A model generated the notes under the pieces. That model worked only from the letters and a program-made list of their open reading frames with translations. It was not told the origin of the DNA and ran no database searches. Below are positions 1 through 64,000 of a stretch of 64,000 nucleotides of DNA, piece after piece. The translations under genes and the position numbers were made by a program. Source of the DNA: Pseudarthrobacter psychrotolerans (GTDB lineage Bacteria; Actinomycetota; Actinomycetes; Actinomycetales; Micrococcaceae); assembly GCF_009911795.1 (NCBI RefSeq), contig NZ_CP047898.1:3844001-3908000 (forward strand). Reading direction: 5' to 3'. How positions within the stretch are numbered: the first letter of the stretch is position 1; each line of letters begins with the position of its first letter.

Positions 1-625
1 CGGTGGTGGCGTCGTGCGCCTGCGCGACAGCGGTGACGGCGTTTCCGTTGAGGTCGCCGCCCTGGCCCAGCGGGCTGTAGGCCTCCACGGCAATCCCGAG
101 GGCGCGGCTCTTGGCGGCAAGTTCGGCCTGCTGGTAGCTGGGGTGCAGCTCGATCTGGTTCACGGCGGGTACCACGTCCGTGGATTCGAGCAGGGTGTCC
201 AGGTGGTCCGAGAGGAAGTTCGAGACGCCGATGGCGCGGATCTCCTTGGCGGCATACAAGTTCTCCAGCTCCTTCCATGCCTGGACATAGAGCCCCTGCG
301 ACGGAACCGGCCAGTGGATGAGGTAGAGGTCCACGAAGTCGAGACCCAGCGCTGTGCGGGTGTCCTGGAACGCGTCCCGGGCCCGGTCCTGGTCGCCGTT
401 GCGGAGCTTGGTGGTCACGAAGATTTCCTCGCGCGGGATGCCCGAGGCAGCGATGGCCGCGCCCACGCCTGCTTCGTTGCGGTACCCGGCGGCGGTGTCA
501 ATGTGGCGGTAGCCGGCTGCCAGGGCATCCTCAACAATCCGCTGGGTGTCTTCCGGCGGAACCTGGAAAACGCCGAAGCCGAGCTGGGGGATGGTGACGC
601 CGTTGTTCAGCGGGATTTCTGACAT
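1..625 (-). CDS. Aldo/keto reductase, C-terminus cut by window edge
   Basis: A cytoplasmic NADPH-dependent reductase of small carbonyl compounds by family. The ATG at 623-625 follows GAGGAG at a six-base spacing. 208 codons are visible before the gene leaves the window at base 1, so about 70 residues of a usual ~280 are missing. The family's catalytic tetrad is complete: D43, Y48, K73 and H104 (in LIHWP). It is divergent from the MmyB-type regulator at 825 with 199 bases between them, an arrangement that suggests control by that regulator. The substrate cannot be deduced. Confidence 0.93.
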   Translation of the reverse strand, partial: MSEIPLNNGVTIPQLGFGVFQVPPEDTQRIVEDALAAGYRHIDTAAGYRNEAGVGAAIAASGIPREEIFVTTKLRNGDQDRARDAFQDTRTALGLDFVDLYLIHWPVPSQGLYVQAWKELENLYAAKEIRAIGVSNFLSDHLDTLLESTDVVPAVNQIELHPSYQQAELAAKSRALGIAVEAYSPLGQGGDLNGNAVTAVAQAHDATT

Positions 626-760
626 GGGGGACTCCTCATAGTGCTGAAGGGGTGGTTCCCGGCGCGGGATGGCCTGCCGGAAACCGCTTTCGGGAATTGC
701 TCCGATACGAGCCTATGTACTTTCGCGCCGATAGTCAGTCCCTGACCGTGTCCCTGTTTT

Positions 761-796
761 TCCTAGGACCGGCAGTCCTACCTTCCTTGTAGGAAG
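761..796. promoter_or_regulatory. Nested palindromes, candidate operator for the MmyB-type regulator
   Basis: TCCTAGGA (761-768) is followed by TCCTAC-N7-GTAGGA (776-794), which overlaps the dyad CTTCCT-TGT-AGGAAG (782-796). All lie between the aldo/keto reductase and the regulator, just upstream of the regulator's -10. Assignment to this regulator is inference from position. Confidence 0.45.
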
Positions 797-812
797 TGCC
801 TGCCAGGGCGTT

Positions 813-818
813 CAGAAT
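813..818 (+). promoter_or_regulatory. -10 element CAGAAT, likely leaderless start
   Basis: CAGAAT is followed by exactly six bases and the ATG at 825. No Shine-Dalgarno sequence is seen. The same geometry recurs at about ten genes of this window. Confidence 0.45.
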
Positions 819-824
819 AGGGGC

Positions 825-1739
825 ATGGGTCAGAGCGCCGAGTTCGGAAAATTCCTGAAGGCCATGCGGTCCCGGCTGAGCCCGGACGACGCGGGGGCGG
901 AAGCCACCTCCGGCGCCCGCCGGGTTCCTGGCCTGCGGCGCGAGGAAGTGGCACGGCTTGCAGGTGTCAGCACGGACTACTACATCCGACTGGAGCAGGG
1001 CAGGAACATCCACCCCTCGCGCTCTGTACTGGATTCCGTGTTCCGCGCCCTCCGGCTGGACGCAGGCCAACACACGCACATGATGGATCTCCTGGAAAAC
1101 TGCGCCGCCAGTCCACGTTCACCCGGACCGGCGCAGACAGTGCAGACAGTACGGCCGGCCCTCCGGCAGCTCCTGGAAGCGGTGGGGGACATCCCGGCCG
1201 TGGTGCTGGGCCGCCGGACCGACGTGCTGGCGGGGAACCGTATGGCCTATCTGTTGTTCACGGATTTTCGGGACCTGCCGGCGCACGAACGCAACCTCAC
1301 CCGGTGGCTGGTCCTCGATCCCAGTGCCCGGGAACTCTTCCGAGACTGGAAAACGGTGGCCGCGGAAGCGGCCGGTGCCCTCCGCGTGGATGTCGGCCGG
1401 CATCCCAACGACCCGCAGGCCAACCAGCTGGTCGGCGAACTCGCTGTCCACAGCGAGCATTTCCGCCAATGGTGGGCAGGGCACCGCGTGGCCACGCGGT
1501 CCGCCGGCAACGTACGGCTCCATCATCCCGCCGTCGGAGACCTGGAACTGAACTTTGAAAACCTGGTCCTTCCGGACGACCCCGACCAGACGCTGAGGAT
1601 GTATTCCGCAAAACCAGGCTCGCCGTCGTCGGACGCCCTGGCGTTGCTGAGCCTTGGCGCGGAGGCCAATGCGGAGTCGGCGCAGCCGCCGCGGGCTGCA
1701 GCCGGGGCGCCGCCCCCTGTGCCCGAAAACCGGGAGTAA
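825..1739 (+). CDS. Helix-turn-helix regulator with MmyB-like ligand domain
   Basis: A 304-residue cytoplasmic DNA-binding regulator. The N-terminal third carries an XRE-type helix-turn-helix (about residues 10-80, including PGLRREEVARLAGVS and YYIRLEQGR). The rest matches the MmyB-like sensor domain common in actinobacteria, with a typical WLVLDPSARELFRDW segment near residue 165 and a C-terminal SLGAEANA stretch. These proteins usually control one neighbouring oxidoreductase gene. Here the divergent aldo/keto reductase is the obvious target. The last 20 residues are Pro/Ala-rich and probably disordered. The effector is unknown. Confidence 0.9.
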   Translation: MGQSAEFGKFLKAMRSRLSPDDAGAEATSGARRVPGLRREEVARLAGVSTDYYIRLEQGRNIHPSRSVLDSVFRALRLDAGQHTHMMDLLENCAASPRSPGPAQTVQTVRPALRQLLEAVGDIPAVVLGRRTDVLAGNRMAYLLFTDFRDLPAHERNLTRWLVLDPSARELFRDWKTVAAEAAGALRVDVGRHPNDPQANQLVGELAVHSEHFRQWWAGHRVATRSAGNVRLHHPAVGDLELNFENLVLPDDPDQTLRMYSAKPGSPSSDALALLSLGAEANAESAQPPRAAAGAPPPVPENRE

Positions 1740-1877
1740 CCGGCAGCCACCCATGGCCTGCGCTGTACATTTGGCCAGCGCAACAGGAGGATTCTGGCCA
1801 GGAGCCCATTGGGATCGGATCGCATCGTTCCTAGGCTGGAGTAACAAACTTTTTCTCCACGAAGGATGGTCTCAACG

Positions 1878-2093
1878 ATGAAACGCATCGCCCTGCTCAA
1901 CGAACGCCAGGCCGCTGCCGCCAGCCGCAGCCAGGCCGCCACCGGCTCGCACTGCCCGGTTTCCGGCCTCTGGAGCCCGGCAAGCGACCCCCACACGGTC
2001 CTTTCGTTTTTCGAGGGCCATGTTTTCCCCGCGTTCGACGGCGCACCCACCGTCTGGCTCCGACGCACCGCAGGCGTTGCCTCGTCCAACTGA
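1878..2093 (+). CDS. Small protein with CPxSGxW motif, function unknown
   Basis: 71 residues from the ATG at 1878, preceded by GAAGGA eleven bases upstream. An in-frame ATG at 1866 exists but overlaps that ribosome binding site. The central part reads CPVSGLWSPA followed by FFEGHVFPAF and PTVWLRR. This ordered, Trp/Cys-containing core suggests a folded mini-protein, not a chance frame. I do not recognise a characterised family. The single Cys makes a zinc site unlikely unless the protein oligomerises. Confidence 0.6.
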   Translation: MKRIALLNERQAAAASRSQAATGSHCPVSGLWSPASDPHTVLSFFEGHVFPAFDGAPTVWLRRTAGVASSN

Positions 2094-2153
2094 AGCTAAA
2101 AAGTGATGGCCGCGCCCAAAGGACGCGGCCATCACTCCGAAAACCCAGGCAGG

Positions 2154-2363
2154 TCAGCCTTCGTGGCGGAAACCGAGCTTGACCCGCACCTGCCAGTCGG
2201 CAACCTGGCCATCTTTGAGATGGCCGCGGATTTCCTTCACTTCGAACCAGTCAAGGTTGCGCAAGGTCTTGGAGGCCTCGGCGATCCCGTTCCGGACGGC
2301 CGCGTCCACACCCTCTTCGGAGGTGCCGACAATTTCAGTAATGCTGTACGTGTGGTTGGACAA
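2154..2363 (-). CDS. Dodecin family flavin-binding protein
   Basis: 69 residues with the complete dodecin pattern: an N-terminal SITEIVGTS strand, an alanine-rich helix, LDWFEVKEIRGHL with the flavin-stacking Trp, and a C-terminal WQVRVKLGF strand. Dodecins form hollow 12-mers that store or buffer flavins in the cytoplasm. The start is TTG at 2361-2363, chosen because GAGGAG lies six bases upstream and no ATG is available. It is a single-gene unit downstream of the GntR gene on the same strand. Confidence 0.92.
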   Translation of the reverse strand: MSNHTYSITEIVGTSEEGVDAAVRNGIAEASKTLRNLDWFEVKEIRGHLKDGQVADWQVRVKLGFRHEG

Positions 2364-2468
2364 CTTCGCTCCTCGTGATCGCCTTCGATTCCCGGTTGCG
2401 GGCCGTCCTTGAACACTAGTGGCACTTCTCAGGCGTGGCCAGACCCAATGCTTCGAAGTGGCTGCTGG

Positions 2469-3173
2469 TCAGGGCGCTTCGAGCACCAGGTTCTTGAGGT
2501 CATCCAGGGTCTGCTGCATGTGCAGGTCCATGGCTTCCCGCGACCGGCTTGGGTTGCGTGATTCCAGCGCCTCGGCAATGTTCTGGTGGTGCCCGATAGC
2601 GTGCTCCTGGATGGTGGGCACGGCCGATGTTTCGGCCCGGCGCTTTTCCAGCACCCGGTGCAGCGGCGCAAAAAGGACCGCCACAAAGACGTTCTCCGAG
2701 GCGCGCAGGATCAGGTCATGGAATGCCAGGTCAGCCTCCACAAAGGCGGCAACGTCATTGACCTTATGGGCGGCCCGCATCGACGCTACATAGCCGAACA
2801 GCGCCTGGATGTCGGCGTCACTGATCCGGGCCGCCGCGAGTTCGCACGCCCCGGCTTCCAGCATTCGGCGAAGTTCAATGAGCTGCACGGAGGCGGCGGC
2901 TTCGTTCTGGCCCTCCGACGCGGCACGCAGGACAGCTTCCAGCGAAGACCAGCGGTTCAACGGGTTAACGAACGTGCCGCGGCCGCGTTCCACGCTGAGG
3001 ATGCGCTGCGCTTCCAGGGTCTTCATGGCCTCGCGCACCGTCATCCGGCTCACCTCGTGCCTGGCGCTGAGTTCAAGCTCTCCGGGCACGCTGGATCCGG
3101 GCGGAAAGTCCCCGGCAATGATCCGGTCCAGGAGTTCGTCTGCAACAACGCCCACCAGTGATTTCCGTGCCAT
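2469..3173 (-). CDS. GntR family regulator with FCD domain
   Basis: 234 residues. A winged helix-turn-helix (about residues 5-75, with SRMTVREAMKTLEAQRILSVERGRGTFV) is followed by an all-helical FCD effector domain that normally binds a carboxylate sugar acid. The gene is divergent from the DUF1537 kinase operon, so it probably represses that operon and is relieved by an acid sugar or its phosphate. Two TGTCAGACA sites sit in the shared intergenic region. Confidence 0.92.
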   Translation of the reverse strand: MARKSLVGVVADELLDRIIAGDFPPGSSVPGELELSARHEVSRMTVREAMKTLEAQRILSVERGRGTFVNPLNRWSSLEAVLRAASEGQNEAAASVQLIELRRMLEAGACELAAARISDADIQALFGYVASMRAAHKVNDVAAFVEADLAFHDLILRASENVFVAVLFAPLHRVLEKRRAETSAVPTIQEHAIGHHQNIAEALESRNPSRSREAMDLHMQQTLDDLKNLVLEAP

Positions 3174-3201
3174 ATGTCCCCCTTGCCGCCGTCGCCAGAT
3201 A

Positions 3202-3210
3202 TGTCTGACA
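3202..3210. promoter_or_regulatory. GntR/FCD operator half of a pair (TGTCTGACA)
   Basis: TGTCTGACA at 3202-3210 is the reverse complement of the core TGTCAGACA found 61 bases away at 3263-3271. It lies 29 bases upstream of the GntR start, fitting autoregulation. Confidence 0.6.
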
Positions 3211-3259
3211 AGTCTACTTGCGCGTTTCTATGTCCTATGCCACACTAATTTGAAATGTT

Positions 3260-3274
3260 AGATGTCAGACATCT
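3260..3274. promoter_or_regulatory. GntR/FCD operator, perfect 15-base palindrome
   Basis: AGATGTC-A-GACATCT is a perfect dyad containing the core TGTCAGACA. It lies 44 bases upstream of the kinase start. Its size and symmetry fit FCD-type GntR sites. Confidence 0.65.
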
Positions 3275-3317
3275 TACAGTTACCTCAATTTTAGATTTCC
3301 ACACAACGGAGTGCATT

Positions 3318-4837
3318 GTGACGCTTGAAGCAGAAATCCTGGCCGCCTTTCCGGCCGAAGTCCGGATTCCCGCCCGCCTGGTTGCCGACGCCGTCGCCGC
3401 GTCCAGCGCGGAGACCCCCCGGATGCTCGTAGTGCTCGACGACGACCCCACCGGAACGCAGTCCGTCGCGGACCTGCCCGTGCTCACCCGCTGGGAAGTG
3501 GAGGACTTCATCTGGGCCTTTGGCCAGGCGAAGCCCGCCGTGTACGTGCTCACCAACACCCGCAGCCTGGACCCCGCTGAAGCTGCAGCCCGCAACGAGG
3601 AAGTGGTCCGCAACGCGCTGGCCGCAGCGGGGTCCGCAGACGCCAGTGCCGGTTCGAGCCTGCGGCTGGGGTTCGTGAGCCGCAGCGATTCCACCCTCCG
3701 CGGCCACTACCCGTTGGAGCCCGACGTCATCGCCGCCACCGTGGCCGAAGTCAGCGGAGAAGCCACCGACGGCGTTGTGCTGGTGCCGGCATTCCCCGAC
3801 GCCGGCCGTGTGACCATCGGCGGCGTGCACTACATGCGCGGCACCGGGGACGACGCAGGCAAGCTCACCCCCGTCGCCGAGACCGAATTCGCCAAGGACG
3901 CCAGCTTCGGCTTCGCAAACTCGGACATGACCAAATACGTGGAGGAGAAGTCGCAGGGCCGCTTCGCTGCGGAATCAGTGATCGTCCTTGACCTGAACAT
4001 CATCCGCGCGGGAGCCTCCAGTGACGGTACCGACGGCGATCCGCAGATCACCGCCAAGGCCATCGCCGACGCCATCGAGCCCGCCACCAACTCCACGCCG
4101 ATCGTTGCGGACATCGTCACCGAGAACGACCTCCGCGCCCTGTCTCTGGGCCTGGAAGAAGCCGAACGCCGCGGCAAGAAGCTCCTCTACCGCGTGGGAC
4201 CGCCGTTTGTCCGCGCCCGGATCGGCCAGGAAATCCGCACCGAACTCACCGGCGCTGAAGCCTACGCCGGCAACACCCCGTCCGAGGCCGGCGGCCTGAT
4301 CGTGGTGGGCTCCCACGTGGGCGTCACCACGCGGCAACTCAAGGCCCTCACCGAGCAGCACAGCGCCGCGCGGATTGTGGAGATCGACGCCGAGACACTA
4401 CTCGCCGCCGAAACCGAAACAGGCGCCGCGGACGCCTACCTGGACCAGACCGTTGACACCGTTGTGGAGGCGCTCCACGGGGAGACGTCATCGTCCACAC
4501 CAGCCGCCTGCTGATCAAGACTGATAACCCCGCCGAAAGCCTGCGGATCGCGCGCACGGTGTCCGCCGCCGTCGTCGCCGTGGTGAACCGGACGCTCAAG
4601 ACCTTCCTGCCGCGGTTTGTCATCGCCAAGGGCGGCATTACGTCCTCCGACGTCGCCGCCCACGGCCTGGAAATCCGCCACGCCATTGTCCGCGGCCCCA
4701 TGCTGCCGGGCATTGTCTCGCTCTGGGAGCCGGTGGACGGCCCCGCCAAGGGCATCCCGTACATCGTGTTCGCCGGCAACGTGGGCGATGACCAGTCCCT
4801 CGCCGACGTCACCCGCAAGCTCAGCAACACCTTCTAG
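3318..4837 (+). pseudogene. Four-carbon acid-sugar kinase (DUF1537), frameshifted at 4479-4482
   Basis: ATP-dependent kinase for acid sugars, with an N-terminal SBD_N and a C-terminal nucleotide-binding domain. The start is GTG at 3318 (MTLEAEIL) after ACGGAG. The N-terminal part shows LDDDPTGTQS and VSRSDSTLRGHYPLE, the family's substrate motifs. The frame then stops at 4514. The missing C-terminal domain (HTSRLLIK, FVIAKGGITSSDVA, VFAGNVGDDQSLADV) is intact in another frame to 4837. One extra G in the GGGG at 4479-4482 joins both parts into 506 residues, the normal family length. I think this is more likely an assembly error than decay. It heads the operon with the dehydrogenase, GntP permease and aldolase. 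Confidence 0.85.
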
Positions 4838-4860
4838 CCAGTATTCAAAGGGAGAACACC

Positions 4861-5760
4861 ATGACCAGCAACTACACCATCACCGTCCTGGGCCTCGGTG
4901 CCATGGGCCTGCCCATGGCCACCCGCCTGGCCAGCGAGCTCACCGTCCACGGCTTCGACATCGCCGAGCCGCGCCTCAAGCTCGCCGAAGAAGCCGGCAT
5001 CCGCACCTTCGCGTCCGCCCGGGAAGCCTCCAAGGGCGCCGACGCACTGCTCCTGGCGGTCCGCAACGGCGAGCAGCTCAACGATGTCCTCTTCGGCGAG
5101 AACGGTGTGGCCTCCGTGCTGGAACCGGGCGCCGTCGTCATCCTGGGCAGCACCGTGGGCACCGAAGCCATCCCCGCGACGGTAGAGAAGCTGGCCGAAT
5201 ACGGCGTTGAGCTCGTGGACGCGCCGCTGTCCGGCGGCCCCAAGCGCGCCGGCGAAGGCGACCTGCTGATCGTCGTCGGCGCCTCCCCGGAAGCCCGGGA
5301 AAAGGCCCGCCCGGCCCTCGAACTGCTGGCCTCCACGCTCACCGTGGTGGGCGACAAGCCCGGCGACGGTCAGGCCCTCAAGACCGTCAACCAGCTCCTC
5401 TGCGGCATCCACATCGCCGCCGCCGCCGAGGCCATGGCCCTAGCCGACGCCCTCGGCCTGGACCAGGCCAAGACCCTCGCAGCCCTCGAGGCCGGCGCGG
5501 CAGGTTCGTTCATGCTCTCCAACCGTGGCCCGCGCATCCTGGAGGCCTACACCGAGGAAGGCGCCGAGGTCCTGTCCCGCCTGGACATCTTCGTCAAGGA
5601 CATGGGCATCGTCGGCAAGGCCACCCGCGCCGCAGGCCTGGCAGCCCCCGTTGCCGCCGCCGCCGAGCAGCTGTACCTCCTGGGCCAGGCCCAGGGCCTC
5701 GCCGCCGCCGACGATTCCGCAGTCATCAAGGTTATTGCGCCCACCAAGCGCACCGCCTAA
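4861..5760 (+). CDS. ltnD: NAD(P)-dependent hydroxyacid dehydrogenase, LtnD/YgbJ-like
   Basis: 299 residues of the 3-hydroxyisobutyrate dehydrogenase superfamily. GLGAMGLPMA (from residue 11) is the dinucleotide-binding loop, DAPLSGGPKRAGEGDL the substrate loop, and K174 in the GQALKTVNQLL motif the catalytic lysine. Next to a DUF1537 kinase and a GntP permease the expected role is oxidation of an acid sugar such as L-threonate at C2, as for LtnD; the exact substrate is inferred. It starts 23 bases after the kinase stop, with AGGGAG in front of the ATG. Confidence 0.88.
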   Translation: MTSNYTITVLGLGAMGLPMATRLASELTVHGFDIAEPRLKLAEEAGIRTFASAREASKGADALLLAVRNGEQLNDVLFGENGVASVLEPGAVVILGSTVGTEAIPATVEKLAEYGVELVDAPLSGGPKRAGEGDLLIVVGASPEAREKARPALELLASTLTVVGDKPGDGQALKTVNQLLCGIHIAAAAEAMALADALGLDQAKTLAALEAGAAGSFMLSNRGPRILEAYTEEGAEVLSRLDIFVKDMGIVGKATRAAGLAAPVAAAAEQLYLLGQAQGLAAADDSAVIKVIAPTKRTA

Positions 5761-5790
5761 GCGCCACGGCTAAGGCACCCCCTAAAAACG

Positions 5791-5826
5791 TACGACGACG
5801 GCGGTCCCCCCTCCGCCGTCGTCGTA
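5791..5826 (+). terminator. Intra-operon hairpin after the dehydrogenase
   Basis: A perfect 14-base stem (5791-5804 with 5813-5826) with an eight-base C-rich loop, followed by TCTT. It lies between the dehydrogenase and the GntP gene, so it may attenuate expression of the transporter and aldolase, or protect the upstream message. Confidence 0.6.
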
Positions 5827-5908
5827 TCTTCCAGCGTTCCCCAATAGAAACAGCTAGCGCCTGATTGCCCGTCTTCTGGAAGACTGGCTCGTCAAAGGAG
5901 ACACCGTC

Positions 5909-7375
5909 ATGAACCACCTGATGAACCCCCTGATAGTGCGGGCGGCCGACGCCCCGGCTATCAAACCGGCAGTAGAACTTGGCACTCCGCTGCTGCTCAC
6001 CATCGCGGCGATCGGCATCGCCGTCCTGCTGGTGATGATCATCCGCTTCAAGATCCAGGCCTTCGTGGCCCTGCTGACCGTGAGCATCGCCGTGGCCGTG
6101 GCCTCGCAGATCCCGCTGAAGGACGTCTTCACCGTCGTCGCCAACGGTGTGGGCGGAACCATGGGCAAGGTAGCCCTGCTGATCGCGCTCGGCGCGGTCC
6201 TGGGCCGGATGATCGAGGTTTCCGGCGGCGTCCAGTCGCTCGCGGCGCACTTCACCGAGAAGCTCGGCGCCAAGCGCGTCGCGGTGGCGCTCACCGCCGT
6301 CGGCTTCCTGGTGGCCATCCCCGTGTTCTTTGAGGTGGGCATCATTGTGCTCGTCCCGATCGTCTACGCCTTTGCGAAGATCGCCAACGTGCACCCGGTC
6401 AAGTTCGGTCTGCCCATGGCCGGCATTATGCTCTCCATCCACGTCGCCGTGCCGCCGCACCCGGGCATCGTAGCCGGCGCCGGCGTGTTCGGCGCCGACA
6501 TCGGGCTCATCACGCTCATCTCGCTTCTCATCTGCATCCCGCTCGGTTTCCTGTCCTACTGGGTTGCCAGCATCATGAACCGCAAAGAGTACGAGCTCCT
6601 CCCCGGCGTCAAGGCCCAGGTGGACGAATTCGGCTCCGACTCCCTGGTCAAGGTTGGCCACGAAGGCCCCGGTGCCGTCGGCATCGCCCCGCCGCGTCCG
6701 GCCCTGATCATCTTCCTGATCGCCGCGCCGATCGTGCAGATCCTCATCGGCACCCTGGGCACGCTCACCATCCCCAAGGACAACTCCTGGTACGGCCTCG
6801 CTGCCTTCATTGGCAACCCGTTCTTCGCCCTCCTGGTGGCCGTTGCGCTGTCCTTCTTCCTGCTGGCGGTCCGCCGCAACTGGTCCCTGAAGGAAACCGG
6901 CGAGATCTTCGAAGGCGCGCTGCCTCCCATCGCGTCCATCCTGATGGTTGTGGCCGCCGGCGGCGTGTTCGGCGAGGTCCTGCGGACCTCCGGCATCGGT
7001 GCCGCCCTGTCCCAGACGCTGGACCACCTGGGCCTGCCGGTGATTGTGCTCGGCTTCGTCATCTCCCTGGCACTGCGTGCAGCCCAGGGTTCGGCAACCG
7101 TCGCCATCGTCACCACCACCGGCCTGCTGACTTCCGCGGTGATGGAAGGCGGCTACTCGCCGGCACAGATCGCCGTCATCGTGATCGCCATCGGCTTCGG
7201 CGCGCTCGGCCTGTCCCACGTGACCGACGCCGGATTCTGGACCGTGGTGCGCTACTACGGCCTCACCGTTTCCGACGGCCTGAAGACCTGGACCGTCCTC
7301 ACCACCATCCTTGGCGTGGCCGGCTTCGCCCTGACCTACGTGGCCTGGATCCTCGTGGGAGGCCTGAGCGTCTGA
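5909..7375 (+). CDS. GntP family gluconate/acid-sugar:H+ symporter
   Basis: 488 residues, hydrophobic with about 12-14 membrane segments. The GntP hallmarks GVGGTMGKVALLIALGAVLG and VAVPPHPGIVAGAG are present, and the C-terminal half has the conserved AAQGSATVAIVTTTGLL. AAAGGAGA precedes the ATG at 5909. The family imports gluconate and related aldonates. With the kinase and dehydrogenase in the same operon this is very likely the uptake step. Its stop overlaps the start of the aldolase (TGATG). Confidence 0.93.
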   Translation: MNHLMNPLIVRAADAPAIKPAVELGTPLLLTIAAIGIAVLLVMIIRFKIQAFVALLTVSIAVAVASQIPLKDVFTVVANGVGGTMGKVALLIALGAVLGRMIEVSGGVQSLAAHFTEKLGAKRVAVALTAVGFLVAIPVFFEVGIIVLVPIVYAFAKIANVHPVKFGLPMAGIMLSIHVAVPPHPGIVAGAGVFGADIGLITLISLLICIPLGFLSYWVASIMNRKEYELLPGVKAQVDEFGSDSLVKVGHEGPGAVGIAPPRPALIIFLIAAPIVQILIGTLGTLTIPKDNSWYGLAAFIGNPFFALLVAVALSFFLLAVRRNWSLKETGEIFEGALPPIASILMVVAAGGVFGEVLRTSGIGAALSQTLDHLGLPVIVLGFVISLALRAAQGSATVAIVTTTGLLTSAVMEGGYSPAQIAVIVIAIGFGALGLSHVTDAGFWTVVRYYGLTVSDGLKTWTVLTTILGVAGFALTYVAWILVGGLSV

Positions 7376-8226
7376 TGCGCACCCGACTCGATCACCTCGT
7401 CACCACAGCCCTCCAGCAGGGCTCGGCCGTTCCCGCCTTCACCTGCTACGACTTCACCACGGCGCTCGCCGTTGTGGGCGCGGCCGAGGACGCGGGCCAC
7501 GGGGTCATCCTGCTGGTGGCCCCCAAAACGGCCGCCACGTCCAACGGCCTGCGGCTGATCGCCGCGCTCCGCGGCCTGGCAGACGCCGCGTCCGTTCCGG
7601 TGGCGGTCCAGCTGGACCACGCGACGGACCTCAAGGTGATGGCCGACGCCGTCGCCGCGGGGGCGGATTCGGTCCTCGCGGACGGCTCGTCGTTGCCGTA
7701 TGAGGACAACATTGCGCTGGTCCGTGAGGCGCGCGCCGTGCTGGGTGCCGGCGTCGTGCTTGAAGCGGAACTGGGCGGTCTGGCCGGCGACGAGGACCGG
7801 GCCTTCGGCGCGGACGAGGCCGGGGTCGCAGTGGCTGGCCTGACTGATTCGGCGCAGGTGGAGGACTTTGTGGCCCGGACCGGCGCGGAACTGCTGGCTG
7901 TTGCGGTGGGCAATGTCCACGGCAAGTACAAGGGTGAGCCGCAGCTGCGCTGGGATGTCCTGCAGGACATTGCCGTGCGGACACATATCCCGCTGGTGCT
8001 CCACGGCGCGTCCGGTATTCCGGCGGGGGAGCTGGTCAAGGCTGCCGCGATGAACGTGGGCAAGGTGAACTTCAATACCGAGCTCCGCACCGGAGTGCTG
8101 TCCACGCTCCAGGAGCAGTTGCCGGCGCACCGGGCCGACGGCGAGAACCTCCAGGGCCTGCTGGGCCACTGGAACACCTCGGCCAGGGAATTCGCCACGT
8201 CCGCGCTGGGCATGCTCACCCGCTGA
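7375..8226 (+). CDS. Class II (zinc) fructose-bisphosphate aldolase family protein
   Basis: 283 residues of the GatY/KbaY/FbaA fold. The three zinc-binding histidines are present: H82 (QLDHATD), H182 (GNVHGKY) and H210 (VLHGASG). It is translationally coupled to the GntP gene by a one-base overlap. Known threonate operons carry an adducin-type decarboxylase (OtnC) or PdxA2 here, and neither is present. The aldolase therefore probably cleaves the phosphorylated keto acid to a C3 phosphate and a small fragment; this step is inference. Confidence 0.88.
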   Translation: MRTRLDHLVTTALQQGSAVPAFTCYDFTTALAVVGAAEDAGHGVILLVAPKTAATSNGLRLIAALRGLADAASVPVAVQLDHATDLKVMADAVAAGADSVLADGSSLPYEDNIALVREARAVLGAGVVLEAELGGLAGDEDRAFGADEAGVAVAGLTDSAQVEDFVARTGAELLAVAVGNVHGKYKGEPQLRWDVLQDIAVRTHIPLVLHGASGIPAGELVKAAAMNVGKVNFNTELRTGVLSTLQEQLPAHRADGENLQGLLGHWNTSAREFATSALGMLTR

Positions 8227-8250
8227 CGCTCTTTTGAGTTTTGGGGAGGC

Positions 8251-8256
8251 TAGGAT
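8251..8256 (+). promoter_or_regulatory. -10 element TAGGAT, likely leaderless start
   Basis: TAGGAT, then exactly six bases, then the ATG at 8263. No ribosome binding site lies in the six-base gap. Confidence 0.55.
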
Positions 8257-8262
8257 CAGCAC

Positions 8263-8667
8263 ATGATCCTGGCCTCCCTGCTTTTTGCCTTCCTCGCCGC
8301 CGCGCTCCACGTGTACATCTTCACGATGGAATCCCTCACCTGGACCACACCAGCCACGTGGAAGCGCTTCGGCCTCGCCTCCCAGGCCGACGCCGCGACC
8401 ACAAAACCCCTCGCCTACAACCAGGGCTTCTACAACCTGTTCCTTGCCATCGGCGCGTTCATCGGAGTGGGCTGCGTGGCGCTTGGCCCGGACGCCTCGG
8501 CGCAGCACGTGGTCGGCTGGACGCTGATCTTCAGCTGCTGCGGCTCGATGCTGCTGGCCGCCGCAGTGCTGGCACTCAGCGGGATAAAGTACCTCCGCGC
8601 CGCGGTTCTGCAAGGCACGACGCCGTTGCTCGCCGTCGTGCTTGGATTGCTGGCCGTTACTGGCTGA
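8263..8667 (+). CDS. DUF1304 small integral membrane protein
   Basis: 134 residues with four predicted transmembrane helices. The family signature is visible: HVYIFTMESLTW near residue 16, then NQGFYNLFLAIGAF, then a Cys/Gly-rich third helix. DUF1304 proteins are inner-membrane proteins of unknown function. It follows the aldolase by 36 bases but has its own -10 element, so it is probably a separate unit. Confidence 0.9.
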   Translation: MILASLLFAFLAAALHVYIFTMESLTWTTPATWKRFGLASQADAATTKPLAYNQGFYNLFLAIGAFIGVGCVALGPDASAQHVVGWTLIFSCCGSMLLAAAVLALSGIKYLRAAVLQGTTPLLAVVLGLLAVTG

Positions 8668-8828
8668 CTGACCCCACTGGCTGACACTGCTGACTTACCC
8701 CGCTGAGTCCACCACTGCCGAGGCGGCACCGTGCCCGTTTCCGTCCGGGAGCACGCTTTTCTCGCCGGAAGCGCATCGCGGGCGGACAATTGAGTCAACA
8801 ACAGCATCGGCGCTTGTAGGGACCGCAC

Positions 8829-10184
8829 GTGAGTGGTGTGAAGGAAGAGGGTTCAACCCCACGGCACGGGCCGGCCAGACGCCCCATGCCGGCTCTGCCG
8901 GGTGAGCAGGTGGTCCCGCGCGACCTGGCCATCGATGTTGTCCGGTTCGTCTGCCTGGCCCTGGTGGTAGTGGGCCACTGCATGATGGTCAGCCCGGTCC
9001 TGCACGCGGACGGCACCGTGACCACCGAAAATACGCTCGGCGATCAGCCCTGGTTCGTGCCGGTCATCTGGATCTTTATGGTGATGCCGCTGTTCTTCGT
9101 GACGGGCGGCACCACCGGGTTGCAGTCCTGGCATCGGCTGAAGGCCCGCGGCGGCACCGGCTTCGAGTTTGCGCAGGCACGGCTATTGCGGCTGACCCGC
9201 CCGGCGGCGGCACTCCTGGCGATAATGTTCCTGGGCCTCTCGGCCGCGCTCCTGTTTGGCGTGGACACCCAGGTGGTCCAGCTGATGGCCACCGGGGCCG
9301 GCATGCCCCTCTGGTTCCTAGCGGCCTACCTTGCAGCCCAGCTCAACATCCCGCTCCTGGCCCGGTTCCACCACCGCGCGCCCTGGCTGACCGTGGCCGT
9401 CCTGGCCGCCCTCGTGGTGGCCGTCGACTGCTTCCGCGGAGCCCTCCCGATGCTCGCCTACGCAAATCTTGTCTTCCTGTGGTGCGCCGTGCAGCAGCTC
9501 GGTTTCCTGATGGCTGACGGTCACTTCGCCAGGTTCACGCGTTCCGGCCTGGTGGGGATAATCCTGGCGGCCAACCTGCTGCTCGGGCTGGTCACCGGCC
9601 TGGGCCTCTACTCGGGAAACATGCTTGTCAACCTCAACCCGCCCAACCTCTGTTTGCTGCTCCTGGGCGTGTCCCAGGCTGCCGCGCTCCAGCTTTTCCG
9701 CCCGGGGCTCGGCTGGGTTTCCGGCGTCCGCTGGGTCCGCGCGGTGGTCATGGTCGCCGGCCGCCGCTCCATGACCGTGTACCTCTGGCACCTGCCGCTG
9801 CTCGTGGCCATGTCCGGGCTCCTGCTCCTCACTGACTTCCCCAAGCCTGCCGCGGGCACCGCTGAATGGTGGTGGGCCCGTCCGCTCGTCCTCCTGGGGA
9901 TTGTGGGCCTCCTGCTCCCGGTGCTGGCCTTGTTCGGTCAGCTTGAGGAACGTCCGACGGCGTCTGTCCACACCCGCGGCCGGCCCGCCGCCGCTGTGGT
10001 GACGGCCGCCGTCGTCGTCTTCATCCCGGTGGCGGACGCTGCCCTCAACGGCCTGACGCTCGGACTGCTCGGAGGCGGCGCAGCATGCTTTGCGTTGGCC
10101 GTGCTGCTGCTGGGCAGGATGCCGGAACGCGTCCCCGGCGATGTCCGTGCCGAACGGGCCGCCCACAAACGGACGGCAGCCTGA
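8829..10184 (+). CDS. Acyltransferase-3 family membrane protein
   Basis: 451 residues with about ten membrane helices and the acyltransferase-3 layout: RDLAIDVVRFVCLALVVVGH in the first helix, an RLLRLTRPAAAL loop, and a late SMTVYLWHLPLLVAMSG helix. Such proteins O-acylate lipids or exported glycans. The GTG at 8829 gives a long hydrophilic N-terminus; the ATG at 8887 is a plausible alternative. No glycan genes adjoin, so the acceptor is unknown. Confidence 0.85.
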   Translation: MSGVKEEGSTPRHGPARRPMPALPGEQVVPRDLAIDVVRFVCLALVVVGHCMMVSPVLHADGTVTTENTLGDQPWFVPVIWIFMVMPLFFVTGGTTGLQSWHRLKARGGTGFEFAQARLLRLTRPAAALLAIMFLGLSAALLFGVDTQVVQLMATGAGMPLWFLAAYLAAQLNIPLLARFHHRAPWLTVAVLAALVVAVDCFRGALPMLAYANLVFLWCAVQQLGFLMADGHFARFTRSGLVGIILAANLLLGLVTGLGLYSGNMLVNLNPPNLCLLLLGVSQAAALQLFRPGLGWVSGVRWVRAVVMVAGRRSMTVYLWHLPLLVAMSGLLLLTDFPKPAAGTAEWWWARPLVLLGIVGLLLPVLALFGQLEERPTASVHTRGRPAAAVVTAAVVVFIPVADAALNGLTLGLLGGGAACFALAVLLLGRMPERVPGDVRAERAAHKRTAA

Positions 10185-10214
10185 CGGGCCATTGCCAGCC
10201 GGGCCAAGTAGTGC

Positions 10215-10220
10215 CAATGT
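10215..10220 (+). promoter_or_regulatory. -10-like CAATGT, possible leaderless start
   Basis: CAATGT, six bases, then the ATG at 10227. It is a weaker hexamer than the others of this type in the window. Confidence 0.35.
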
Positions 10221-10226
10221 CGAACC

Positions 10227-10556
10227 ATGACTGAGAACATGATTTCCACAGAGGACAAGTTCAGCCCTGACGTCTCGCTGTCCAGGGATGACGAACATCA
10301 CCGCTACGAGCTGCGGGTGGGCGGGAAGATCGCCGTCCAGTCCTTCTTCCGGGACCTGCCCGGACACGTGGATTTCCTCCACACCGACACCGCCGAAGAC
10401 TTCAAGGGCCAGGGCCTGGGCAAGGTGCTGGCTCACTTCGCGCTCGACGACGTGGTGGCTTCGGGTAAACGGATCATCCCGCATTGCCCCTTCACCGCCG
10501 GCTACCTCCGCGCCCACGAGGGCTACGAACAGCACATCGACTGGCCGGACGACTAG
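10227..10556 (+). CDS. Small GNAT-fold N-acetyltransferase (COG2388/YjdJ type)
   Basis: 109 residues, the length of the compact COG2388 acetyltransferases. DFLHTDTAEDFKGQGLGKVLAHFALD supplies the acetyl-CoA binding loop (GQGLGK), and IIPHCPFTAGYLRAHEGY the conserved C-terminal His/Cys and Tyr region. The substrate is unknown, and the gene appears monocistronic. A small CCCGAT-N5-ATCGGG hairpin follows. Confidence 0.85.
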   Translation: MTENMISTEDKFSPDVSLSRDDEHHRYELRVGGKIAVQSFFRDLPGHVDFLHTDTAEDFKGQGLGKVLAHFALDDVVASGKRIIPHCPFTAGYLRAHEGYEQHIDWPDD

Positions 10557-10572
10557 CGCGGAGTATTTTGCA

Positions 10573-10589
10573 CCCGATTAGCGATCGGG
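10573..10589 (+). terminator. Weak hairpin after the GNAT gene
   Basis: CCCGAT-TAGCG-ATCGGG, a six-base perfect stem without a T-tract, between the acetyltransferase and the siderophore promoter. Confidence 0.35.
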
Positions 10590-10679
10590 GCCAGTCAATG
10601 ACGCGCTCCCGCCCGAAGAACGCCCGCATTCCCGCGGCTTAAGATAAATAAGTCACTAAAGTTTGACGAAAAGGTTTAC

Positions 10680-10698
10680 CTAAGTAAGGCTTACCTTG
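10680..10698 (+). promoter_or_regulatory. DtxR/IdeR iron box upstream of desA
   Basis: The 19-mer CTAAGTAAGGCTTACCTTG, centred on G10689, matches the consensus TWAGGTWAGSCTWACCTWA at 16 positions. It overlaps the expected -10 of a promoter with TTGACG at 10663-10668. Iron-replete DtxR/IdeR would therefore block desABCD transcription. Confidence 0.85.
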
Positions 10699-10737
10699 CT
10701 AAAGACAACCCCCAACGTCGAACTAAGGATGACCACT

Positions 10738-12402
10738 GTGCCGCTGCTGCCCCGTGTTGATGAGACGTATGTGGATGAAAATCGGGTGAGCGAAATCCTG
10801 CCCGGGCAGGATTTCGGCTCCCGCGTGGAGCTGGCCCTCGCTGCCACCAACCATCTGTTCAACACCAGGAACTCCACCCGGTACGTGGCGCAGGTGCTGC
10901 AGGGCGTCAACGCCGTGGCCACCAAAATGGACCGCACCACCCGGCCGTTCACCGGCGTCGAGCCTGCCGAAATGAAGGCGCGCATCGGCGCTGTTGACCT
11001 GGACCAGCCGCTCCCGGACACCGCCGCGGCGCTGGAAGAGCTGGAGACCGTCTACCTCCGGGACGCCATCTACTTCCACGATGCCAAGTACGCGGCCCAT
11101 CTGAACTGCCCGGTGGTGATCCCGGCTCTGGTGGGGGAGGCCATCCTGTCCGCGGTGAACTCCTCGATGGACACGTGGGACCAAAGTGCCGGAGCCACCA
11201 TGATCGAGCGCCGGCTCATCGACTGGACCGCCGAACGGCTGCAGCTGGGGGCTGCAGCCGACGGAGTGTTCACCTCCGGCGGCAGCCAGTCCAACCTTCA
11301 GGCACTGCTGATCGCGCGCAACCACGCCGTTGCCGGGCTGCGGCAGGAGCCGGTCAACGCAGGGCTCCGGCTGCCCGCACTGCTGGAAAAGCTGCGGATT
11401 TTCACGTCAGCGGACAGCCACTTCAGCATCCAGAAGTCCGTGTCCATGCTGGGTATGGGCTTCGACGCCGTCATCTCCGTCCCCTGCGCCGCGGACCACA
11501 AGATGGACCCGGCCGCGCTAGCCGAGGCCATGGCGGAAACGCACGACGCCGGGCTGGTGCCGATGGCGGTTGTGGCCACGGCCGGGACCACCGACTTCGG
11601 GTCCGTGGATCCGCTCGCGGACCTTGCCGCCCTGGCCCGCGCCTACGGTGCCTGGTTCCACGTTGACGCGGCCTACGGCGGCGGGCTGATGGCTTCCGGC
11701 CGCTACCGCCACCTGCTGGACGGAACCCGCCTTGCCGATTCCGTCACCGTGGACTTCCACAAAACGTTCTTCCAGCCCGTCAGCTCCAGCGCCCTGCTGG
11801 TCCGGGACCGCGCCATGCTGCAGCACGTCACCTACTATGCGGACTACCTGAACCCGGAAAGCGCCGCCCTGGCCGAGATCCCCAACCAGGTGGACAAGAG
11901 CATCCAGACCACCCGACGCTTTGACGCGCTCAAGCTGTGGCTGACCCTGCGCATCATGGGCGCTGATGCCATTGGCGCCCTGTTTGATGAAGCAATCGAT
12001 CTCGCCGCCCGTGTGGGATCAGCGCTGGCCGCCGACGACGACTTTGAGCTCGCCGCCGCTCCGCAGCTCAGCACGCTGGTCTTCCGGTACCGGCCACGGG
12101 TGTCCGGCGCTTTGTCGGGCGCGGAACTCACCGACGCCGGTCTCACCGATGCTCACGGACGGCTTTCCGAGGATGCGGCCGATACTCTCAACCCGGCCAT
12201 CCGCGCGGCGGTCTTCGCATCCGGGCAGGCGGTGGTGGCCGGCACCAAGGTGGCCAGCAGGCACTACCTGAAGTTCACCCTCCTCAACGCCGAAGCCACT
12301 CTGGAGGACATCAGCGCGATCATCGAGCTGCTGCGCCGCACCGGTGCGCAGCTGCTGGCCAGCGACAGTGCCAGCCCCAGCACCAGCGAGGTGTCCGCAT
12401 GA
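10738..12402 (+). CDS. desA: PLP-dependent lysine decarboxylase, siderophore biosynthesis
   Basis: 554 residues of the group II PLP decarboxylases. K342 in VDFHKTFFQP is the cofactor lysine, and HVDAAYGGG supplies the PLP-contacting Asp. In desferrioxamine pathways DesA converts lysine to cadaverine. The start GTG at 10738 is preferred because AAGGA lies eight bases upstream; in-frame TTG 10696 and ATG 10729 lie in or near the iron box or abut the AAGG. It is the first gene of a tightly coupled desABCD operon. Confidence 0.93.
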   Translation: MPLLPRVDETYVDENRVSEILPGQDFGSRVELALAATNHLFNTRNSTRYVAQVLQGVNAVATKMDRTTRPFTGVEPAEMKARIGAVDLDQPLPDTAAALEELETVYLRDAIYFHDAKYAAHLNCPVVIPALVGEAILSAVNSSMDTWDQSAGATMIERRLIDWTAERLQLGAAADGVFTSGGSQSNLQALLIARNHAVAGLRQEPVNAGLRLPALLEKLRIFTSADSHFSIQKSVSMLGMGFDAVISVPCAADHKMDPAALAEAMAETHDAGLVPMAVVATAGTTDFGSVDPLADLAALARAYGAWFHVDAAYGGGLMASGRYRHLLDGTRLADSVTVDFHKTFFQPVSSSALLVRDRAMLQHVTYYADYLNPESAALAEIPNQVDKSIQTTRRFDALKLWLTLRIMGADAIGALFDEAIDLAARVGSALAADDDFELAAAPQLSTLVFRYRPRVSGALSGAELTDAGLTDAHGRLSEDAADTLNPAIRAAVFASGQAVVAGTKVASRHYLKFTLLNAEATLEDISAIIELLRRTGAQLLASDSASPSTSEVSA

Positions 12403-13811
12403 GCACCTCCACCGAACCGCGCATTTTCGACTTCGCCGGCATCGGCGTCGGGCCCTTCAACCTGGGGCTCGCTGCCCTCAGCGAACCGGTGGACGGGCTG
12501 GACGGCGTCTTCCTGGAACAACGGGAATCTTTCGACTGGCACCCCGGCATGATGCTGGAGCCGGCCCATCTCCAGGTGCCGTTTATGGCGGATCTGGTGA
12601 CGCTGGCCGACCCCACCTCGCCGTATTCCTTCATGAACTTCCTCAAGCAGACCGGGCGCCTCTACCGGTTCTATATCCGCGAAAACTTCTATCCGCTGCG
12701 CGCGGAGTACAACCAGTACTGCCAGTGGGTGGCCGGCCAGCTGCGCTCCGTACGTTTTAGCACAGCTGTGCTGGATGTAACGTACGACGCCGGCGTGTAC
12801 CGCCTTTCGGTGGAAGGCCCGGACGGGCCCGAGGTGCTGCTGGCGCGGCGGCTGGTGCTGGGCACCGGTACCTCGCCGTACGTGCCGGCGTCCTGTGACG
12901 GAATAGTCGAGGCGGCCGCGGACGGCGGGGGACTTGTCCTCCACAACGCGGACTACCTGTCGAGGAAGAGTGAGCTGCAGGCCAAGCGGAGCATCACCAT
13001 CGTGGGCAGCGGCCAGAGCGCGGCGGAAATCTACTACGAGCTCCTGCAGGACATGGACAGCTATGGCTACCAGCTGAACTGGGTCACCCGGTCCGGGCGT
13101 TTCTTCCCGCTGGAGTACACCAAGCTCACGCTTGAGATGACCTCGCCGGAGTACGTGGATTACTTCCATGGACTGCCAGAGGACCAGCGCGACGGCCTGA
13201 TCAAGAGCCAGAAGAACCTGTACAAAGGCATCAACTCCGAGCTGATCGACGCCATCTACGACCTCCTGTACACCAAGAGCCTCTCCGGCATGGTGGACAC
13301 CCAGCTGCTGACGCATTCGTCGCTCACCGGCGCCGTGTGGGATCCCGCCGCCGGTTCCCACACCCTGCAGCTCCGGCACGAGGAACAGGGCGCTGATTAC
13401 GTACTGGACAGCGAAGCAGTGGTCCTCGCCACCGGCTACACGTACCGGGAGCCGGACTTCCTGGCCGGCATCCAGGACCGGATTGCCAGGGACACCGCCG
13501 GCCGGTTCGCCGTGGCACGCAACTACAGCACCGGCGTCGAACCCGGTGAAATTTTCGTCCAGAACGCCGAGCTGCACACGCACGGCTTTGTCACCCCGGA
13601 CCTCGGCATGGCTGCCTACCGCAACTCGTGCATCCTGCGTGAGATCACCGGCCGCGAGGTCTATTCCGTGGAGCGCAGCATCGCGTTCCAGCAGTTCGGC
13701 GCGCCGCGGGCTGACGCGCGCCGGCCCGGCCCGGTCTCCGGTTCAGTCGCGGGTCCGGCAGGACTCAGCGCCGGGCCGGTTCCCACCCAGGCAGTGGAGG
13801 TGTCCGCATGA
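12399..13811 (+). CDS. desB: FAD-dependent amine N-monooxygenase (lysine/ornithine N-hydroxylase family)
   Basis: 470 residues. The FAD motif GIGVGPFNLGLAAL starts near residue 11, an NADPH-binding IVGSGQSAAE lies near residue 203, and the late ATGYTYREPDFL motif is typical of the family. DesB hydroxylates cadaverine to N-hydroxycadaverine. Its ATG overlaps the desA stop (ATGA), so translation is coupled. The C-terminal 40 residues are Pro/Ala-rich and not conserved. Confidence 0.94.
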   Translation: MSTSTEPRIFDFAGIGVGPFNLGLAALSEPVDGLDGVFLEQRESFDWHPGMMLEPAHLQVPFMADLVTLADPTSPYSFMNFLKQTGRLYRFYIRENFYPLRAEYNQYCQWVAGQLRSVRFSTAVLDVTYDAGVYRLSVEGPDGPEVLLARRLVLGTGTSPYVPASCDGIVEAAADGGGLVLHNADYLSRKSELQAKRSITIVGSGQSAAEIYYELLQDMDSYGYQLNWVTRSGRFFPLEYTKLTLEMTSPEYVDYFHGLPEDQRDGLIKSQKNLYKGINSELIDAIYDLLYTKSLSGMVDTQLLTHSSLTGAVWDPAAGSHTLQLRHEEQGADYVLDSEAVVLATGYTYREPDFLAGIQDRIARDTAGRFAVARNYSTGVEPGEIFVQNAELHTHGFVTPDLGMAAYRNSCILREITGREVYSVERSIAFQQFGAPRADARRPGPVSGSVAGPAGLSAGPVPTQAVEVSA

Positions 13812-14401
13812 GCTTTACGTTCCGCTGTGTTGAAGCCTTTGCCGATGCACCTCTCCTCCACAGCTGGGTAACCCAGCCGTACGCGTCGTTCTGGGGGATG
13901 TTGTCCTCCACCGTTGATGAAGTTGTGGAGGAATACTCGAAAATCCAGGCAACGGGACATCACCATGCCTTACTGGGGATCAACGACGACGGCGTCCCCG
14001 CCCTCCTGATGGAGGAGTACCTGCCGGCCGCCTCGCCGCTGGCCGCGGTCTATGCCGTGCAGGAGGGCGACATTGGCATGCACCTGCTGGTGGCGCCGCC
14101 GTCGGGAGATCCCCAACCGGGGTACACGGCCGCGGTGATGGACGCCGTGCTGGAGCGGCTGTTCGAAAAGCCCGGCGTGGAACGCGTGGTGGTGGAACCG
14201 GACGCCAGGAACTCCAAGATCCATGTGCTCAACGAGCGGCTGGGCTTCCAGCCGGCGGGGGTGGTCAACCTGCCGGGCAAGGAAGCGCTGCTCAGTTTCT
14301 GCACCCGCCAGGACTACGTCGCCGCCCGCGCAGCCCTGCGCCGCCCCCAAGACCTTTCCCATGACCTTTCCGCACCGATCCACCAGGGAGCATCACTGTG
14401 A
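13808..14401 (+). CDS. desC: GNAT-type acyltransferase of siderophore biosynthesis
   Basis: 197 residues resembling the AlcB/IucB/DesC acyltransferases: WVTQPYASFWGML at residue 20, MEEYLPAASPLAAVY, GDIGMHLLVAPP, and VVVEPDARNSKIHVLNERLG for acyl-CoA binding. DesC acylates N-hydroxycadaverine with succinyl- or acetyl-CoA to give the hydroxamate. ATGA overlap with desB and GTGA overlap with desD place it inside one translational unit. Confidence 0.93.
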   Translation: MSFTFRCVEAFADAPLLHSWVTQPYASFWGMLSSTVDEVVEEYSKIQATGHHHALLGINDDGVPALLMEEYLPAASPLAAVYAVQEGDIGMHLLVAPPSGDPQPGYTAAVMDAVLERLFEKPGVERVVVEPDARNSKIHVLNERLGFQPAGVVNLPGKEALLSFCTRQDYVAARAALRRPQDLSHDLSAPIHQGASL

Positions 14402-16344
14402 CCACCATCGAGCTGAACCCCGCCGTTGTGCGAAAGTCCGCCGCTGACATCGACTCCGCTGACATTGACACCGCGGACATTTACACCAGCACCGACCGGC
14501 CGGACAGCACCGCCAACACCGTTCCCCACCTCGCACCCGAGCGTTGGGCTACGGCAAACCGCCACTTGGTCCGCAAGGCGCTCGCCGAATTCCTGCACGA
14601 ACGCATTCTGGAGCCGCAGCACCTGGGCTCCGGCGGGGATGCCACAGGTCCGGAAGAGCCCGCGGTCTACGTGGTCCGCAGCGACGACGGATCAACGGCG
14701 TACTCGTTCACCGCCCGCGTCCTGGAGCTGGAGCACTGGTCGGTGGACGCCGCTTCCATCCGCTGCACGCGCAGCGGCGAGGACGCCGCCCCCGATGCCC
14801 TGCGTTTTATCACCGAGTTCAAGGACACCTTGGGGATCCGCGAGGAGATGCTCCCGGTCTACCTCGAGGAGATCAGCAGCACGTTGGCCGGCCACTCCTA
14901 CAAACAATGGCTGGGGCAGCCGTCCGCCGAAGAACTCGTGGCAGGCGTCACCGGCGGAAGCGACCACGCAGCCGACTTCCAGGCCATCGAACGCAGCATG
15001 ACGGAGGGCCACCCGTGTTTTGTGGCCAACAACGGCCGGCTGGGCTTCGGCATCAGCGACTACCGGGCGTTCGCGCCGGAGACCGGAGCTCCCGTCCGCC
15101 TGGAGTGGATCGGGGTCCACCGCAGCAAGGCTGTCTTCACTGCCAGCGCCGGGCTGGACTACCGCGCCCATCTGGAGGCCGAGCTCGGCGCCGCTGGGCT
15201 GCAGTCGTTTGACGCCGAATTCGCAGCCCAGGGCGTTGACCCCGCGCAGTACTTCCTGATGCCCGTGCATCCCTGGCAGTGGGAGAACAAACTCACCGTC
15301 ACGTTCGCGGCCGAAATCGCCCAGCAGCACATCATTCACCTGGGGACCGGTGCCGACAGCCATCAGGCCCAGCAGTCCATCCGCACGTTCTTCAACACCA
15401 GCGCCCCGGGAAAGAGTTACGTCAAAACGGCGATGTCCGTCCTGAACATGGGCTTTATGCGGGGACTCTCGCCGCAATACATGAAGGCGACCCCGGCCAT
15501 CAATGACTGGCTGCAGGACCTGATCCGGTCCGACGCAGCCCTGCAGAAGCGCGGCCTGGCCATGATCAGCGAGATCGCGGCGATCGGCTACCACAACAGC
15601 TACTACGAGGCCGCGGCCGCCAAGGGCTCGCCCTACCAGAAGATGCTGTCGGCGCTGTGGAGGGAAAGTCCGCTCCCGCTGCTGGAGGACGGCCAGCAGC
15701 TTGCCACCATGGCGTCATTGCTGCACGTCGATGCGGCCGGCAAGCCGATGGTGTCTGCCCTGATCGAGCGCTCCGGACTGGAGCCCGTCGAATGGCTGCG
15801 CCGCTACTTCGAGGCCTACCTCGTACCGTTGGTCCACTGCCTCTACCGGTACGAACTCGCTTTTATGCCGCATGGCGAGAACGTGATCCTGGTGCTGGAG
15901 GACGGCGTGCCCGTGCGTGCGGTCATGAAGGACATCGCCGAAGAAATCGTGGTGATGGGACGCCGGCTGGACCTGCCCGCGGAGGTATCACGGATCCAGG
16001 TGGACATTCCCGACGCCGAAAAGGTGCTGGCTATCTTCACGGATGTGTTCGACTGCATTTTCCGCTTCCTCGGTGCCCTGCTGGTGGAGGACGGGAAACT
16101 TAGCGAGGAGGAGTTCTGGGGCACGGCCGCCCGCGTTATCCAGGATTACCAGGCTGAGAACCCGGAGCTCGCGGACCAGTTCGCCCGCCACGACCTGTTC
16201 GCGGCGGACTTTGAACTGTCGTGCCTGAACCGGCTGCAGCTGCGGAACAACCAGCAGATGCTTGACCTCACGGACCCGTCCGGCGGGCTGCAGATGGCCG
16301 GCCGGCTCGCCAACCCGCTCGCCAGGTTTGCTGCGGGCAGTTGA
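14398..16344 (+). CDS. desD: NRPS-independent siderophore synthetase (IucA/IucC family)
   Basis: 648 residues, ATP-dependent, joining and cyclising N-succinyl-N-hydroxycadaverine units into desferrioxamine-like trishydroxamates. IucA/IucC motifs are visible: HPCFVANNGRLGFG near residue 205, MPVHPWQWENK near residue 287, and TSAPGKSYVKTAMSVLNMGF near residue 337. The GTG start overlaps the desC stop. No transporter or siderophore-binding gene follows, so uptake must be encoded elsewhere. Confidence 0.95.
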   Translation: MTTIELNPAVVRKSAADIDSADIDTADIYTSTDRPDSTANTVPHLAPERWATANRHLVRKALAEFLHERILEPQHLGSGGDATGPEEPAVYVVRSDDGSTAYSFTARVLELEHWSVDAASIRCTRSGEDAAPDALRFITEFKDTLGIREEMLPVYLEEISSTLAGHSYKQWLGQPSAEELVAGVTGGSDHAADFQAIERSMTEGHPCFVANNGRLGFGISDYRAFAPETGAPVRLEWIGVHRSKAVFTASAGLDYRAHLEAELGAAGLQSFDAEFAAQGVDPAQYFLMPVHPWQWENKLTVTFAAEIAQQHIIHLGTGADSHQAQQSIRTFFNTSAPGKSYVKTAMSVLNMGFMRGLSPQYMKATPAINDWLQDLIRSDAALQKRGLAMISEIAAIGYHNSYYEAAAAKGSPYQKMLSALWRESPLPLLEDGQQLATMASLLHVDAAGKPMVSALIERSGLEPVEWLRRYFEAYLVPLVHCLYRYELAFMPHGENVILVLEDGVPVRAVMKDIAEEIVVMGRRLDLPAEVSRIQVDIPDAEKVLAIFTDVFDCIFRFLGALLVEDGKLSEEEFWGTAARVIQDYQAENPELADQFARHDLFAADFELSCLNRLQLRNNQQMLDLTDPSGGLQMAGRLANPLARFAAGS

Positions 16345-16359
16345 TCCGCCTCTGACACG

Positions 16360-16414
16360 GCGCGAACGGATCCTTGAGGCCCTCCGGAGCTGGGCCGCAA
16401 GTGTCCGTTCGCGC
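16360..16414. repeat. Inverted repeat between desD and the sigma gene
   Basis: GCGCGAACGGA (16360-16370) and TCCGTTCGCGC (16404-16414) form a perfect 11-base stem with a 33-base loop in the convergent gap. It could terminate either gene, but the long loop makes this uncertain. Confidence 0.35.
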
Positions 16415-16438
16415 TGCTGGACCGAAGGTCAGCACGCG

Positions 16439-17686
16439 TCAGGCGAGCTCGTCCGCCTTGCGCTGAAGCACCGCGCGCTCGGCGGCGTTCCCGCACAGTG
16501 CAACGGCCTGCAGGAGTGCGGACCGTGCGTCGTCACGGCGGTCGAGCCGGGTGAGCATCTCGCCACGGACCGCGGGGAGCAGGTGCGAGCCCGCCAGTTC
16601 GCCGCGTGAGGCGATCGCCTCCACCAGCTCCAGTCCGTGCGCCGGGCCGGATGCCATCGCGACGGCCACCGCACGGTTGAGTTCGATGACGGGGGACGGG
16701 GCCAGCCGTCCGAGGGCTTCGTAGAGGATGACGATCCGCTGCCAGTCTGTTTCGGCAACCGACTGAGCCACGGCATGGCACTCGGCGATGGATGCCTGGA
16801 GACCGTAGGCGCCCAGCCCGCGTCCGAATCCCGCTGCCCGGGCCAGCGCTGCACGTCCGCGCCGGATCGCGGACTGGTCCCACCGACGTCGGTCCTGGTC
16901 TTCCAGAAGCACCGGGCGGCCGGACGCGTCGAGACGGGCCGGGAACCGCGCAGCGGTGAGTTCCAACAGCGCGAGCAGCCCGAATACCTCGGGTTCGGGC
17001 GCGATCCGCACCAGCACGCGGGCCAGGCGGCGGGCTTCGCCGGCCAGGCCCGCGCGGATCCACTCCTCGCCACCCGATGCGAAGGAGCCCTCCGTGAAGA
17101 TCAGGTAGATGACGTGAAGCACCGAGCCGAGCCGTTCAGCCCGCTCGTGCGGTTCGGGGACCGCGAACGCTACCTGGGCCGCGGCCAGCGTCTTCTTGGC
17201 GCGGGTGATGCGTGCCTGGATTGTCGCCACGGGCACCAGGAAGGCCTTGGCGATCTCCTCGCTGCCCAGGCCGCCCACCACCCGCAACGTCAAGGCGATC
17301 CGGGCTTCCTTGGACAACAGCGGATGGCACGAGATGAACATCAAGGCAAGCACGTCGTCGTCGATCGCGGCGGGGTCGAACAGCGCGTCCGCTCCCGGTT
17401 CCTCCGCCGCGAGGTCGCGGGCAAGCAACGCGTACTTTTCGTCCCGCGCCGCCCGCCGCCGGAAAGTATCAATCGCACGACGGCGGCCGGCAGTGAGCAG
17501 CCAGCCGGCGGGTTCGGCGGGTACCCCGTTGACAGACCAGGAGACGAGTGCCTCAGCGAGTGCCTCCTGCGCGAGGTCCTCGGCCAGCGGGAAGTCGCCC
17601 GTATAGCGGGCCAGGGCGCCGACGATGCGGGCAGATTCCATCCGCCACACTGCCTCGACGGCGCCCCGCGCCTCAGTACCGCTCAC
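16439..17686 (-). CDS. ECF sigma factor with C-terminal TPR-like extension (ECF42 type)
   Basis: 415 residues, twice the size of a classic ECF factor. Sigma-2 is near residues 10-80 (DFPLAEDLAQEALAEAL), sigma-4 near 115-170 (ISCHPLLSKEARIALTLR, GLGSEEIAKAFLV, ARITRAKKTLA). About 230 helical residues follow, typical of the ECF42 group. That group has no membrane anti-sigma factor and is linked to DGPF/YciI proteins, and one lies immediately upstream here. It starts at GTG 17686, 34 bases after the YciI stop, so the two are probably co-transcribed. Confidence 0.92.
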   Translation of the reverse strand: MSGTEARGAVEAVWRMESARIVGALARYTGDFPLAEDLAQEALAEALVSWSVNGVPAEPAGWLLTAGRRRAIDTFRRRAARDEKYALLARDLAAEEPGADALFDPAAIDDDVLALMFISCHPLLSKEARIALTLRVVGGLGSEEIAKAFLVPVATIQARITRAKKTLAAAQVAFAVPEPHERAERLGSVLHVIYLIFTEGSFASGGEEWIRAGLAGEARRLARVLVRIAPEPEVFGLLALLELTAARFPARLDASGRPVLLEDQDRRRWDQSAIRRGRAALARAAGFGRGLGAYGLQASIAECHAVAQSVAETDWQRIVILYEALGRLAPSPVIELNRAVAVAMASGPAHGLELVEAIASRGELAGSHLLPAVRGEMLTRLDRRDDARSALLQAVALCGNAAERAVLQRKADELA

Positions 17687-17720
17687 TGTCGGTCAGAGCT
17701 ACCGCGAGAGAGTTGCCGGG

Positions 17721-18140
17721 TCAGAGCTGGCCGGTTTGCTCGCGCCAGACGCGTTCCTTCTGGATCCATTCGTTGTCCTGCGGAAACTCGTCGACGGTGG
17801 GCACCCGGCGGATCTCGGTCTTGCTGCCGGCCGTGAGCGGCGCCCGCTTCGCCCACTCGATGGCTTCCTGCTTCGACGCTACGTCGAGGATGTAGAAGCC
17901 GCCGAAAAGTTCCTTCGTCTCCCCGTAGGGGCCGTCGGTGACCACCGGTGTTTCGCCGGTGAAGTCGACCACAACGCCCTCCTTCGCATCCTCCAGGCCC
18001 TCGGCCGCCAGCAGGACACCGGCACGGATCAGTTCGTCGTTGAACTTGCCCATGGCGTTCATGGCTTCTGTGAAGTCGACGTTCGTGAACTCCGCGAGGG
18101 ACTCGTCGGTTGCCCGCATGATCAGCATGTACTTGGCCAT
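17721..18140 (-). CDS. YciI/DGPF family protein
   Basis: 139 residues from the ATG at 18140, chosen because GGAGAAG lies seven bases upstream. It is the compact alpha/beta DGPF domain: MAKYMLIMRATDES at the start and VVTDGPYGETKELFGGFYILDV (the DGP-F motif) in the middle. These proteins are the usual partner and target of ECF42 sigma factors. The biochemical role is not established. Confidence 0.92.
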   Translation of the reverse strand: MAKYMLIMRATDESLAEFTNVDFTEAMNAMGKFNDELIRAGVLLAAEGLEDAKEGVVVDFTGETPVVTDGPYGETKELFGGFYILDVASKQEAIEWAKRAPLTAGSKTEIRRVPTVDEFPQDNEWIQKERVWREQTGQL

Positions 18141-18333
18141 CTCAATCTTCTCCTTGGTTGTGGAAGGTCGCCCTTCGACCTTCTCACCCATAGGTCGAAC
18201 GGCGCGAGGCCGGATCGACAATGAATCGAAGAATTCTTCCTGAACTTCTCAGCGTGCGTCGAGATGGCACTTCGCGGCAGCCGCGGCGCCCAACATTGCC
18301 GCAAAATGCCACCTCGGTGAGGACAAACACGGC

Positions 18334-18339
18334 TAGTCT
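18334..18339 (+). promoter_or_regulatory. -10 element TAGTCT, likely leaderless start
   Basis: TAGTCT, six bases, then the ATG at 18346; there is no ribosome binding site. Confidence 0.5.
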
Positions 18340-18345
18340 GGGCGC

Positions 18346-19113
18346 ATGGAGACACCCACCACCGCGCTCGTAACAGGGGCGACAGCAGGGCTGGGAGCGG
18401 AATTCGCCCGCCAGCTCGCACAGGAAGGCCACCACATGGTGCTGGTGGCCCGCGACGCCGCCCGGCTCCAGCAGATCGCTGACGAACTCGAGCGTGATTA
18501 CAGCGTTTCCGCTGAGGTCCTGCCTGCCGACCTGACGGACGACGCCGGCGTGGCTGCCGTCGTCGGGCGCCTCACGGACGCCGCGCGGCCGGTTGAAGTC
18601 CTGGTGAACAATGCGGGGATCGGCCTGCTGCACTCCTTCGAAAACAATTCCTTGGAGGACGAGAAAAGGCACCTCCGCCTGCACGTGCAGACCCCCATGG
18701 AGCTTTGCCATGCCGCGCTGCAGGGGATGCTGGAACGGCATTCCGGCCGGATCATCAACGTGGCCAGCGTGGCGGCTTTTGCCAACCGCGGCAGCTACTC
18801 GGCTGCGAAAGCCTGGCAGGTCAGCTTCAGCCGCTGGGCCAACCTTGCCTATGGACCCAGAGGCGTGCACGTCACGGCACTGTGCCCCGGGTTCACGCAC
18901 ACCGAGTTCCACGACCGCATGGGCATGGACAAATCGGTCGCACCGCACTGGATGTGGCTGCGGGCGGACTGGGTGGTCCGGGACGGACTGGCCGACAACG
19001 CCCGCGGGAAGGGCGTCTCGATCCCCACGAAACGCTACAAACTCGTGGCTGCCATCTCGCGCGTTCTGCCGGCGCGGCTTACCTCCGGGCCGCCGCGGCG
19101 CCCGAAGCAGTAG
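18346..19113 (+). CDS. Short-chain dehydrogenase/reductase (SDR)
   Basis: 255 residues with a classical SDR core: TGATAGLG (residues 10-17) for NAD(P), NNAG near 89, Ser in NVASVAAFANRG, and YSAAK as the catalytic Tyr/Lys pair. The C-terminus resembles the actinobacterial branch annotated as short-chain acyl reductases. It overlaps the convergent FUSC gene by 35 bases, so the two 3' ends are antisense to each other. The substrate is unknown. Confidence 0.9.
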   Translation: METPTTALVTGATAGLGAEFARQLAQEGHHMVLVARDAARLQQIADELERDYSVSAEVLPADLTDDAGVAAVVGRLTDAARPVEVLVNNAGIGLLHSFENNSLEDEKRHLRLHVQTPMELCHAALQGMLERHSGRIINVASVAAFANRGSYSAAKAWQVSFSRWANLAYGPRGVHVTALCPGFTHTEFHDRMGMDKSVAPHWMWLRADWVVRDGLADNARGKGVSIPTKRYKLVAAISRVLPARLTSGPPRRPKQ

Positions 19114-20170
19114 CCTGCCGCGGTGCGCGGATGGCAACCACCACGCCGATGCCGATCACGGCGCCCACAAAGGTCTCCACCGCGCGTTCGGTGACCAGCA
19201 GACCCGGGTCCGCGGGCGCGGCAAGCTGCGTCATAAGCAGGATCACCGGGGTGAAGAAGACCATGGCCCAGCCGTAGTGCCGCGCCATGAACAGCTCGGT
19301 GGGGAACTGGAACGCGATCACCAGCAGCGCCAGCACGGCGGCGGTGTGGCCGGGGAAATACTGCAGCGGGGACAGCGGCCCCGGGAAGAGTACGACGGCG
19401 ACCAGCGCCAACCCGACGAACGTCCCCACGATGCGGTGGATCCCGCGGTGGACGCGGCTGGGCAGGTCGGCTCCTGCCAGGGGGACGGCGGCCGCGGCCA
19501 TCGCCCAGTGCGGGTGTCCGCTGCCGCTGAGCACTCCGATGGTTCCGGCGGCACCGACGGCCAGGATATAGCGGGCGGCGTGCACCAGCGCTGACTGCCG
19601 GAGTTCACGGCTGAGACGCGGAACGTCCCGCACGGCACCCTCCTGCCAGGCCCGGACCCGCAGCCAGCCGGCGAAGCCCACCAGGATCGAGAACCCGGCC
19701 GAAGCTGCACCGATCAGCACGGCCGTCAGGAAAGGCACACTCGTTGGGACCGAGGCGCAGGCGCCCAGTGCCAGGATGCCGAAGAACGGTCCGTTCGGCT
19801 TGAGCCGGACCTTGTCGGAGAACAGGGAGCCAACACCGGCCAGCAAAGCCTCCACCAGGACCAGCCACCAGGAGTGGATGTGGTTAACGGACAGGAATAC
19901 GCCTACCGCAATGCCGCTGACCAGGACCACTGCCGCCTGCGACTGGTGCTTGAGGCGAAGCTGATGGGATTCCGAGCGTCCGTACATGCCGGTCAAGGCA
20001 CCGAACACTGCGTACATGGTGAGCTCGGGGCGGCCAATGGCCAGGAGTACCAGGGAGGGCACTGCCACGCTGAGGGCAACCCGTACGGCCGAGAGCCGGT
20101 CGTTGTTCGCCGGGCCCAGCGCATGCAGCGTGCGGGCATGGGCCATGACTCTGCGCACAGCCAACACCAC
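19079..20170 (-). CDS. FUSC family membrane protein, putative aromatic-acid exporter
   Basis: 363 residues with two hydrophobic blocks of three to five helices separated by a polar segment, the half-size FUSC/aromatic-acid-exporter layout. Typical segments are MYAVFGALTGMYGRSESHQLR and RVHRGIHRIVGTFVGLAL. The GTG at 20170 is taken as start, but the ATG at 20146 (MAHAR) is also possible. It is transcribed away from the MHS transporter and overlaps the SDR 3' end. Confidence 0.85.
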   Translation of the reverse strand: MVLAVRRVMAHARTLHALGPANNDRLSAVRVALSVAVPSLVLLAIGRPELTMYAVFGALTGMYGRSESHQLRLKHQSQAAVVLVSGIAVGVFLSVNHIHSWWLVLVEALLAGVGSLFSDKVRLKPNGPFFGILALGACASVPTSVPFLTAVLIGAASAGFSILVGFAGWLRVRAWQEGAVRDVPRLSRELRQSALVHAARYILAVGAAGTIGVLSGSGHPHWAMAAAAVPLAGADLPSRVHRGIHRIVGTFVGLALVAVVLFPGPLSPLQYFPGHTAAVLALLVIAFQFPTELFMARHYGWAMVFFTPVILLMTQLAAPADPGLLVTERAVETFVGAVIGIGVVVAIRAPRQATASGAAAARR

Positions 20171-20298
20171 CTATCCTTCAGACCCTTGTTCGAAAATTAG
20201 CAGAAGCCCGGAATGGCCACCATTAGCTGGGTCACAGGGCGTCGTTTGGGCGTCCCTTGGCCGGGCGGGCCAGGGGGCCGGGTGGGCAGGGCACGGCT

Positions 20299-20348
20299 AA
20301 GGCCCGCCCTGCGTGCTTCCCCCAAGGAAAGTGCGCGGGACGGGCCTT
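20299..20348 (-). terminator. Hairpin terminator downstream of the MHS transporter
   Basis: AAGGCCCGCCCTGCG (20299-20313) pairs with CGCGGGACGGGCCTT (20334-20348), 15 bases with one wobble and one mismatch. It lies between the transporter stop and the FUSC start. There is no long T-tract. Confidence 0.5.
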
Positions 20349-20405
20349 TGAGCGCGGGCTACAAGACGGCCCGGTCAGGCCGGTTTTGTTGCTTCGGTTT
20401 GTCGC

Positions 20406-22016
20406 CTAGACTCCGGCCAGAACTTTAGCGGCCGCGGCATCGGTGACGTCCTGGGATTCGAACGGCATGTCGGCCAGGTCGATCAGCGGGTTCTCGTCCT
20501 GAGTTGCAACTAGTTCCTTGGCCTCAGCCTGGGTGTCCACGCTGGGCATGGAGCCGGGCAGCGGACGCTTGGCTGATTCCTTCAGGAAGTAGATGGCCAC
20601 AGCCCCGATGGCTGAAGTCACCATGAGGTAGTACGCCGGCATCATGTCATCGCCGGTCGCCTTGATCAGCGCGGCAACGATGAACGGGGTGGTTCCACCG
20701 AAGATGGCAACGGCGAAGTTGTAGGCGATACCCATGGCGCTGTACCTGTTGGCTGTCGGGAACTGTGCAGGCAATGCCGAGGCAAGGTTCGCAACATAGA
20801 ACGTCACTGGGAAGGCGATCAGCGAGAGGCCTGCCAGTGTGGACCAGACGTCGCCGACGCCGATCAGCAGGAATGCCGGGGTAGCCAGCACCACGGTGCT
20901 GATGGCGCCGATCCACAGGACCGGCCGGCGGCCGATGCGGTCGGACAGCTTGCCTGTCAGCGGGATGCACAACGCCATGATGACCAGCACGGGGATGGTC
21001 AGGAGCGTGCCGTGGACGGGATCGTAGCCCTTGGATTCCGTGAGGTACGTCGGCATGTAGGACGTCAGGGCGTAGCCGGCGGTGTTGGCAGCGGCGACAA
21101 GGATCATTGCGACGATGAGGGAGCGCCAGTAGGCCTTGACGATTCCGAATGGAGTCTTGGCGGCGTCCACGTCAGCTGCTGCGGCGTCCTGCCCGATGGA
21201 TTCCTGGGCATCCAGGGTGGCCTGGAACTGAGGGGATTCCTCGATCTTGTTCCGGAAGTAGATGGCGATGAGGCCCAACGGACCTGCAATCAGGAAGGGT
21301 ATGCGCCAGCCCCATTCCTCCATGGTTGTCTGGCCAAGGGTCAGCTGCAGCACAGAAACCAGTGCCGCACCCAAGGCAAAGCCGAGGTAGCTGCCCATGT
21401 CCAGGAAGCTTGCAAAGAAACCGCGGCGCTTGTCCGGGGCGTATTCGCTGACGAACGTGGTGGCACCTGCGTATTCACCGCCGGTGGAGAAGCCCTGTAC
21501 GAGTTTCAGGATTACGAGCAGAGCAGCGGCCCAGATGCCGATCTGCGCGTATCCGGGCAGGAGTCCGACGGCGAACGTGCTCGCAGCCATGATCATGAGT
21601 GTTACGGCGAGTACTTTTTGGCGCCCGATCTTGTCGCCGAGCCAGCCGAACACGATGCCGCCGAGTGGACGGGCAATGAACGTGGCAGCGAAGGTTCCAA
21701 GCAGGAACAGCGTCTGGACAGACTTGTCGGCCTCGGGGAGGAAGACAGGTCCCATGGTGGTGATCAGGTAGCCGAATACACCGACGTCGAACCATTCCAT
21801 GGTGTTACCCACGATGGTTCCGCCGAGCGCTTTCTTAAGCATGGGCTGGTTGACAACATTCACGTCGGACTCTTTGAGTCGGCGACGCGCAAGGATCTTC
21901 GGTTTACGCGCGTTTGTTGGCGCGGAGGGTGGTGCGTTGTTAGGTAGTGCGTTGTTGGTTCTGCTGGCGTTGTTCACGCCTGCTGAAGAGTCGGTCGTGC
22001 TTCGGTCTGTGGGCAT
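20406..22016 (-). CDS. MFS transporter, metabolite:H+ symporter (MHS, ProP-like)
   Basis: 536 residues and 12 predicted helices, preceded by a hydrophilic N-terminal extension of about 55 residues rich in Asn/Pro/Thr. Family motifs: NTMEWFDVGVFGYL in helix 1, ARPLGGIVFGWLGDKIGRQK in loop 2-3, QGFSTGGEYAGATTFVSEYAP in helix 4. MHS members take up osmolytes (proline, betaine) or organic acids. The ATG at 22016 is preferred to 22040 because AGGAG sits eight bases upstream. It is monocistronic. Confidence 0.9.
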   Translation of the reverse strand: MPTDRSTTDSSAGVNNASRTNNALPNNAPPSAPTNARKPKILARRRLKESDVNVVNQPMLKKALGGTIVGNTMEWFDVGVFGYLITTMGPVFLPEADKSVQTLFLLGTFAATFIARPLGGIVFGWLGDKIGRQKVLAVTLMIMAASTFAVGLLPGYAQIGIWAAALLVILKLVQGFSTGGEYAGATTFVSEYAPDKRRGFFASFLDMGSYLGFALGAALVSVLQLTLGQTTMEEWGWRIPFLIAGPLGLIAIYFRNKIEESPQFQATLDAQESIGQDAAAADVDAAKTPFGIVKAYWRSLIVAMILVAAANTAGYALTSYMPTYLTESKGYDPVHGTLLTIPVLVIMALCIPLTGKLSDRIGRRPVLWIGAISTVVLATPAFLLIGVGDVWSTLAGLSLIAFPVTFYVANLASALPAQFPTANRYSAMGIAYNFAVAIFGGTTPFIVAALIKATGDDMMPAYYLMVTSAIGAVAIYFLKESAKRPLPGSMPSVDTQAEAKELVATQDENPLIDLADMPFESQDVTDAAAAKVLAGV

Positions 22017-22518
22017 TTGGGCAACTCCTGTGGAGGTCATTTGCTTGCGACTTGTAGCTGCCCCGCTCTGGGCAGGCTTTCAATTTTACGCGGTTTCCAT
22101 GGCAAATGAGAGTTTTGTACCGTAAAGTGCCCTACTTAGAGAGGGTTTCCAGCGGTTTCCAGGGATTTCTTTTGGCTGGTCTCGCCCCGTCATCACTGGG
22201 ATTCGGGCGGTTCAGGCCCATCGTTACGGAATCTTTTTGTTCACGACGCATTTTTTAGGCCATTTCTCCCCGGATTTGCGCGGGAAAGTGACGGCCGCCA
22301 CGGCCATCCGGGCACCAGCCCCGGCCGCGCTGCAGACCGCTAGCCGGTCCTACATACGGGCCGGAAACCGGGGGTTCACAACCGAGCCTGAAACTGCCTA
22401 TTGTTGAGCTATGGGAACACTGATTTTTGAGTAAGCGGACGCCTGCGGCCTGGTACCACCGGCCCCGTCCTGCTGATCTCGTCAGACACACTGATTCTCC
22501 TCAGAAAGGTTCCACCTA
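22017..22518. other. Long intergenic region, no gene seen
   Basis: About 500 bases between the divergent MHS transporter and the small protein at 22519. The part next to the transporter is A+T-richer than its surroundings and contains a short repeat GGTTTCCAG-CGGTTTCCAG near 22147-22165. No convincing reading frame or structured RNA was found. Confidence 0.5.
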
Positions 22519-22731
22519 ATGACTGAAAACAACACTCCCAGCCACCCCGAGTCCACGCCGGACGACGCCGAGGCCAAGGGCATCCGGGCCGGGCTGACCG
22601 AAGCACAGCGGGCTATGCTCGCCAGCAAATCCCGGGGCGGCGATGCCGGGCTGCAGAGCGTCGGCAAGAGCCACAAGCCCACGCACGTCAGCGGCAAGCA
22701 GGGGCCGGCCGAAAAGAAGGTCCGCTGGTAA
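22519..22731 (+). CDS. Small charged protein, function unknown
   Basis: 70 residues, hydrophilic and probably disordered, with an acidic N-terminus and a basic C-terminus ending GPAEKKVRW. AGAAAGG lies upstream of the ATG, and third codon positions are mostly G/C as in real genes here. I do not recognise a family with confidence. It is followed 71 bases later by another small hydrophilic protein with its own ribosome binding site. Confidence 0.6.
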   Translation: MTENNTPSHPESTPDDAEAKGIRAGLTEAQRAMLASKSRGGDAGLQSVGKSHKPTHVSGKQGPAEKKVRW

Positions 22732-22802
22732 TTCCAGCGCCCGGACAGCACGCCAGACCTACTATTGGTAACCACTTCATTTCATTGCGGAAGGAAGAAA
22801 AA

Positions 22803-23063
22803 ATGGCTGAAAAAGATGCTGGAGCAAAGATTGAACCGGAGGTCGCGGGCCATCTCGCGGCAGCCATGGACACCCCGTCCATGCCTGACCCGGCCACCAT
22901 TGCGGTGACCACGGCGATGGCCGGCGAACAGCACTGGCCGGACGGCAACGGCAAGCACCGGCACCCCAAAGAGCGGGATGCAGGCCACGGCCGCATGGGC
23001 CAGGAAGCTGCAGTCACGGCCGTGCACCGCACCGGCCGCCCGCAGATGCCGCACTCGTCCTAG
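22803..23063 (+). CDS. Small hydrophilic protein, function unknown
   Basis: 86 residues from the ATG at 22803, selected over 22785 because GGAAGGAAG lies just upstream. It is His/Gly/Met-rich with no hydrophobic core (for example GEQHWPDGNGKHRHPKERD). It is probably disordered, with no recognised domain. A very strong terminator follows. Confidence 0.6.
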   Translation: MAEKDAGAKIEPEVAGHLAAAMDTPSMPDPATIAVTTAMAGEQHWPDGNGKHRHPKERDAGHGRMGQEAAVTAVHRTGRPQMPHSS

Positions 23064-23107
23064 GAGCACCCGCACTGACGACGCGCATCTGACCTGACGA
23101 CAAGCAA

Positions 23108-23147
23108 AAGGCCTGGCGACACCCGAATTCGGGCGTCGCCAGGCCTT
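23108..23147. terminator. Strong bidirectional terminator between small ORF and ligD
   Basis: A 40-base near-perfect palindrome: a 13-base perfect stem (23108-23120 with 23135-23147), one A/C mismatch, then an inner CCCGAATTCGGG stem. A-rich bases on the left and TTGTC on the right suit termination of both convergent genes. Confidence 0.8.
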
Positions 23148-23222
23148 GTCTGTGTCCCAGGAGATTTTGCGAGTCCTGGAGGAATTTGCGCGTCGGCAGC
23201 TCAGCAGCACGAGGCCGCGGCG

Positions 23223-25747
23223 CTAAGTTTCCGGCACCACTTCGTCGGCGGTCTTGTCCAGCCGCCAGCCCCGCCACACCGGATGCCTGAGCTTCCCGCT
23301 GCCTGTCCATTCCCCGAAAGTCACCTCGCCGACCAGCCGGGGCGTCACCCAATGGGCCTCCGAGGCATCCTCAACTGGAACGTCCTCGAACGGTGACGTC
23401 TTGCGCGCCAGATCGTCCACTTTCTGCCGCAGTTCCTGCAGTTCGCGCATGCTGAACCCGCTGCCCACCCGGCCCACATAGCGCAGCCTCTTGCCGTCGG
23501 GGATGCCCACCAGCAGCGAACCCACCGAACTCTGCCGCCCGCCCTTGCCCGGCCGCCAGCCACCTACCACCACTTCCTGCGTCTGCTCCAGCTTGATCTT
23601 GATCCACGTCCGGGTCCGTTGTCCGCTGACGTAGCGGCTATCGGTCCGCTTGGCCATCACGCCCTCGAGCCCCAGCTCCTGTGCGCTCGCCAGGATGTGC
23701 TCGATCCTCTCGTCCAGGACGGCGGAAAGCTCCACGGGACACTCCGACAGGTGATGGAACTCCTCCAGCCGCTGCCGCCGCTTCGCGAAAGGCAGCCGGC
23801 GAAGGTCCTCGCCGCCGTCGGACAGGAGGTCAAAAAGCATCAGCCGGACGGGGATTGCTGCGCGGGCCTTTGCGACGTCGCCGGGCCGAGTCAGTTTCAT
23901 GCGTCCCTGGAGCAGCCCGAAGTCGGGTCTGCCGGAAGGCCCGACGGCGATGATCTCACCGTCGGCGACAAACGCCTGCTCCGGCCAGCAGGTCCGGTCC
24001 GTCAGTTCGGGGTAGGTTGCGGTGACGTCGATGCCGTTGCGGCTGAAGATACGGACCTTCTTTTCGTCCGCGACCAGCAGGGCACGAACGCCGTCCCACT
24101 TAAGCTCGAACTGCCAGTCGCTGCCTTGAAGGTCCACCGCGGTGCCCGACGTTGCCATCATGGGACTGAAATCTTCAGCACGAAGCGGGGAAGCCGCGGC
24201 AGGGGCCGGCGAACCGTCCTCCGCCGGTTCATCCTCCGCCGGTTCGTCCTTTGCCGGTTCGTCCTCCGCCGGGCCACGCCGCGGGTGGAATGTGTGGTGG
24301 TCCTTGTCCATCAGGTGGATGAGCCATTGCCCCTCAGTATCTTTGCCTTCCCCGCGGCCGGTGTGGATGAGGGCGAATTTCTTGATGCCGCCCAGGCCGC
24401 CACCGTCAGCGCCGGTCAGCGTGGCAATGACCTCCCGGCCGTTGATCCATTTCTCCAGTTCATACGTGCCGTGGTCCCAGATGGTGACCTCGCCGGCGCC
24501 GTACTGGCCTTTTGGAATGGTGCCCTCAAAAGTGGCGTAGTCCAAGGGGTGGTCCTCGGTCTGGACCGCCAGGTGGTTCTTCCCGCCCGATTCCGGGACG
24601 CCCTTCGGCAGGGCCCAAGACACCAGCACACCCTCATGCTCCAGCCGGAAATCGAAGTGCAGCCTGCTCGCGTGGTGCTCCTGGATCACGAAGGTGTCCC
24701 CGGTCCCTGAGGCGCCGGAGAACGAGGCGCCGGAGAACGGCTCCGGCGTCGCGTCCGGGTCCCGCATCGACCGGTACCGCTCCAGGCGGGCGTGCGCGCC
24801 GCCGTCGTCCGTCTTCCCATCCGGGGAACCCGGGTTCCCGGCGTCCCCAGGGTGCCCGGCACCGTGGACGACGGCGGCGAACGGGTCCTTGCCCGCCTTC
24901 ACCCGGCGCAGCACGGCCTTGTAGTCGAGGTGCTGGAGCTTGGGTGAGTCGATCTCCTGCCAGGTCCGCGGGGCGGCCACCGTGGGGGTGAGGCGGCCGC
25001 GCAGTGAATACGGCACGATGGTGGTTTTGGCGGCGCTGTTCTGGCTCCAGTCCACCAGGACCTTGCCGTTGCGCAGCGTCTTTTTCATGTCGCTGACGGC
25101 GAGATCCGGGTGGTCCGCCTCCAGCGCGCGGGCCAGTTCGTGGGCAAAATCCGAGATCTGATCGGAGGTCTGGGTTCCGTCAAGGGCCGCGTAGAGGTGG
25201 ATGCCCTTGCTGCCGCTGGTCACCGGCACCGGCTCCAGGCCCACGTCCTGCAGGATGGCGCGTGCCAGCCTGGCAACCTCGGCGCATTCTTCGAGTCCTG
25301 CGCCGTCGCCGGGATCGAGGTCCAGGACCAGGCGGTCCGGGTTCAGCTGCTTCCCGTGGGAGTCCACCTGCCACTGGGGACATGGATTTCCAGCGAATTG
25401 ATCTGGCCGAACCAGGTGAGTGTGGCGGGGTCGTTCACCATCGGGTAGTAGATGGTCCGGTCCTTGTGCTTGATGGCGGCGCGGGGGAGCCAGCCGGGCG
25501 CTGAATCCTCCAGGTTCTTCTGGAAGAACACCTCGCCGGGCTGCCCGGCGGTGCCCACCCCGTTGACCCACCGCTTGCGGGTGGCGGGCCGGTTGGCTGC
25601 CGCGGGAATCAGGACATGGGCGACGGCGGCGTAGTACGCCAGGACATCGGCCTTGGTGGTGCCGGTCTCCGGGTAGATGATTTTGTCCAGGTTGGTGAGG
25701 GTCAGCTCCCGCCCCGCCACCCTGACGCGCTCCTTAGGGCCGGCCAT
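23223..25747 (-). pseudogene. ligD: ATP-dependent DNA ligase LigD, frameshifted at 25376-25379
   Basis: Non-homologous end-joining ligase with the Pol-PE-Lig domain order of mycobacterial LigD. The polymerase/primase domain covers about residues 10-300 (VLDLDPGD metal-binding motif). The phosphoesterase domain (QEHHASRLHFDFRLEHEG) is central. The ligase domain has the nucleotidylated Lys at about residue 550 in ELKWDGVRALL. The first 120 codons, from the ATG at 25747, lie in one frame and the rest in another. Adding one C to the CCCC (25376-25379 on the other strand) restores HVPQWQVDSHGKQ and an 841-residue protein. Every key motif is intact, which favours a sequence error. It is divergent from ku. 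Confidence 0.9.
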
Positions 25748-25787
25748 GGGTCTTCACCTCCGGCCACGCGTGATGTTCACTTGAGGG

Positions 25788-26849
25788 ATGAGAGCCATCT
25801 GGAAAGGTGCCATCGCGTTTGGCCTGGTCAACGTGCCCGTGAAGGTCTACAGCGCCACCGAGGACCACGACATCAGCCTCCACCAGGTCCACAGTGCTGA
25901 CGGCGGCCGGATCCGGTACCAGCGCCGCTGCGAGGTGTGCAGCAAGATCATCGATTATTCGGACATCGACAAGGCGTTTGAGGACGATGGCCGCACGGTG
26001 GTCCTGTCCAAGGATGAGCTCAAGTCCATCCCGGCGGAGAACAGCCACGAGATCGAGGTGGTCCAGTTTGTCCCGTCGGAGCAGCTGGAACCGATGATGT
26101 TCGAGAAGAGCTACTACCTGGAGCCGGATTCCAAGTCGCCCAAGGCCTACGTCCTGCTGCGCCGCGCGCTCGAGGATACGGACCGCGTGGCCATCGTCCA
26201 GTTCGCCCTGCGCGAGAAGACTCGGCTGGGGGCGCTGCGCATCAAGGACGACGTACTGGTCCTGCAGTCCCTGCTGTGGCCCGACGAAGTCCGGGAGGCC
26301 AGCTTCCCGGCACTGGACACGTCCATCCGGATTTCGGCCCAGGAACGCGAAATGTCCGCCGCCCTCGTGGAGTCCATGGCCGCCGATTTTGAACCCGAGC
26401 ACTTCACCGATGACTACCAGGTGCAGCTCCGGAAGCTCATCGAGGCCAAGCTGGAGAAGGGCGATTCGCTCGATACGGATGAAACGTTCGGCGCAGAAGC
26501 GGGTGAGGGCGGCAACGGCGAGGTGATCGACCTGATGGAGGCGCTGAAGCGCAGCCTGGAGCGGAAACGCGGCGGCACGAAGCCTGCCGCCTCCGGGGAT
26601 ACTGGCTCCGGGGACGCGGCCTCCGGGGACGAGGACGACGCCGACACGGAAGAAAGTGCCGACAGTTCCGGCGGGAAGGCTCCTGCTAACGCCGGCGGAA
26701 AGGCTGCGGGAACCAAAACAACGAGTGCCAAACCGGCTGCGGCGAAGTCCTCCGGGACCAAGACCGCCACAACGTCCACCGCAGCCAGTAAGTCCGCTGC
26801 AAAGCCTGCTGCGAAGGCCACCACCACGCGGGTGCGGAAGGGTGCTTGA
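25788..26849 (+). CDS. ku: Ku protein, DNA end-binding in NHEJ
   Basis: 353 residues. The Ku core spans about 1-260 (MRAIWKGAIAFGLVNVPVKVYSAT split across the start, then SADGGRIRYQRRCEVC and YYLEPD). After it comes a ~90-residue low-complexity tail rich in Ala, Lys, Thr and Ser. Such lysine-rich tails in actinobacterial Ku increase DNA binding. As a homodimer it holds broken ends and recruits LigD. It is divergent from ligD with 40 bases between starts, a shared promoter region. Confidence 0.95.
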   Translation: MRAIWKGAIAFGLVNVPVKVYSATEDHDISLHQVHSADGGRIRYQRRCEVCSKIIDYSDIDKAFEDDGRTVVLSKDELKSIPAENSHEIEVVQFVPSEQLEPMMFEKSYYLEPDSKSPKAYVLLRRALEDTDRVAIVQFALREKTRLGALRIKDDVLVLQSLLWPDEVREASFPALDTSIRISAQEREMSAALVESMAADFEPEHFTDDYQVQLRKLIEAKLEKGDSLDTDETFGAEAGEGGNGEVIDLMEALKRSLERKRGGTKPAASGDTGSGDAASGDEDDADTEESADSSGGKAPANAGGKAAGTKTTSAKPAAAKSSGTKTATTSTAASKSAAKPAAKATTTRVRKGA

Positions 26850-26906
26850 GGCGGTCCGCGAACGGGCGGTCCGGGAACACTCTGCTGTGGGGGCGATGGC
26901 CGCCTC

Positions 26907-27173
26907 CTAGGAGTTCCGCAGGGCGGAGATAAGCTCGCTCTTTTTCTTCGCGGAGTAGCCGGTGAGGCCTATTTCCTTGGCTTTGGCCTTGAGTTGGGGA
27001 ACGGTCCAGTCGTCGTAGTCGCCGGATTTCCCACCTTTGCGTCCCACCGCGGAACGGCCCTGCTTGGCGGCCGCGTTTGAGATGCGGGCGGCCTTTTGCT
27101 TGGACGCGCCGTCCTCGCGCAGTTCCTCGTAGAGTTCAGGATCTTTCAGGCTCGGGTTCTTTTTGCCGGGCAT
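26907..27173 (-). CDS. Small basic protein with Rho_N/SAP-like C-terminus (DUF7218-like)
   Basis: 88 residues from the ATG at 27173, preceded by GGAGGACGCC. The N-terminal half ([27 protein letters not shown]) resembles the DUF7218 family. The last 35 residues, [20 protein letters not shown] onward, form a helix-extension-helix as in Rho N-terminal or SAP domains, which bind nucleic acid. It is convergent with ku and could be a nucleoid or repair accessory protein, but that is conjecture from position. Confidence 0.75.
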
Positions 27174-27428
27174 GGCGTCCTCCTTCAACCGGGACCGTGA
27201 TCTGGCCGTGGCACCGTCTTCGCTGGTCAAGCTTCCACGCTAATTCCGGGCCTCTGGAAACACAAGGAATCACTAAGGTGGCTTGTTTTCGAGTCGAGCC
27301 CGTAGCTCCGGACGCTTTACAGCCCGCGCCACTGCGGACACAATGGGTCGCACTACAGCCCTGTGCAACAGAGTGCTGTCACTCGAAGCCTGTCAAGGGA
27401 AAGCCTGTCAAAGGAGAGGGGCGCCACC

Positions 27429-28274
27429 ATGAATGACAAAGCGGACGCAGACGAGGCAGACCGGGTGTTGAAGCAAAAGCACCGGGCCATGTGGGCCTCG
27501 GGGGATTACCCGGCCCTGGCCAGCGAATTGGTGCAGGATCTCGGGGCCATCCTGGTTGATGCCTGCGGAATCAAGCCGAAGCAGCGCGTCCTTGACGTGG
27601 CCGCCGGTGCAGGAAACGCGGCCATCCCCGCGGCCATGATGGGTGCCCGGGTAGTGGCCAGCGACCTCACTCCGGAGTTGTTCGACGCCGGGCGCCGGCA
27701 GGCTGCCGATCGCGGCGTCGAGCTTGAATGGGCGGAAGCAGACGCCGAGGCCCTGCCGTTCGGGGACGACGAATTCGACGTCGTGACCTCCTGTCTCGGC
27801 GTTATGTTCGCTCCGCACCATCAGGCCGGAGCAGACGAAATTGTGCGGGTCTGCAAACCCGGCGGCACCATCGGCCTACTCAGCTGGACGCCCGAAGGCT
27901 TCATTGGGAGGATGTTTGCCGCCATGAAACCGTTCGCGCCGCCGCCTCCGCCTGGAGCCCAGCCGCCGCCGCTGTGGGGCAGCGAGGACCACGTCCGGGA
28001 ACTCTTCGGCGACAGGATCACCGATACCCAGGCGAAAAAGCGCACGCTGGCTATCCGGAGTTTCCACCAGCCGGAGGACTTCCTGCGGTACTTCAAGTCC
28101 CACTACGGTCCCACCATCTCGGCCTACAAGTTCATTGGCGAGGACCAGGATAAGGCGCAGGCCCTGGACAAAGCACTCACCGAACTGGCCGATTCCTTTG
28201 GCGAGGCCCACGGTGATGCCGTGTGGCAAATGGAATGGGAATATCTGCTGCTGACCGCCAAGGAGGCCCGGTAG
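27429..28274 (+). CDS. Class I SAM-dependent methyltransferase
   Basis: 281 residues from the ATG at 27429, which has AAAGGAGAGG upstream. Motif I is VLDVAAGAGNAAIP near residue 55, followed by the acidic VVASDLTPEL and by ADAEALPFGDDEFDVVTS, as in UbiE/Methyltransf_11 small-molecule enzymes. A proline-rich loop (APPPPPGAQPPP) lies near residue 177. Its stop overlaps the start of the SRPBCC gene, so both are one operon. Confidence 0.9.
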   Translation: MNDKADADEADRVLKQKHRAMWASGDYPALASELVQDLGAILVDACGIKPKQRVLDVAAGAGNAAIPAAMMGARVVASDLTPELFDAGRRQAADRGVELEWAEADAEALPFGDDEFDVVTSCLGVMFAPHHQAGADEIVRVCKPGGTIGLLSWTPEGFIGRMFAAMKPFAPPPPPGAQPPPLWGSEDHVRELFGDRITDTQAKKRTLAIRSFHQPEDFLRYFKSHYGPTISAYKFIGEDQDKAQALDKALTELADSFGEAHGDAVWQMEWEYLLLTAKEAR

Positions 28275-28705
28275 TGCCCGGGAACCTTGTGGCCACATCC
28301 ACCATCAACATTGATGCTCCGGCGGTCCGGGTCTGGAAGGTCATCACCGATCCGGCCGCCGTGAAGGAATTTATGTTCGGCGCTGACCTGGAAACAGACT
28401 GGACGGTGGGCGGGCCCATCGCCTGGCGTGGCGAGTGGGAGGGCAAACCATACGAGGATAAGGGCGAGATCCTCGAGATTGATCCCGGCCGCAAACTGGT
28501 CCACACGCACTTCAGTCCGCTGGGCGGCCAGGAAGACAACCCGGAAAATTACCATACGCTCACCTGGACCCTCGCTGACCAGGATGGTGCAACAACGCTC
28601 ACGCTCTCGCAGGACAACAACGCCAACGAAGACGCGGCAGAGCACTCCAAGGGCATGTGGGACATGCTCGTGGCGGACGTCAAAAAGATCGCCGAACGCG
28701 TCTAA
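28274..28705 (+). CDS. SRPBCC domain protein (AHSA1-like)
   Basis: 143 residues from the GTG at 28274, which overlaps the previous stop (TAGTG) and follows AAGGAGG. The helix-grip fold of the START/AHSA1 group is recognisable: STINIDAPAVRVWKVITDPA, WTVGGPIAWRGEWEGKPYED and a C-terminal helix HSKGMWDMLVADVKKIAE. These proteins bind hydrophobic ligands or act as stress-response accessory proteins. The link with the methyltransferase suggests a shared small-molecule substrate, unproven. Confidence 0.88.
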   Translation: MPGNLVATSTINIDAPAVRVWKVITDPAAVKEFMFGADLETDWTVGGPIAWRGEWEGKPYEDKGEILEIDPGRKLVHTHFSPLGGQEDNPENYHTLTWTLADQDGATTLTLSQDNNANEDAAEHSKGMWDMLVADVKKIAERV

Positions 28706-28721
28706 GCAGCCCAAGTGAGTA

Positions 28722-28772
28722 GCAGTACGTGTCGTTATGAGCGTTATGAGCGCCCATAACGACACTTACTGC
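28722..28772. repeat. Long intergenic hairpin between convergent genes
   Basis: 18-base arms (28722-28739 and 28755-28772) with one mismatch around a 15-base loop. The sequence GTTATGAGC occurs twice (28734-28742, 28743-28751). It lies between the SRPBCC gene and ptsH. It could terminate both, and its right-hand arm carries GTAAGTG, as does the arm at 41331. Confidence 0.65.
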
Positions 28773-28873
28773 GACCTGGTTGGGTGGGGCCGGACGCTTA
28801 AAGACCAGCGGTCGCCGTCGTACCTTCCCCAAACGCGGGGACAGGCGCGACGGCGGCCGTTGGGGCAGAGCCG

Positions 28874-29152
28874 CTACTCGGCGTCGTGGTCCGTTTCCAG
28901 GATCTGGACCAGACGCTCCAGGGCGTCATCCGCGCCGGTACCTTCGGTGCGGAGCACCACAACATCGCCGTGGGCGGCACCTAGGCTCATAAGGGACAGG
29001 ATGCTTGCGGCGTCCATTGCCTCATCGACCGGCTCGCCTTGGCGGGCGATGGTGATGTCCAGGTCAAACTCGCCGGCGGCCTCGGCAAAGATGGCGGCGG
29101 GGCGGGCGTGCAGGCCTACGCGGCTGGCGACGGTTGCGGTGCGTTCTGGCAT
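28874..29152 (-). CDS. ptsH: HPr phosphocarrier protein
   Basis: 92 residues. The phosphorylated H15 lies in SRVGLHARPAA, and the regulatory-serine region reads DAASILSLMSLGA. HPr passes phosphate from enzyme I to EII complexes. It has AAAGGAG upstream of the ATG at 29152. It is last in the deoR-pfkB-fruA-ptsH operon, 68 bases after the EIIABC stop, so it is probably induced with fructose uptake. Enzyme I is not in the window. Confidence 0.96.
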   Translation of the reverse strand: MPERTATVASRVGLHARPAAIFAEAAGEFDLDITIARQGEPVDEAMDAASILSLMSLGAAHGDVVVLRTEGTGADDALERLVQILETDHDAE

Positions 29153-29220
29153 TTTTGCTCCTTTTGTCTTGCGGCGCCCTGTTGGTTCAGCGCCGTGGAT
29201 CTGTAGTGGGTAAGGCAGGG

Positions 29221-31280
29221 TCAGACGGTTGCGGGAACGGACTCCACGCTAGCAGCGCTCTCTGGCTGGCGGACGGCCCAGCGCTTGAGCGCGAGGACTG
29301 CCAGCGCAGTGACCACGGTCCCAACGAGGATCGAGACTACAAACATCACGAAGTTGTCGATGGCAAAGAAGACGAAGATTCCGCCGTGGGGAGCCTTTGA
29401 GCCAACCCCTGCAGCCATAGAGATGGCGCCTGTAATGGCACCCCGAGCATGCTGGCCGGGATGACACGGAGGGGATCGGCCGCGGCAAAGGGGATGGCAC
29501 CTTCGGAGATGAAGGATGCGCCCAGCAGCCAGGCTGCCTTGCCGTTCTCCCGCTCAGCTAGGCTGAAGCGCTGCCTGTCCAGAACCGTGGCAAGGGCCAT
29601 GGCCAGCGGAGGAACCATGCCGGATGCCATGACGGCGGCCATGATCTGCCAGGGCGCCTGGTTTTCCAGCGTTGCGGCGCCGAGGCCAGCGACGGCGAAC
29701 GAGTAGGCAACCTTGTTGACAGGTCCGCCGAGGTCGAAGCACATCATCAGGCCCAGGATGACGCCAAGCGCAATGGCACTCGCGCCGGTCAGGCCGGACA
29801 GCCAGGCGTTCAGGCCCTTGGTGATCGCAACGATGGGGAAGCCGAGAATCAGGAACATAAGGCCGGACGCGACCAGGGAAGCAAGCAGTGGGATGATAAC
29901 CACCGGCATCAGGCCGCGCAGCCAGCGGGCCACGTGTAGCTGGCCGATGACGTGTGCGATGTAGCCGGCCAGCAGGCCGCCCACGATGCCGCCGAGGAAG
30001 CCGGCGCCCATGAACCCGGCCACTGCGCCCGCCACAAAGCCCGGTGCGATGCCCGGACGGTCAGCGATGGCGTAGGCAATATAGCCGGCAAGCGCTGGGA
30101 CCAGGAAGCCCAGCGACAACCCGCCGATCTTGAACAGGACCGCGCCCAAGTAAGCGCCCAGGGGGCCCCACGCGTTGTCCGGAAACTCGGTGGGCAGGTT
30201 GAAGAGGCTGTTCTGCACCACGATGGTGTCCGCATACTTGGTGATCAGGTAGCCGCCCAGGAGGAAGCCCAAGGCGATCAGCAGACCGCCGCCGGCCACG
30301 AACGGAATCATGTAGCTGACACCGGTGAGCAGTGCCTTCTTCAGCTTCTGGCCGATGTGCTCGCCCTTTTCGGCGGCCTCGTTCTCAGCCTGTTCCTCCG
30401 CCCCGAAGTGGGGGACGCGGCGCGCATTCGGGTTGTCAGCGGCGGCGAGAGCTTCCTGGACCATCTTGGCGGGCTCGTCGATGCCGCGCTTGACGGGTGC
30501 GTTGATGACGGGCTTGCCGGCGAAGCGCTCCTTACCGCGGACGTCCACGTCCACCGCGAAGATCACGGCTTCGGCGGCGGCAATGACGGCAGGGTCAAGC
30601 GGCTTCGCGCCGGAGGAACCCTGGGTTTCCACCTGCAGGTCCACGCCCATTTCCTGGGCTGCGGCCACGAGGGAGTCCGCCGCCATGTACGTGTGGGCAA
30701 TGCCGGTGGGGCAAGCGGTCACGGCCACGAGCCGCCTGGGACCTGCGGTGGCGCCGGTGGATGAGCCTGTCGGAGCCGCAGCAGCGGTCGCCGTTTCAGC
30801 GGGCACGGCCGCCGCGTGGGATGCCGGCTTGTCCGCCAGGGCACCGTCCACCAGTTCCACGATTTCCTCGCGGGAAGACGCCGCACGCAACGCCGCGGTG
30901 AAGTCCTTTTTGATCAGGGACCGGGCCAGCTTGGACAGCAGCTTCAGGTGCTCCTGGTCCGCACCGTCAGGGGCGGCGATGAAGAAAACCAGGTCCGCGG
31001 GGCCGTCTTTGGCACCGAAGTCCACCTTGGGGTTGAGCCGGGCCATGGCCAGCGTGGGTTCGATGACCGCAGCAGAGCGGCAATGCGGGATGGCAATGCC
31101 GCCGGGGATGCCGGTGGCGGTTTTCTGTTCGCGGGCGAAGGCGTCGGCGAAGAGGCCTTCAACTTCTGACGCGCGGCCGGTGGCAGCTACTTTGCTGGCT
31201 AGGTGCCGGATCACGTCCTCGGGCGAGGTGCCCAGGTTCTGGTCGAGCTCGACCAGTTCGGTGGTGATGAGCTGAGTCAC
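29221..31280 (-). pseudogene. fruA: Fructose PTS EIIABC, frameshifted at 29441-29444
   Basis: Fused fructose-specific permease. EIIA is at residues 1-150 with H66 in GIAIPHCRS. EIIB starts near 183 with C190 in VAVTACPTGIAHTYMAADS. EIIC then carries about eight to ten membrane helices. It starts at GTG 31280 after AAAGGA. Near the end the frame runs off after ASMLG, while the expected tail (GAITGAISMAAG, KAPHGGIFVFFAIDN) is intact in another frame to 29221. One extra G in the coding GGGG (29441-29444) restores a 686-residue protein. It imports fructose as fructose 1-phosphate, the substrate of the upstream kinase. Confidence 0.9.
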
Positions 31281-31282
31281 TG

Positions 31283-32308
31283 TCAATCCTTTCGAAGGGC
31301 CGTGATGGTTACGGCATCCGGGGTGGTTTGGTGAACTGCCGGGACAGTGGAACCCGGCAGGGAAGCGGCGGCGGCACCGTGTGCCACCGCCTGACGGAGG
31401 CAATCGGCCGGGGCGGCGCCCCGGCCGTGGGCGAGCAGATAGCCAGCCAGCGATGAATCGCCCGCGCCGACAGTACTGACCGCGGCGACCGGCGGATGCG
31501 TGGCCAGCCACGCGCCGTCGGCCGTTACCAGGACAGCTCCCTTGGATCCGAGAGTTGCCAGGACAGCACCCACACCTGAACGTACGACGGCGGCGGCGGC
31601 CGCTGCAGCGGCCTCCGGATCCGCTTCAAGTTCGTCTGCGGTGGACGCCGTAGCGAAGCCGGCTGCAGCAGCCAGTTCCGCCAGTTCCTCGGCGTTGGGT
31701 TTGAGGAGGTCCGGTTTCCCGGACACACCGGCCTGTGAAGTGCCATCCTGTGCCGTGCCGTCCGGCGAGATGCCGGAGACGGCGGCGACGAGAGGGCCGC
31801 CGGAGGAGTCGACGGCGATCAGCGGCGCACCGCCGTCGGCCGAAGTCCGCAGCCGCCGGGTGACGGTGGCGTAGAAGTCGTCCGGGAAGCCGGGCGGCAG
31901 GGAACCGGCCAGGACCACCCAGCTGGCGCCGCGGGCGCGTTCCAGTAGCAGGCCGATCAGGGCTTCCTGCTGGTCTGCATCCATGATGGGTCCGGGCTCG
32001 TTGATCTTGGTGGTCACGCCGCCCGGCTCGGTGAGCGCCACGTTGGTGCGCAGCGGCTCGTCTATGGGGAGGGCCGCGAATGGCACGCCATCGTGGAGCA
32101 GCCCCGCGAGGACGGGGTCACTTTCAGCGCCCGGAAGCACCGCGATGGTCTCCAGGCCGGAGGCGACCAGGGCGCGGGAGACGTTGACGCCCTTGCCGCC
32201 GGATTCCTGGCTGACCGAGACCGCGCGTTGGACTTCGCCGCGTTCCAGGGGGCCGGGCAGGGCCACCGTGCGGTCCAGGCTGGGGTTGGCCGTAAAGGTG
32301 ACGATCAT
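31283..32308 (-). CDS. pfkB: 1-phosphofructokinase (PfkB family)
   Basis: 341 residues of the ribokinase/PfkB fold: MIVTFTANPSLDRTVALPG at the start, SGGKGVNVSRAL near residue 36, and the C-terminal anion-hole motif STVGAGDSSLAGYL with the catalytic Asp. It phosphorylates fructose 1-phosphate to fructose 1,6-bisphosphate. Its start overlaps the deoR stop by four bases and its stop is two bases before fruA, so the three are one transcript. Confidence 0.94.
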   Translation of the reverse strand: MIVTFTANPSLDRTVALPGPLERGEVQRAVSVSQESGGKGVNVSRALVASGLETIAVLPGAESDPVLAGLLHDGVPFAALPIDEPLRTNVALTEPGGVTTKINEPGPIMDADQQEALIGLLLERARGASWVVLAGSLPPGFPDDFYATVTRRLRTSADGGAPLIAVDSSGGPLVAAVSGISPDGTAQDGTSQAGVSGKPDLLKPNAEELAELAAAAGFATASTADELEADPEAAAAAAAAVVRSGVGAVLATLGSKGAVLVTADGAWLATHPPVAAVSTVGAGDSSLAGYLLAHGRGAAPADCLRQAVAHGAAAASLPGSTVPAVHQTTPDAVTITALRKD

Positions 32309-33108
32309 GCGATCACCACGTCAACGCCGGCTTCGGTCAGGGCCGCCGCCAGTTCGGGGCCGGGCTCGCTGTCTGTAATCAAGGTGTCCAGATCTTTCAG
32401 GGAGGCGAACTGGACCAGGGTTTCTGCGTCCAGCTTGGAAGAATCGGCCAGCACCACGATGCGGCGCGCCGAATGGACGAAGGCTGCCTTGACGGCGGCT
32501 TCTTCAGGATCGGGAGTGCTGAGGCCAAAGCTGGGGTGGATGCCATTGGTGCCGATGAAGGCAATGTCCGGGCGCATCCGCTGCGCCGCCTCCACGGTTG
32601 ACTGCCCCACCGCGGCCTGGGTGAGGCCCCGCACCCGGCCGCCCAGGATCTGGAGGGCGATTCCGGGAGCGGTGGACAGCTTCGCTGCAATGGGCACGGC
32701 GTGGGTAATGACCACGAGTTCGGCGCCGGAATCGGTAGCGGAAGGTACGACGGCGGCGCGTCGGGAGAGGAGGTCGGCCAACGCTTCGGTGGTGGACCCG
32801 GCGTCAAGCAGGATGCTGCCGGACGTTGCCTGCGGGATCAGTGCCAGCGCCGCCTGGGCGATGCGCATCTTCTGATCCGGGCGCTGGATGGTCCGTTCGT
32901 TGATGCTTTCCTCGGTGGTGCTGAAGCGGTCGGCGGCAACTGCTCCGCCGTGGACACGGCGCACGGTGCCGGTGTTTTCAAGGGTGGCGAGGTCGCGGCG
33001 CACGGTTTCGGTGGTGATGCGGAAGCGCTCCGCCAGCATGGTCACGCTGACCCGGCCGGTGCCGGCGACTAGCTCGGCAATCTTCTGCTGGCGCTCCTCG
33101 GCGAACAC
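32305..33108 (-). CDS. DeoR/GlpR family regulator of the fructose operon
   Basis: 267 residues. The N-terminal DeoR helix-turn-helix (ERQQKIAELVAGTGRVSV, ITTETVRRDLATLE) is followed by a sugar-phosphate sensor domain with LLDAGSTTEALADLL, AFIGTNGIHPSFG and VVLADSSKLD. As first gene of the operon it probably represses it and is relieved by fructose 1-phosphate. The start is GTG 33108 with GGAGGGT close upstream. Corynebacterial FruR has the same position. Confidence 0.93.
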   Translation of the reverse strand: MFAEERQQKIAELVAGTGRVSVTMLAERFRITTETVRRDLATLENTGTVRRVHGGAVAADRFSTTEESINERTIQRPDQKMRIAQAALALIPQATSGSILLDAGSTTEALADLLSRRAAVVPSATDSGAELVVITHAVPIAAKLSTAPGIALQILGGRVRGLTQAAVGQSTVEAAQRMRPDIAFIGTNGIHPSFGLSTPDPEEAAVKAAFVHSARRIVVLADSSKLDAETLVQFASLKDLDTLITDSEPGPELAAALTEAGVDVVIA

Positions 33109-33164
33109 GTACCCTCCATTGCGTAAAGTGCTGGATCGCCAGTGCCCGGTTGTCCAGTGACTGG

Positions 33165-33218
33165 CATCACATGATGTTGAATTACTTGACTTTATCTGTG
33201 ACTATGTTGGTTTGTCAA
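33165..33218 (-). promoter_or_regulatory. Promoter and CATCA-N2-TGATG dyad of the fructose operon
   Basis: Reading leftwards, TTGACA (33213-33218) and TAAAGT (33189-33194) are separated by 18 bases. The dyad CATCACATGATG (33165-33176) lies just downstream and is a candidate DeoR-type operator. Confidence 0.5.
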
Positions 33219-33251
33219 CGAAAGCCAGAAAAGCGCAGAACCGCCTGGAGT

Positions 33252-33306
33252 TTTTGTCCACTTATTGGGAGTTGAACGGCTCGGAAGTCCCAATAGGTGG
33301 ACAAAA
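33252..33306. repeat. Long inverted repeat, 19-base arms
   Basis: TTTTGTCCACTTATTGGGA (33252-33270) pairs with 33288-33306 with one wobble around a 17-base loop. An outer GAG/CTC extends the stem past a one-base bulge. It lies between the DUF6458 gene and the fructose operon, beside a separate terminator. Confidence 0.6.
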
Positions 33307-33348
33307 CTCGCGGGCGGCGGGCGGGCGGGCGACGGGCCCGGGAAACGC

Positions 33349-33383
33349 AAAAAACCGGGCCGGACCTTTGCGGTCCGGCCCGG
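33349..33383 (-). terminator. Intrinsic terminator of the DUF6458 gene
   Basis: A 12-base perfect G+C stem (33355-33366 with 33372-33383) with a five-base loop, followed on the minus strand by six T (33349-33354). It is the best intrinsic terminator in the window. Confidence 0.85.
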
Positions 33384-33402
33384 CGTCCGGGTGGTTTGGA
33401 GC

Positions 33403-33660
33403 CTAGATGCCGCCGTCGCGGCTTTCGTTGCGGGTGATGCGCTCGCCGGTATTGGGATCAACCACCGAACGGGTTTCGCTGACCCGGCGGCTGCGGCCCG
33501 GTGAGGCCAGGACGAGGGAGGCGATCAGTCCGATCACGCCAACGGCCATCAGGATGTAGCCGACCATGACCTGGTCCAGGAAGGGGATTAGCCCCGGGGC
33601 GACGGCCCAGGCCAGGATGGCACCGAGTGCAATAAGGAAGATGGAGGAACCGATTCTCAT
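33403..33660 (-). CDS. DUF6458 small membrane protein
   Basis: 85 residues from the ATG at 33660, with AAGGAGCAAG upstream. There are two transmembrane helices (SIFLIALGAILAWAV and VGYILMAVGVIGLIASLVL), then a polar Arg/Ser/Glu-rich tail ending VVDPNTGERITRNESRDGG. The family is common in actinobacteria and uncharacterised. It is monocistronic. Confidence 0.85.
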   Translation of the reverse strand: MRIGSSIFLIALGAILAWAVAPGLIPFLDQVMVGYILMAVGVIGLIASLVLASPGRSRRVSETRSVVDPNTGERITRNESRDGGI

Positions 33661-33809
33661 GACTTGCTCCTTGTTGTTCGAGTACTTGTGGTGCCGAACT
33701 TGATAAGCATGCTGTCGTACGCTCACGCTACAGCCCGGCCGGGTGCGATTCAATCATTTGGCCGGGCCCCGGGGTGAGCGTCGCGCCTGCTCAGGGGCCC
33801 GCCACTGGC

Positions 33810-33815
33810 TAGGCT
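33810..33815 (+). promoter_or_regulatory. -10 element TAGGCT, likely leaderless start
   Basis: TAGGCT, six bases, then the ATG at 33822; there is no ribosome binding site. Confidence 0.55.
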
Positions 33816-33821
33816 AATCCG

Positions 33822-34439
33822 ATGGAGACAGTTGTTTGGTCCAAGCCGGAGGCTGAACGGGACGGCACGCCGCTGCTGGTCATGATGCATGGCTACGGCA
33901 CCGATGAGTCGCGGATGGTGCGATTGTTCGAATACCTGCCGGCGGAGTTCACTTATGTCGCGCTGCGGGCCCCCATGGTGATCGGCGACCACTACGGCTG
34001 GTTCCTGCTGGACTACTTCCTGGCCAACGATTTCGCGGATGTCATCACCGCCACCAACACCGTCCAGACGTGGATCAACTCGGTCAGGGGCCAGCACAGC
34101 AGCGTGAGTCTGTTGGGCTATTCGCAGGGAATGGCCATGGCCAGCACGCTGCTGCGGCTCCATACAGCGGACTACATGGCAACGGTGGGCCTCTCCGGCT
34201 TTGTGCTGGAAAACGAACTGCTGACTCTGACCGAATCGTTCACGGCGCCGCCGCCTTTCTTCTGGGGACGGGACAAAGCGGACCTGGTGATCAATGAGGA
34301 CGCCACGGCCTACACCGGGCAATGGCTGAACGAAAACACCCGGCTGACCGCCAGGACATATCCCGGTATGGGCCACGCCATGAGCAAGACGGAGATGGTG
34401 GACGTCAGCGCCTTCCTGCGCCACTACGTCCTCAGCTGA
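33822..34439 (+). CDS. Alpha/beta hydrolase, phospholipase/carboxylesterase type
   Basis: 205 residues, the compact carboxylesterase form. MMHGYGTDES carries the oxyanion loop. The nucleophile Ser is in SLLGYSQGMAMA (GxSxG). The Asp near residue 150 (WGRDKADLVI) and the His in TYPGMGHAMSKTE complete the triad. It is cytoplasmic with no signal peptide. The ester substrate is unknown, and it is transcribed alone. Confidence 0.9.
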   Translation: METVVWSKPEAERDGTPLLVMMHGYGTDESRMVRLFEYLPAEFTYVALRAPMVIGDHYGWFLLDYFLANDFADVITATNTVQTWINSVRGQHSSVSLLGYSQGMAMASTLLRLHTADYMATVGLSGFVLENELLTLTESFTAPPPFFWGRDKADLVINEDATAYTGQWLNENTRLTARTYPGMGHAMSKTEMVDVSAFLRHYVLS

Positions 34440-34975
34440 ACTGTCTGCTTGGTTGAACCCTGTGCTCGGCTGATCGGGCGCCTTCCCGACGAGAATTCCG
34501 TCACAATCCCGGCCGAAGAGTGCGTGGAGCGAACGCCCGGGGAAAAACAGTTGCGTGCCAAATTTGTAAGCGCTTACACTCGTCGGTGGCCCACTCTTTG
34601 CGGGCGGCTGAACCATCGGAAAGGGAAGTCTGACACATGCCACGTCCCCGGCCTCCGGCCCGCCTTGCGCCGCCGGCCCTGCTCGGCCAGGTTGTCAGGC
34701 CGTGCCAAGGCGCCCATGATGGAAGAAGACGTTAAACAGCAGCCACCGGCCTGCCGTGGTTTCACCCCGGCCCCTAGCCGCCCCTGCTGACCCGGCGGCA
34801 TCGTGGCCGCGCCCCCGCTCCTGTTCGGACCCCTCCGTGCTGCCCACCGCTTTTCTGTCTGCTCTACATCTGCTTAGTTATGTTCCGCCCAACGATCCTG
34901 CCCGTGAAGTACCGCCCACTGACATCCCGCCCGCGGCAGCCCGCCTGTTGCCCGCCGTCTGAAAGGACACCGCGC
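34440..34975. other. Intergenic region with sugar-operon promoter and 400-base leader
   Basis: Holds the LacI-type operator and promoter at 34551-34579, then about 400 bases before pgmB. A 32-codon frame at 34637-34735 with GGGAAG upstream is Arg/Pro-rich and not convincing. No other gene is seen. Confidence 0.5.
34551..34579 (+). promoter_or_regulatory. Promoter with LacI-family operator (TGTAAGCGCTTACA)
   Basis: TTGCGT (34551-34556), a 17-base spacer and TTACAC (34574-34579) form a promoter. The perfect 14-base palindrome TGTAAGCGCTTACA (34565-34578) covers the spacer and -10. This is the classic LacI/GalR half-site pair. No LacI-family gene is in the window. Confidence 0.75.
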
Positions 34976-35767
34976 ATGACCGACGTTCTGAAAACCCAAA
35001 GCACCAGCTGGACCACGGCCTCGGCCATCCTGTTCGACCTCGACGGCGTGCTGACCCCCACGGCCACCGTCCATGAACAGGCGTGGAAGGAACTCTTCGA
35101 GGGCTTCCTGGCGTCCCGCCCGGATGTGCCCGGCTACCGCGAGGACGACTACTTCGATCACATCGACGGCAAGCCCAGGTTCGACGGCGTCCGGGACTTC
35201 CTGGCGTCCCGCGGCATCGTGCTCCCCGAAGGCGCACCAAGTGACGGCACCACCGGTCATGGTTCCGCCGCGGACGCTACCCGGCAGGGCGCTACCGAGC
35301 AGGGCGCCGCCAACGCCACCGTCCAGGGACTGGGCAACCGGAAGAACAAGGTCTTCAACGACATCGTCAGCGCCGGCGTCGAGCCGTTTGAAGGCTCGGT
35401 GCGCTTCCTGGAAGCCGCCGTGGACCGCGGACTCAAGGTCGCCGTCGTCTCCTCGTCCCGGAACGCCCCGGCTGTCCTGAAGGCCGCCGGCCTGAACAGG
35501 CACTTCGAAATAGTGGTGGACGGCGTGGTGGCTGCGGCCGAAGGCCTGCCCGGCAAGCCGAGCCCGGCCACGTACCAGTACGCCGCGGAACTGCTGGGCC
35601 TGCCCAGCGAAGAATGCGTGGTGGTGGAAGACGCCGTCTCGGGGGTCCAGGCCGGACACGCGGGGCAGTTCCACTCGGTGATCGGCGTGGACCGTGGCGC
35701 CGGCCGGCAGACCCTGCTCGACGCCGGGGCCACGAGTGTGGTCAACGACCTCGACGAACTGCTGTAA
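34976..35767 (+). CDS. pgmB: Beta-phosphoglucomutase, HAD superfamily
   Basis: 263 residues from the ATG at 34976, with AAAGGA upstream. FDLDGVLTPT provides the nucleophile D21 and acid/base D23, VVSSSRNAPAVLKAAGL motif II, and VVVEDAVSGVQAG the metal site. It converts beta-glucose 1-phosphate, the product of the following GH65 phosphorylase, to glucose 6-phosphate. Between residues 87 and 117 the cap domain holds a Gly/Ala/Thr/Gln-rich stretch, longer than I expect for this group, that includes a 15-base tandem duplication (35276-35305). Confidence 0.9.
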   Translation: MTDVLKTQSTSWTTASAILFDLDGVLTPTATVHEQAWKELFEGFLASRPDVPGYREDDYFDHIDGKPRFDGVRDFLASRGIVLPEGAPSDGTTGHGSAADATRQGATEQGAANATVQGLGNRKNKVFNDIVSAGVEPFEGSVRFLEAAVDRGLKVAVVSSSRNAPAVLKAAGLNRHFEIVVDGVVAAAEGLPGKPSPATYQYAAELLGLPSEECVVVEDAVSGVQAGHAGQFHSVIGVDRGAGRQTLLDAGATSVVNDLDELL

Positions 35768-35848
35768 CACCAATCGCCGCCTGACGTTCCCCGGCCTCAG
35801 GCACGAAGCACCTCCCCGCCCCGCACAACGCCAAAGGATCCCAACACC

Positions 35849-38182
35849 ATGGCTCTTATCACCGCGGACCGTGAACGGTTCCCCAACACCCCCTGGCAGC
35901 TTGTGGAAACACACCACCAGCCGGGCAGCGCTGGCACGCTGGAAACGCTCTTTGCCCTGGGCAACGGGCATCTGGGTATTCGTGGCGCCCACTGGGCGGC
36001 CGCGGACGCCGACCTGCCGGGCAGCTTCATCAACGGCCTGCACGAGATCTGGGACATCAAGCATGCGGAGAACGCGTTTGGCTTCGCCCGGACCGGACAG
36101 CGGATCATCTACATCCCGGATGCGAACAACTTCACGGTGATCGTCGACGGCGAGAGCCTCACCCTCGCCGAATCGGCCGTCCTGGACTACCGCCGCTCCG
36201 TTGACTTCGCCACCGGCATCTACGAATGCCGCATCACCTGGCTGTGCCGGTCCGGCGCCACGGTGACCACCACCGAACGCCGCGCCGTGGGCTTCGCCTC
36301 GCGCGGCAGCCTGGGTATCTCGCTGGAAGTAGCATCGGACCGCGAGGTCTCCGCCGACGTGACATCGTCCGTCATCAACCGCCAGGACCAGCCTGTGGAG
36401 GACCACTCGGCGCACGACCCGCGCCGGGCAGGCCGCCACGCAGGCCGGGTCCTGTTGCCGGTAAGGACCGACGGCGGCGACGGCTCGCTCCGTCTCTCCT
36501 GGGAAGCGGCGGAATCCGGGCAGCGCGTGGGCATCGCCGTGGACCACTGGACCTCGGCGGGCCACCAGCCTTTCGAGACCGTGGCAGGCGAAGATGACAG
36601 CAGCGTCCGCTACGTCCTGGCAGTCGGTGCCCAGGAGCCGTTCCGGCTGGAAAAGAGCGTCAGCTATGCGGCCGGCCGCGGCGTCCAGGACTCGGAACGG
36701 GACGCGGCGGAGGCCGCCGAAGCCGGGCTCCGGTCTGTGGAGGACATCTTCACCGAGAGCCGCGAGCATTACCGCGCGTACTGGGCCACCTCGGACATCG
36801 TGGTGGGCAGCCAGTCCGAGCTCCAGCAGGCCATCCGTTGGAACCTGTTCCAGCTGGCCCAGGCCACCGCGCGGGCGGACATCGCCGGCATCCCCGCGAA
36901 GGGCGTCACCGGCTCAGGCTATGAGGGGCACTACTTCTGGGACCAGGAGGTCTACCTCCTGCCCTACCTCACCTACACCAACCCCGACGGCGCCCGCCAG
37001 GTCCTGGAGTTCCGGCACGACATGTTGCCGGCCGCCAAGATCCGGGCCAAGGAGCTCAGCGTGGACGGCGCACTGTTCCCCTGGCGCACCATCAACGGCC
37101 TTGAAGCCAGCGCCTATTACGCCGCCGGCACCGCGCAGTTCCACATCGCGGCCGCCATTGCCTTCGCCACCAACCGCTACCTGTGGGCCAGCGGCGACGA
37201 AACCTTCCGCGAAGGCATGGGCGCCGAACTGCTGATCGAAACCGCCCGCATGTGGAGTTCCCTCGGCTTCTTCGGCAAGGACGGGCAATTCCACATCCAC
37301 GGCGTTACCGGACCGGACGAATACACGGCAGTTGTCAACGACAACCTCTATACCAACGTGATGGCCCGGTTTAACCTGCGCGCCGCCGCAGCGTTGGACC
37401 ACACAGGGATCGACGACGCGGAACGCGAGCTGTGGGAACAGGCCGCAGCTCGCATGCAGCTGCCCTTCGACGACGACCTGCAGGTCTACTCGCAGGACAA
37501 CGACTTCATGACCCTGGAATCGTGGGACTGGACCACTCCCCGGTCCAAGTACCCGCTGCTGCTGCACTTCCACCCGCTGGTGATCTACCGGCACCAGGTG
37601 CTCAAACAGGCGGACACGGTGCTGGCCATGTTCCTGCAGTGGCAGGACTTCTCCGCCGACGAAAAGCGCCGCGCGTTCGATTTCTACGACCCCATCACCA
37701 CCGGCGATTCCACCCTCTCCGCCTGCGTGCAGGGAATCATGGCTGCCGAGGTGGGGCACCCAGAGGCTGCCCTGGAGCACTTCACGAACGCCGTGTTCAT
37801 CGACCTCGACGACACCCATGGCAACACGATCGACGGTGTGCACATCGCCTCCGCCGGGGGAGTCTGGAGCTCGCTGGTCTCCGGCTTTGCCGGCCTCCGG
37901 GACCAGGGCCACCTGCCGTTCTTCGATCCGCGGCTCCCGGCCGAGTGGGAGGTGCTGTCCTTCCACCTGAAGATCCAGGGCCGGCTGCTGCTGGTGGAGC
38001 TCGACGCCGGTGCGCTCACGCTCAGCGTCCGCAGCGGCGGACCGCTGGATGTGGATGTCCGCGGCCAGGTGCTCAGCATCGGTGCGGAACCGGTCCGGAT
38101 TGCCCTGGAGCCTGTTGTGTGTCCGGAGCGCACTGTCTTCCCCAGCGGGCCCCAGACGGCGAGCCTCCCCATTGTGAGGTGA
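35849..38182 (+). CDS. GH65 family disaccharide phosphorylase (kojibiose/maltose/trehalose type)
   Basis: 777 residues with the GH65 layout: an N-terminal beta-sandwich, a linker, an (alpha/alpha)6 catalytic barrel and a small C-terminal sheet. The general acid is E491 in HGVTGPDEYTAVVNDN. EGHYFWDQEVYLLPYLTYTN and QADTVLAMFLQWQ line the substrate and phosphate sites. The enzyme splits an alpha-glucoside with phosphate, giving beta-glucose 1-phosphate for PgmB upstream. Which disaccharide cannot be decided from motifs alone. It is the second gene of the LacI-controlled unit. Confidence 0.93.
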   Translation: MALITADRERFPNTPWQLVETHHQPGSAGTLETLFALGNGHLGIRGAHWAAADADLPGSFINGLHEIWDIKHAENAFGFARTGQRIIYIPDANNFTVIVDGESLTLAESAVLDYRRSVDFATGIYECRITWLCRSGATVTTTERRAVGFASRGSLGISLEVASDREVSADVTSSVINRQDQPVEDHSAHDPRRAGRHAGRVLLPVRTDGGDGSLRLSWEAAESGQRVGIAVDHWTSAGHQPFETVAGEDDSSVRYVLAVGAQEPFRLEKSVSYAAGRGVQDSERDAAEAAEAGLRSVEDIFTESREHYRAYWATSDIVVGSQSELQQAIRWNLFQLAQATARADIAGIPAKGVTGSGYEGHYFWDQEVYLLPYLTYTNPDGARQVLEFRHDMLPAAKIRAKELSVDGALFPWRTINGLEASAYYAAGTAQFHIAAAIAFATNRYLWASGDETFREGMGAELLIETARMWSSLGFFGKDGQFHIHGVTGPDEYTAVVNDNLYTNVMARFNLRAAAALDHTGIDDAERELWEQAAARMQLPFDDDLQVYSQDNDFMTLESWDWTTPRSKYPLLLHFHPLVIYRHQVLKQADTVLAMFLQWQDFSADEKRRAFDFYDPITTGDSTLSACVQGIMAAEVGHPEAALEHFTNAVFIDLDDTHGNTIDGVHIASAGGVWSSLVSGFAGLRDQGHLPFFDPRLPAEWEVLSFHLKIQGRLLLVELDAGALTLSVRSGGPLDVDVRGQVLSIGAEPVRIALEPVVCPERTVFPSGPQTASLPIVR

Positions 38183-38227
38183 GGCTCCTGCCTGAGGTGA
38201 TTGCGCGCCTCAGGTGAAGGGGGTGCG

Positions 38228-39576
38228 TCAGTCTCCGGCCGCCGTCGTGCGTTCTACTTCAACTGCCTTGTCCAGCGGGTGGGCAAGCTCGTCGGAGGGC
38301 ATCCTGGCTACGATCATGGCGGTCACGCCAGGATGGGGCAGACGACGCCGGCGGCAAGGAAGATCGCCCAGATGGGGAACACCTCCGCTGCCGGTCCCGC
38401 CAGTGCCATGGAGACCGGCATCAGGGCGAGGGACACAAAGAAGTCGAGGCTGGAGACGCGTCCCAGCAGGTGGCTGGGCACGCGTCGTTGTAGCAGCGTT
38501 CCCCAGATGACCATGCCCACGCTGCCGGTGGCGCCCCAGACAAACATCGCGGCGGCCACGGTCCAGAAGTTGTCCAGAATGCCGATGGCGGCAAGTGGCA
38601 AGCTGCCCGCGCCCCAGGACACCATCATTACCGTGAGGTAGCGGCGCGGCAGTTTCAGGGACGCGGTCACCAGCGAACCGACGGCCCCGCCCACGCCCAT
38701 TACGGCCAGCAGGAAGCCGAACATGCTCGAATCGCCGCCGAGCTGGTCGCGGACCACAAACGGCATAAGCACTTCGATGGGGCCAATCAGGAAGAGCACC
38801 GAGACGCAGGCCCACAGCAAGGTCCACAGCAGCCACGGCGTGCGGATGGTGTAGCTGATGCCCTCGCGGAGGTCGTGGAAGAAGGACGTTTTTCCGGCGC
38901 CCGTTGACTGCGCATCGGCCTCGGCGCTCCCGCGTTCAGCCCCGCCGTCAGCCCCGACGCCGGCCCCGTTGACGGGCGCCGCCAGGGCATGGCGCCCCAG
39001 GAAGTTCAGGATGATGAACGCCAACAGGTGGCAGGCGGCCACTCCGGTCACGGCATGCGACGGCGAGAGCGCCGCCACCACCACGCCGGCGACGGCGGGT
39101 CCGGCCGCCTGCTGGAGGATGGGCCGCATGGTCCCCTCCATGCCGTTGGCGGCCAGCAGGTCTTCGGGAGGAAGGATCCGCGGCAGGATCGCGGAGTAGG
39201 CGGGGAAAAAGAACGCGGCGCCCACGCCCAGGACGAAGCTGCCCACGGCGAGGTGCCACAGCTGCAGCCACCCTGCCATGACCAGCCCGCTGATCGCCGC
39301 AATGACGGCGAGGTTGGCACCTTCGACGGCAATGATGAGGAGCCGCTGCGGCACACGGTCAGCGGCGATCCCGCCCGCGAGGACAAAAGCCACTAGCCCG
39401 ATGCTGCCGGCAGTGGCCACCAGGGACAGTTCCAGCGGGCCGCCGCCAAGATGGATCACCTGGTAGACCATCGCGACAGCCCACATTCCCGATCCGAAGA
39501 TGGAGATGGCCAGCGCCGCGATAAGGACCCGGTACTCGCGGTGCGCAAAGGGTCGCAGGGCTTGGAGCGTGGGCAT
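38228..39576 (-). CDS. MFS exporter, C-terminus frameshifted at 38335-38338
   Basis: Twelve-helix major facilitator of the MFS_3/DHA exporter type: LRPFAHREYRVLIAALAISIFGSGMW at the start (split in two helices), VLAGGIAADRVPQRLLI in loop 2-3. As written the frame stops at 38323, straight after GVVCPILA. One C added to the coding CCCC (38335-38338) continues it as CPHPGVTAMIVARMPSDELA to 38228, a normal MFS tail, for 449 residues. The start at 39576 is supported by a -10 element six bases upstream. The substrate is probably a drug or small metabolite. Confidence 0.85.
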
Positions 39577-39582
39577 ATGGCA

Positions 39583-39588
39583 AGTCTA
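39583..39588 (-). promoter_or_regulatory. -10 element TAGACT, likely leaderless start of MFS gene
   Basis: On the minus strand TAGACT is followed by six bases and the ATG at 39576. Confidence 0.55.
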
Positions 39589-39730
39589 GGCTCGGCCGGT
39601 TTTTGGAGGAACTGAAGTGGCGTGGTTCCGTCCGGGCCGGGACGGCTTAGTCTTAAGCACCCTTAGTGTTAAGGCAGGGCCGCAGCCAAAACTGCCGGCG
39701 GACACAAGCAGTACCGAAGCAGAGGTGACC

Positions 39731-40534
39731 ATGGCCAAGCGCAGCAATCCCGCAGTACGTATCGCACAGGAGACCGCCCACAACGCGGTGTTCGACGCGG
39801 ACGGCAAACCGAAACCCGGAGTCCACAACATGCTCCTCCGGGCAGTGGAAATCCAGCGGCCGTTGGTGCTTGCCTACGTCCGGCGGCTGCAACGCAAACA
39901 CCCGCGCGCCAGCGCCGCCAGGCTCGCGGAGATCCTTGAACGCGACTACCTGCGGGCGGTGACCGGCGGCGGTGCGATCGTCGGGGCAACGGCTGTTGTA
40001 CCCGGCGTCGGAACTGTGGCCTCCCTGGGTCTCTCCGCCGCGGCTACGGTTGGCTTCCTCGAAGCCACGGCACTTTATGCCACCTCGCTGGCGGAACTTC
40101 ATGGCATCCGGCTGACCAGCCCGGAAAAGGCCTCCACCATGGTCATGGCCATCATGCTGGGCGAAGAAGGCACTGCCCTGCTGGGAACCCTGAGCGGCCA
40201 GGCCATGGGCAAGGGAGCCAGTGCCACCCAGGCGTGGGGCAGCGTGCTGACCAAGTCCATGCCATCGGGCTTCGGTGCCATTCGGAACAAGATCCAGAAG
40301 GCCTTCCTCAAGAACCTGCTCAAACGCCAAGGAACGGCGCTTCTTGGCCGGGCGCTTCCGTTCGGCATCGGCGCGGTGGTGGGCGGTGCCGGTAACCTCA
40401 TAATGGGCCGCGCCGTGGTGGCTAGCGCCAAGGAAGCTTTTGGCCCCATGCCGGACACTGTCCCCGGGGAGCTCATGGCCACGGTGGCGGAACCGGAAAA
40501 ACTTACTCTGGAAGGCAACAACCTTGGATCTTAA
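39731..40534 (+). CDS. EcsC family protein
   Basis: 267 residues from the ATG at 39731 (AGAGGTG upstream). The EcsC domain covers most of the length: glycine-rich hydrophobic segments (GGGAIVGATAVVPGVGTVAS, GFLEATALYATSLAELHGI) and a C-terminal RALPFGIGAVVGGAGN stretch. EcsC was named after a Bacillus gene at an ABC-transporter locus, and its biochemical role is unknown. Its last 11 bases overlap the TTG start of pxpA. Confidence 0.88.
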   Translation: MAKRSNPAVRIAQETAHNAVFDADGKPKPGVHNMLLRAVEIQRPLVLAYVRRLQRKHPRASAARLAEILERDYLRAVTGGGAIVGATAVVPGVGTVASLGLSAAATVGFLEATALYATSLAELHGIRLTSPEKASTMVMAIMLGEEGTALLGTLSGQAMGKGASATQAWGSVLTKSMPSGFGAIRNKIQKAFLKNLLKRQGTALLGRALPFGIGAVVGGAGNLIMGRAVVASAKEAFGPMPDTVPGELMATVAEPEKLTLEGNNLGS

Positions 40535-41273
40535 CGCTGACCTCGGCGAATCGTTCGGCTCGTGGAACATGGGGGACGACGCCGCGATGTTCCGGCTGGT
40601 GACCAGCGCCAACGTGGCCTGCGGCTTCCACGCGGGCGACCCCCTCACCATGCTGGACAGCTGCCGTGCCGCGTTCGAGCTCGCTGTGACCGTCGGTGCG
40701 CACGTGGGATACCGGGACCTGGCTGGCTTCGGCCGCCGGTCACTGGACATGTCCTTCGACGAGCTGTTCGGCGACGTCCTCTACCAGCTGGGCGCGCTCG
40801 ACGGCGTGGCGCACGCAGTCGGTGCCTCCGTTGACTACGTCAAGCCGCACGGCGCCCTCTACAACCGCTTGGTCCACGACGCCGAACAGGCCTCCGCCGT
40901 GGTTGCCGCCATCCAGGCGTACGACCCCGGCCTGCCGATTCTAGGCCTGCCGGGCTCGCAGCTGTTGATCCAGGCCAAGGAAGCTGGCCACCCCGTGTTT
41001 GTCGAGGCCTTCGTGGACCGCGCCTATCAGGCAGACGGCACCCTGGTGCCGCGCTCGCAGCAGGGTGCCGTCCTGCACGACGTCGACTCGATCGTTGAGC
41101 GCGCAGTGCGCCTCGCGACGAAGGGCGAAGTTGTTGCCGTGGACGGAACGGTGGTTCAGGTCAGGCCGGATTCGCTGTGCATCCATGGGGACACCCCCGG
41201 GGCTGTGGAGATGGCCGCCGGTGTTCGTTCCGGGCTCGAAGCGGCCGGCGTAGAGCTGGAATCCTTCGCGTAA
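40524..41273 (+). CDS. pxpA: LamB/YcsF family protein, 5-oxoprolinase subunit PxpA
   Basis: 249 residues with the near-invariant start LDLNADLGESFG, then FRLVTSANVACGFHAGDP, VGAHVGYRDLAGFGRR and VDYVKPHGALYN, and the late LCIHGDTPGAVE. PxpA with PxpB and PxpC cleaves 5-oxoproline to glutamate. The start is TTG 40524 (GGAAGG eight bases upstream), inside the end of the EcsC gene. PxpB and PxpC do not follow here, which is unusual. Confidence 0.93.
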   Translation: MDLNADLGESFGSWNMGDDAAMFRLVTSANVACGFHAGDPLTMLDSCRAAFELAVTVGAHVGYRDLAGFGRRSLDMSFDELFGDVLYQLGALDGVAHAVGASVDYVKPHGALYNRLVHDAEQASAVVAAIQAYDPGLPILGLPGSQLLIQAKEAGHPVFVEAFVDRAYQADGTLVPRSQQGAVLHDVDSIVERAVRLATKGEVVAVDGTVVQVRPDSLCIHGDTPGAVEMAAGVRSGLEAAGVELESFA

Positions 41274-41285
41274 TCCCGCCCACTG

Positions 41286-41348
41286 CAACGCGGGGTCACT
41301 TACGGCCCATGCCGCGCGCCAACATGGGCCGTAAGTGACCCCGCGTTG
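41286..41348. repeat. Perfect 26-base-arm palindrome between convergent genes
   Basis: Arms 41286-41311 and 41323-41348 are perfectly complementary with an 11-base loop, between pxpA and the DUF445 gene. It is far longer than termination needs. It contains GTAAGTG and GTGA-CCCC-GCGTT, matching the layout of the element near 63 kb. Confidence 0.85.
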
Positions 41349-41364
41349 GTTTGGAAGGGCCGCG

Positions 41365-42722
41365 TCAGCCGAAGACCAGGTGCGCCGCGCTGAAGATGGC
41401 CAGCCCGGCCAGTGAGCCCACCACGGTGCCGTTGATCCGGATGAACTGCAGGTCCTTGCCCACCTGGAGTTCGATCTTCTGCGACGTTTCATCCGCATCC
41501 CAGCGGGCCACGGTATCGGTGATCACGCCCGCGATGTCCGAGCGGTAGGTCCGCACCAGGTAGCCGGCGGCGTCGCCGATCCAGGCATTGACCTTGCCAG
41601 CCAGTTCGGCGTCGGTAACCAGGCGTGAGCCGAAATCACGCACCGCCGCCTTGAAACGAACCGTCAGCTCACTGTCCGGATCTTCCACCGCAGACAACAG
41701 GGCGCTTTTTACGGTTCCCCAGGTGCGGGAGGCCAGTTCGCGGACCTCGGGGTCTCCCAGAACCTGTGCCTTGATGTCCTCGGCACGGGCGATCATGGCG
41801 GGATCATGCTGAAGGTCCTGCGCGAGGTCGTTCAGGTACTTGTCGATCTGCTGCCGCACCTGGTGGTTCGGGTCGGACTGCACAGCGCGCGTGAACTTGA
41901 GGATCTCGACGTAGACCTTGTCGCCCACCAGCCCGTCCACGAACTGCGGGACCCAGGTGGGGGAGCGGTCCGAAACCAGCCGGCTGACGGTCTCGTGGTT
42001 GTCGTCAACCCAGTCCGCGGCGCGGTCCACCAGCAGGTCCACCAGCTTGTGGTGGTGCCCGTCGGCAAAAATCCGTTCCGCCATCCTGCCCACCGGCGGT
42101 CCCCACGGCGGAGCCAGCAGGTGCTTACGCACCATTCCCTCGATGACCGCCTGGACGTCGTCGTCGTTCAACACCTTGAACGCACCGCGGATGACGGCGG
42201 CACCCTCCTTCGCCACACGCTCGGCGCCACCCGGCCCGGCGAGCCACTGGCCGGCCTTTCGGGCGACGTTCACACTGGCCAGCTTTTCCTGGACCACCTG
42301 CTCGGACAGGAAGTTTGTCTCCACAAACTCACCCAGCGACGCCCCGATCTGGTCCTTGCGGCGCGGGATAATGGCGGTGTGCGGGATCTTGATGCCCATG
42401 GGGTACTTGAACAGCGCGGTCACGGCGAACCAGTCGGCCAGTGCGCCCACCATGCCGCCCTCAGCCGCGGCGCGGACGTACTGCAGCCACGGATACTCCT
42501 TCTGCAGCGCGAACGCGAAAACAAAAATGACCGCCATGGCAATGAGGAGTCCCAGCGCCACAAGCTTCATTTTCCGCAGCGCTGCCGCCTTTTCGGCATC
42601 CCCTGCGCTGAGCTGATGACCGGCGACGGCGGCGCCCGCCTTGGGGACTCCGGGGACAGTGGCGCGGGACCTGCGGGCCCGGGCTGGGACTGGCGGGTAG
42701 TTGGCTCAGAGTTCACCTGCAT
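41365..42722 (-). CDS. DUF445 membrane protein, N-terminus frameshifted at 42643-42646
   Basis: DUF445 proteins have one or two N-terminal helices and a long helical cytoplasmic or periplasmic domain; function unknown. The uninterrupted frame starts only at 42570 (MKLVALGLLIAMAVIFVFAF). However, sense codons upstream (AGAAVAGHQLSAGDAEKAAA, then LRK) run back to a stop without a start. One C added to the coding CCCC (42643-42646) joins them to the ATG at 42722, giving MQVNSEPTTRQSQPGPAGPA and about 452 residues. A TAGGCT -10 exactly six bases before 42722 supports this start. Confidence 0.8.
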
Positions 42723-42728
42723 GTGCCC

Positions 42729-42734
42729 AGCCTA
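42729..42734 (-). promoter_or_regulatory. -10 element TAGGCT of the DUF445 gene
   Basis: On the minus strand TAGGCT, then six bases, then the ATG at 42722. This is independent support for the frame-corrected start. Confidence 0.55.
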
Positions 42735-42760
42735 GCCCCGCGCCGTCGCGCCGCGTCCGC

Positions 42761-42766
42761 TAGCGT
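42761..42766 (+). promoter_or_regulatory. -10 element TAGCGT of the phosphodiesterase gene
   Basis: TAGCGT, six bases, then the ATG at 42773. It is divergent from the DUF445 promoter 26 bases away. Confidence 0.5.
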
Positions 42767-42772
42767 GTCCTC

Positions 42773-43681
42773 ATGACATTCGAGGAGTCCGTGCCGGAAC
42801 GGCCACTGGTTTTTGCCCACCGGGGCGCCAGTGCGGCATTTGCCGAACACACGCGCGCCGCTTACCTGCAGGCGGTAGCCGACGGCGCGGACGGGATGGA
42901 GTGCGATGTCCACCTCACCCGCGACCAGCACGTCGTGCTGCTCCATGACGCCAACCTCGACCGGACTTCGGACGGGACCGGGCCCGTTGCGGACCGAACG
43001 CTGGCAGAGCTGCGGCTGCTGGATTTTTCGTCCTGGAAAGGCGCCAGGATCCCGGAGAAATACGGCGCCCGGTCGGAGCAGTTGCTCACCCTGCCGGAAC
43101 TCCTGGACATCCTGCGCGGCGCCGGCCGGCCGATCGGACTGGCGATAGAACTCAAGCATCCCAGCCCCTACCAGCTGAAACTGGAAGACCGTGTGCTGGA
43201 CGTGCTCCGGGGTGAAGGCTGGGACGCCGGCACGTCAACGGTGGACAACGTCCGGGTGACGTTCATGAGCTTCAGCCCGGATTCGGTGAAGCATCTGCTC
43301 CGGAGCGTTCCGGCCGAATTCATCTGCCAGTTGGTGGACGACATCGACGTCGACGAACTCCGCGACGAACTGAGCCTGGGTCCCTTGGCTGGCGGCGCAC
43401 TCGCCAACGTGATGAAGGCCGCGCAGCTGGAAGGCGAACGCATCCTGGACGAGTGCGAGGTGGGACTCGCGGGGCCGGGAATCATGTACGTCCGCGAGCA
43501 CGCCCGGACCGTCCAGCGCTGGCTGGAATCCGGCCGCCGCTTCCGCGTGTGGACCGTGGATTCGGAGCGGGATGTGGCCCTCTGCCAGGGGCTGGGGATC
43601 CACGAGATCACCACGAACAAACCTGCCAGTGTGCTGGCGCAGCTCCAGCCGAGCGGGCAACAGGTCCAGCTGCCGTCCTGA
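42773..43681 (+). CDS. Glycerophosphodiester phosphodiesterase
   Basis: 302 residues of the GDPD TIM barrel: FAHRGASAAFAEHTRAAY (catalytic His), MECDVHLTRDQHVVLLHD (metal Glu/Asp and second His), IELKHPSP, and the C-terminal RVWTVDSERDV. It hydrolyses glycerophosphodiesters to glycerol 3-phosphate and alcohols. No signal peptide is seen, so it is probably cytoplasmic. Confidence 0.94.
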   Translation: MTFEESVPERPLVFAHRGASAAFAEHTRAAYLQAVADGADGMECDVHLTRDQHVVLLHDANLDRTSDGTGPVADRTLAELRLLDFSSWKGARIPEKYGARSEQLLTLPELLDILRGAGRPIGLAIELKHPSPYQLKLEDRVLDVLRGEGWDAGTSTVDNVRVTFMSFSPDSVKHLLRSVPAEFICQLVDDIDVDELRDELSLGPLAGGALANVMKAAQLEGERILDECEVGLAGPGIMYVREHARTVQRWLESGRRFRVWTVDSERDVALCQGLGIHEITTNKPASVLAQLQPSGQQVQLPS

Positions 43682-43756
43682 GCCGCTGCTGTCTAGCCTG
43701 CGTTGTTGAGCCTCTGCTGTTTAGCCCCCGGGGCGGCGCTGTGATTGAGTGGACCC

Positions 43757-44272
43757 ATGCCTTTTCGCTGGTCCGCCCGGGCCACCCAAACAGTCTCCGC
43801 GGCGGCCATGAGCACGCTGCTGATCACCAGCGCCATGAAGCACTTCCGCGAGCCCCGGTTCTTCGAACAGGTGGTCCCTGACTATCTTTGCCGCGAGGCG
43901 CCAAATACCGGCGGCGAGTCGCCGGAGGAGCGTGGACTGTCAGCGCCCGACGGCGGCAGGCGGCCCCTGGCGGTGATGTCACGGGAGGAATGGATTGCGG
44001 TGAGCGGACTGCTGGAGGCGGGCGCCGCCGTCGGCCTCCTGATCCCGGTGACACGGCGGGCAACTGCCACGGCCGTAACAACAATGTTCGCGGTATTCCT
44101 GGCCGGTCACGTAGACGCCCTGCGCCGCGCGTACGGCCCCGCGGGTTCCCCGACGCAGCGCAAGGTGCACACCGTCAGGTTGCCGCTTCAGCTGCCGCTG
44201 ATCCTGTGGGCCTGGAGCCTGCGGTCCGCCGGCGCCGCCGCCAAGTCAAAGGTTGGCAGGTCGCGGCGGTGA
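43757..44272 (+). CDS. DoxX-like small membrane protein
   Basis: 171 residues from the ATG at 43757. Pieces typical of DoxX-like actinobacterial proteins are present: MKHFREPRFFEQVVPDYL near residue 28, then helices GLLEAGAAVGLLIPV, TAVTTMFAVFLAGHVDAL and VRLPLQLPLILWAW. Of unknown function, possibly a quinone-linked subunit. Its stop overlaps the azlC start (GTGA), suggesting coupling by chance or design. Confidence 0.8.
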   Translation: MPFRWSARATQTVSAAAMSTLLITSAMKHFREPRFFEQVVPDYLCREAPNTGGESPEERGLSAPDGGRRPLAVMSREEWIAVSGLLEAGAAVGLLIPVTRRATATAVTTMFAVFLAGHVDALRRAYGPAGSPTQRKVHTVRLPLQLPLILWAWSLRSAGAAAKSKVGRSRR

Positions 44273-45083
44273 AGCTGCTCGCCTCGCCCGCTGTGCGGGT
44301 GGGAATCTCGATCAGCATTGCAACGGGGCTTTACGGGATTTCCTTCGGCGCGTTGTCCGTCACATCGGGTCTTGATTTCTGGCAGACCATGGCGCTGAGC
44401 CTGTTGCTCTTCAGCGGCGGCTCCCAGTTCGCGTTCATCGGTGTGGTGGCGGGCGGAGGTTCCGGTATTGCCGCCATGAGTGCGGCCACGCTGCTGGGCA
44501 TGCGGAACGGCATCTACGGCATGCAGCTCAACGCCCTCCTGCATCCGACGGGCTGGCGGCGGTATGTCGCGGCGCAGGTCACCATCGACGAGTCGACGGC
44601 TACCAGCAGCGGGCAGACTGATCCCGATGAGCAACGCCGTGGTTTCTGGACGGCCGGTATTGGCATCTACATACTCTGGAACCTTTTCACCGCCGTGGGG
44701 GCCCTCGCCGGAAGCGGGTTGGGTGATCCGAAACAGTGGGGCCTGGACGGTGCCGCCGTGGCAGCATTCCTGGCCCTGCTGTGGCCGCGCCTCAAGGGCA
44801 GGGAGCCGGCGGCGATTGCCGTCGTGTGCGCCCTGGCCACGGTACTGGCCGTGCCGTTCGTTCCCGCGGGCGTGCCCATCCTGATTGCCGCCGTTGTAGC
44901 GGCGCTGATCGGCTGGTTCAGCCACGGACGCAGCGACGAAGGCCTGGAACCGGACGTGGATCCCTACGACCCGCACCACGGGGCCGGGACAAAACCCGGG
45001 ACACGCCTCGGGACAAAAGCCGGGACACGCCTCGGGACCTGCACGGGGACGGCCACGGGCAGGCAGGGCAGGCGGGCCCATGA
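44269..45083 (+). CDS. azlC: AzlC family branched-chain amino acid exporter subunit, frameshift at 44980-44983
   Basis: Large subunit of AzlCD. Helices include ISIATGLYGISFGALSVTSG, SLLLFSGGSQFAFIGVV and AATLLGMRNGIYGMQLNALL. The GTG at 44269 overlaps the previous stop. As written the frame reads 322 bases past the azlD start to 45405, which is implausible. One extra G in the GGGG at 44980-44983 gives a 271-residue protein ending at 45083 in an ATGA overlap with azlD. The tail is then an 8-residue charged repeat (RDKTRDTP, RDKSRDTP). Confidence 0.85.
44986..45033 (+). repeat. Two 24-base tandem repeats at the end of azlC
   Basis: 44986-45009 and 45010-45033 differ at one base. In the frame-corrected protein they encode RDKTRDTP and RDKSRDTP. 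Confidence 0.85.
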
Positions 45084-45391
45084 ATCTCTGGATCTGGTTG
45101 TTGCTGGCGTGCGTCCTTGCCTACGCGTGGAAGCTGGTGGGCTATTTCGTCCCGGCAAACCTGCTGAAGGACCCCCGGATGTCGCGTATTGCCGGCACCA
45201 TGACCATCGGACTTCTGGCGTCCCTGACCATCGTCAACACTGTTGCGTCGGGCCAGACCCTGGCTGCGGACGCGCGGCTGGGAGCCCTTGCCGCCGCAGC
45301 CGTCGCACTGGCCTTCCGGGCACCTTTCCTCGTTGTGGTCGTGGTGGGCGCCGGTGCCGCAGCGCTGCTGCGGTTCATCGGATGGAACTGA
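45080..45391 (+). CDS. azlD: AzlD family branched-chain amino acid exporter subunit
   Basis: 103 residues, four hydrophobic helices (MNLWIWLLLACVLAYAWKL, then MTIGLLASLTIVNTVASG, LAAAAVALAFRAPFLVVVVV, and a short last one). It is the small partner of AzlC. Together they export branched-chain amino acids or analogues. It starts inside the AzlC stop (ATGA) once azlC is frame-corrected. A hairpin at 45400-45440 follows. Confidence 0.92.
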   Translation: MNLWIWLLLACVLAYAWKLVGYFVPANLLKDPRMSRIAGTMTIGLLASLTIVNTVASGQTLAADARLGALAAAAVALAFRAPFLVVVVVGAGAAALLRFIGWN

Positions 45392-45399
45392 CGCCCATC

Positions 45400-45440
45400 A
45401 TGTGAAACCGGCACCAAACCACTGGTGGTGCGGTTCACAT
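45400..45440 (+). terminator. Hairpin after azlD
   Basis: ATGTGAAACCGGCACCA (45400-45416) pairs with TGGTGGTGCGGTTCACAT (45423-45440), with small bulges and a six-base loop. Confidence 0.5.
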
Positions 45441-45500
45441 GCGCTGTAACATTGGGCCTGGCTATGCAGTTGGCCGTGGACTCTCGTGAGAGCGCTGACC

Positions 45501-45761
45501 ATGGAGATAAGACTGCACCCAGCCGGTTCAAGACCCGGCAAAGCACGCCGTCAGGCATCTGATGGATGGCGTGCAGGGTTGCCGGTCAAGCGCTTCTTTA
45601 CCCGGTTCCGGTCTCTGGCCGACCTGCCGCCAGAGGACCTGGATTTCCTTTCCGAGCGCATAAGACTGGCCCTGGACCTCAGCCAGGAAGCGAATATGAC
45701 CGCCCTGCACGCGGCGGTTCGGGCCGAACTCCGAAACCGGGAAACGGAAACGGACGATTGA
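45501..45761 (+). CDS. Small protein, function unknown
   Basis: 86 residues from the ATG at 45501; a GTG at 45486 is the alternative and neither has a clear ribosome binding site. The C-terminal 60 residues (FFTRFRSLADLPPEDLDFLS, then helices to RNRETETDD) look like a compact helical domain. The first 25 are basic and may not be translated. No family recognised. Confidence 0.5.
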   Translation: MEIRLHPAGSRPGKARRQASDGWRAGLPVKRFFTRFRSLADLPPEDLDFLSERIRLALDLSQEANMTALHAAVRAELRNRETETDD

Positions 45762-45816
45762 CGGCCGGAAGCATGTCGGCGTGATGCGGTTTGCAACGCC
45801 TAAAGGAGCCACCTAG

Positions 45817-46212
45817 ATGAATGATCAGCCTGAGCCCAACGCACCCGATCCGGACAGCGGAACCGACAACCCCCTGGGTTCGGACGCGAAGCCGCGGCCG
45901 GTGTACGACACCAGTGTCTCCGAATCGACGCGGGAACTGAGGGATACTTCCCGGCGACGCCGCGACGCGGAGGAGAAGCTGCAGCAGCACCTGTTGGAGG
46001 CCAAGGAACACGTGCCCCACCACTACGATCATGAGCCTCACAAGGACGACCAGGAGCCGCACCAGGAGCCCCACCAGTCGGAGGGTAAAGGCACTGCCGG
46101 TCGCCGCGAAACCCCGCCCGAAGAATCCGGGCCCGCAGAGCCCCGGCCCCAGGAATCCCACGCCCAGGAAGCCCCGCCCCAAGAAAAGAACCCTGACGGC
46201 AACGGCGGCTGA
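45817..46212 (+). CDS. Acidic/His-rich disordered protein, function unknown
   Basis: 131 residues from the ATG at 45817, which has AAAGGAG upstream. There is no hydrophobic core. One amphipathic helix (STRELRDTSRRRRDAEEKLQ) is followed by His/Glu/Pro/Gln repeats (HEPHKDDQEPHQEPHQ) and a Pro/Glu tail with several PQE/QEA repeats. Probably intrinsically disordered, and metal binding by the His-rich part is possible but untested. No family recognised. Confidence 0.6.
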   Translation: MNDQPEPNAPDPDSGTDNPLGSDAKPRPVYDTSVSESTRELRDTSRRRRDAEEKLQQHLLEAKEHVPHHYDHEPHKDDQEPHQEPHQSEGKGTAGRRETPPEESGPAEPRPQESHAQEAPPQEKNPDGNGG

Positions 46213-46269
46213 CGGGGTTCAACATCGTCGCTTTGCAGTGCCACGGTAGGGGCTCAGGGGCGTAGGGGG

Positions 46270-46488
46270 TCAGGCCGTCTGCTCATCCTCTGGCGACCCT
46301 GTCCGGCGGGCGCTTTCTTCAACGGCCAGCTCGTACCAGACCTGCGCACCGAACGCCGGGGTGGGAGTGTCCAGGTTCTGGTAGAGGGCGTCCAGCAGAT
46401 TGGCCAGTTCCTCCGCTGCCAGCGCAGGAAGGATCTCCTCCGGGCCGCCGGGGTCGTGGATGACGCGCAACAAGTGCATGTGGTTCAT
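46270..46488 (-). CDS. Small acidic protein, function unknown
   Basis: 72 residues, acidic, with a plausible helical core (ILPALAAEELANLLDALYQN, QVWYELAVEESARR). Third codon positions are G/C as in neighbouring genes. No ribosome binding site is obvious; the start could be the first or second Met (MNHMHL). No family recognised. Confidence 0.55.
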   Translation of the reverse strand: MNHMHLLRVIHDPGGPEEILPALAAEELANLLDALYQNLDTPTPAFGAQVWYELAVEESARRTGSPEDEQTA

Positions 46489-46501
46489 CGGCGGACGATG
46501 G

Positions 46502-46592
46502 CGTTGGATTGGCTGCGCTTAACGTGTTTCACCGATGCTCCTCTGAAGATTCAGAGGCTGGCTGCGTAACCCTACTTGAGTCTAATCCAACG
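46502..46592. repeat. Nested inverted repeat upstream of the small acidic protein
   Basis: Outer arms CGTTGGATT (46502-46510) and AATCCAACG (46584-46592) enclose a perfect CCTCTGAA-GA-TTCAGAGG hairpin (46540-46557). It lies downstream of the TetR gene and upstream of the 46488 start on the same strand, so it could be that gene's operator or the TetR terminator. Confidence 0.5.
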
Positions 46593-46676
46593 TTTGGACA
46601 CCAACAATGGGGCGCCGAGGGCGGTTTGCAGGCGCGTGCTCAGGCGCGGGCCCGGCGGTTGGTTAGGCGCCGGGAG

Positions 46677-47311
46677 TCAAATGAACTGTGGGCCCTGAAG
46701 CTGCGGAGCGGGCAGCGGCACATGCGCGGGCAACGGGCGGTGGGGCCGTTCCGTGCGGATGGCGTCCTCGATCAGTGCCAGGGGCGGCGCCAGGCATCGG
46801 AACCCGGCTCCATGGTGTCCACGACGCCGATCAGCATGGCGAGCAGGCGGAACATGTCAGTCATGGAAATATCGGAACGCAGCGTGCCTTGACCTTGGCC
46901 GCGGCCCAGCAGGACACTCATGGAATCCATCAGTGAGCCGGTGATGCCGGTGAGGAGTTCGCGGCGGCCCGCCACGGCACCCAGCAGGTTGGCATCAACG
47001 CTGGCCGCGGCCATGATGGCTTCGAGGACGCGCAGCAGTCCCGCAGTTGCGTCGATGCCAGCCAACGCGTCCGCCATGACGGGGTCCACGGTCTCGCGGA
47101 GCTGCCGGTTGAGGGCGGCCAGGACCAGCTCCTCCTTGTCGGCGAAGTTCCGGAACAGGGTGGCAGGGCCAACGCCTGCCGTCAGTGCGATGGCCTGGAG
47201 GGGTACGTCGGGTCCATGCTCGCGGAAGCACTGGCGCGCGGCCAGGATGATCTTGTCCACGTTCCGGGCAGCGTCTGCGCGTAGTGGCTTGCGGACGACA
47301 GCAATGCTCAT
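46677..47311 (-). CDS. TetR family regulator, C-terminus frameshifted at 46781-46784
   Basis: Helix-turn-helix at residues 10-60 (VDKIILAARQCFREHGPDVP, GVGPATLFRNFADKEELVLA), then a helical ligand domain. As written the frame stops after AWRRPWH at 46772. One C added to the coding CCCC (46781-46784) continues as RRPLALIEDAIRTERPHRPL to 46677, giving 211 residues, a usual TetR length. The target may be the nearby thiamine-binding-type gene or an unlinked exporter; nothing in the sequence decides this. Confidence 0.85.
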
Positions 47312-47317
47312 TCGTTC

Positions 47318-47323
47318 AGGTTA
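47318..47323 (-). promoter_or_regulatory. -10 element TAACCT, likely leaderless start of TetR gene
   Basis: On the minus strand TAACCT, six bases, then the ATG at 47311. Confidence 0.5.
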
Positions 47324-47431
47324 GCAATGCCGCGGGCAGCCATCATGGTTACCGGAGGGTAGCCGGCTATGTGACGCTTCGCCGGCCTCGCCAAACCCGT
47401 TTCAGGGTGGGCTGCATGACAGACTTGCCCT

Positions 47432-47755
47432 ATGTTGCTTGCATTTTCAGTCGCCCCGTCCGGTACACTCGCCGGGGGATCGCGTCCCACCGACGCTTCA
47501 GTGCACGACGCCGTTGCGGCCGCCGTGCGGATCGTCCGGGAGTCGGGCCTGCCTAACCGGACGGACTCAATGTTCACTACCATCGAGGGCGAATGGGACG
47601 AGGTGTTCGACGTCGTAAAGCGCGCCACCGAAGCCGTTGGTAAGTTTGGCAGCCGTGTCTCATTGGTGATTAAGGCAGACATCCGGCCCGGTTATGAGGG
47701 CGAGCTCAGCGCCAAAGTGGACCGCCTCGAAGGGGCCCTCTCAGAAGGTTCCTGA
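47432..47755 (+). CDS. Thiamine-binding (MTH1187/YkoF-type, DUF77) protein
   Basis: 107 residues with the ferredoxin-like DUF77 pattern: MLLAFSVAPSGTL, VHDAVAAAVRIVRESGLPNR, SMFTTIEGEWDEVFDVVKRA and a final VSLVIKADIRPG strand. Family members bind thiamine or related pyrimidines, and YkoF is a salvage component. The ATG at 47432 is used; no good ribosome binding site is seen. It is a single-gene unit. Confidence 0.85.
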   Translation: MLLAFSVAPSGTLAGGSRPTDASVHDAVAAAVRIVRESGLPNRTDSMFTTIEGEWDEVFDVVKRATEAVGKFGSRVSLVIKADIRPGYEGELSAKVDRLEGALSEGS

Positions 47756-47800
47756 GCAGGTTTCCTGCGCCGAGTCCTAGACCGGCGTGTGCCCGCGTGC

Positions 47801-47806
47801 CAGACT
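47801..47806 (+). promoter_or_regulatory. -10 element CAGACT, likely leaderless start
   Basis: CAGACT, six bases, then the ATG at 47813. Confidence 0.45.
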
Positions 47807-47812
47807 GTCGCC

Positions 47813-48490
47813 ATGTTTGAGCACAAGACCCAGCCGGAGTGGCTGGCCGTGGAAGACTTCCTCACAACTACCGTGGTGCACCCCGACGGCGCGCTAAAGC
47901 AGGCGGTGCGCTCCGCCGTCGACGCCGGGATGCCGCCCATTGAAGTCACGCCCAACGCAGGCAAGCTGCTTAAGCTCCTGGTTCAGCTGTCCGGCGCCCG
48001 GCGGGTGCTGGAGATCGGCACGCTGGCCGGGTTCAGCACCATCTGGATGGCGCAGGGACTGCCCGACGGCGGCCGGCTGGTGACGTGCGAATATCTCACC
48101 AAACATGCGGACATCGCCCAGACCAATGTGGAGGCGGCGGGGCTGGGGGACATGGTTGAGATCCGGGTGGGCGCCGCCCTGGACACCTTGGCCGCGCTCC
48201 AGGCGGAGGGCCAGGAACCCTTCGATTTTGTGTTCATCGATGCGGACAAGGAAAACGACGCCGCGTACCTTGAGTGGGCCGTGCGCCTGGGCAGGCCGGG
48301 AACCGTGGTGGTCCTGGACAACGCCGTCTGGGAGGGCGCCGTGCTGGATTCTTCAATTGACGAGGTCAACGCCCCGGGGATCATCAGCGCCCTGGAACTG
48401 TTGGGCAAGCATCCGCAGCTCGACGCCACCGTGATCCAGACTGTCGGGTCCAAAGGCTGGGACGGGTTCGCCTTGGCGCGTGTCCGCTGA
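47813..48490 (+). CDS. O-methyltransferase (catechol/caffeoyl-CoA type)
   Basis: 225 residues. RRVLEIGTLAGFSTIWMAQ binds SAM, FDFVFIDADKENDAAYLEW holds the metal-binding Asp pair, and VVVLDNAVWEGAV the third ligand region. These enzymes methylate catechol-like hydroxyls using a divalent cation. The start follows a -10 by six bases. Confidence 0.92.
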   Translation: MFEHKTQPEWLAVEDFLTTTVVHPDGALKQAVRSAVDAGMPPIEVTPNAGKLLKLLVQLSGARRVLEIGTLAGFSTIWMAQGLPDGGRLVTCEYLTKHADIAQTNVEAAGLGDMVEIRVGAALDTLAALQAEGQEPFDFVFIDADKENDAAYLEWAVRLGRPGTVVVLDNAVWEGAVLDSSIDEVNAPGIISALELLGKHPQLDATVIQTVGSKGWDGFALARVR

Positions 48491-48588
48491 GCGCTGACCG
48501 CAAGCTTCTAACGGCAGGCATCCAACCGCGAGCCAGTGACCCGGGCAGCTGAGTCTTGGGCGCGGACCGGATCCTTCCCCGAATATTG

Positions 48589-48602
48589 CTAAGTATGCTT
48601 AG
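48589..48602. promoter_or_regulatory. CTAAG-N4-CTTAG dyad upstream of dps
   Basis: CTAAGTATGCTTAG lies 53 bases before the dps start and matches GTAAGCATGATTAG at 55955-55968 at 11 of 14 positions. Candidate stress-regulator site. Confidence 0.4.
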
Positions 48603-48655
48603 AATGACTGTCCGGCCGATGTCCCGTCCGGAACCGCCTGCAGTGGAGGAACACG

Positions 48656-49135
48656 ATGAAAGCGTCACCCACCCTTGCCAGCAACCTTCAAATGGTCCTT
48701 ACGGATCTGATTGAGCTGCATCTCCAGGCCAAGCAGGCCCACTGGAACATCGTGGGCACCAACTTCCGCGACCTTCACCTGCAGCTGGACGAGATCATCG
48801 CCAGCGTCAGGCAGTTTGCCGACGACACGGCGGAACGGATGCGGGCACTGCACGCCCTGCCCGACGGTCGGAGCAACACCGTGTCCACGGACACCCGGCT
48901 GGATGAGCTGACGGGCGGGCTGATTTCCACGAAGGACGCCGTCAAACTGATCACTGCCAGGCTGGAGCGGACGGTGCAGACCATGCGGGATGTCCACGAT
49001 GAGGTGGATGAAGAGGATCCCACCAGCGCCGACCTGCTGCATGCCGCCATCGAACGCCTGGAACAGCTCGCATGGATGGTCAATGCCGAAACCATGACTC
49101 CGTCCGCGGCCGTCACCGAACCGGCGGCAAAGTAG
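48656..49135 (+). CDS. dps: Dps family DNA-protecting ferritin-like protein
   Basis: 159 residues, a four-helix ferritin-like subunit of a 12-mer. The intersubunit ferroxidase site is present in AKQAHWNIVGTNFRDLHLQL and the following DEI (His of HWN, His/Asp/Glu further on). The N-terminus lacks a lysine-rich tail, so it may protect mainly by iron oxidation, not DNA binding. GGAGGA precedes the ATG. The acyl-CoA dehydrogenase gene starts 22 bases downstream, so read-through is possible. Confidence 0.93.
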   Translation: MKASPTLASNLQMVLTDLIELHLQAKQAHWNIVGTNFRDLHLQLDEIIASVRQFADDTAERMRALHALPDGRSNTVSTDTRLDELTGGLISTKDAVKLITARLERTVQTMRDVHDEVDEEDPTSADLLHAAIERLEQLAWMVNAETMTPSAAVTEPAAK

Positions 49136-49157
49136 GCGGGGCCGGAGAAACGCCAGC

Positions 49158-50348
49158 ATGCCTGCATCATCCCACCGGCCCGTCCGGCTGATCTCAACAC
49201 AAGCGGAACTGGCTTGGGCAGTGCCCCTGCTCGACTCCGTGGCCTCCGCGGCAGGCGATGTTCCCGCGCTGCTGTCGTTGGCTCGGGACGCGGGAGACAA
49301 CTGGCCGCAGCCAGGGGGCGGGCATGCTGCCCTTCTCTGGGAGCTGCTCGCTTCCGTCTCCGCCGTGGACGTTGCCGCCGGACGCGTTTTTGAACCACAT
49401 ATGGATGCCCAGGCGATCCTTGCCCAGGCGGAAAAGGTCCAGGCGGGGAACTATCGGCCGCGCCTTGATCCTGCGAGCCTTGTTCCCACCGACCGCAAGG
49501 GCGCGTGGGGAGTGTTTGCCGCGGAAGGCCTGGGGCTTCGCCTCGAGGCCAAGACCGGCGACGCCGGAACTCTGCTGAGCGGATCCAAACCGTGGTGTTC
49601 GTTGGCGCCGCTGCTGGACAGGGCTGTCATCACTGCCCACACCGAAACCGGCGGGAGAGCGGCCTTCGCGGTGGACCTCCGGGATCCGGGCGTGACGTGC
49701 GAGGAGCCGGCCTGGGTGGCCCGCGGGTTGCGGGAGATTCCCAGCGGGACGGTCCATTTCAGCCAGGTGCCCGCACACCAGTTGGGCAGCGACGGCTGGT
49801 ATTTCAGCCGCCCCGGTTTTGCCTGGGGTGGCATGGGGGTAGCTGCCTGCTGGCTCGGGGGCGCCGTGGGCGTGGCGCGGGACTACAAGGACTCCTTGGC
49901 TGACGCCGCTCAGTCCGGCCGCGAACCTGACCAGATTGCCCTGGCTGCCCTGGGCGAAACAGACAGGATCCTCACCGCCGCGCTCCAGTACCTGGCGCGA
50001 GCGGCAGCACTCGTTGACGACGGCAGACTTTCCGCGGGGGAAGACACGTGGGAGGCCGAGGACGGCAGCCAGCAAACCGTGGACGGCCAACCGGAGGCCG
50101 TCGAAGGCAAGCCAGCGGCGGACCGGAGCGCGTGGAGCGACGCATTGCGCGTGCGCGGAACTGTAGCGGCCGCCGTCGAGCGTGTCCTGTCCCTGGTCAG
50201 CCGGAACCGTGGTCCGGCGCCGCTGGCGTTCGACGAACCGTATGCCAAGCGCATGGCGGACCTTGCACTGTACGTGCGCCAGCACCATGCCATGCGGGAC
50301 GATGCTCAGCTGGGAAGGCTGACGCTGAAAGGGGAACATCTGTGGTGA
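49158..50348 (+). CDS. Acyl-CoA dehydrogenase-like flavoprotein of a glycan-modification set
   Basis: 396 residues with the acyl-CoA dehydrogenase fold, but divergent. LLSGSKPWCSLAPLLDRAVI and ACWLGGAVGVARDY mark the FAD-contacting middle and C-terminal helices. Residues 300-335 are a Gln/Glu-rich insertion just before the last helix bundle (PYAKRMADLALYVRQHHAMR). I cannot place the usual catalytic Glu with confidence. It overlaps the next gene by seven bases. Co-occurrence with a PIG-L/methyltransferase fusion and a GT2 suggests oxidation of an acyl or amino group in a dedicated pathway, not beta-oxidation. Confidence 0.82.
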   Translation: MPASSHRPVRLISTQAELAWAVPLLDSVASAAGDVPALLSLARDAGDNWPQPGGGHAALLWELLASVSAVDVAAGRVFEPHMDAQAILAQAEKVQAGNYRPRLDPASLVPTDRKGAWGVFAAEGLGLRLEAKTGDAGTLLSGSKPWCSLAPLLDRAVITAHTETGGRAAFAVDLRDPGVTCEEPAWVARGLREIPSGTVHFSQVPAHQLGSDGWYFSRPGFAWGGMGVAACWLGGAVGVARDYKDSLADAAQSGREPDQIALAALGETDRILTAALQYLARAAALVDDGRLSAGEDTWEAEDGSQQTVDGQPEAVEGKPAADRSAWSDALRVRGTVAAAVERVLSLVSRNRGPAPLAFDEPYAKRMADLALYVRQHHAMRDDAQLGRLTLKGEHLW

Positions 50349-51742
50349 CCTTCTCACACACCGACCAGGGGACAGCGGAGGCCCTCTGGGCGGAAAGCGG
50401 GCTCCCAGGGCTGGCGGAGTTGCTGTTGGGGCAGCAGGAATTGGCCGCCATGCGGTTCGTGGTGCTGGCTGCCCACCCCGACGACGAGACCCTGGGCGCC
50501 GGCGGCCTGCTGGCGCTGCTGCACTCGCTGGGCGCCGACGTCGAGGTGCTGTTGTGCACGGCGGGGGAGGGTTCGCACCCGGACTCGGCCAGTACCACGC
50601 CTGAACAGCTCGCTGCCGTCCGGCTTGAGGAATTTGCGGCAGCGATGGAAGTACTGGGGTTGGCCGGGCACTGGCGTTTCCTCGGGCTGCCGGACCGGGG
50701 CCTACAGGAGCGGACGCCCGAAATCGCCACCCGGCTGCGCGAGGCCATCGGGCAGCACCCCGGCCCACCGCAGGAGCTGGCAATTGTGGCCCCGTACCGA
50801 GACGACGGACACTCGGACCACAACGCCCTCGGAGCCGTGGCCGCCGACGTTGCCAACGAAGGTGGGCACGCCCTGCTGGAGTACCCCATTTGGTACTGGC
50901 TGTGGGCTTCCCCGGAGGACCCGGCCTGGCAGTCCTGGTCGCGCCTACCGCTGAGTACTGAACAGCAGGCGGCGAAGAGATCCGCCATGGACTCACACAC
51001 GAGCCAGATACGTCCGTTGTCCGGGTTGCCCGGGGACGAAGTGCTCCTCGGCGAGAGCCTGCTGCAACATTTCAGGCGCGCGTTTGAGACTTTTGCCTGG
51101 ACGCCGCCAAGGGCCCACCCGGTCCAATCCACTCCCAACACGAGTGCCGACGCGCAGCGGATCTTCGACGCAGTCCACTCGAAGTCCGAGGACCCCTGGG
51201 CGTACATCACCAGCTGGTACGAGCGGCGCAAGCGCGCCCTCACGCTCGCCGCACTACCCCGGGAGAAGTACCGGTCGGGCCTGGAAATCGGCTGCTCCAT
51301 CGGAACCCTGACCGCCGAATTGGCCACCAGATGCACCCGCCTCCTTGCCGTGGATGCTAGCGGCACCGCGCTCGAGCTTGCGGCCCGGCGCCTCGCGCCG
51401 TTTCCCGGGGTCTCCACGCGGCAGCTGACGCTCCCCGCTGACTGGCCCGGGGGCAGCTACGACCTTGTGGTGGTCTCCGAAGTGGGCTACTACCTGTCGC
51501 CTGCGGAGTTTGAGCTGCTGCTGCAGCGGATCCAGGAATCGATAGCGCCGGGCGGAACGCTGCTGCTGTGCCATTGGCGGCACCCGGTTTCCGGATGGGA
51601 GCTCGACGGCGACTCCGTCCACGCGCTGGCCCGGAACCGGCTGCGGTGGCCCACCGCCAGTCTCTACCGGGAACGCGATTTTGTGCTGGAAACACTGGTG
51701 GCTCCCGGTGAGACCGGCGATCCCGGACCTCCGGTGTCCTGA
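50342..51742 (+). CDS. PIG-L deacetylase fused to NodS-like SAM methyltransferase
   Basis: 466 residues from the GTG at 50342 (AAAGGGGA upstream; GTG 50345 also possible). Residues 1-250 are a PIG-L/LmbE zinc N-deacetylase: AAHPDDETLGAGG near residue 41 and RDDGHSDHNALG near 158. Residues 275-460 are a class I methyltransferase: YERRKRALTLAALPREKYRS leading to LEIGCSIGTLTAELA near residue 312 and LLAVDASGTALELAARRL, closest in layout to rhizobial NodS. NodS N-methylates a de-N-acetylated glucosamine, so one polypeptide could deacetylate then methylate an amino sugar. The substrate is inferred. Confidence 0.88.
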   Translation: MVTFSHTDQGTAEALWAESGLPGLAELLLGQQELAAMRFVVLAAHPDDETLGAGGLLALLHSLGADVEVLLCTAGEGSHPDSASTTPEQLAAVRLEEFAAAMEVLGLAGHWRFLGLPDRGLQERTPEIATRLREAIGQHPGPPQELAIVAPYRDDGHSDHNALGAVAADVANEGGHALLEYPIWYWLWASPEDPAWQSWSRLPLSTEQQAAKRSAMDSHTSQIRPLSGLPGDEVLLGESLLQHFRRAFETFAWTPPRAHPVQSTPNTSADAQRIFDAVHSKSEDPWAYITSWYERRKRALTLAALPREKYRSGLEIGCSIGTLTAELATRCTRLLAVDASGTALELAARRLAPFPGVSTRQLTLPADWPGGSYDLVVVSEVGYYLSPAEFELLLQRIQESIAPGGTLLLCHWRHPVSGWELDGDSVHALARNRLRWPTASLYRERDFVLETLVAPGETGDPGPPVS

Positions 51743-51743
51743 C

Positions 51744-52502
51744 ATGGACAGGATCGCACAGGTTGCCGTGGTTATTCCGGTCCATAACGAGGAACCGCAC
51801 CTGACACGTGCCCTGGCAGCCGTCAGTGCCGCAGCCGATGCCCTGCAGGACACGCAGCCGGACACGGACATCGCCATCGTGGTGGTCCTGGACAGCTGCA
51901 CTGACGGCTCGGGCGACGTGGCCGCGCGTTTTGCCGCGGCAGACCACCGCATCACCCTGCTGCCGGTCGCGTTCCGCAGCGTCGGGAGGAGCCGGCGCGC
52001 AGGCATCAATCTGGTCCTCACAGGGCGCTTGCCGGACTGTGCGGGGGCGGGGCGCCCGCGGACCGGCGAACGCGTATGGCTGGCCAATACCGACGCTGAT
52101 TCCTGCGTTCCGGAAAACTGGCTCCTGCGTCAGGTGGAACTGGCTGACCGCGGCGCAGATGCAGTCCTGGGAACGGTGGAACCGGATCCGGCGGGCATGG
52201 ACGGCGAACTCCTGAGGCGCTGGCACGTCCGGCATCCGCTGGGGGAGGACCATCCCCACGTGTACGGTGCGAATTTCGGGGTGCGGGCTTCGGCCTACAT
52301 TCGTGCTGGTGGCTTTCCCCGTCAGCGCTCGCATGAGGACCGGGCACTGGCAGCACGGCTACGCCGCCACGGGTACCGAATTACGTCCACGGACACGGTC
52401 CGGGTTGTGACCTCAGGGCGGACCGAGGCCCGGGCGCCGCAAGGTTTCGGCGCCTACCTGCTGGCCCTTGGCATGGAGTCCGCTGTGGCGTTCGAACGCT
52501 GA
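51744..52502 (+). CDS. Family 2 glycosyltransferase
   Basis: 252 residues with the GT-A fold: AVVIPVHNEEPHLTRALAAV at the start, LDSCTDGSGDVAAR, the WLANTDADSCVPENWL metal-binding DxD, GANFGVRASAYIRAGGF and HEDRALAARLRRHGYRI. There is no membrane helix, so it is a soluble transferase, not a processive synthase. The ATG is one base after the stop of the PIG-L/methyltransferase gene. It probably supplies the sugar substrate of that fusion enzyme. The acceptor is unknown. Confidence 0.9.
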   Translation: MDRIAQVAVVIPVHNEEPHLTRALAAVSAAADALQDTQPDTDIAIVVVLDSCTDGSGDVAARFAAADHRITLLPVAFRSVGRSRRAGINLVLTGRLPDCAGAGRPRTGERVWLANTDADSCVPENWLLRQVELADRGADAVLGTVEPDPAGMDGELLRRWHVRHPLGEDHPHVYGANFGVRASAYIRAGGFPRQRSHEDRALAARLRRHGYRITSTDTVRVVTSGRTEARAPQGFGAYLLALGMESAVAFER

Positions 52503-52665
52503 GAAGCGAAGAAAAGCGAGGGGGCCGACGACGACTGGGGGACTGGCCTCGGTCTCAGAAGAGGCCACCTCGCCGCCGACCCCGCCTGACACCCGGGACG
52601 TCAAAGACCCGGGAAAACTGAAGGAATCTGCTGATATTGATCTTCCTCCAAGTGGCGAGTCCTGC

Positions 52666-53778
52666 CTAGTCCCGCCTGGCGCTGTCCTGTTCCGCATCCG
52701 GTTCCGCCTGATCCGGGCCGTTCCGGTGGCGTTCACGCAGCTCGCGGCCGCGCCGGATGTCGTCCTCTTCCTGCTCCTGCATCTTCTCGCTCTTCTTGGT
52801 GTCCCGCGGCGGAAGCTGGATGGTCTCTTCGGCCTCGATTCCCGCCTGGAGCTGGCGTCCGCGCTCCATCTCGGCGTCGAACTCGGCCCCGAACAGCAGC
52901 GACATGTTCAGGATCCACAGCCAGAGCAGCATAACGATCACACCGCCGAGCGCGCCGTAGGTCTTGTTGTAGTTGCCAAAGTTGGCCACGTAGAAGCCGA
53001 ACCCCAGTGAGGCCAGCAGGAAGATGAGCAGGGCTATCCCGGAGCCAAGGCTCATCCATCTGAACTTCGGTTGCTTGACGTTGGGCGTGGCGTAGTAGAG
53101 CACAGCGATGATGACGACGATGAGCGCCACCATCACTGGCCACTTGGCGATGTTCCAGATGGTGAGGAACGCACCGCTGAGCCCGATGAAGCCGCCGACG
53201 GCCTCTGCCACAGGTCCGCTGAGTACCAGCATGCCTGCCAGGAGCGCCACTATGACTACGGCGAGGAGCGTAACAGCGAGCATGGTTCCGCGCAGCTTGA
53301 TGAAAGGACGGCCTTCATCGATCTCGTAAATCCGGTTCATGGCCCGACCGAAAGCACCAACGTACCCCGAGGCGGACCAGAGCGCGGTTGCAAGGCCTAT
53401 GACCAGAGTCAGCCCTGCCGCCGGGGCGCTGACTAGCTCCTCAACTGGGCCGCTAACGGTATTCACTGTCTCGGCAGGGGCGAAGCCCCGCACGATTTCG
53501 AGCAGGGCCGTGGTTGTTTTCTCGGGGTCCCCAAAGAGCCCGATCAGGGAAACGAGCGCGAGCATGGCAGGAAACAAGGACAGCACGGCGTAGTAAGTAA
53601 GGGCTGCCGAGAGGTCCGGACACTGGTCTTTGTTGAACTCCCTGAGGGTCTTCTTAGCTATGTACTTCCAGGACGGTTTGGTGACGTCGGTGGGGCTGTC
53701 CGGTTTCCGGGAGTCGTCGGGCGCCGGTGCTTGGCCCGCTTTGGCAGTGCTGGTTTCGGATGAGTCTTGAGCGGCCAT
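52666..53778 (-). CDS. YihY/BrkB family inner-membrane protein
   Basis: 370 residues. Six membrane helices with the family signature DLSAALTYYAVLSLFPAMLA near residue 57 and AFGRAMNRIYEIDEGRPFIK near 143, framed by charged, Gln/Glu-rich tails. Once called ribonuclease BN in error; the real role is unknown, possibly transport. It is last in a minus-strand run of stress-type membrane proteins, 93 bases after the DUF3618 gene. Confidence 0.92.
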   Translation of the reverse strand: MAAQDSSETSTAKAGQAPAPDDSRKPDSPTDVTKPSWKYIAKKTLREFNKDQCPDLSAALTYYAVLSLFPAMLALVSLIGLFGDPEKTTTALLEIVRGFAPAETVNTVSGPVEELVSAPAAGLTLVIGLATALWSASGYVGAFGRAMNRIYEIDEGRPFIKLRGTMLAVTLLAVVIVALLAGMLVLSGPVAEAVGGFIGLSGAFLTIWNIAKWPVMVALIVVIIAVLYYATPNVKQPKFRWMSLGSGIALLIFLLASLGFGFYVANFGNYNKTYGALGGVIVMLLWLWILNMSLLFGAEFDAEMERGRQLQAGIEAEETIQLPPRDTKKSEKMQEQEEDDIRRGRELRERHRNGPDQAEPDAEQDSARRD

Positions 53779-53871
53779 GGCATGTCCTCTCGGGTTGGTA
53801 ATGGGCAGGCCGGCCCTCCCGGGAAGGAGGGACCGGCCTGTCTGTCACTGTTGGCGGGAAGTTGCTGCCGT

Positions 53872-54480
53872 TCAGGTGTTCTGGACGGTGTCCTTGGCGT
53901 CGGTGGCCCGGTCCTTGACGTCGGCCGCTGCTACCTGGCCTTCAGCCTTGAGATGCTCGGCTGCGTCGGCAGCCGTTGCTTTGACGTTTTCCATCGCTTC
54001 CCGGGCCGGTTCCTTCAGGCCTTCGGCCATATCCTTGGCGGCCTCGGTCAGCTCGGTGGTCAACGGTTCGGCGGCGGACTTGAGCGCATCCGCTGCTTCG
54101 CGTTCCTTCTCGCTCGCCGGGATCAGCGAGGACAAAAGCAGGCCGGCGCCGAAGGCGATGAGGCCAGCAGCAAGCGGGTTGCCTTGGGTCTTGGCCTTCA
54201 CCTGGTGCGGGGCGTCACCAATGGCGGCGCCCGCTTCACTGAGGGCGTTGCCTGCGCTGTCGGTGCGGGCGTGGGCGCCACCGTGCACACGCCCGGTGAC
54301 GTCGTCGGCTGTTCCCATAACTTTCTCCTTCACTCCGAACACGGCGTCACGCACTTTGTCTGTCTGACGATGGACGATATTCGACGGCGTCACCTTGTCT
54401 GCCACCGCGTCCACGTTTGTGCCCAGGCGGGCCCGGGTTGCTTCAATATCTGAACGGATAACGTCCGGGTTCTCGCTCAT
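53872..54480 (-). CDS. DUF3618 membrane-anchored helical protein
   Basis: 202 residues. The DUF3618 start is clear: NPDVIRSDIEATRARLGTNV then DAVADKVTP. One helix follows near residue 130 (NPLAAGLIAFGAGLLLSSLI), then a long Ala/Lys/Glu amphipathic region of LEA-like character. Function unknown; typical in actinobacteria beside holin-X proteins. Its ATG overlaps the holin stop (ATGA). Confidence 0.9.
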   Translation of the reverse strand: MSENPDVIRSDIEATRARLGTNVDAVADKVTPSNIVHRQTDKVRDAVFGVKEKVMGTADDVTGRVHGGAHARTDSAGNALSEAGAAIGDAPHQVKAKTQGNPLAAGLIAFGAGLLLSSLIPASEKEREAADALKSAAEPLTTELTEAAKDMAEGLKEPAREAMENVKATAADAAEHLKAEGQVAAADVKDRATDAKDTVQNT

Positions 54481-54908
54481 GGTTTTACCTCACCGGGTTT
54501 TAGGGTTGGGGGAATTTCCTGGAGTGTTTCAGCGGTTTGGGGCATGCCCTTGACAGTTTTGAGCTCCCGGCGGCCCACTGACGCCAGCACCGCGGCGATG
54601 ACGCCCCAGATGACTGCGACGACGACGGCGGACCAGCCGAGTCCCATCAGCTCGCCTAACGCAATCCAGAGGGCGATCGACAGGAACAGCAGCACGAAGT
54701 GGCCGGCTACGCCGGCGCCCGCGAGCATGCCACTGCCCCTGCCTGCCTTGCTGGCGGATTCCTTCAGCTCGGCTTTGGCCAGCTCCACTTCCTGGCGCAT
54801 CAACGTGGACAGGTCGCGGGTCACCTCACCGAGCAAGTCGCCCAACGATGTGTTGTCCGCCTTCGCGTGCGCCGCCGATGGGGGAGGCGCAGGTATCTGG
54901 CTGCTCAT
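54477..54908 (-). CDS. Holin-X/YqjE family (PF07332) membrane protein
   Basis: 143 residues from the ATG at 54908; GTG 54911 is an alternative. SLGDLLGEVTRDLSTLMRQE and a following amphipathic helix precede two transmembrane helices (GHFVLLFLSIALWIALGELM, VVVAVIWGVIAAVLASVG). The name is historical; chromosomal members are not phage holins, and Escherichia coli YqjE belongs to the same Pfam family. It sits between a DUF883-like protein and DUF3618, with overlapping starts and stops on both sides. Confidence 0.9.
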   Translation of the reverse strand: MSSQIPAPPPSAAHAKADNTSLGDLLGEVTRDLSTLMRQEVELAKAELKESASKAGRGSGMLAGAGVAGHFVLLFLSIALWIALGELMGLGWSAVVVAVIWGVIAAVLASVGRRELKTVKGMPQTAETLQEIPPTLKPGEVKP

Positions 54909-55888
54909 CACAGCCTGCCAGTCTGACCGTCTGCGGAGCGGTCACGTGTCAGCGGGTCGTTGGCCATTGGATCGTCGGCGAGCTCCCGTTCGCCCAAGGG
55001 ATCGTCGGCGAGGCGGTCCCCGGAGGAGGGCTGTTCCGCGAGTTGGGGGCTGTCCAAGGGACTGGCGGGACGCGAAGGGTCACCATAGCTGCTTCCCGGC
55101 GCGCCGCGGTCGAACCCTGCCGTGGTGGTGACCGGGCCGGGCAACTGTACCGGCGGAGGCGGGACAGTGCCGCCGCCCGACGGTGTGTAGCCGCCGGGGC
55201 CCGCGGCAGGCCGACCGCCGGTGCCGTCGTACTGGCCACCGGTGCCGTATTGCCCGGTCGCGTCGTATTGGCCGCCGGCCCTGGCAGGGCCGGACTCCGG
55301 TGCGCCTGCGCTCAGGCTGCGGCTGAGCCGCCCGGCGAGGACACCGGCGCCAGCGGCCAGGAGCAGGAAAGTCCCGGGCCGCTGCCTGGCGAAGCTCTTG
55401 ACTTCGTTCAGGAGCGATCCGGGGTCGCGGCCGTCCAGCCAGGCGGCAACGGAGGAGGAACGCTCCGCGGCCTGGCGGACCAGGTCGGTGGCCACCCCGG
55501 GCTGGTCGGACGCCCGTGCCATGGCGTGCAGTTCGTCCGAGACTGACCGGAGGCCGTTGGCCACTTTCTGCTGCTGGGCGCTGGCCTGCTCGGTGAGGTC
55601 ATAACGGGCCTGCTGCAGGAGGTCCTTGGCATTCGCCTTGGCCTCTGACGCGACGTTGACCGCTTCCGACTTGGCGGTTTCAGCCACATTCTGTGCGGAG
55701 TCCGCCGCGGTCCGCGCAACATCTTCGGCTTCTTCCCGGACAGCATCCGTGCGGGATGGACCGTCCGTCTGCGGCGCTGCTGTGGGTAACGTACTGGGGA
55801 ACGTACCGGGCGCGCGTTCTCCTGTGGTTCCGCGGGTGGCCTGTGGAGCCGGGTAAGCCGAATCCTCGGGCCATTGGTTCTCTGTCAT
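54908..55888 (-). CDS. DUF883/LEA-like membrane-anchored protein with Gly/Pro-rich tail
   Basis: 326 residues. Residues 45-130 are a continuous alanine-rich amphipathic helix. Then comes SFARQRPGTFLLLAAGAGVL, a single helix ending GRLSRSL, matching the C-terminal anchor of DUF883 proteins (YqjD/ElaB). A 140-residue Gly/Tyr/Pro/Asp-rich disordered tail follows, with GGQYDATGQYGTGGQYDGTG repeats. First gene of the four-gene minus-strand unit. The DUF883 relation is my reading of the layout and needs a profile search. Confidence 0.75.
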   Translation of the reverse strand: MTENQWPEDSAYPAPQATRGTTGERAPGTFPSTLPTAAPQTDGPSRTDAVREEAEDVARTAADSAQNVAETAKSEAVNVASEAKANAKDLLQQARYDLTEQASAQQQKVANGLRSVSDELHAMARASDQPGVATDLVRQAAERSSSVAAWLDGRDPGSLLNEVKSFARQRPGTFLLLAAGAGVLAGRLSRSLSAGAPESGPARAGGQYDATGQYGTGGQYDGTGGRPAAGPGGYTPSGGGTVPPPPVQLPGPVTTTAGFDRGAPGSSYGDPSRPASPLDSPQLAEQPSSGDRLADDPLGERELADDPMANDPLTRDRSADGQTGRL

Positions 55889-55954
55889 CTTCGCTCTCTC
55901 TTTCCAAAGAAGGCCTGTTGTTGATCAAGAACCAGCGATACTGGCCGTAAAATA

Positions 55955-55968
55955 GTAAGCATGATTAG
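55955..55968. promoter_or_regulatory. GTAAGCATGATTAG dyad between divergent membrane-protein genes
   Basis: An imperfect dyad resembling the CTAAGTATGCTTAG site in front of dps, in the 189-base region between the genes starting at 55888 (minus) and 56078 (plus). Confidence 0.35.
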
Positions 55969-56077
55969 CAACGGAAGGTAAGTACCCTTCCTACCTGAAT
56001 TTCAAGGGGGTTCGTATCGCCTGCCGCCCCGGCATCGCAGGGACCCCGTCACAACAAAGTGGAAAGGGTGGGTAGTC

Positions 56078-56662
56078 GTGGATACAACATCGTGGGTTTG
56101 GGTGATTGTTGCCATCGTCGTGCTGGTCCTGATCGTGGTGTGGCTGGTGACCGGGCGTCGCCGTCAGGCCATGCAGCTGAAGCGGGACGAATCGCACCGC
56201 GAAAAGGCCGCCGAAATACGCCGGAAAGCCGAGGACATCGAGCTCGATGCGCGTGAGAACGAAGCCCGGGCCACTCGCGCCCGTGCCGACGCAGAGAAGG
56301 CGCAGGTGGACGCTGCGAGGCTGAAGCAGGAGGCTGAGCAGAAGACCGACACTGCCAGGTCGCTCCGGGAAGACGTGGCCGAGCGCACCCAGAAGGCTGA
56401 TGCCTTGGACCCCGACATGAATCGGGACGGGGGCGCGCGTACCGACGCCATGCGGGCCGACGCCGACGTGCATCCGGACGACGCCACCCGCACCGACGCC
56501 ACCCGGGCCGATGCCACGCGGGCGGAGGCGCTTCGGCCGGACCCCGACGTGAATCCGGAAGGCGACGAGCGAACGGACGCCACCCGAGCCGACGCCACCC
56601 GGGCGGAGGCACTTCGGCGGAACCAGGAAAGGACAGATCGGGACAGGCCGCTGGCAACCTAG
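56078..56662 (+). CDS. Membrane-anchored coiled-coil protein with TRADA repeats
   Basis: 194 residues from the GTG at 56078. One N-terminal helix (VWVIVAIVVLVLIVVWLV) is followed by a highly charged coiled coil to about residue 105. Then come imperfect repeats of the type RTDATRADATRAEALR, present twice with a spacer (PDPDVNPEGDE). No family recognised. It is divergent from the DUF883-like/holin-X/DUF3618 unit and of similar build, so probably part of the same envelope-stress set. Confidence 0.75.
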   Translation: MDTTSWVWVIVAIVVLVLIVVWLVTGRRRQAMQLKRDESHREKAAEIRRKAEDIELDARENEARATRARADAEKAQVDAARLKQEAEQKTDTARSLREDVAERTQKADALDPDMNRDGGARTDAMRADADVHPDDATRTDATRADATRAEALRPDPDVNPEGDERTDATRADATRAEALRRNQERTDRDRPLAT

Positions 56663-56729
56663 CCAAATTCGGCGCCCGGACCCGGTCTGGACTGAGACCG
56701 CGCCGGACCGCTGATGCAGGGCGGTCAAT

Positions 56730-56765
56730 TATGGTTGATCCATGACTGAAGCGGCACACGGGTAA
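56730..56765 (+). promoter_or_regulatory. -10 TATGGT and seven-codon leader frame coupled to next gene
   Basis: TATGGT (56730-56735), six bases, then ATG at 56742 opening a frame MTEAAHG that ends in TAATG, overlapping the start at 56765. It fits a leaderless leader peptide that delivers ribosomes to the gene. Confidence 0.4.
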
Positions 56766-57715
56766 TGGCAAAGCGCGGCAAGTCAGGCGGGCGGAACAGC
56801 CAGCGTTCGACGGCGGGTGTCATCGAGGTGCCCAAGGGAACCCGTCCTGAAGGCCCGGTTGAAGGCGTCTACTACGTTGATACCGGCGACTGCGAGCTCA
56901 TCGCGGACCAGGATAACTCCAACGGCTGGCTCCTGAAGATCAACGGTGTCATGAGTTCCCACATCGACCTCGCCGATCCGTTGTTCCTCGATTTTGAGTA
57001 CATGCGCTGGATGGCGGCGCTGATTGAGTCACGCTGGCCACCGAAGTCCGGAAAGGGCGGGGCCAAGGCGGTCGCGCCCACCGCGGGCGGAGCCGAGAAG
57101 CTGCGCGGACTGCATCTGGGCGGCGGGGCCTGTTCCCTGGCCCGGTACTTCCACGCCGCCTATCCGGACGCCCGGCAGGTGGTGGTGGAACTCGACGGCA
57201 AACTGGCCGAGTACGTCCGCGGCTGGTTTGACCTGCCCAAGGCGCCGCTGCTGCGGTTGCGCGTGGGGGAGGCCCGCGAGGTCACCGAGACGCTCACTCC
57301 GGACAGCCGCGACTTCATCATCCGCGACGTGTTTGCCGGTTCGCTCACGCCGCGGTCGCTCACCACTGCCGAGTTCAATGACCACATCAAGCGCGTCCTG
57401 GCGCCGGGCGGTATCTATGTGGTGAACTCGGGCGACGCCCCGAGCCTGTTGAATGCGCGGGAAGAGGCCGCCACCATCGCGGCCGCGTTCGCACACACCG
57501 TCATCATCGCCGACCCCGCCATGCTGAAGGGCCGTCGCTACGGCAACATGGTGATGGCCGGCAGCGACAGCCCGCTGGACGGCGACCCGCAGCTGGCCCG
57601 CCGGCTCCTGGGCGGTGCCGTCCCGGCCCACATCTGGAACGACGCGCAGGTGCGCGCCTTCGCCGCGAACTCCCCGGTGCGCCACGACCCGCCCGCACCA
57701 TCGATTGCTCCGTAG
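56765..57715 (+). CDS. Spermidine synthase-like methyltransferase-fold protein
   Basis: 316 residues with the polyamine-synthase core: EGVYYVDTGDCELIADQDNS, FLDFEYMRWMAALIES, LHLGGGACSLARYFHAAYPD (cofactor loop), VVVELDGKLAEYVRGWF and FIIRDVFAGS. Actinobacterial members are often of unknown specificity, and the GGDG-type putrescine site is not clear here, so true spermidine synthesis is doubtful. Its stop region forms a hairpin with the end of the convergent LysR gene. Confidence 0.85.
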   Translation: MAKRGKSGGRNSQRSTAGVIEVPKGTRPEGPVEGVYYVDTGDCELIADQDNSNGWLLKINGVMSSHIDLADPLFLDFEYMRWMAALIESRWPPKSGKGGAKAVAPTAGGAEKLRGLHLGGGACSLARYFHAAYPDARQVVVELDGKLAEYVRGWFDLPKAPLLRLRVGEAREVTETLTPDSRDFIIRDVFAGSLTPRSLTTAEFNDHIKRVLAPGGIYVVNSGDAPSLLNAREEAATIAAAFAHTVIIADPAMLKGRRYGNMVMAGSDSPLDGDPQLARRLLGGAVPAHIWNDAQVRAFAANSPVRHDPPAPSIAP

Positions 57716-57760
57716 CGGCCCTTTTGGGCCCCGAAAACGGCGGTTACGGAGCAGTCGATG
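57699..57760. terminator. Bidirectional hairpin made from the ends of two convergent genes
   Basis: CATCGATTGCTCCGTA (57699-57714) pairs with TACGGAGCAGTCGATG (57745-57760) with one mismatch, and GGCCC-TTTT-GGGCC lies inside. Both arms are coding: the two proteins end in SIAP and STAP. Confidence 0.65.
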
Positions 57761-58661
57761 AAGCTCTTCCGCGGCCCAGCAGGGCATCCCGGTGCGCCGC
57801 CGTCTGATCGCGCAATGCCTGAACAACGGCGGCCACGGCAGGGCGGCGCATGGAATCAGGCCGCAGCACCATCCAGTAGGGGAGCAGTTCGGCGAAGTCG
57901 TCGGGGAGCAGCCGGACCAGGTCGTTGTGCAGATTGCCCATAAAGCACGGCAGGAATCCGATGCCCGCGCCGGCGCGGGTGGCCTCCACATGGACAAAAA
58001 CATTGGTGGACATAAGCCCTTCGCGCATGGCCGGCACCAGCCGCCGGGGCGCGTCCAGATCGTCCACCTGCAGCATCGAATCCACAAAGTACACCAGCGG
58101 GTGCTCCGTCAGCTCGGCAACGCTCGCCGGCGTCCCGTTCTCGGCGAGGTAGGCACGCGAGGCATACATCCCCAGCATGTATTCGCCCAGTTGTACGGCT
58201 TCGGCCCGGTGGACCTGTGGTTCGCCCACCACCACTTCGATGTCCAGGCCGGAGCGCTGCTGTAGTGCCCGCCGGGTCATGGTCACCACTTCCACGCTCA
58301 GTCCCGGGTGTTTCCGGCGCAGCCGCGCCACCGCCGGTGCAGCGATGTAGGCGCTGAAGCCGTCGGTCGCCGTCATGCGTACGACGCCGGTAATCGGATC
58401 CGGTGCCTGGCCCGCCGGTCCCAGCGCACTCACCGCCGCCTCCACCTGTTCGGCGACCCGGACGGCCTCCGTGCCCAGTTCCGTCAGTTCCCAACCGCCG
58501 GCGGCCCGGGCCAGGACGCGGCCGCCGAGCGCCTTCTCCAAGGCGGCTATCCGGCGTGAAACAGTGGTGTGGTTCAGCCCCAACACTTGCGCCGCCGTCG
58601 TAAATTTTGCGGAGCGGGATACCGCAAGCAGGACCAGGAGGTCATCGGGATTCGCCTTCAT
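57744..58661 (-). CDS. LysR family regulator
   Basis: 305 residues from the ATG at 58661 (MKANPDDLLVLLAVS), the usual position before the winged helix; ATG 58700 would lie over the operator region. The helix-turn-helix is SAKFTTAAQVLGLNHTTVSR, RRIAALEKALGG. The effector domain follows from residue 90. It is divergent from the MHS permease and 3-hydroxybutyrate dehydrogenase genes, which it probably controls. The effector is unknown, perhaps 3-hydroxybutyrate or acetoacetate. Confidence 0.92.
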   Translation of the reverse strand: MKANPDDLLVLLAVSRSAKFTTAAQVLGLNHTTVSRRIAALEKALGGRVLARAAGGWELTELGTEAVRVAEQVEAAVSALGPAGQAPDPITGVVRMTATDGFSAYIAAPAVARLRRKHPGLSVEVVTMTRRALQQRSGLDIEVVVGEPQVHRAEAVQLGEYMLGMYASRAYLAENGTPASVAELTEHPLVYFVDSMLQVDDLDAPRRLVPAMREGLMSTNVFVHVEATRAGAGIGFLPCFMGNLHNDLVRLLPDDFAELLPYWMVLRPDSMRRPAVAAVVQALRDQTAAHRDALLGRGRASSTAP

Positions 58662-58664
58662 ATC

Positions 58665-58720
58665 TGCAATTGTGCACACAGTTGGTGCTGGATTGGTCAT
58701 TGAAGGTGCATGTTTGTGCA
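58665..58720. promoter_or_regulatory. Paired TGCA dyads, candidate LysR operator
   Basis: TGCA-ATTG-TGCA (58665-58676) and TGCA-TGTTTG-TGCA (58707-58720) lie 42 bases apart in the divergent region, the two-site pattern of LysR-type regulators. Confidence 0.5.
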
Positions 58721-58790
58721 GTAATACTCAAAGGAGCCATTGGTGCTGTGGATCACAGCACGTGTCAAAGTGGACACTAAGGAGAAACTC

Positions 58791-60173
58791 ATGAGCGTAG
58801 AGCAGCGCTCGGCAGACAATGCCGCCGGATCCGCACCCAAGGGATCCGGACTGAAGAAGATTGTGGCCGCCTCGATGGTGGGCACGGTAGTGGAATGGTA
58901 CGAATTCTTCCTCTACGCCACCGCCGCCACCCTGGTCTTCGGGAAGTACTTCTTCCCCGCCACCGGCAACGAGCTGGACGGCATCATCCAGGCGTTCCTC
59001 ACCTACGCGGTGGGCTTTGTGGCGCGACCCCTCGGCGGCATCGTCTTCGGCCAGATCGGCGACAAGCTGGGCCGCAAGCCCACGCTGCAGCTGACCATCG
59101 TGATCGTGGGTGTGGCCACCTTCCTGATGGGCTGCCTCCCCGGCTTTGCCGACGTCGGCTACCTCGCCCCGGCGTTGCTGGTGGCGCTCCGCTTTATCCA
59201 GGGCTTCGCGCTCGGCGGTGAATGGGGCGGCGCGGTGCTGCTGGTGGCCGAACACAGCCCTAACAAATCCCGCGGATTCTGGTCCAGCTGGCCGCAGGCC
59301 GCCGTGCCGGTGGGCAACCTCCTGGCAACACTGGTGCTGTTCATCATGTCCACCACACTCAGCCCCGAAGCATTCCTCGGCTGGGGCTGGCGCGTGGCCT
59401 TCTGGCTCTCCGCCGTGATCGTCTTCGTGGGCTACTACATCCGCACCCACGTCACCGAGGCACCCATCTTCCTGGAGGCCAAGGCCTTGCTGGAGAAGGA
59501 GCAGGCCGTCAGCTACGGCGTCTTCGAGGTGGTGCGCAAGTACCCCAAGGGCATCCTGCAGGCCATGGGACTGCGCTTCGCGGAGAACATCATGTACTAC
59601 CTGGTGGTCAGTTTCGCCATTGTCTACCTCAAGAGCGTGCACAAGTACGACACGTCCTCGCTCCTGCTGGCGCTCCTGATCGCCCACGTCATCCACTTCC
59701 TGGTCATCCCGCAGGTGGGCCGGCTCGTGGACAGCTGGGGCCGCAAACCCGTGTACCTCGTAGGCGCAATCACCGGTGCAGCCTGGCCGTTCTTCGCCTT
59801 CCCCATGTTCGACACCCGCAATCCTGTGATGATTGTCCTGGCGGTGACCATCGGATTGTGCCTGCACGCCTTTATGTATGCGGGCCAGCCTGCCATCATG
59901 GCCGAGCTCTTTCCCACCCGGATGCGGTACTCGGGTGTATCGCTGGGCTCGCAGGTCACCTCGATCTTCGCCGGTTCGCTGGCGCCGCTGCTGGCCACGC
60001 AGTGGCTCAAGGACACCGGTTCCTGGCTGCCCACCGCCATCTACCTCGTGGTTGCCTGCGCCATCACCACTGTGACCGTGCTGAGCCTGAAGGAAACCAA
60101 GGGCATTGCGCTGGAGGAAGTGGACAAGGCCGACGCCGCCCGCGAGGGACTGGTCCCGGCGGGCTCACGCTGA
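58791..60173 (+). CDS. MFS transporter, MHS family, probable 3-hydroxybutyrate/organic-acid importer
   Basis: 460 residues, 12 helices. MHS motifs: GTVVEWYEFFLYATAATLVF in helix 1, VARPLGGIVFGQIGDKLGRK in loop 2-3, FIQGFALGGEWGGAVLLVAE in helix 4. The start is ATG 58791 (AAGGAGA upstream), not the upstream in-frame ATG. Since a 3-hydroxybutyrate dehydrogenase follows in the same unit, import of 3-hydroxybutyrate or a similar acid is a reasonable guess. Confidence 0.9.
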   Translation: MSVEQRSADNAAGSAPKGSGLKKIVAASMVGTVVEWYEFFLYATAATLVFGKYFFPATGNELDGIIQAFLTYAVGFVARPLGGIVFGQIGDKLGRKPTLQLTIVIVGVATFLMGCLPGFADVGYLAPALLVALRFIQGFALGGEWGGAVLLVAEHSPNKSRGFWSSWPQAAVPVGNLLATLVLFIMSTTLSPEAFLGWGWRVAFWLSAVIVFVGYYIRTHVTEAPIFLEAKALLEKEQAVSYGVFEVVRKYPKGILQAMGLRFAENIMYYLVVSFAIVYLKSVHKYDTSSLLLALLIAHVIHFLVIPQVGRLVDSWGRKPVYLVGAITGAAWPFFAFPMFDTRNPVMIVLAVTIGLCLHAFMYAGQPAIMAELFPTRMRYSGVSLGSQVTSIFAGSLAPLLATQWLKDTGSWLPTAIYLVVACAITTVTVLSLKETKGIALEEVDKADAAREGLVPAGSR

Positions 60174-60230
60174 GCTGCTTGAGCTGTTCACCGCAGGGAT
60201 ATTGAGCACACGATGGGAAGCGGATCTGCA

Positions 60231-60980
60231 ATGGAAAACACACTGAACGGGCGCAAGGCCCTGGTGACCGGCGGCGCCAGCGGGATCGGCGCTGCCTGTG
60301 TCCGGGAGCTCGCCGCCCGCGGGGCAAAGGTGGTGGTCGCCGACGTCGACTCCGCCGGCGCTGCCGCCCTCGCCGACGAAGTGGGCGGCACTGCCTGGGC
60401 TGTTGACCTGCTGGACGTGGACGCGCTCGCCGCCCTGAGCCTGGACTGCGACATCCTGGTGAACAACGCCGGGATCCAGCGCATCAGCCCTATCGAAGCG
60501 TTCGATCCGGCGGATTTCCGCCGGATCATCGCGCTTATGCTCGAGGCCCCGTTCCTGCTGATCCGGGCCGCGTTGCCGCACATGTATGCCAACGGCTTTG
60601 GCCGCATCATCAACGTGTCATCCGTGCACGGAATCCGTGCCTCCCCGTTCAAGAGCGCGTACGTTTCCGCCAAGCACGGACTGGAAGGGCTGAGCAAGGT
60701 GACTGCGCTTGAGGGCGGGGAGCACGGGGTCACCTCCAACTGCGTCAACCCGGGCTATGTCCGGACCCCGCTCGTCGAAAAGCAGATCGCAGACCAGGCC
60801 AAGGTGCACGGCATTCCCGAGTCAGAGGTCCTGGCCAAGGTGATGCTCACCGAGTCCGCCGTGAAACGCCTGGTGGAACCGGAGGAAGTTGCCTCCCTGG
60901 TGGCCTGGCTGGCGTCCGATCATGCCGGCATGGTCACCGGGTCCAGCTACATGATGGACGGCGGCTGGTCGGCGCGGTAA
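60231..60980 (+). CDS. 3-hydroxybutyrate dehydrogenase (SDR)
   Basis: 249 residues, classical SDR. TGGASGIGAA binds NAD, NNAGIQRISPIEAF is characteristic of 3-hydroxybutyrate dehydrogenases, and the Ser-Tyr-Lys triad is in NVSSVHGIRASPFKSAYVSA with the following Lys. CVNPGYVRTPLVEKQI is also typical. It oxidises 3-hydroxybutyrate to acetoacetate. ATG 60231 (GGAAG nine bases upstream) is preferred to ATG 60213. It follows the permease gene by 57 bases. Confidence 0.92.
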   Translation: MENTLNGRKALVTGGASGIGAACVRELAARGAKVVVADVDSAGAAALADEVGGTAWAVDLLDVDALAALSLDCDILVNNAGIQRISPIEAFDPADFRRIIALMLEAPFLLIRAALPHMYANGFGRIINVSSVHGIRASPFKSAYVSAKHGLEGLSKVTALEGGEHGVTSNCVNPGYVRTPLVEKQIADQAKVHGIPESEVLAKVMLTESAVKRLVEPEEVASLVAWLASDHAGMVTGSSYMMDGGWSAR

Positions 60981-61055
60981 GCCGGGCCCCGCGGGCCGCG
61001 CGCGCAGTCCGGACTGCTTGCTTCGGTCCGTTGCAACACCCGCCACCTGAGGCAG

Positions 61056-61319
61056 CTAATCCTGCGGCCTCAGGTGGCGGTGGTCGTAGAAGAAGACCCC
61101 AGCCGCGGCGCCGAGTTCCACGGACGGACCGCTGTGGGACATGATGATTCCCGCGTGCCGGCCGTTGAACGGATCGTCACCCACCACGGCATCGCCCACG
61201 CGATAGGGGCACCGTGGGCGGAACGCCGCGCGGACCCGGTCCCGGGCGCGGACAACGAGGGCTGAAAGTCTGACGGGCCGGCCCATACTGGCCAGGTCCT
61301 GGACATGTGCTTTCACCAT
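61056..61319 (-). CDS. Small protein, function unknown
   Basis: 87 residues from the ATG at 61319, with AAGGAG eight bases upstream. The N-terminal half is basic (RLSALVVRARDRVRAAFRPR); the second half, YRVGDAVVGDDPFNGRHAGI and on to the end, has the rhythm of a small beta-barrel (SH3/KOW-like). No family recognised. Convergent with the 3-hydroxybutyrate dehydrogenase gene. Confidence 0.65.
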   Translation of the reverse strand: MVKAHVQDLASMGRPVRLSALVVRARDRVRAAFRPRCPYRVGDAVVGDDPFNGRHAGIIMSHSGPSVELGAAAGVFFYDHRHLRPQD

Positions 61320-61466
61320 GCGAACCACTCCTTGAAGCGCGGCGTGGAGCCGCCCACTTTGGTGCGGTAGCCGGAAAGCTCCCAGCAGAGGATGGTCCTC
61401 CTATTCCTGGCTGGCACCTTACATTTACGTTAGGCGCTATTCACACCAGTCACACCAGTAACATGT

Positions 61467-61486
61467 ACTCGTCTTCGCGGACGAGT
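61467..61486 (-). terminator. ACTCGTC hairpin downstream of the HxlR gene
   Basis: ACTCGTC-TTCGCG-GACGAGT, a perfect seven-base stem in the 222-base gap. A nine-base direct repeat CACACCAGT (61443-61460) lies beside it. It could terminate HxlR or regulate the small gene downstream. Confidence 0.4.
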
Positions 61487-61541
61487 CCTACTTAGGGGAT
61501 TTAGACGTAGGCGTGGGCCGGGAATCAGGGCTGGCCGAGGA

Positions 61542-61943
61542 TCAGCGTTCCCCGTTGAGGATGTCGTCGGCGTTGTTGTACGCCCAGGTGACCAGGGGGA
61601 CGAGCAGGCCGGAGAGTTCGAAGCCGCGTTCGGTCAGGCTGTAGTCAACGTGGGGCGGGATAACCGGCTGGGCCTTCCGCAGCACCAGGCCGTCGCGCTC
61701 CAGGGTCTTGAGGGTCTGCGCCAGCATTTTTTCGCTGATGCCTTCCGCGCGGCGCCGGAGTTCGCTCCAGCGCTGCTCGCCTTCCGAGAGTGCCAGCAGG
61801 ATCAGCACGCCCCATTTGCTGGTGATGTGGTCCAGGACGGTGCGGCTGGGGCACCCTGCCGGGAACACGCCGTCGGCCAGTCCCTCCGGCAGGTGTGCCC
61901 TGAGATCTGCCGGCAGGCTGGCGGGCCAAACGGTTGCTTCCAT
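61542..61943 (-). CDS. HxlR/DUF24 family regulator with a single cysteine (QorR-like)
   Basis: 133 residues, a winged-helix protein: CPSRTVLDHITSKWGVLILL, RRAEGISEKMLAQTLKTLER, HVDYSLTERGFEL. C31 is its only cysteine and sits just before the first helix, where redox-sensing members such as corynebacterial QorR carry theirs. It is divergent from a quinone-reductase-like gene, as QorR is from qor2. Likely a dimeric repressor released by thiol oxidation; this is inferred. The start has a TAAGCT -10 six bases upstream. Confidence 0.92.
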   Translation of the reverse strand: MEATVWPASLPADLRAHLPEGLADGVFPAGCPSRTVLDHITSKWGVLILLALSEGEQRWSELRRRAEGISEKMLAQTLKTLERDGLVLRKAQPVIPPHVDYSLTERGFELSGLLVPLVTWAYNNADDILNGER

Positions 61944-61949
61944 GCCCGT

Positions 61950-61955
61950 AGCTTA
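61950..61955 (-). promoter_or_regulatory. -10 element TAAGCT, likely leaderless start of HxlR gene
   Basis: On the minus strand TAAGCT, six bases, then the ATG at 61943. Confidence 0.5.
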
Positions 61956-61965
61956 CCAAAAGGTT

Positions 61966-61990
61966 AGTACCTTACTTGAAAGTGCGTACT
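61966..61990. promoter_or_regulatory. Candidate HxlR operator
   Basis: AGTAC (61966-61970) and GTACT (61986-61990) form a dyad in the divergent region, with a TTAC step repeated between them and at 61953. Confidence 0.35.
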
Positions 61991-62066
61991 CTCTTTCGGG
62001 AAGTAATCGGCGGAAGGGCTGGTTGTGGAGGGTGACCCCCTAAGAAATGGTGAAAGGAACCAACCC

Positions 62067-62930
62067 ATGAGCATCGTCATTACTGGAGCAACCGGACAGC
62101 TTGGCCGTCACGTCGTCGAGGCCCTCCTGCAGCGCAGTGTTCCGGCAGCAGAAATAGTGGCCGCCGGCCGATCCGTTGAAAAGCTTGCCGATTTTGCAGC
62201 TCGCGGCGTTCAGGTCAGGGCCATGGACTACACGGACGCCGTTTCCGTGGCACAGGCACTGGACGGCGCCAGCAAGGTCCTCTTGATTTCCGGGAGCGAG
62301 GTTGGACAGCGCGTGGACCAGCACCGCACGGTGATTGAGGCAGCAGCGGCGGCGGGCGTGGAGCTGATCGCCTACACCAGCATCGCCAACGCGGATACCA
62401 CCGGCATGAAGCTGGCCGCCGAGCACCAGGCAACGGAGGCCATCCTGAAGGATGCAGGCGTGCCGTTCGCCATCCTCCGCAACGGCTGGTACCTCGAAAA
62501 CTACACCGACCAGCTGCAGGGCACCTTGGCCCAGGGCGCGCTTGCCGGCAGCGCCGGGGAAGGCAAGATCAGTGCCGCGTCCCGGGCGGACTACGCCGAA
62601 GCCGCCGCAGCCGTGCTTGTTGCCGATAACCAGGCCGGCAAGATCTACGAGCTCGGTGGGGACCACGCCTTCACGCTCACCGAGCTGGCCCAGGAAATCA
62701 GCACCGCGGCCAACAAGCCCGTGGTGTACCAGGACCTTCCGGCCAGCGACTACGCCGGACTCCTTGCCGGATTCGGCGTACCGGAGCTCTTCGCCGACAT
62801 CCTGGCGGACTCGGACCTCGGCATTGCCCGGGGCGACCTCCTGGTCAGCGGTTCGGACCTCCGCGAACTGATCGGGCGGCCCACGACGCCGATGCCGGTT
62901 GCCGTCCGTTCGGCGCTCGCTTCGGCTTAA
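62067..62930 (+). CDS. NAD(P)-binding SDR, QorB/NmrA-type quinone oxidoreductase
   Basis: 287 residues of the atypical SDR group: ITGATGQLGRHVVEALLQRS at the start, VLLISGSEVGQRVDQHRTVI, LIAYTSIANADTTGMKLAAE and FAILRNGWYLENY, the pattern of QorB NADPH:quinone reductases. The ATG at 62067 has AAAGGAAC upstream. Controlled presumably by the divergent HxlR protein. A role in quinone or electrophile detoxification is likely. Confidence 0.92.
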   Translation: MSIVITGATGQLGRHVVEALLQRSVPAAEIVAAGRSVEKLADFAARGVQVRAMDYTDAVSVAQALDGASKVLLISGSEVGQRVDQHRTVIEAAAAAGVELIAYTSIANADTTGMKLAAEHQATEAILKDAGVPFAILRNGWYLENYTDQLQGTLAQGALAGSAGEGKISAASRADYAEAAAAVLVADNQAGKIYELGGDHAFTLTELAQEISTAANKPVVYQDLPASDYAGLLAGFGVPELFADILADSDLGIARGDLLVSGSDLRELIGRPTTPMPVAVRSALASA

Positions 62931-62956
62931 GCAGGACGCGGCCAGACCGACGTCGC

Positions 62957-63051
62957 AACGCTCTCTCACATCCTGCACTGTTTGGGACAACGCTCTCTCA
63001 CCTCAGGTGAGAGAGCGTTGTCCCAAAACCGCCCGGAAGTGAGAGAGCGTT
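62957..63051. repeat. Hairpin array with four copies of GTGAGAGAGCGTT
   Basis: Copies at 62957-62969 and 62989-63001 (reverse) and at 63007-63019 and 63039-63051 (forward). The inner two lie in a perfect palindrome with 23-base arms (62981-63003 and 63005-63027) and a one-base centre. It fills the gap between the convergent SDR and LysE genes. Confidence 0.85.
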
Positions 63052-63058
63052 TGGGTGA

Positions 63059-63694
63059 CTAGGACTTGCTGCCTGTCAGGGCCAACGTTCCGCCGAGGCC
63101 GATCATTAAGGCTCCGCCTGTTGCCTCCACCGCTGAAACCCTGTGGGGGGAACGGGCAAACCATTGGCGGGCCGAACCTGCGGCGACGGCCCAGAGGCTA
63201 TCTGAAACTATGGCGATCAGCAGGAACACCGCCCCCAGCAGCGCCAGCTGGAACGGAATGGCCCCGGACGGGTAGTCCACAAACTGCGGCAGTACCGCTA
63301 CGAAGAACACCACCGACTTCGGGTTGGTGACACCCACCACCAGGCCTTCCGCCACCAGCCGTCGCGGCGAGGAGGCCACCGGCTGACGATCGGCGAATGA
63401 GTTGTGCCGCCGGTTCCGGATGGCCTTGATGCCCAGATAGACCAGGTAGGCGGCCCCCGCCAGCTTCACCACGCTGAAGAGGACCACGGACTGCGCCACA
63501 ATAACGCCCACTCCGAACGCAACTGCAGCCACCTGCACCAGTTGCCCGGTCGCGTTGCCCAGTACCGTCAGGACGCCGCCCTTCCAGCCAAGGGCCAGGG
63601 AACGGCCGATCACGAACAGCACGCTGGGTCCGGGCACAGCGATCAGCACCACGGATGCCAGCGCAAACGCCAGCAGGTTTGAGAGCGGAACCAT
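63059..63694 (-). CDS. LysE family amino-acid/homoserine exporter
   Basis: 211 residues, six helices, with the family signature LASVVLIAVPGPSVLFVIGR near the N-terminus and GVTNPKSVVFFVAVLPQFVD in the middle. It exports amino acids or related compounds. The start is ATG 63694, with TAAGAT five bases upstream. It lies eight bases after the amino-acid permease stop. Confidence 0.92.
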   Translation of the reverse strand: MVPLSNLLAFALASVVLIAVPGPSVLFVIGRSLALGWKGGVLTVLGNATGQLVQVAAVAFGVGVIVAQSVVLFSVVKLAGAAYLVYLGIKAIRNRRHNSFADRQPVASSPRRLVAEGLVVGVTNPKSVVFFVAVLPQFVDYPSGAIPFQLALLGAVFLLIAIVSDSLWAVAAGSARQWFARSPHRVSAVEATGGALMIGLGGTLALTGSKS

Positions 63695-63702
63695 GCCTGA
63701 TC

Positions 63703-64000
63703 TTAGCTCCGGCGGGGGCCTGCCGGCAGTGGTGAGGTTTCGTCCACAAGTTCGGCCCGGCGTCGTCCGTCCCCTTTGACCCAGAACCGATAGGCGAGGA
63801 CCAAAAGCCCCAGCCACACCGCTCCCACGTAGAGAGCCACGCGGGTGTCCTCGAAGGCGCCCAGGACGGCGATGACCAGTGCCATAAACGCGATGGTCAG
63901 GATGGAGGCAGCCGGCCACCACGGGGACGGGAATTCCGACGCCGGCAGGCCCTTCCGCGCGATCTCGCGTTTCATCGCGACATGGGAAGCCAGGATCATG
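63703..64000 (-). CDS. C-terminus of an APC-family amino-acid permease, cut by window edge
   Basis: The open frame continues past base 64000. The visible 98 residues hold SHVAMKREIARKGLPASEFP, two membrane helices (ILTIAFMALVIAVLGAF, VALYVGAVWLGLLVLAYRF) and a charged tail. This matches the last two helices of D-Ala/D-Ser/Gly-type or aromatic amino-acid permeases. The substrate cannot be judged from this part. Confidence 0.8.
   Translation of the reverse strand, partial: MILASHVAMKREIARKGLPASEFPSPWWPAASILTIAFMALVIAVLGAFEDTRVALYVGAVWLGLLVLAYRFWVKGDGRRRAELVDETSPLPAGPRRS

Follow-up and report, generated by a model that had tools for sequence, protein, structure and literature searches.

A flavoprotein with the acyl-CoA dehydrogenase (ACAD) fold, a PIG-L deacetylase, a NodS-like methyltransferase and a family 2 glycosyltransferase (GT2) are inherited together, partly as fused proteins, as comparison of their sequences across genomes has shown. 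Together they are a conserved, unnamed gene set that spans four phyla: Actinomycetota, Proteobacteria, Deinococcota and Cyanobacteria. The set is common, yet we found no description of its function or product in the literature, in line with the preliminary description of this DNA, and nothing direct on the four genes under the guessed locus tags A1S_0797-0801 and A1S_2226-2230. Each enzyme of the set carries an annotation label that is generic or probably misleading. Identifying the product would correct the labels of one 'acyl-CoA dehydrogenase' family and account for a gene set that repeatedly accompanies Dps, catalase, Ku/LigD and trehalose genes.

Layout and conservation of the gene set

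In the window (the whole 64,000-nucleotide stretch of Pseudarthrobacter psychrotolerans DNA that was analysed) the four activities are encoded by three genes (Table 1), which had been described as overlapping or abutting. Genes 1 and 2 indeed overlap by 4 bases, GTGA, within which the GTG start of gene 2 overlaps the stop of gene 1. The ATG of gene 3 follows the gene 2 stop after a 1-base gap, although a longer mechanical reading frame opens at 51681. A promoter and terminator scan of positions 47700-52800 gave no signal clearly above shuffles. The tightly packed three-gene arrangement is real, and the co-location counts across genomes place it far beyond chance.

Table 1. Coordinates of the gene set and the adjoining dps gene in the window.
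Feature	Position	Strand	Remarks
Dps-type ferritin-like protein	48656..49135	+	22 bases upstream of gene 1
Gene 1, ACAD-fold flavoprotein	49158..50348	+	396 aa; relatives labelled acyl-CoA dehydrogenase or hypothetical
Gene 2, bifunctional PIG-L deacetylase / NodS-like SAM methyltransferase	50345..51742	+	465 aa, GTG start
PIG-L domain of gene 2	50459..50848	+	residues 39-168; HPDDE and HxDH motifs
NodS-like class I SAM methyltransferase domain of gene 2	51185..51646	+	residues 281-434
Gene 3, GT-A fold family 2 glycosyltransferase	51744..52502	+	252 aa; TDAD motif; predicted soluble

The ACAD-like family was found in 75 of 149 genomes of the host family and in 43 of 346 genomes of the phylum sample. 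A NodS-like methyltransferase lies within 4 kb of the ACAD-like gene at 74/75 of these places in the host family and at 39/43 in the phylum, and the reverse search, from methyltransferase to ACAD-like gene, gave 74/74 and 39/45. No methyltransferase occurs within 4 kb at any of 70 lower-scoring ACAD places, 36 of which are in methyltransferase-bearing genomes; this control omits G009, G061, G066, G083 and G089, each the second piece of a strong match that had been split. Rare co-occurrence elsewhere, which would have counted against the proposed pathway, is thus not what the genomes show.

Of the 40 host-family neighbourhoods examined, 39 hold all four activities together, as do 53 of 80 Proteobacteria loci and a Nostoc plasmid. 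PIG-L and methyltransferase share one frame in 38 of the 40 host-family loci examined (of 75 places), and in 7 of the 40 the GT2 joins them in a single reading frame. Annotated Pandoraea and Acinetobacter plasmids show the four-gene order; the GT2 is moved or inverted in Sphingomonas, Bradyrhizobium and Komagataeibacter. PIG-L was not found in 13/80 Proteobacteria loci, nor in any of 11 loci from two other actinobacterial families, all 11 of which carry a TodA-like reductase inside the set in its place. The core of the set is therefore the ACAD-like gene plus the methyltransferase, and PIG-L is not universal. Because PIG-L is missing in some lineages, the order NodC-NodB-NodS, to which the set had been likened, is no universal logic for it.

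PMC5660220 lists the same four activities (GT, MT, LmbE and ACAD-related) as one Acinetobacter baumannii operon, 'e' (ACICU_02432-02435), and PMC6240043 describes the gene order beside blsA; the passages on the operon report its expression and name no function for it. The A. baumannii locus in our comparison (L137) encodes all four activities by profile. Unlike the window, the ACICU operon has four separate genes, and we equate L137 with it by names and gene order rather than by sequence.

The flavoprotein

The product of gene 1 has the ACAD fold along its full length, in three domains, with Acyl-CoA_dh_M as its only Pfam match, whose 30 bits fall short of the cut-off of 33.3. At the YEGT position, where functional ACADs have a catalytic Glu (MCAD Glu376), none of 70 aligned family members has Glu (S30, H25, P7, A4, D2, F1, Q1). 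This column was anchored on five ACADs of the same genome (L200-L203, L205), chosen for carrying an EGT-type motif; L204, a sixth, lacks such a frame and is not among the anchors. An unanchored 'EGT' pattern matches 12 of 139 ACAD-family sequences and is absent from the aligned catalytic column (70 aligned). Isovaleryl-type ACADs use an alternative Glu, whose counterpart, placed by eye, would be G224 (G63, D6 and F1 of 70).

Profile scores place gene 1 nearest to ACAD-fold flavin monooxygenases. The best matches of named function are DszC (93.6 bits), MsuC (84.2) and TdsC (79.9), with KijD3 at 69.9 versus 58.6 for SCAD; the same search also returned the named dehydrogenases 5gj7 (82.2) and 2dvl (72.8). 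Unlike DszC, MsuC and TdsC, nitrososynthases do no better than SCAD (3mxl, 58.6 bits). The Foldseek top 20 includes TdsC, DszC, XiaF, DnmZ and KijD3. Ser148, kept in 68/70 members, aligns with DszC Ser163, whereas the position of DszC His391 is Gln in 69/70, and identity to these enzymes is only about 17%; Ser163 and His391 are presumably the active-site residues of class D flavin monooxygenases. Such enzymes use O2 and reduced flavin supplied by a reductase. A reductase partner is linked to the gene 1 family only in some lineages, and the TodA-like reductase within the set at the 11 actinobacterial loci adds to the monooxygenase reading.

Given the catalytic column devoid of Glu and the monooxygenase-nearest profile scores, gene 1 probably encodes a flavin-dependent monooxygenase-like, oxygen-inserting enzyme. 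The earlier label, a divergent acyl-CoA dehydrogenase, holds for the fold and not for the chemistry that these features suggest, and on the same grounds we judge a true acyl-CoA dehydrogenase unlikely. Plasmid records of relatives do annotate the counterpart of gene 1 as acyl-CoA dehydrogenase, and the full-length fold would suit an enzyme that truly dehydrogenates acyl-CoA or acyl-ACP and thereby shapes the fatty acyl group of a lipo-glycoconjugate; with no Glu in 70/70 and a Pfam middle domain below cut-off, we hold this scarcely probable. The N-terminal extension of the Deinococcus members has no Pfam match above cut-off.

Deacetylase, methyltransferase and glycosyltransferase

HPDDE and HxDH are the metal and base motifs of PIG-L/LmbE deacetylases. 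Gene 2 matches PIG-L at 91.6 bits (cut-off 28.2), and both motifs are present in 112 of 114 PIG-L domains scanned, in keeping with the proposed zinc N-deacetylase. The methyltransferase domain exceeds the Pfam NodS cut-off (46.5 versus 24 bits) and keeps the expected SAM-binding motif E-x-G-x-x-x-G, with E56, G58 and G62 invariant in 9/9 sequences and the strict pattern matched in 110 of 137. Its NodS likeness goes no further than the family: the score against the NodS equivalog NF041650 is 56.8, far below the cut-off of 300. Among PDB entries NodS (3ofj_A) scores 49.8 bits and 4isc_A 151.9. The latter, a direct relative listed merely as 'Methyltransferase', is presumably a Pseudomonas syringae structural genomics entry.

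The set resembles Nod-factor synthesis in its logic, which is to transfer a sugar, remove the N-acetyl group and methylate the nitrogen. It differs in that a PIG-L fold takes the place of NodB, a flavoprotein is added, and the glycosyltransferase is a 252-aa protein without a recognised membrane part, whereas NodC is a membrane chitin-oligosaccharide synthase. The PIG-L fold and the missing NodS equivalog match rule out the Nod-factor pathway proper.

Mycothiol and bacillithiol pathways likewise combine a glycosyltransferase, there of family GT4, with a PIG-L deacetylase in one small-molecule route. The present set has a GT2 and no equivalog match, and where those pathways have a cysteine ligase it has a methyltransferase and a flavoprotein. 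We consider it very improbable that the product is a related low-molecular-weight thiol or S-modified glycoside, in which the flavoprotein would act on sulfur in the manner of the oxygenases DszC and MsuC. The flavoprotein finds its best PDB profile matches among S-oxygenases, some loci have oxidative-stress neighbours, and the NCBIfam deacetylases nearest to the PIG-L domain are BshB1 (46 bits) and MshB (40.5), followed by BshB2 (35.6). These scores are, however, far below the cut-offs (182.5, 224.35 and 195.25, respectively), and no cysteine-adding enzyme is among the 25 commonest of 105 and of 96 neighbour families.

Gene 3 matches Glycos_transf_2 at 56.2 bits (cut-off 23.3), and its GT-A fold, in which no membrane part is recognised, agrees with the earlier prediction of a soluble enzyme. 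Searched by itself against PDB sequences, the GT2 gave no match at 0.001, and the fold search picked out no single acceptor class. The fucosyltransferase WrtF is among its fold neighbours, and the best NCBIfam match is EpsD, though far below cut-off (32.2 versus 370 bits). Both would suit modification of a cell-envelope glycan or lipid (an exopolysaccharide, O-antigen or lipo-oligosaccharide end group) rather than of a soluble metabolite, as would the additional glycosyltransferases at Novosphingobium and Jiella loci. According to PMC5660220, expression of the whole A. baumannii operon drops 31- to 62-fold in two mutants (Table 2 there); the drop in mutants that depend on colistin and have a disrupted lpxC or an altered LpxA points the same way. 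We nevertheless regard this reading as unlikely: flippases and polymer export families are absent from the 25 commonest of 105 and of 96 neighbour families, and the set is present in organisms whose envelopes differ greatly.

An in-frame fusion joins the GT2 to a domain of the glucosyl-3-phosphoglycerate-synthase (GpgS/MpgS) type at 7 of 10 loci of the two other actinobacterial families; the only one scored (L189) reaches 341.9 bits against NF010496 (cut-off 262) and 275 bits against 3f1y. The set could accordingly make a glucosyl- or mannosylglycerate derivative of the compatible-solute type, the GT2 extending or decorating a glycosylglycerate core before methylation and oxygenation. Trehalose-phosphatase (2) and alpha-amylase (3) among 104 Proteobacteria neighbour proteins, and OtsAB adjoining the set on Acinetobacter plasmids, speak for such a product. 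We doubt it all the same, as the fusion is seen only in lineages that also lack PIG-L, the best match to the domain in the window's own genome is merely 27 bits, and no GpgS relative was found at 1e-6 in the window or the other loci compared.

Proposed pathway and stress-type neighbours

Co-location, operon spacing and the two- and three-domain fusions favour a single pathway, as first suggested, and the joint drop of the four A. baumannii genes in PMC5660220 also speaks for one unit. Our preferred reading, held tentatively and with somewhat less than even confidence, is a soluble pathway in which an amino-sugar-like glycoside is added, deacetylated, methylated and oxygenated in stress. The sugar transferred by the GT2 would most simply be an N-acetylamino sugar, and its acceptor either small or lipid-linked; PIG-L would free the amine of the sugar; and the methyltransferase would then methylate this amine or an adjoining hydroxyl. 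KijD3-type enzymes oxygenate sugars at nitrogen, and the flavoprotein, with reduced flavin, may likewise oxygenate the sugar, most simply at that atom. The product would be an intracellular or envelope glycoside for stress or stationary phase. At loci without PIG-L the amine may be supplied in some other way, or a newly freed amine may not be what the methyltransferase and the flavoprotein act on.

A more specific version, which we think rather unlikely to hold in full, is a so far overlooked cross-phylum stress metabolite: an amino-sugar glycoside, methylated and oxygenated at nitrogen, that a portable pathway of four enzymes produces. The 'acyl-CoA dehydrogenase' would be its amino-sugar oxygenase, and the genes lie partly beside Dps, catalase or DNA-repair genes and are sometimes carried by mobilizable or conjugative plasmids.

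The stress component of both derives from Dps upstream of the set and, around some Proteobacteria loci, from LigD, Ku, catalase and trehalose genes. Counts for the latter are small: among 104 neighbour proteins of 25 loci, picked from the 150 nearest genes, are DNA ligase (4), LigD (3), Ku (2) and catalase (2). The adjoining Dps-type protein matches the Ferritin/Dps families, at 82.8 bits versus a Dps equivalog cut-off of 114. The proximity of dps, noted earlier as a hint of stress-linked expression, recurs in part: a Dps gene, of one of two types, lies directly upstream in the window and at 6 of 40 host-family loci, in three genera including the window's, but only 3 of 8 genomes of the same genus have one next to the set. 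Dps is a recurrent neighbour outside the conserved core; in the window, dps and gene 1 are possibly co-transcribed. Around 20 host-family loci (110 proteins) the most frequent neighbour families are mixed, with amidase (6), phosphoglucomutase (4) and Ferritin (2) in tallies that cover the 25 commonest of 96-105 families and genes called by a simple reading-frame rule.

Co-location of the flavoprotein and methyltransferase genes

The acyl-CoA dehydrogenase (ACAD)-like gene, the PIG-L and NodS-like methyltransferase fusion gene and the GT2 gene are closely packed on the + strand of the 5.17-Mb genome (G000), and 22 bases separate the end of dps from the start of the ACAD-like gene. The nearest relatives in a protein search bear the names Pseudarthrobacter and Arthrobacter. 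Searched for the fusion, the genome yielded one further match, of 27.3 bits, and no other full copy. Residues ~290-325 of the ACAD-like protein form a low-complexity insert of low model confidence, which is missing from the first seven relatives aligned.

Coordinates of the genes in the window and of features at other loci (L numbers)
Feature	Location	Strand	Remarks
ACAD-like gene	49158-50348	+	396 aa
PIG-L + NodS-like methyltransferase fusion gene	50345-51742	+	465 aa; GTG start within 4-base overlap
GT2 gene	51744-52502	+	252 aa
Deinococcus ACAD-like protein with N-terminal extension	L130:6543-8882		
Deinococcus ACAD-like protein with N-terminal extension	L004:2104-4476		
Gloeothece FMN reductase gene	L134:7240-7797		

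Among 149 genomes of the same family, the ACAD-like family is set apart by score. The 75 main matches exceed 150 bits, next come the other fragments of those matches that were split (at most 97.9 bits), and ordinary ACADs, among the matches listed, start at 61.7 bits and go down. These matches mark 75 places in 75 genomes. The methyltransferase family lies within 4 kb of the ACAD-like gene at 74 of them, the single exception being genome G009. Conversely, an ACAD-like gene accompanies each of the 74 methyltransferase places found at E up to 1e-15. In a phylum-wide sample of 346 genomes, which shares G000 and G009 with the family sample, the methyltransferase is near 39 of 43 ACAD-like places (E up to 1e-20; those lacking it are in G009, G243, G399 and G441), and 6 of 45 methyltransferase places lack the ACAD-like gene. 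As a control, none of 70 lower-scoring ACAD places among the matches listed lay near the methyltransferase, 36 of them being in genomes that carry it.

The preliminary description proposed a single undescribed pathway, and held that rare co-occurrence of the families or loss of the SAM-binding residues would speak against it. Given these counts, and a strict SAM motif kept in 110 of 137 methyltransferases, neither was seen. The cluster is confirmed, and is stronger than was visible in the window. A motif scan covering 140 loci also found HPDDE and HxDH together in 112 of 114 PIG-L domains and a DxD-type motif in all 122 GT2 domains. At the level of sequence, co-location supports the single pathway well, and the genes almost certainly constitute one functional unit; the chemistry we infer. 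Because PIG-L was not found in 11 actinobacterial loci or in some Proteobacteria genomes, the ACAD-like gene and the methyltransferase are the most constant pair of the set.

Composition, order and fusions

All four activities are present in 39 of 40 family neighbourhoods examined (from the 75 places). PIG-L and methyltransferase share one reading frame in 38 of the 40, seven of which also include GT2 in that frame; in L154, the parts are unfused and their order is rearranged. In G009 (locus L155), from the window's genus, the ACAD-like gene alone is kept between dps and brkB, an apparent partial loss of the set: the fusion gene and GT2 are absent while both flanks remain.

Of at least 519 relatives in named genomes of Beta- and Gammaproteobacteria, 80 loci were kept. 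Each has the methyltransferase (~6 kb off in L060), and 53 encode all four activities within the examined stretch; PIG-L was not found in 13 and a recognised GT2 not in 14. The genomes of seven of these 13 loci were searched further, and in five no PIG-L of the set's family was found at 1e-8; the other two hold unlinked matches, one weak and one strong. Many Pseudomonas loci (L048, L051, L056 and others) have a second PIG-L gene 3' of GT2, at ~11.1-11.9 kb.

Annotated plasmids of Pandoraea, Acinetobacter and Sulfitobacter carry a separate four-gene order, with a longer glycosyltransferase in Sulfitobacter. GT2 is placed upstream on a Sphingomonas plasmid and inverted on those of Bradyrhizobium and Komagataeibacter, as it is in Nostoc, which encodes all four; one Methylobacterium plasmid has only the ACAD-like gene. 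In Deinococcus, GT2 was not found, and an extra N-terminal region of ~430 aa, in which no Pfam match over the cut-off was found, is joined to the ACAD-like domain. A helicase gene parts PIG-L from the methyltransferase in D. radiodurans.

Reductase-containing variants and candidate chemistry

The 11 actinobacterial loci in which PIG-L was not found (L179-L189) come from two families, ten from f18 and one from f9. All contain a TodA-like FAD reductase within the cluster, between methyltransferase and GT2 or, in L187, which is cut by a contig end, after the methyltransferase. This fits a flavin monooxygenase in need of reduced flavin, and the ACAD-like product is probably a monooxygenase-type enzyme. 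Gloeothece pairs its ACAD-like gene with a methyltransferase of just 12 bits; there, an adjoining FMN reductase gene may be a source of reduced flavin.

GT2 was found in 10 of the 11 loci, seven of which carry an in-frame fusion of GT2 to a GpgS/MpgS-type (glucosyl-3-phosphoglycerate synthase-type) domain. The fusion is the only hint on the acceptor, and it is the basis for a less likely alternative in which the set would make a glucosyl- or mannosylglycerate derivative of the compatible-solute type. The mechanism we consider most likely, though somewhat less probable as a whole chain than not, is that glycosyl transfer would yield an amino-sugar-like glycoside, which would undergo optional de-N-acetylation, methylation and flavin-dependent oxygenation. 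On rechecking, the link to Dps came out stronger and that to nitrososynthases weaker, leaving these probabilities unchanged.

Neighbouring genes and published expression

In 6 of 40 family loci, the ACAD-like gene is directly preceded, on its own strand, by a gene for a relative of the window's Dps, with 156-209 bases between the matched parts. Two of the six loci are from the window's genus (L155, L161), where Dps adjoins the set in 3 of 8 genomes, counting that of the window; L176 (genus g28) has a Dps 70% identical to the window's. The remaining three (L150, L163, L171; genus g8) all have a Ferritin match. Because their Dps is only ~30% identical to the window's and occupies the same site 5' of the ACAD-like gene, we suggest that Dps genes were recruited repeatedly. 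L166, L167 and L175 have a Dps relative within ~5 kb, and neighbours at other family loci are mixed. Dps and catalase occur in the vicinity of Sphingomonas L009. Proteobacteria neighbours include a few each of LigD, Ku, DNA ligases, catalase, trehalose-phosphatase and sensor kinases, and single plasmid records have catalase, Ku/LigD, OtsAB, CsbD or a general stress protein near the set.

A full-text literature search, with most subscription papers outside its reach, found no publication on the set itself. In passages of PMC5423435, PMC10376123, PMC10325922 and PMC12647597, the genes treated are neighbours of the set or different genes, for example those for bacterioferritin, MFS, trehalose and catalase. 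In A. baumannii, Table 2 of PMC5660220 gives the four genes as a single operon, with a 31- to 62-fold drop in two colistin-dependent mutants, and the genes adjoin the blue-light sensor gene blsA (PMC6240043; PMC9948694); passages on the genes in these three papers give no function for them. On Acinetobacter plasmids L007 and L138, catalase, the four-gene set, an MFS transporter and OtsAB form a stress island, with insertion sequences close by in L138.
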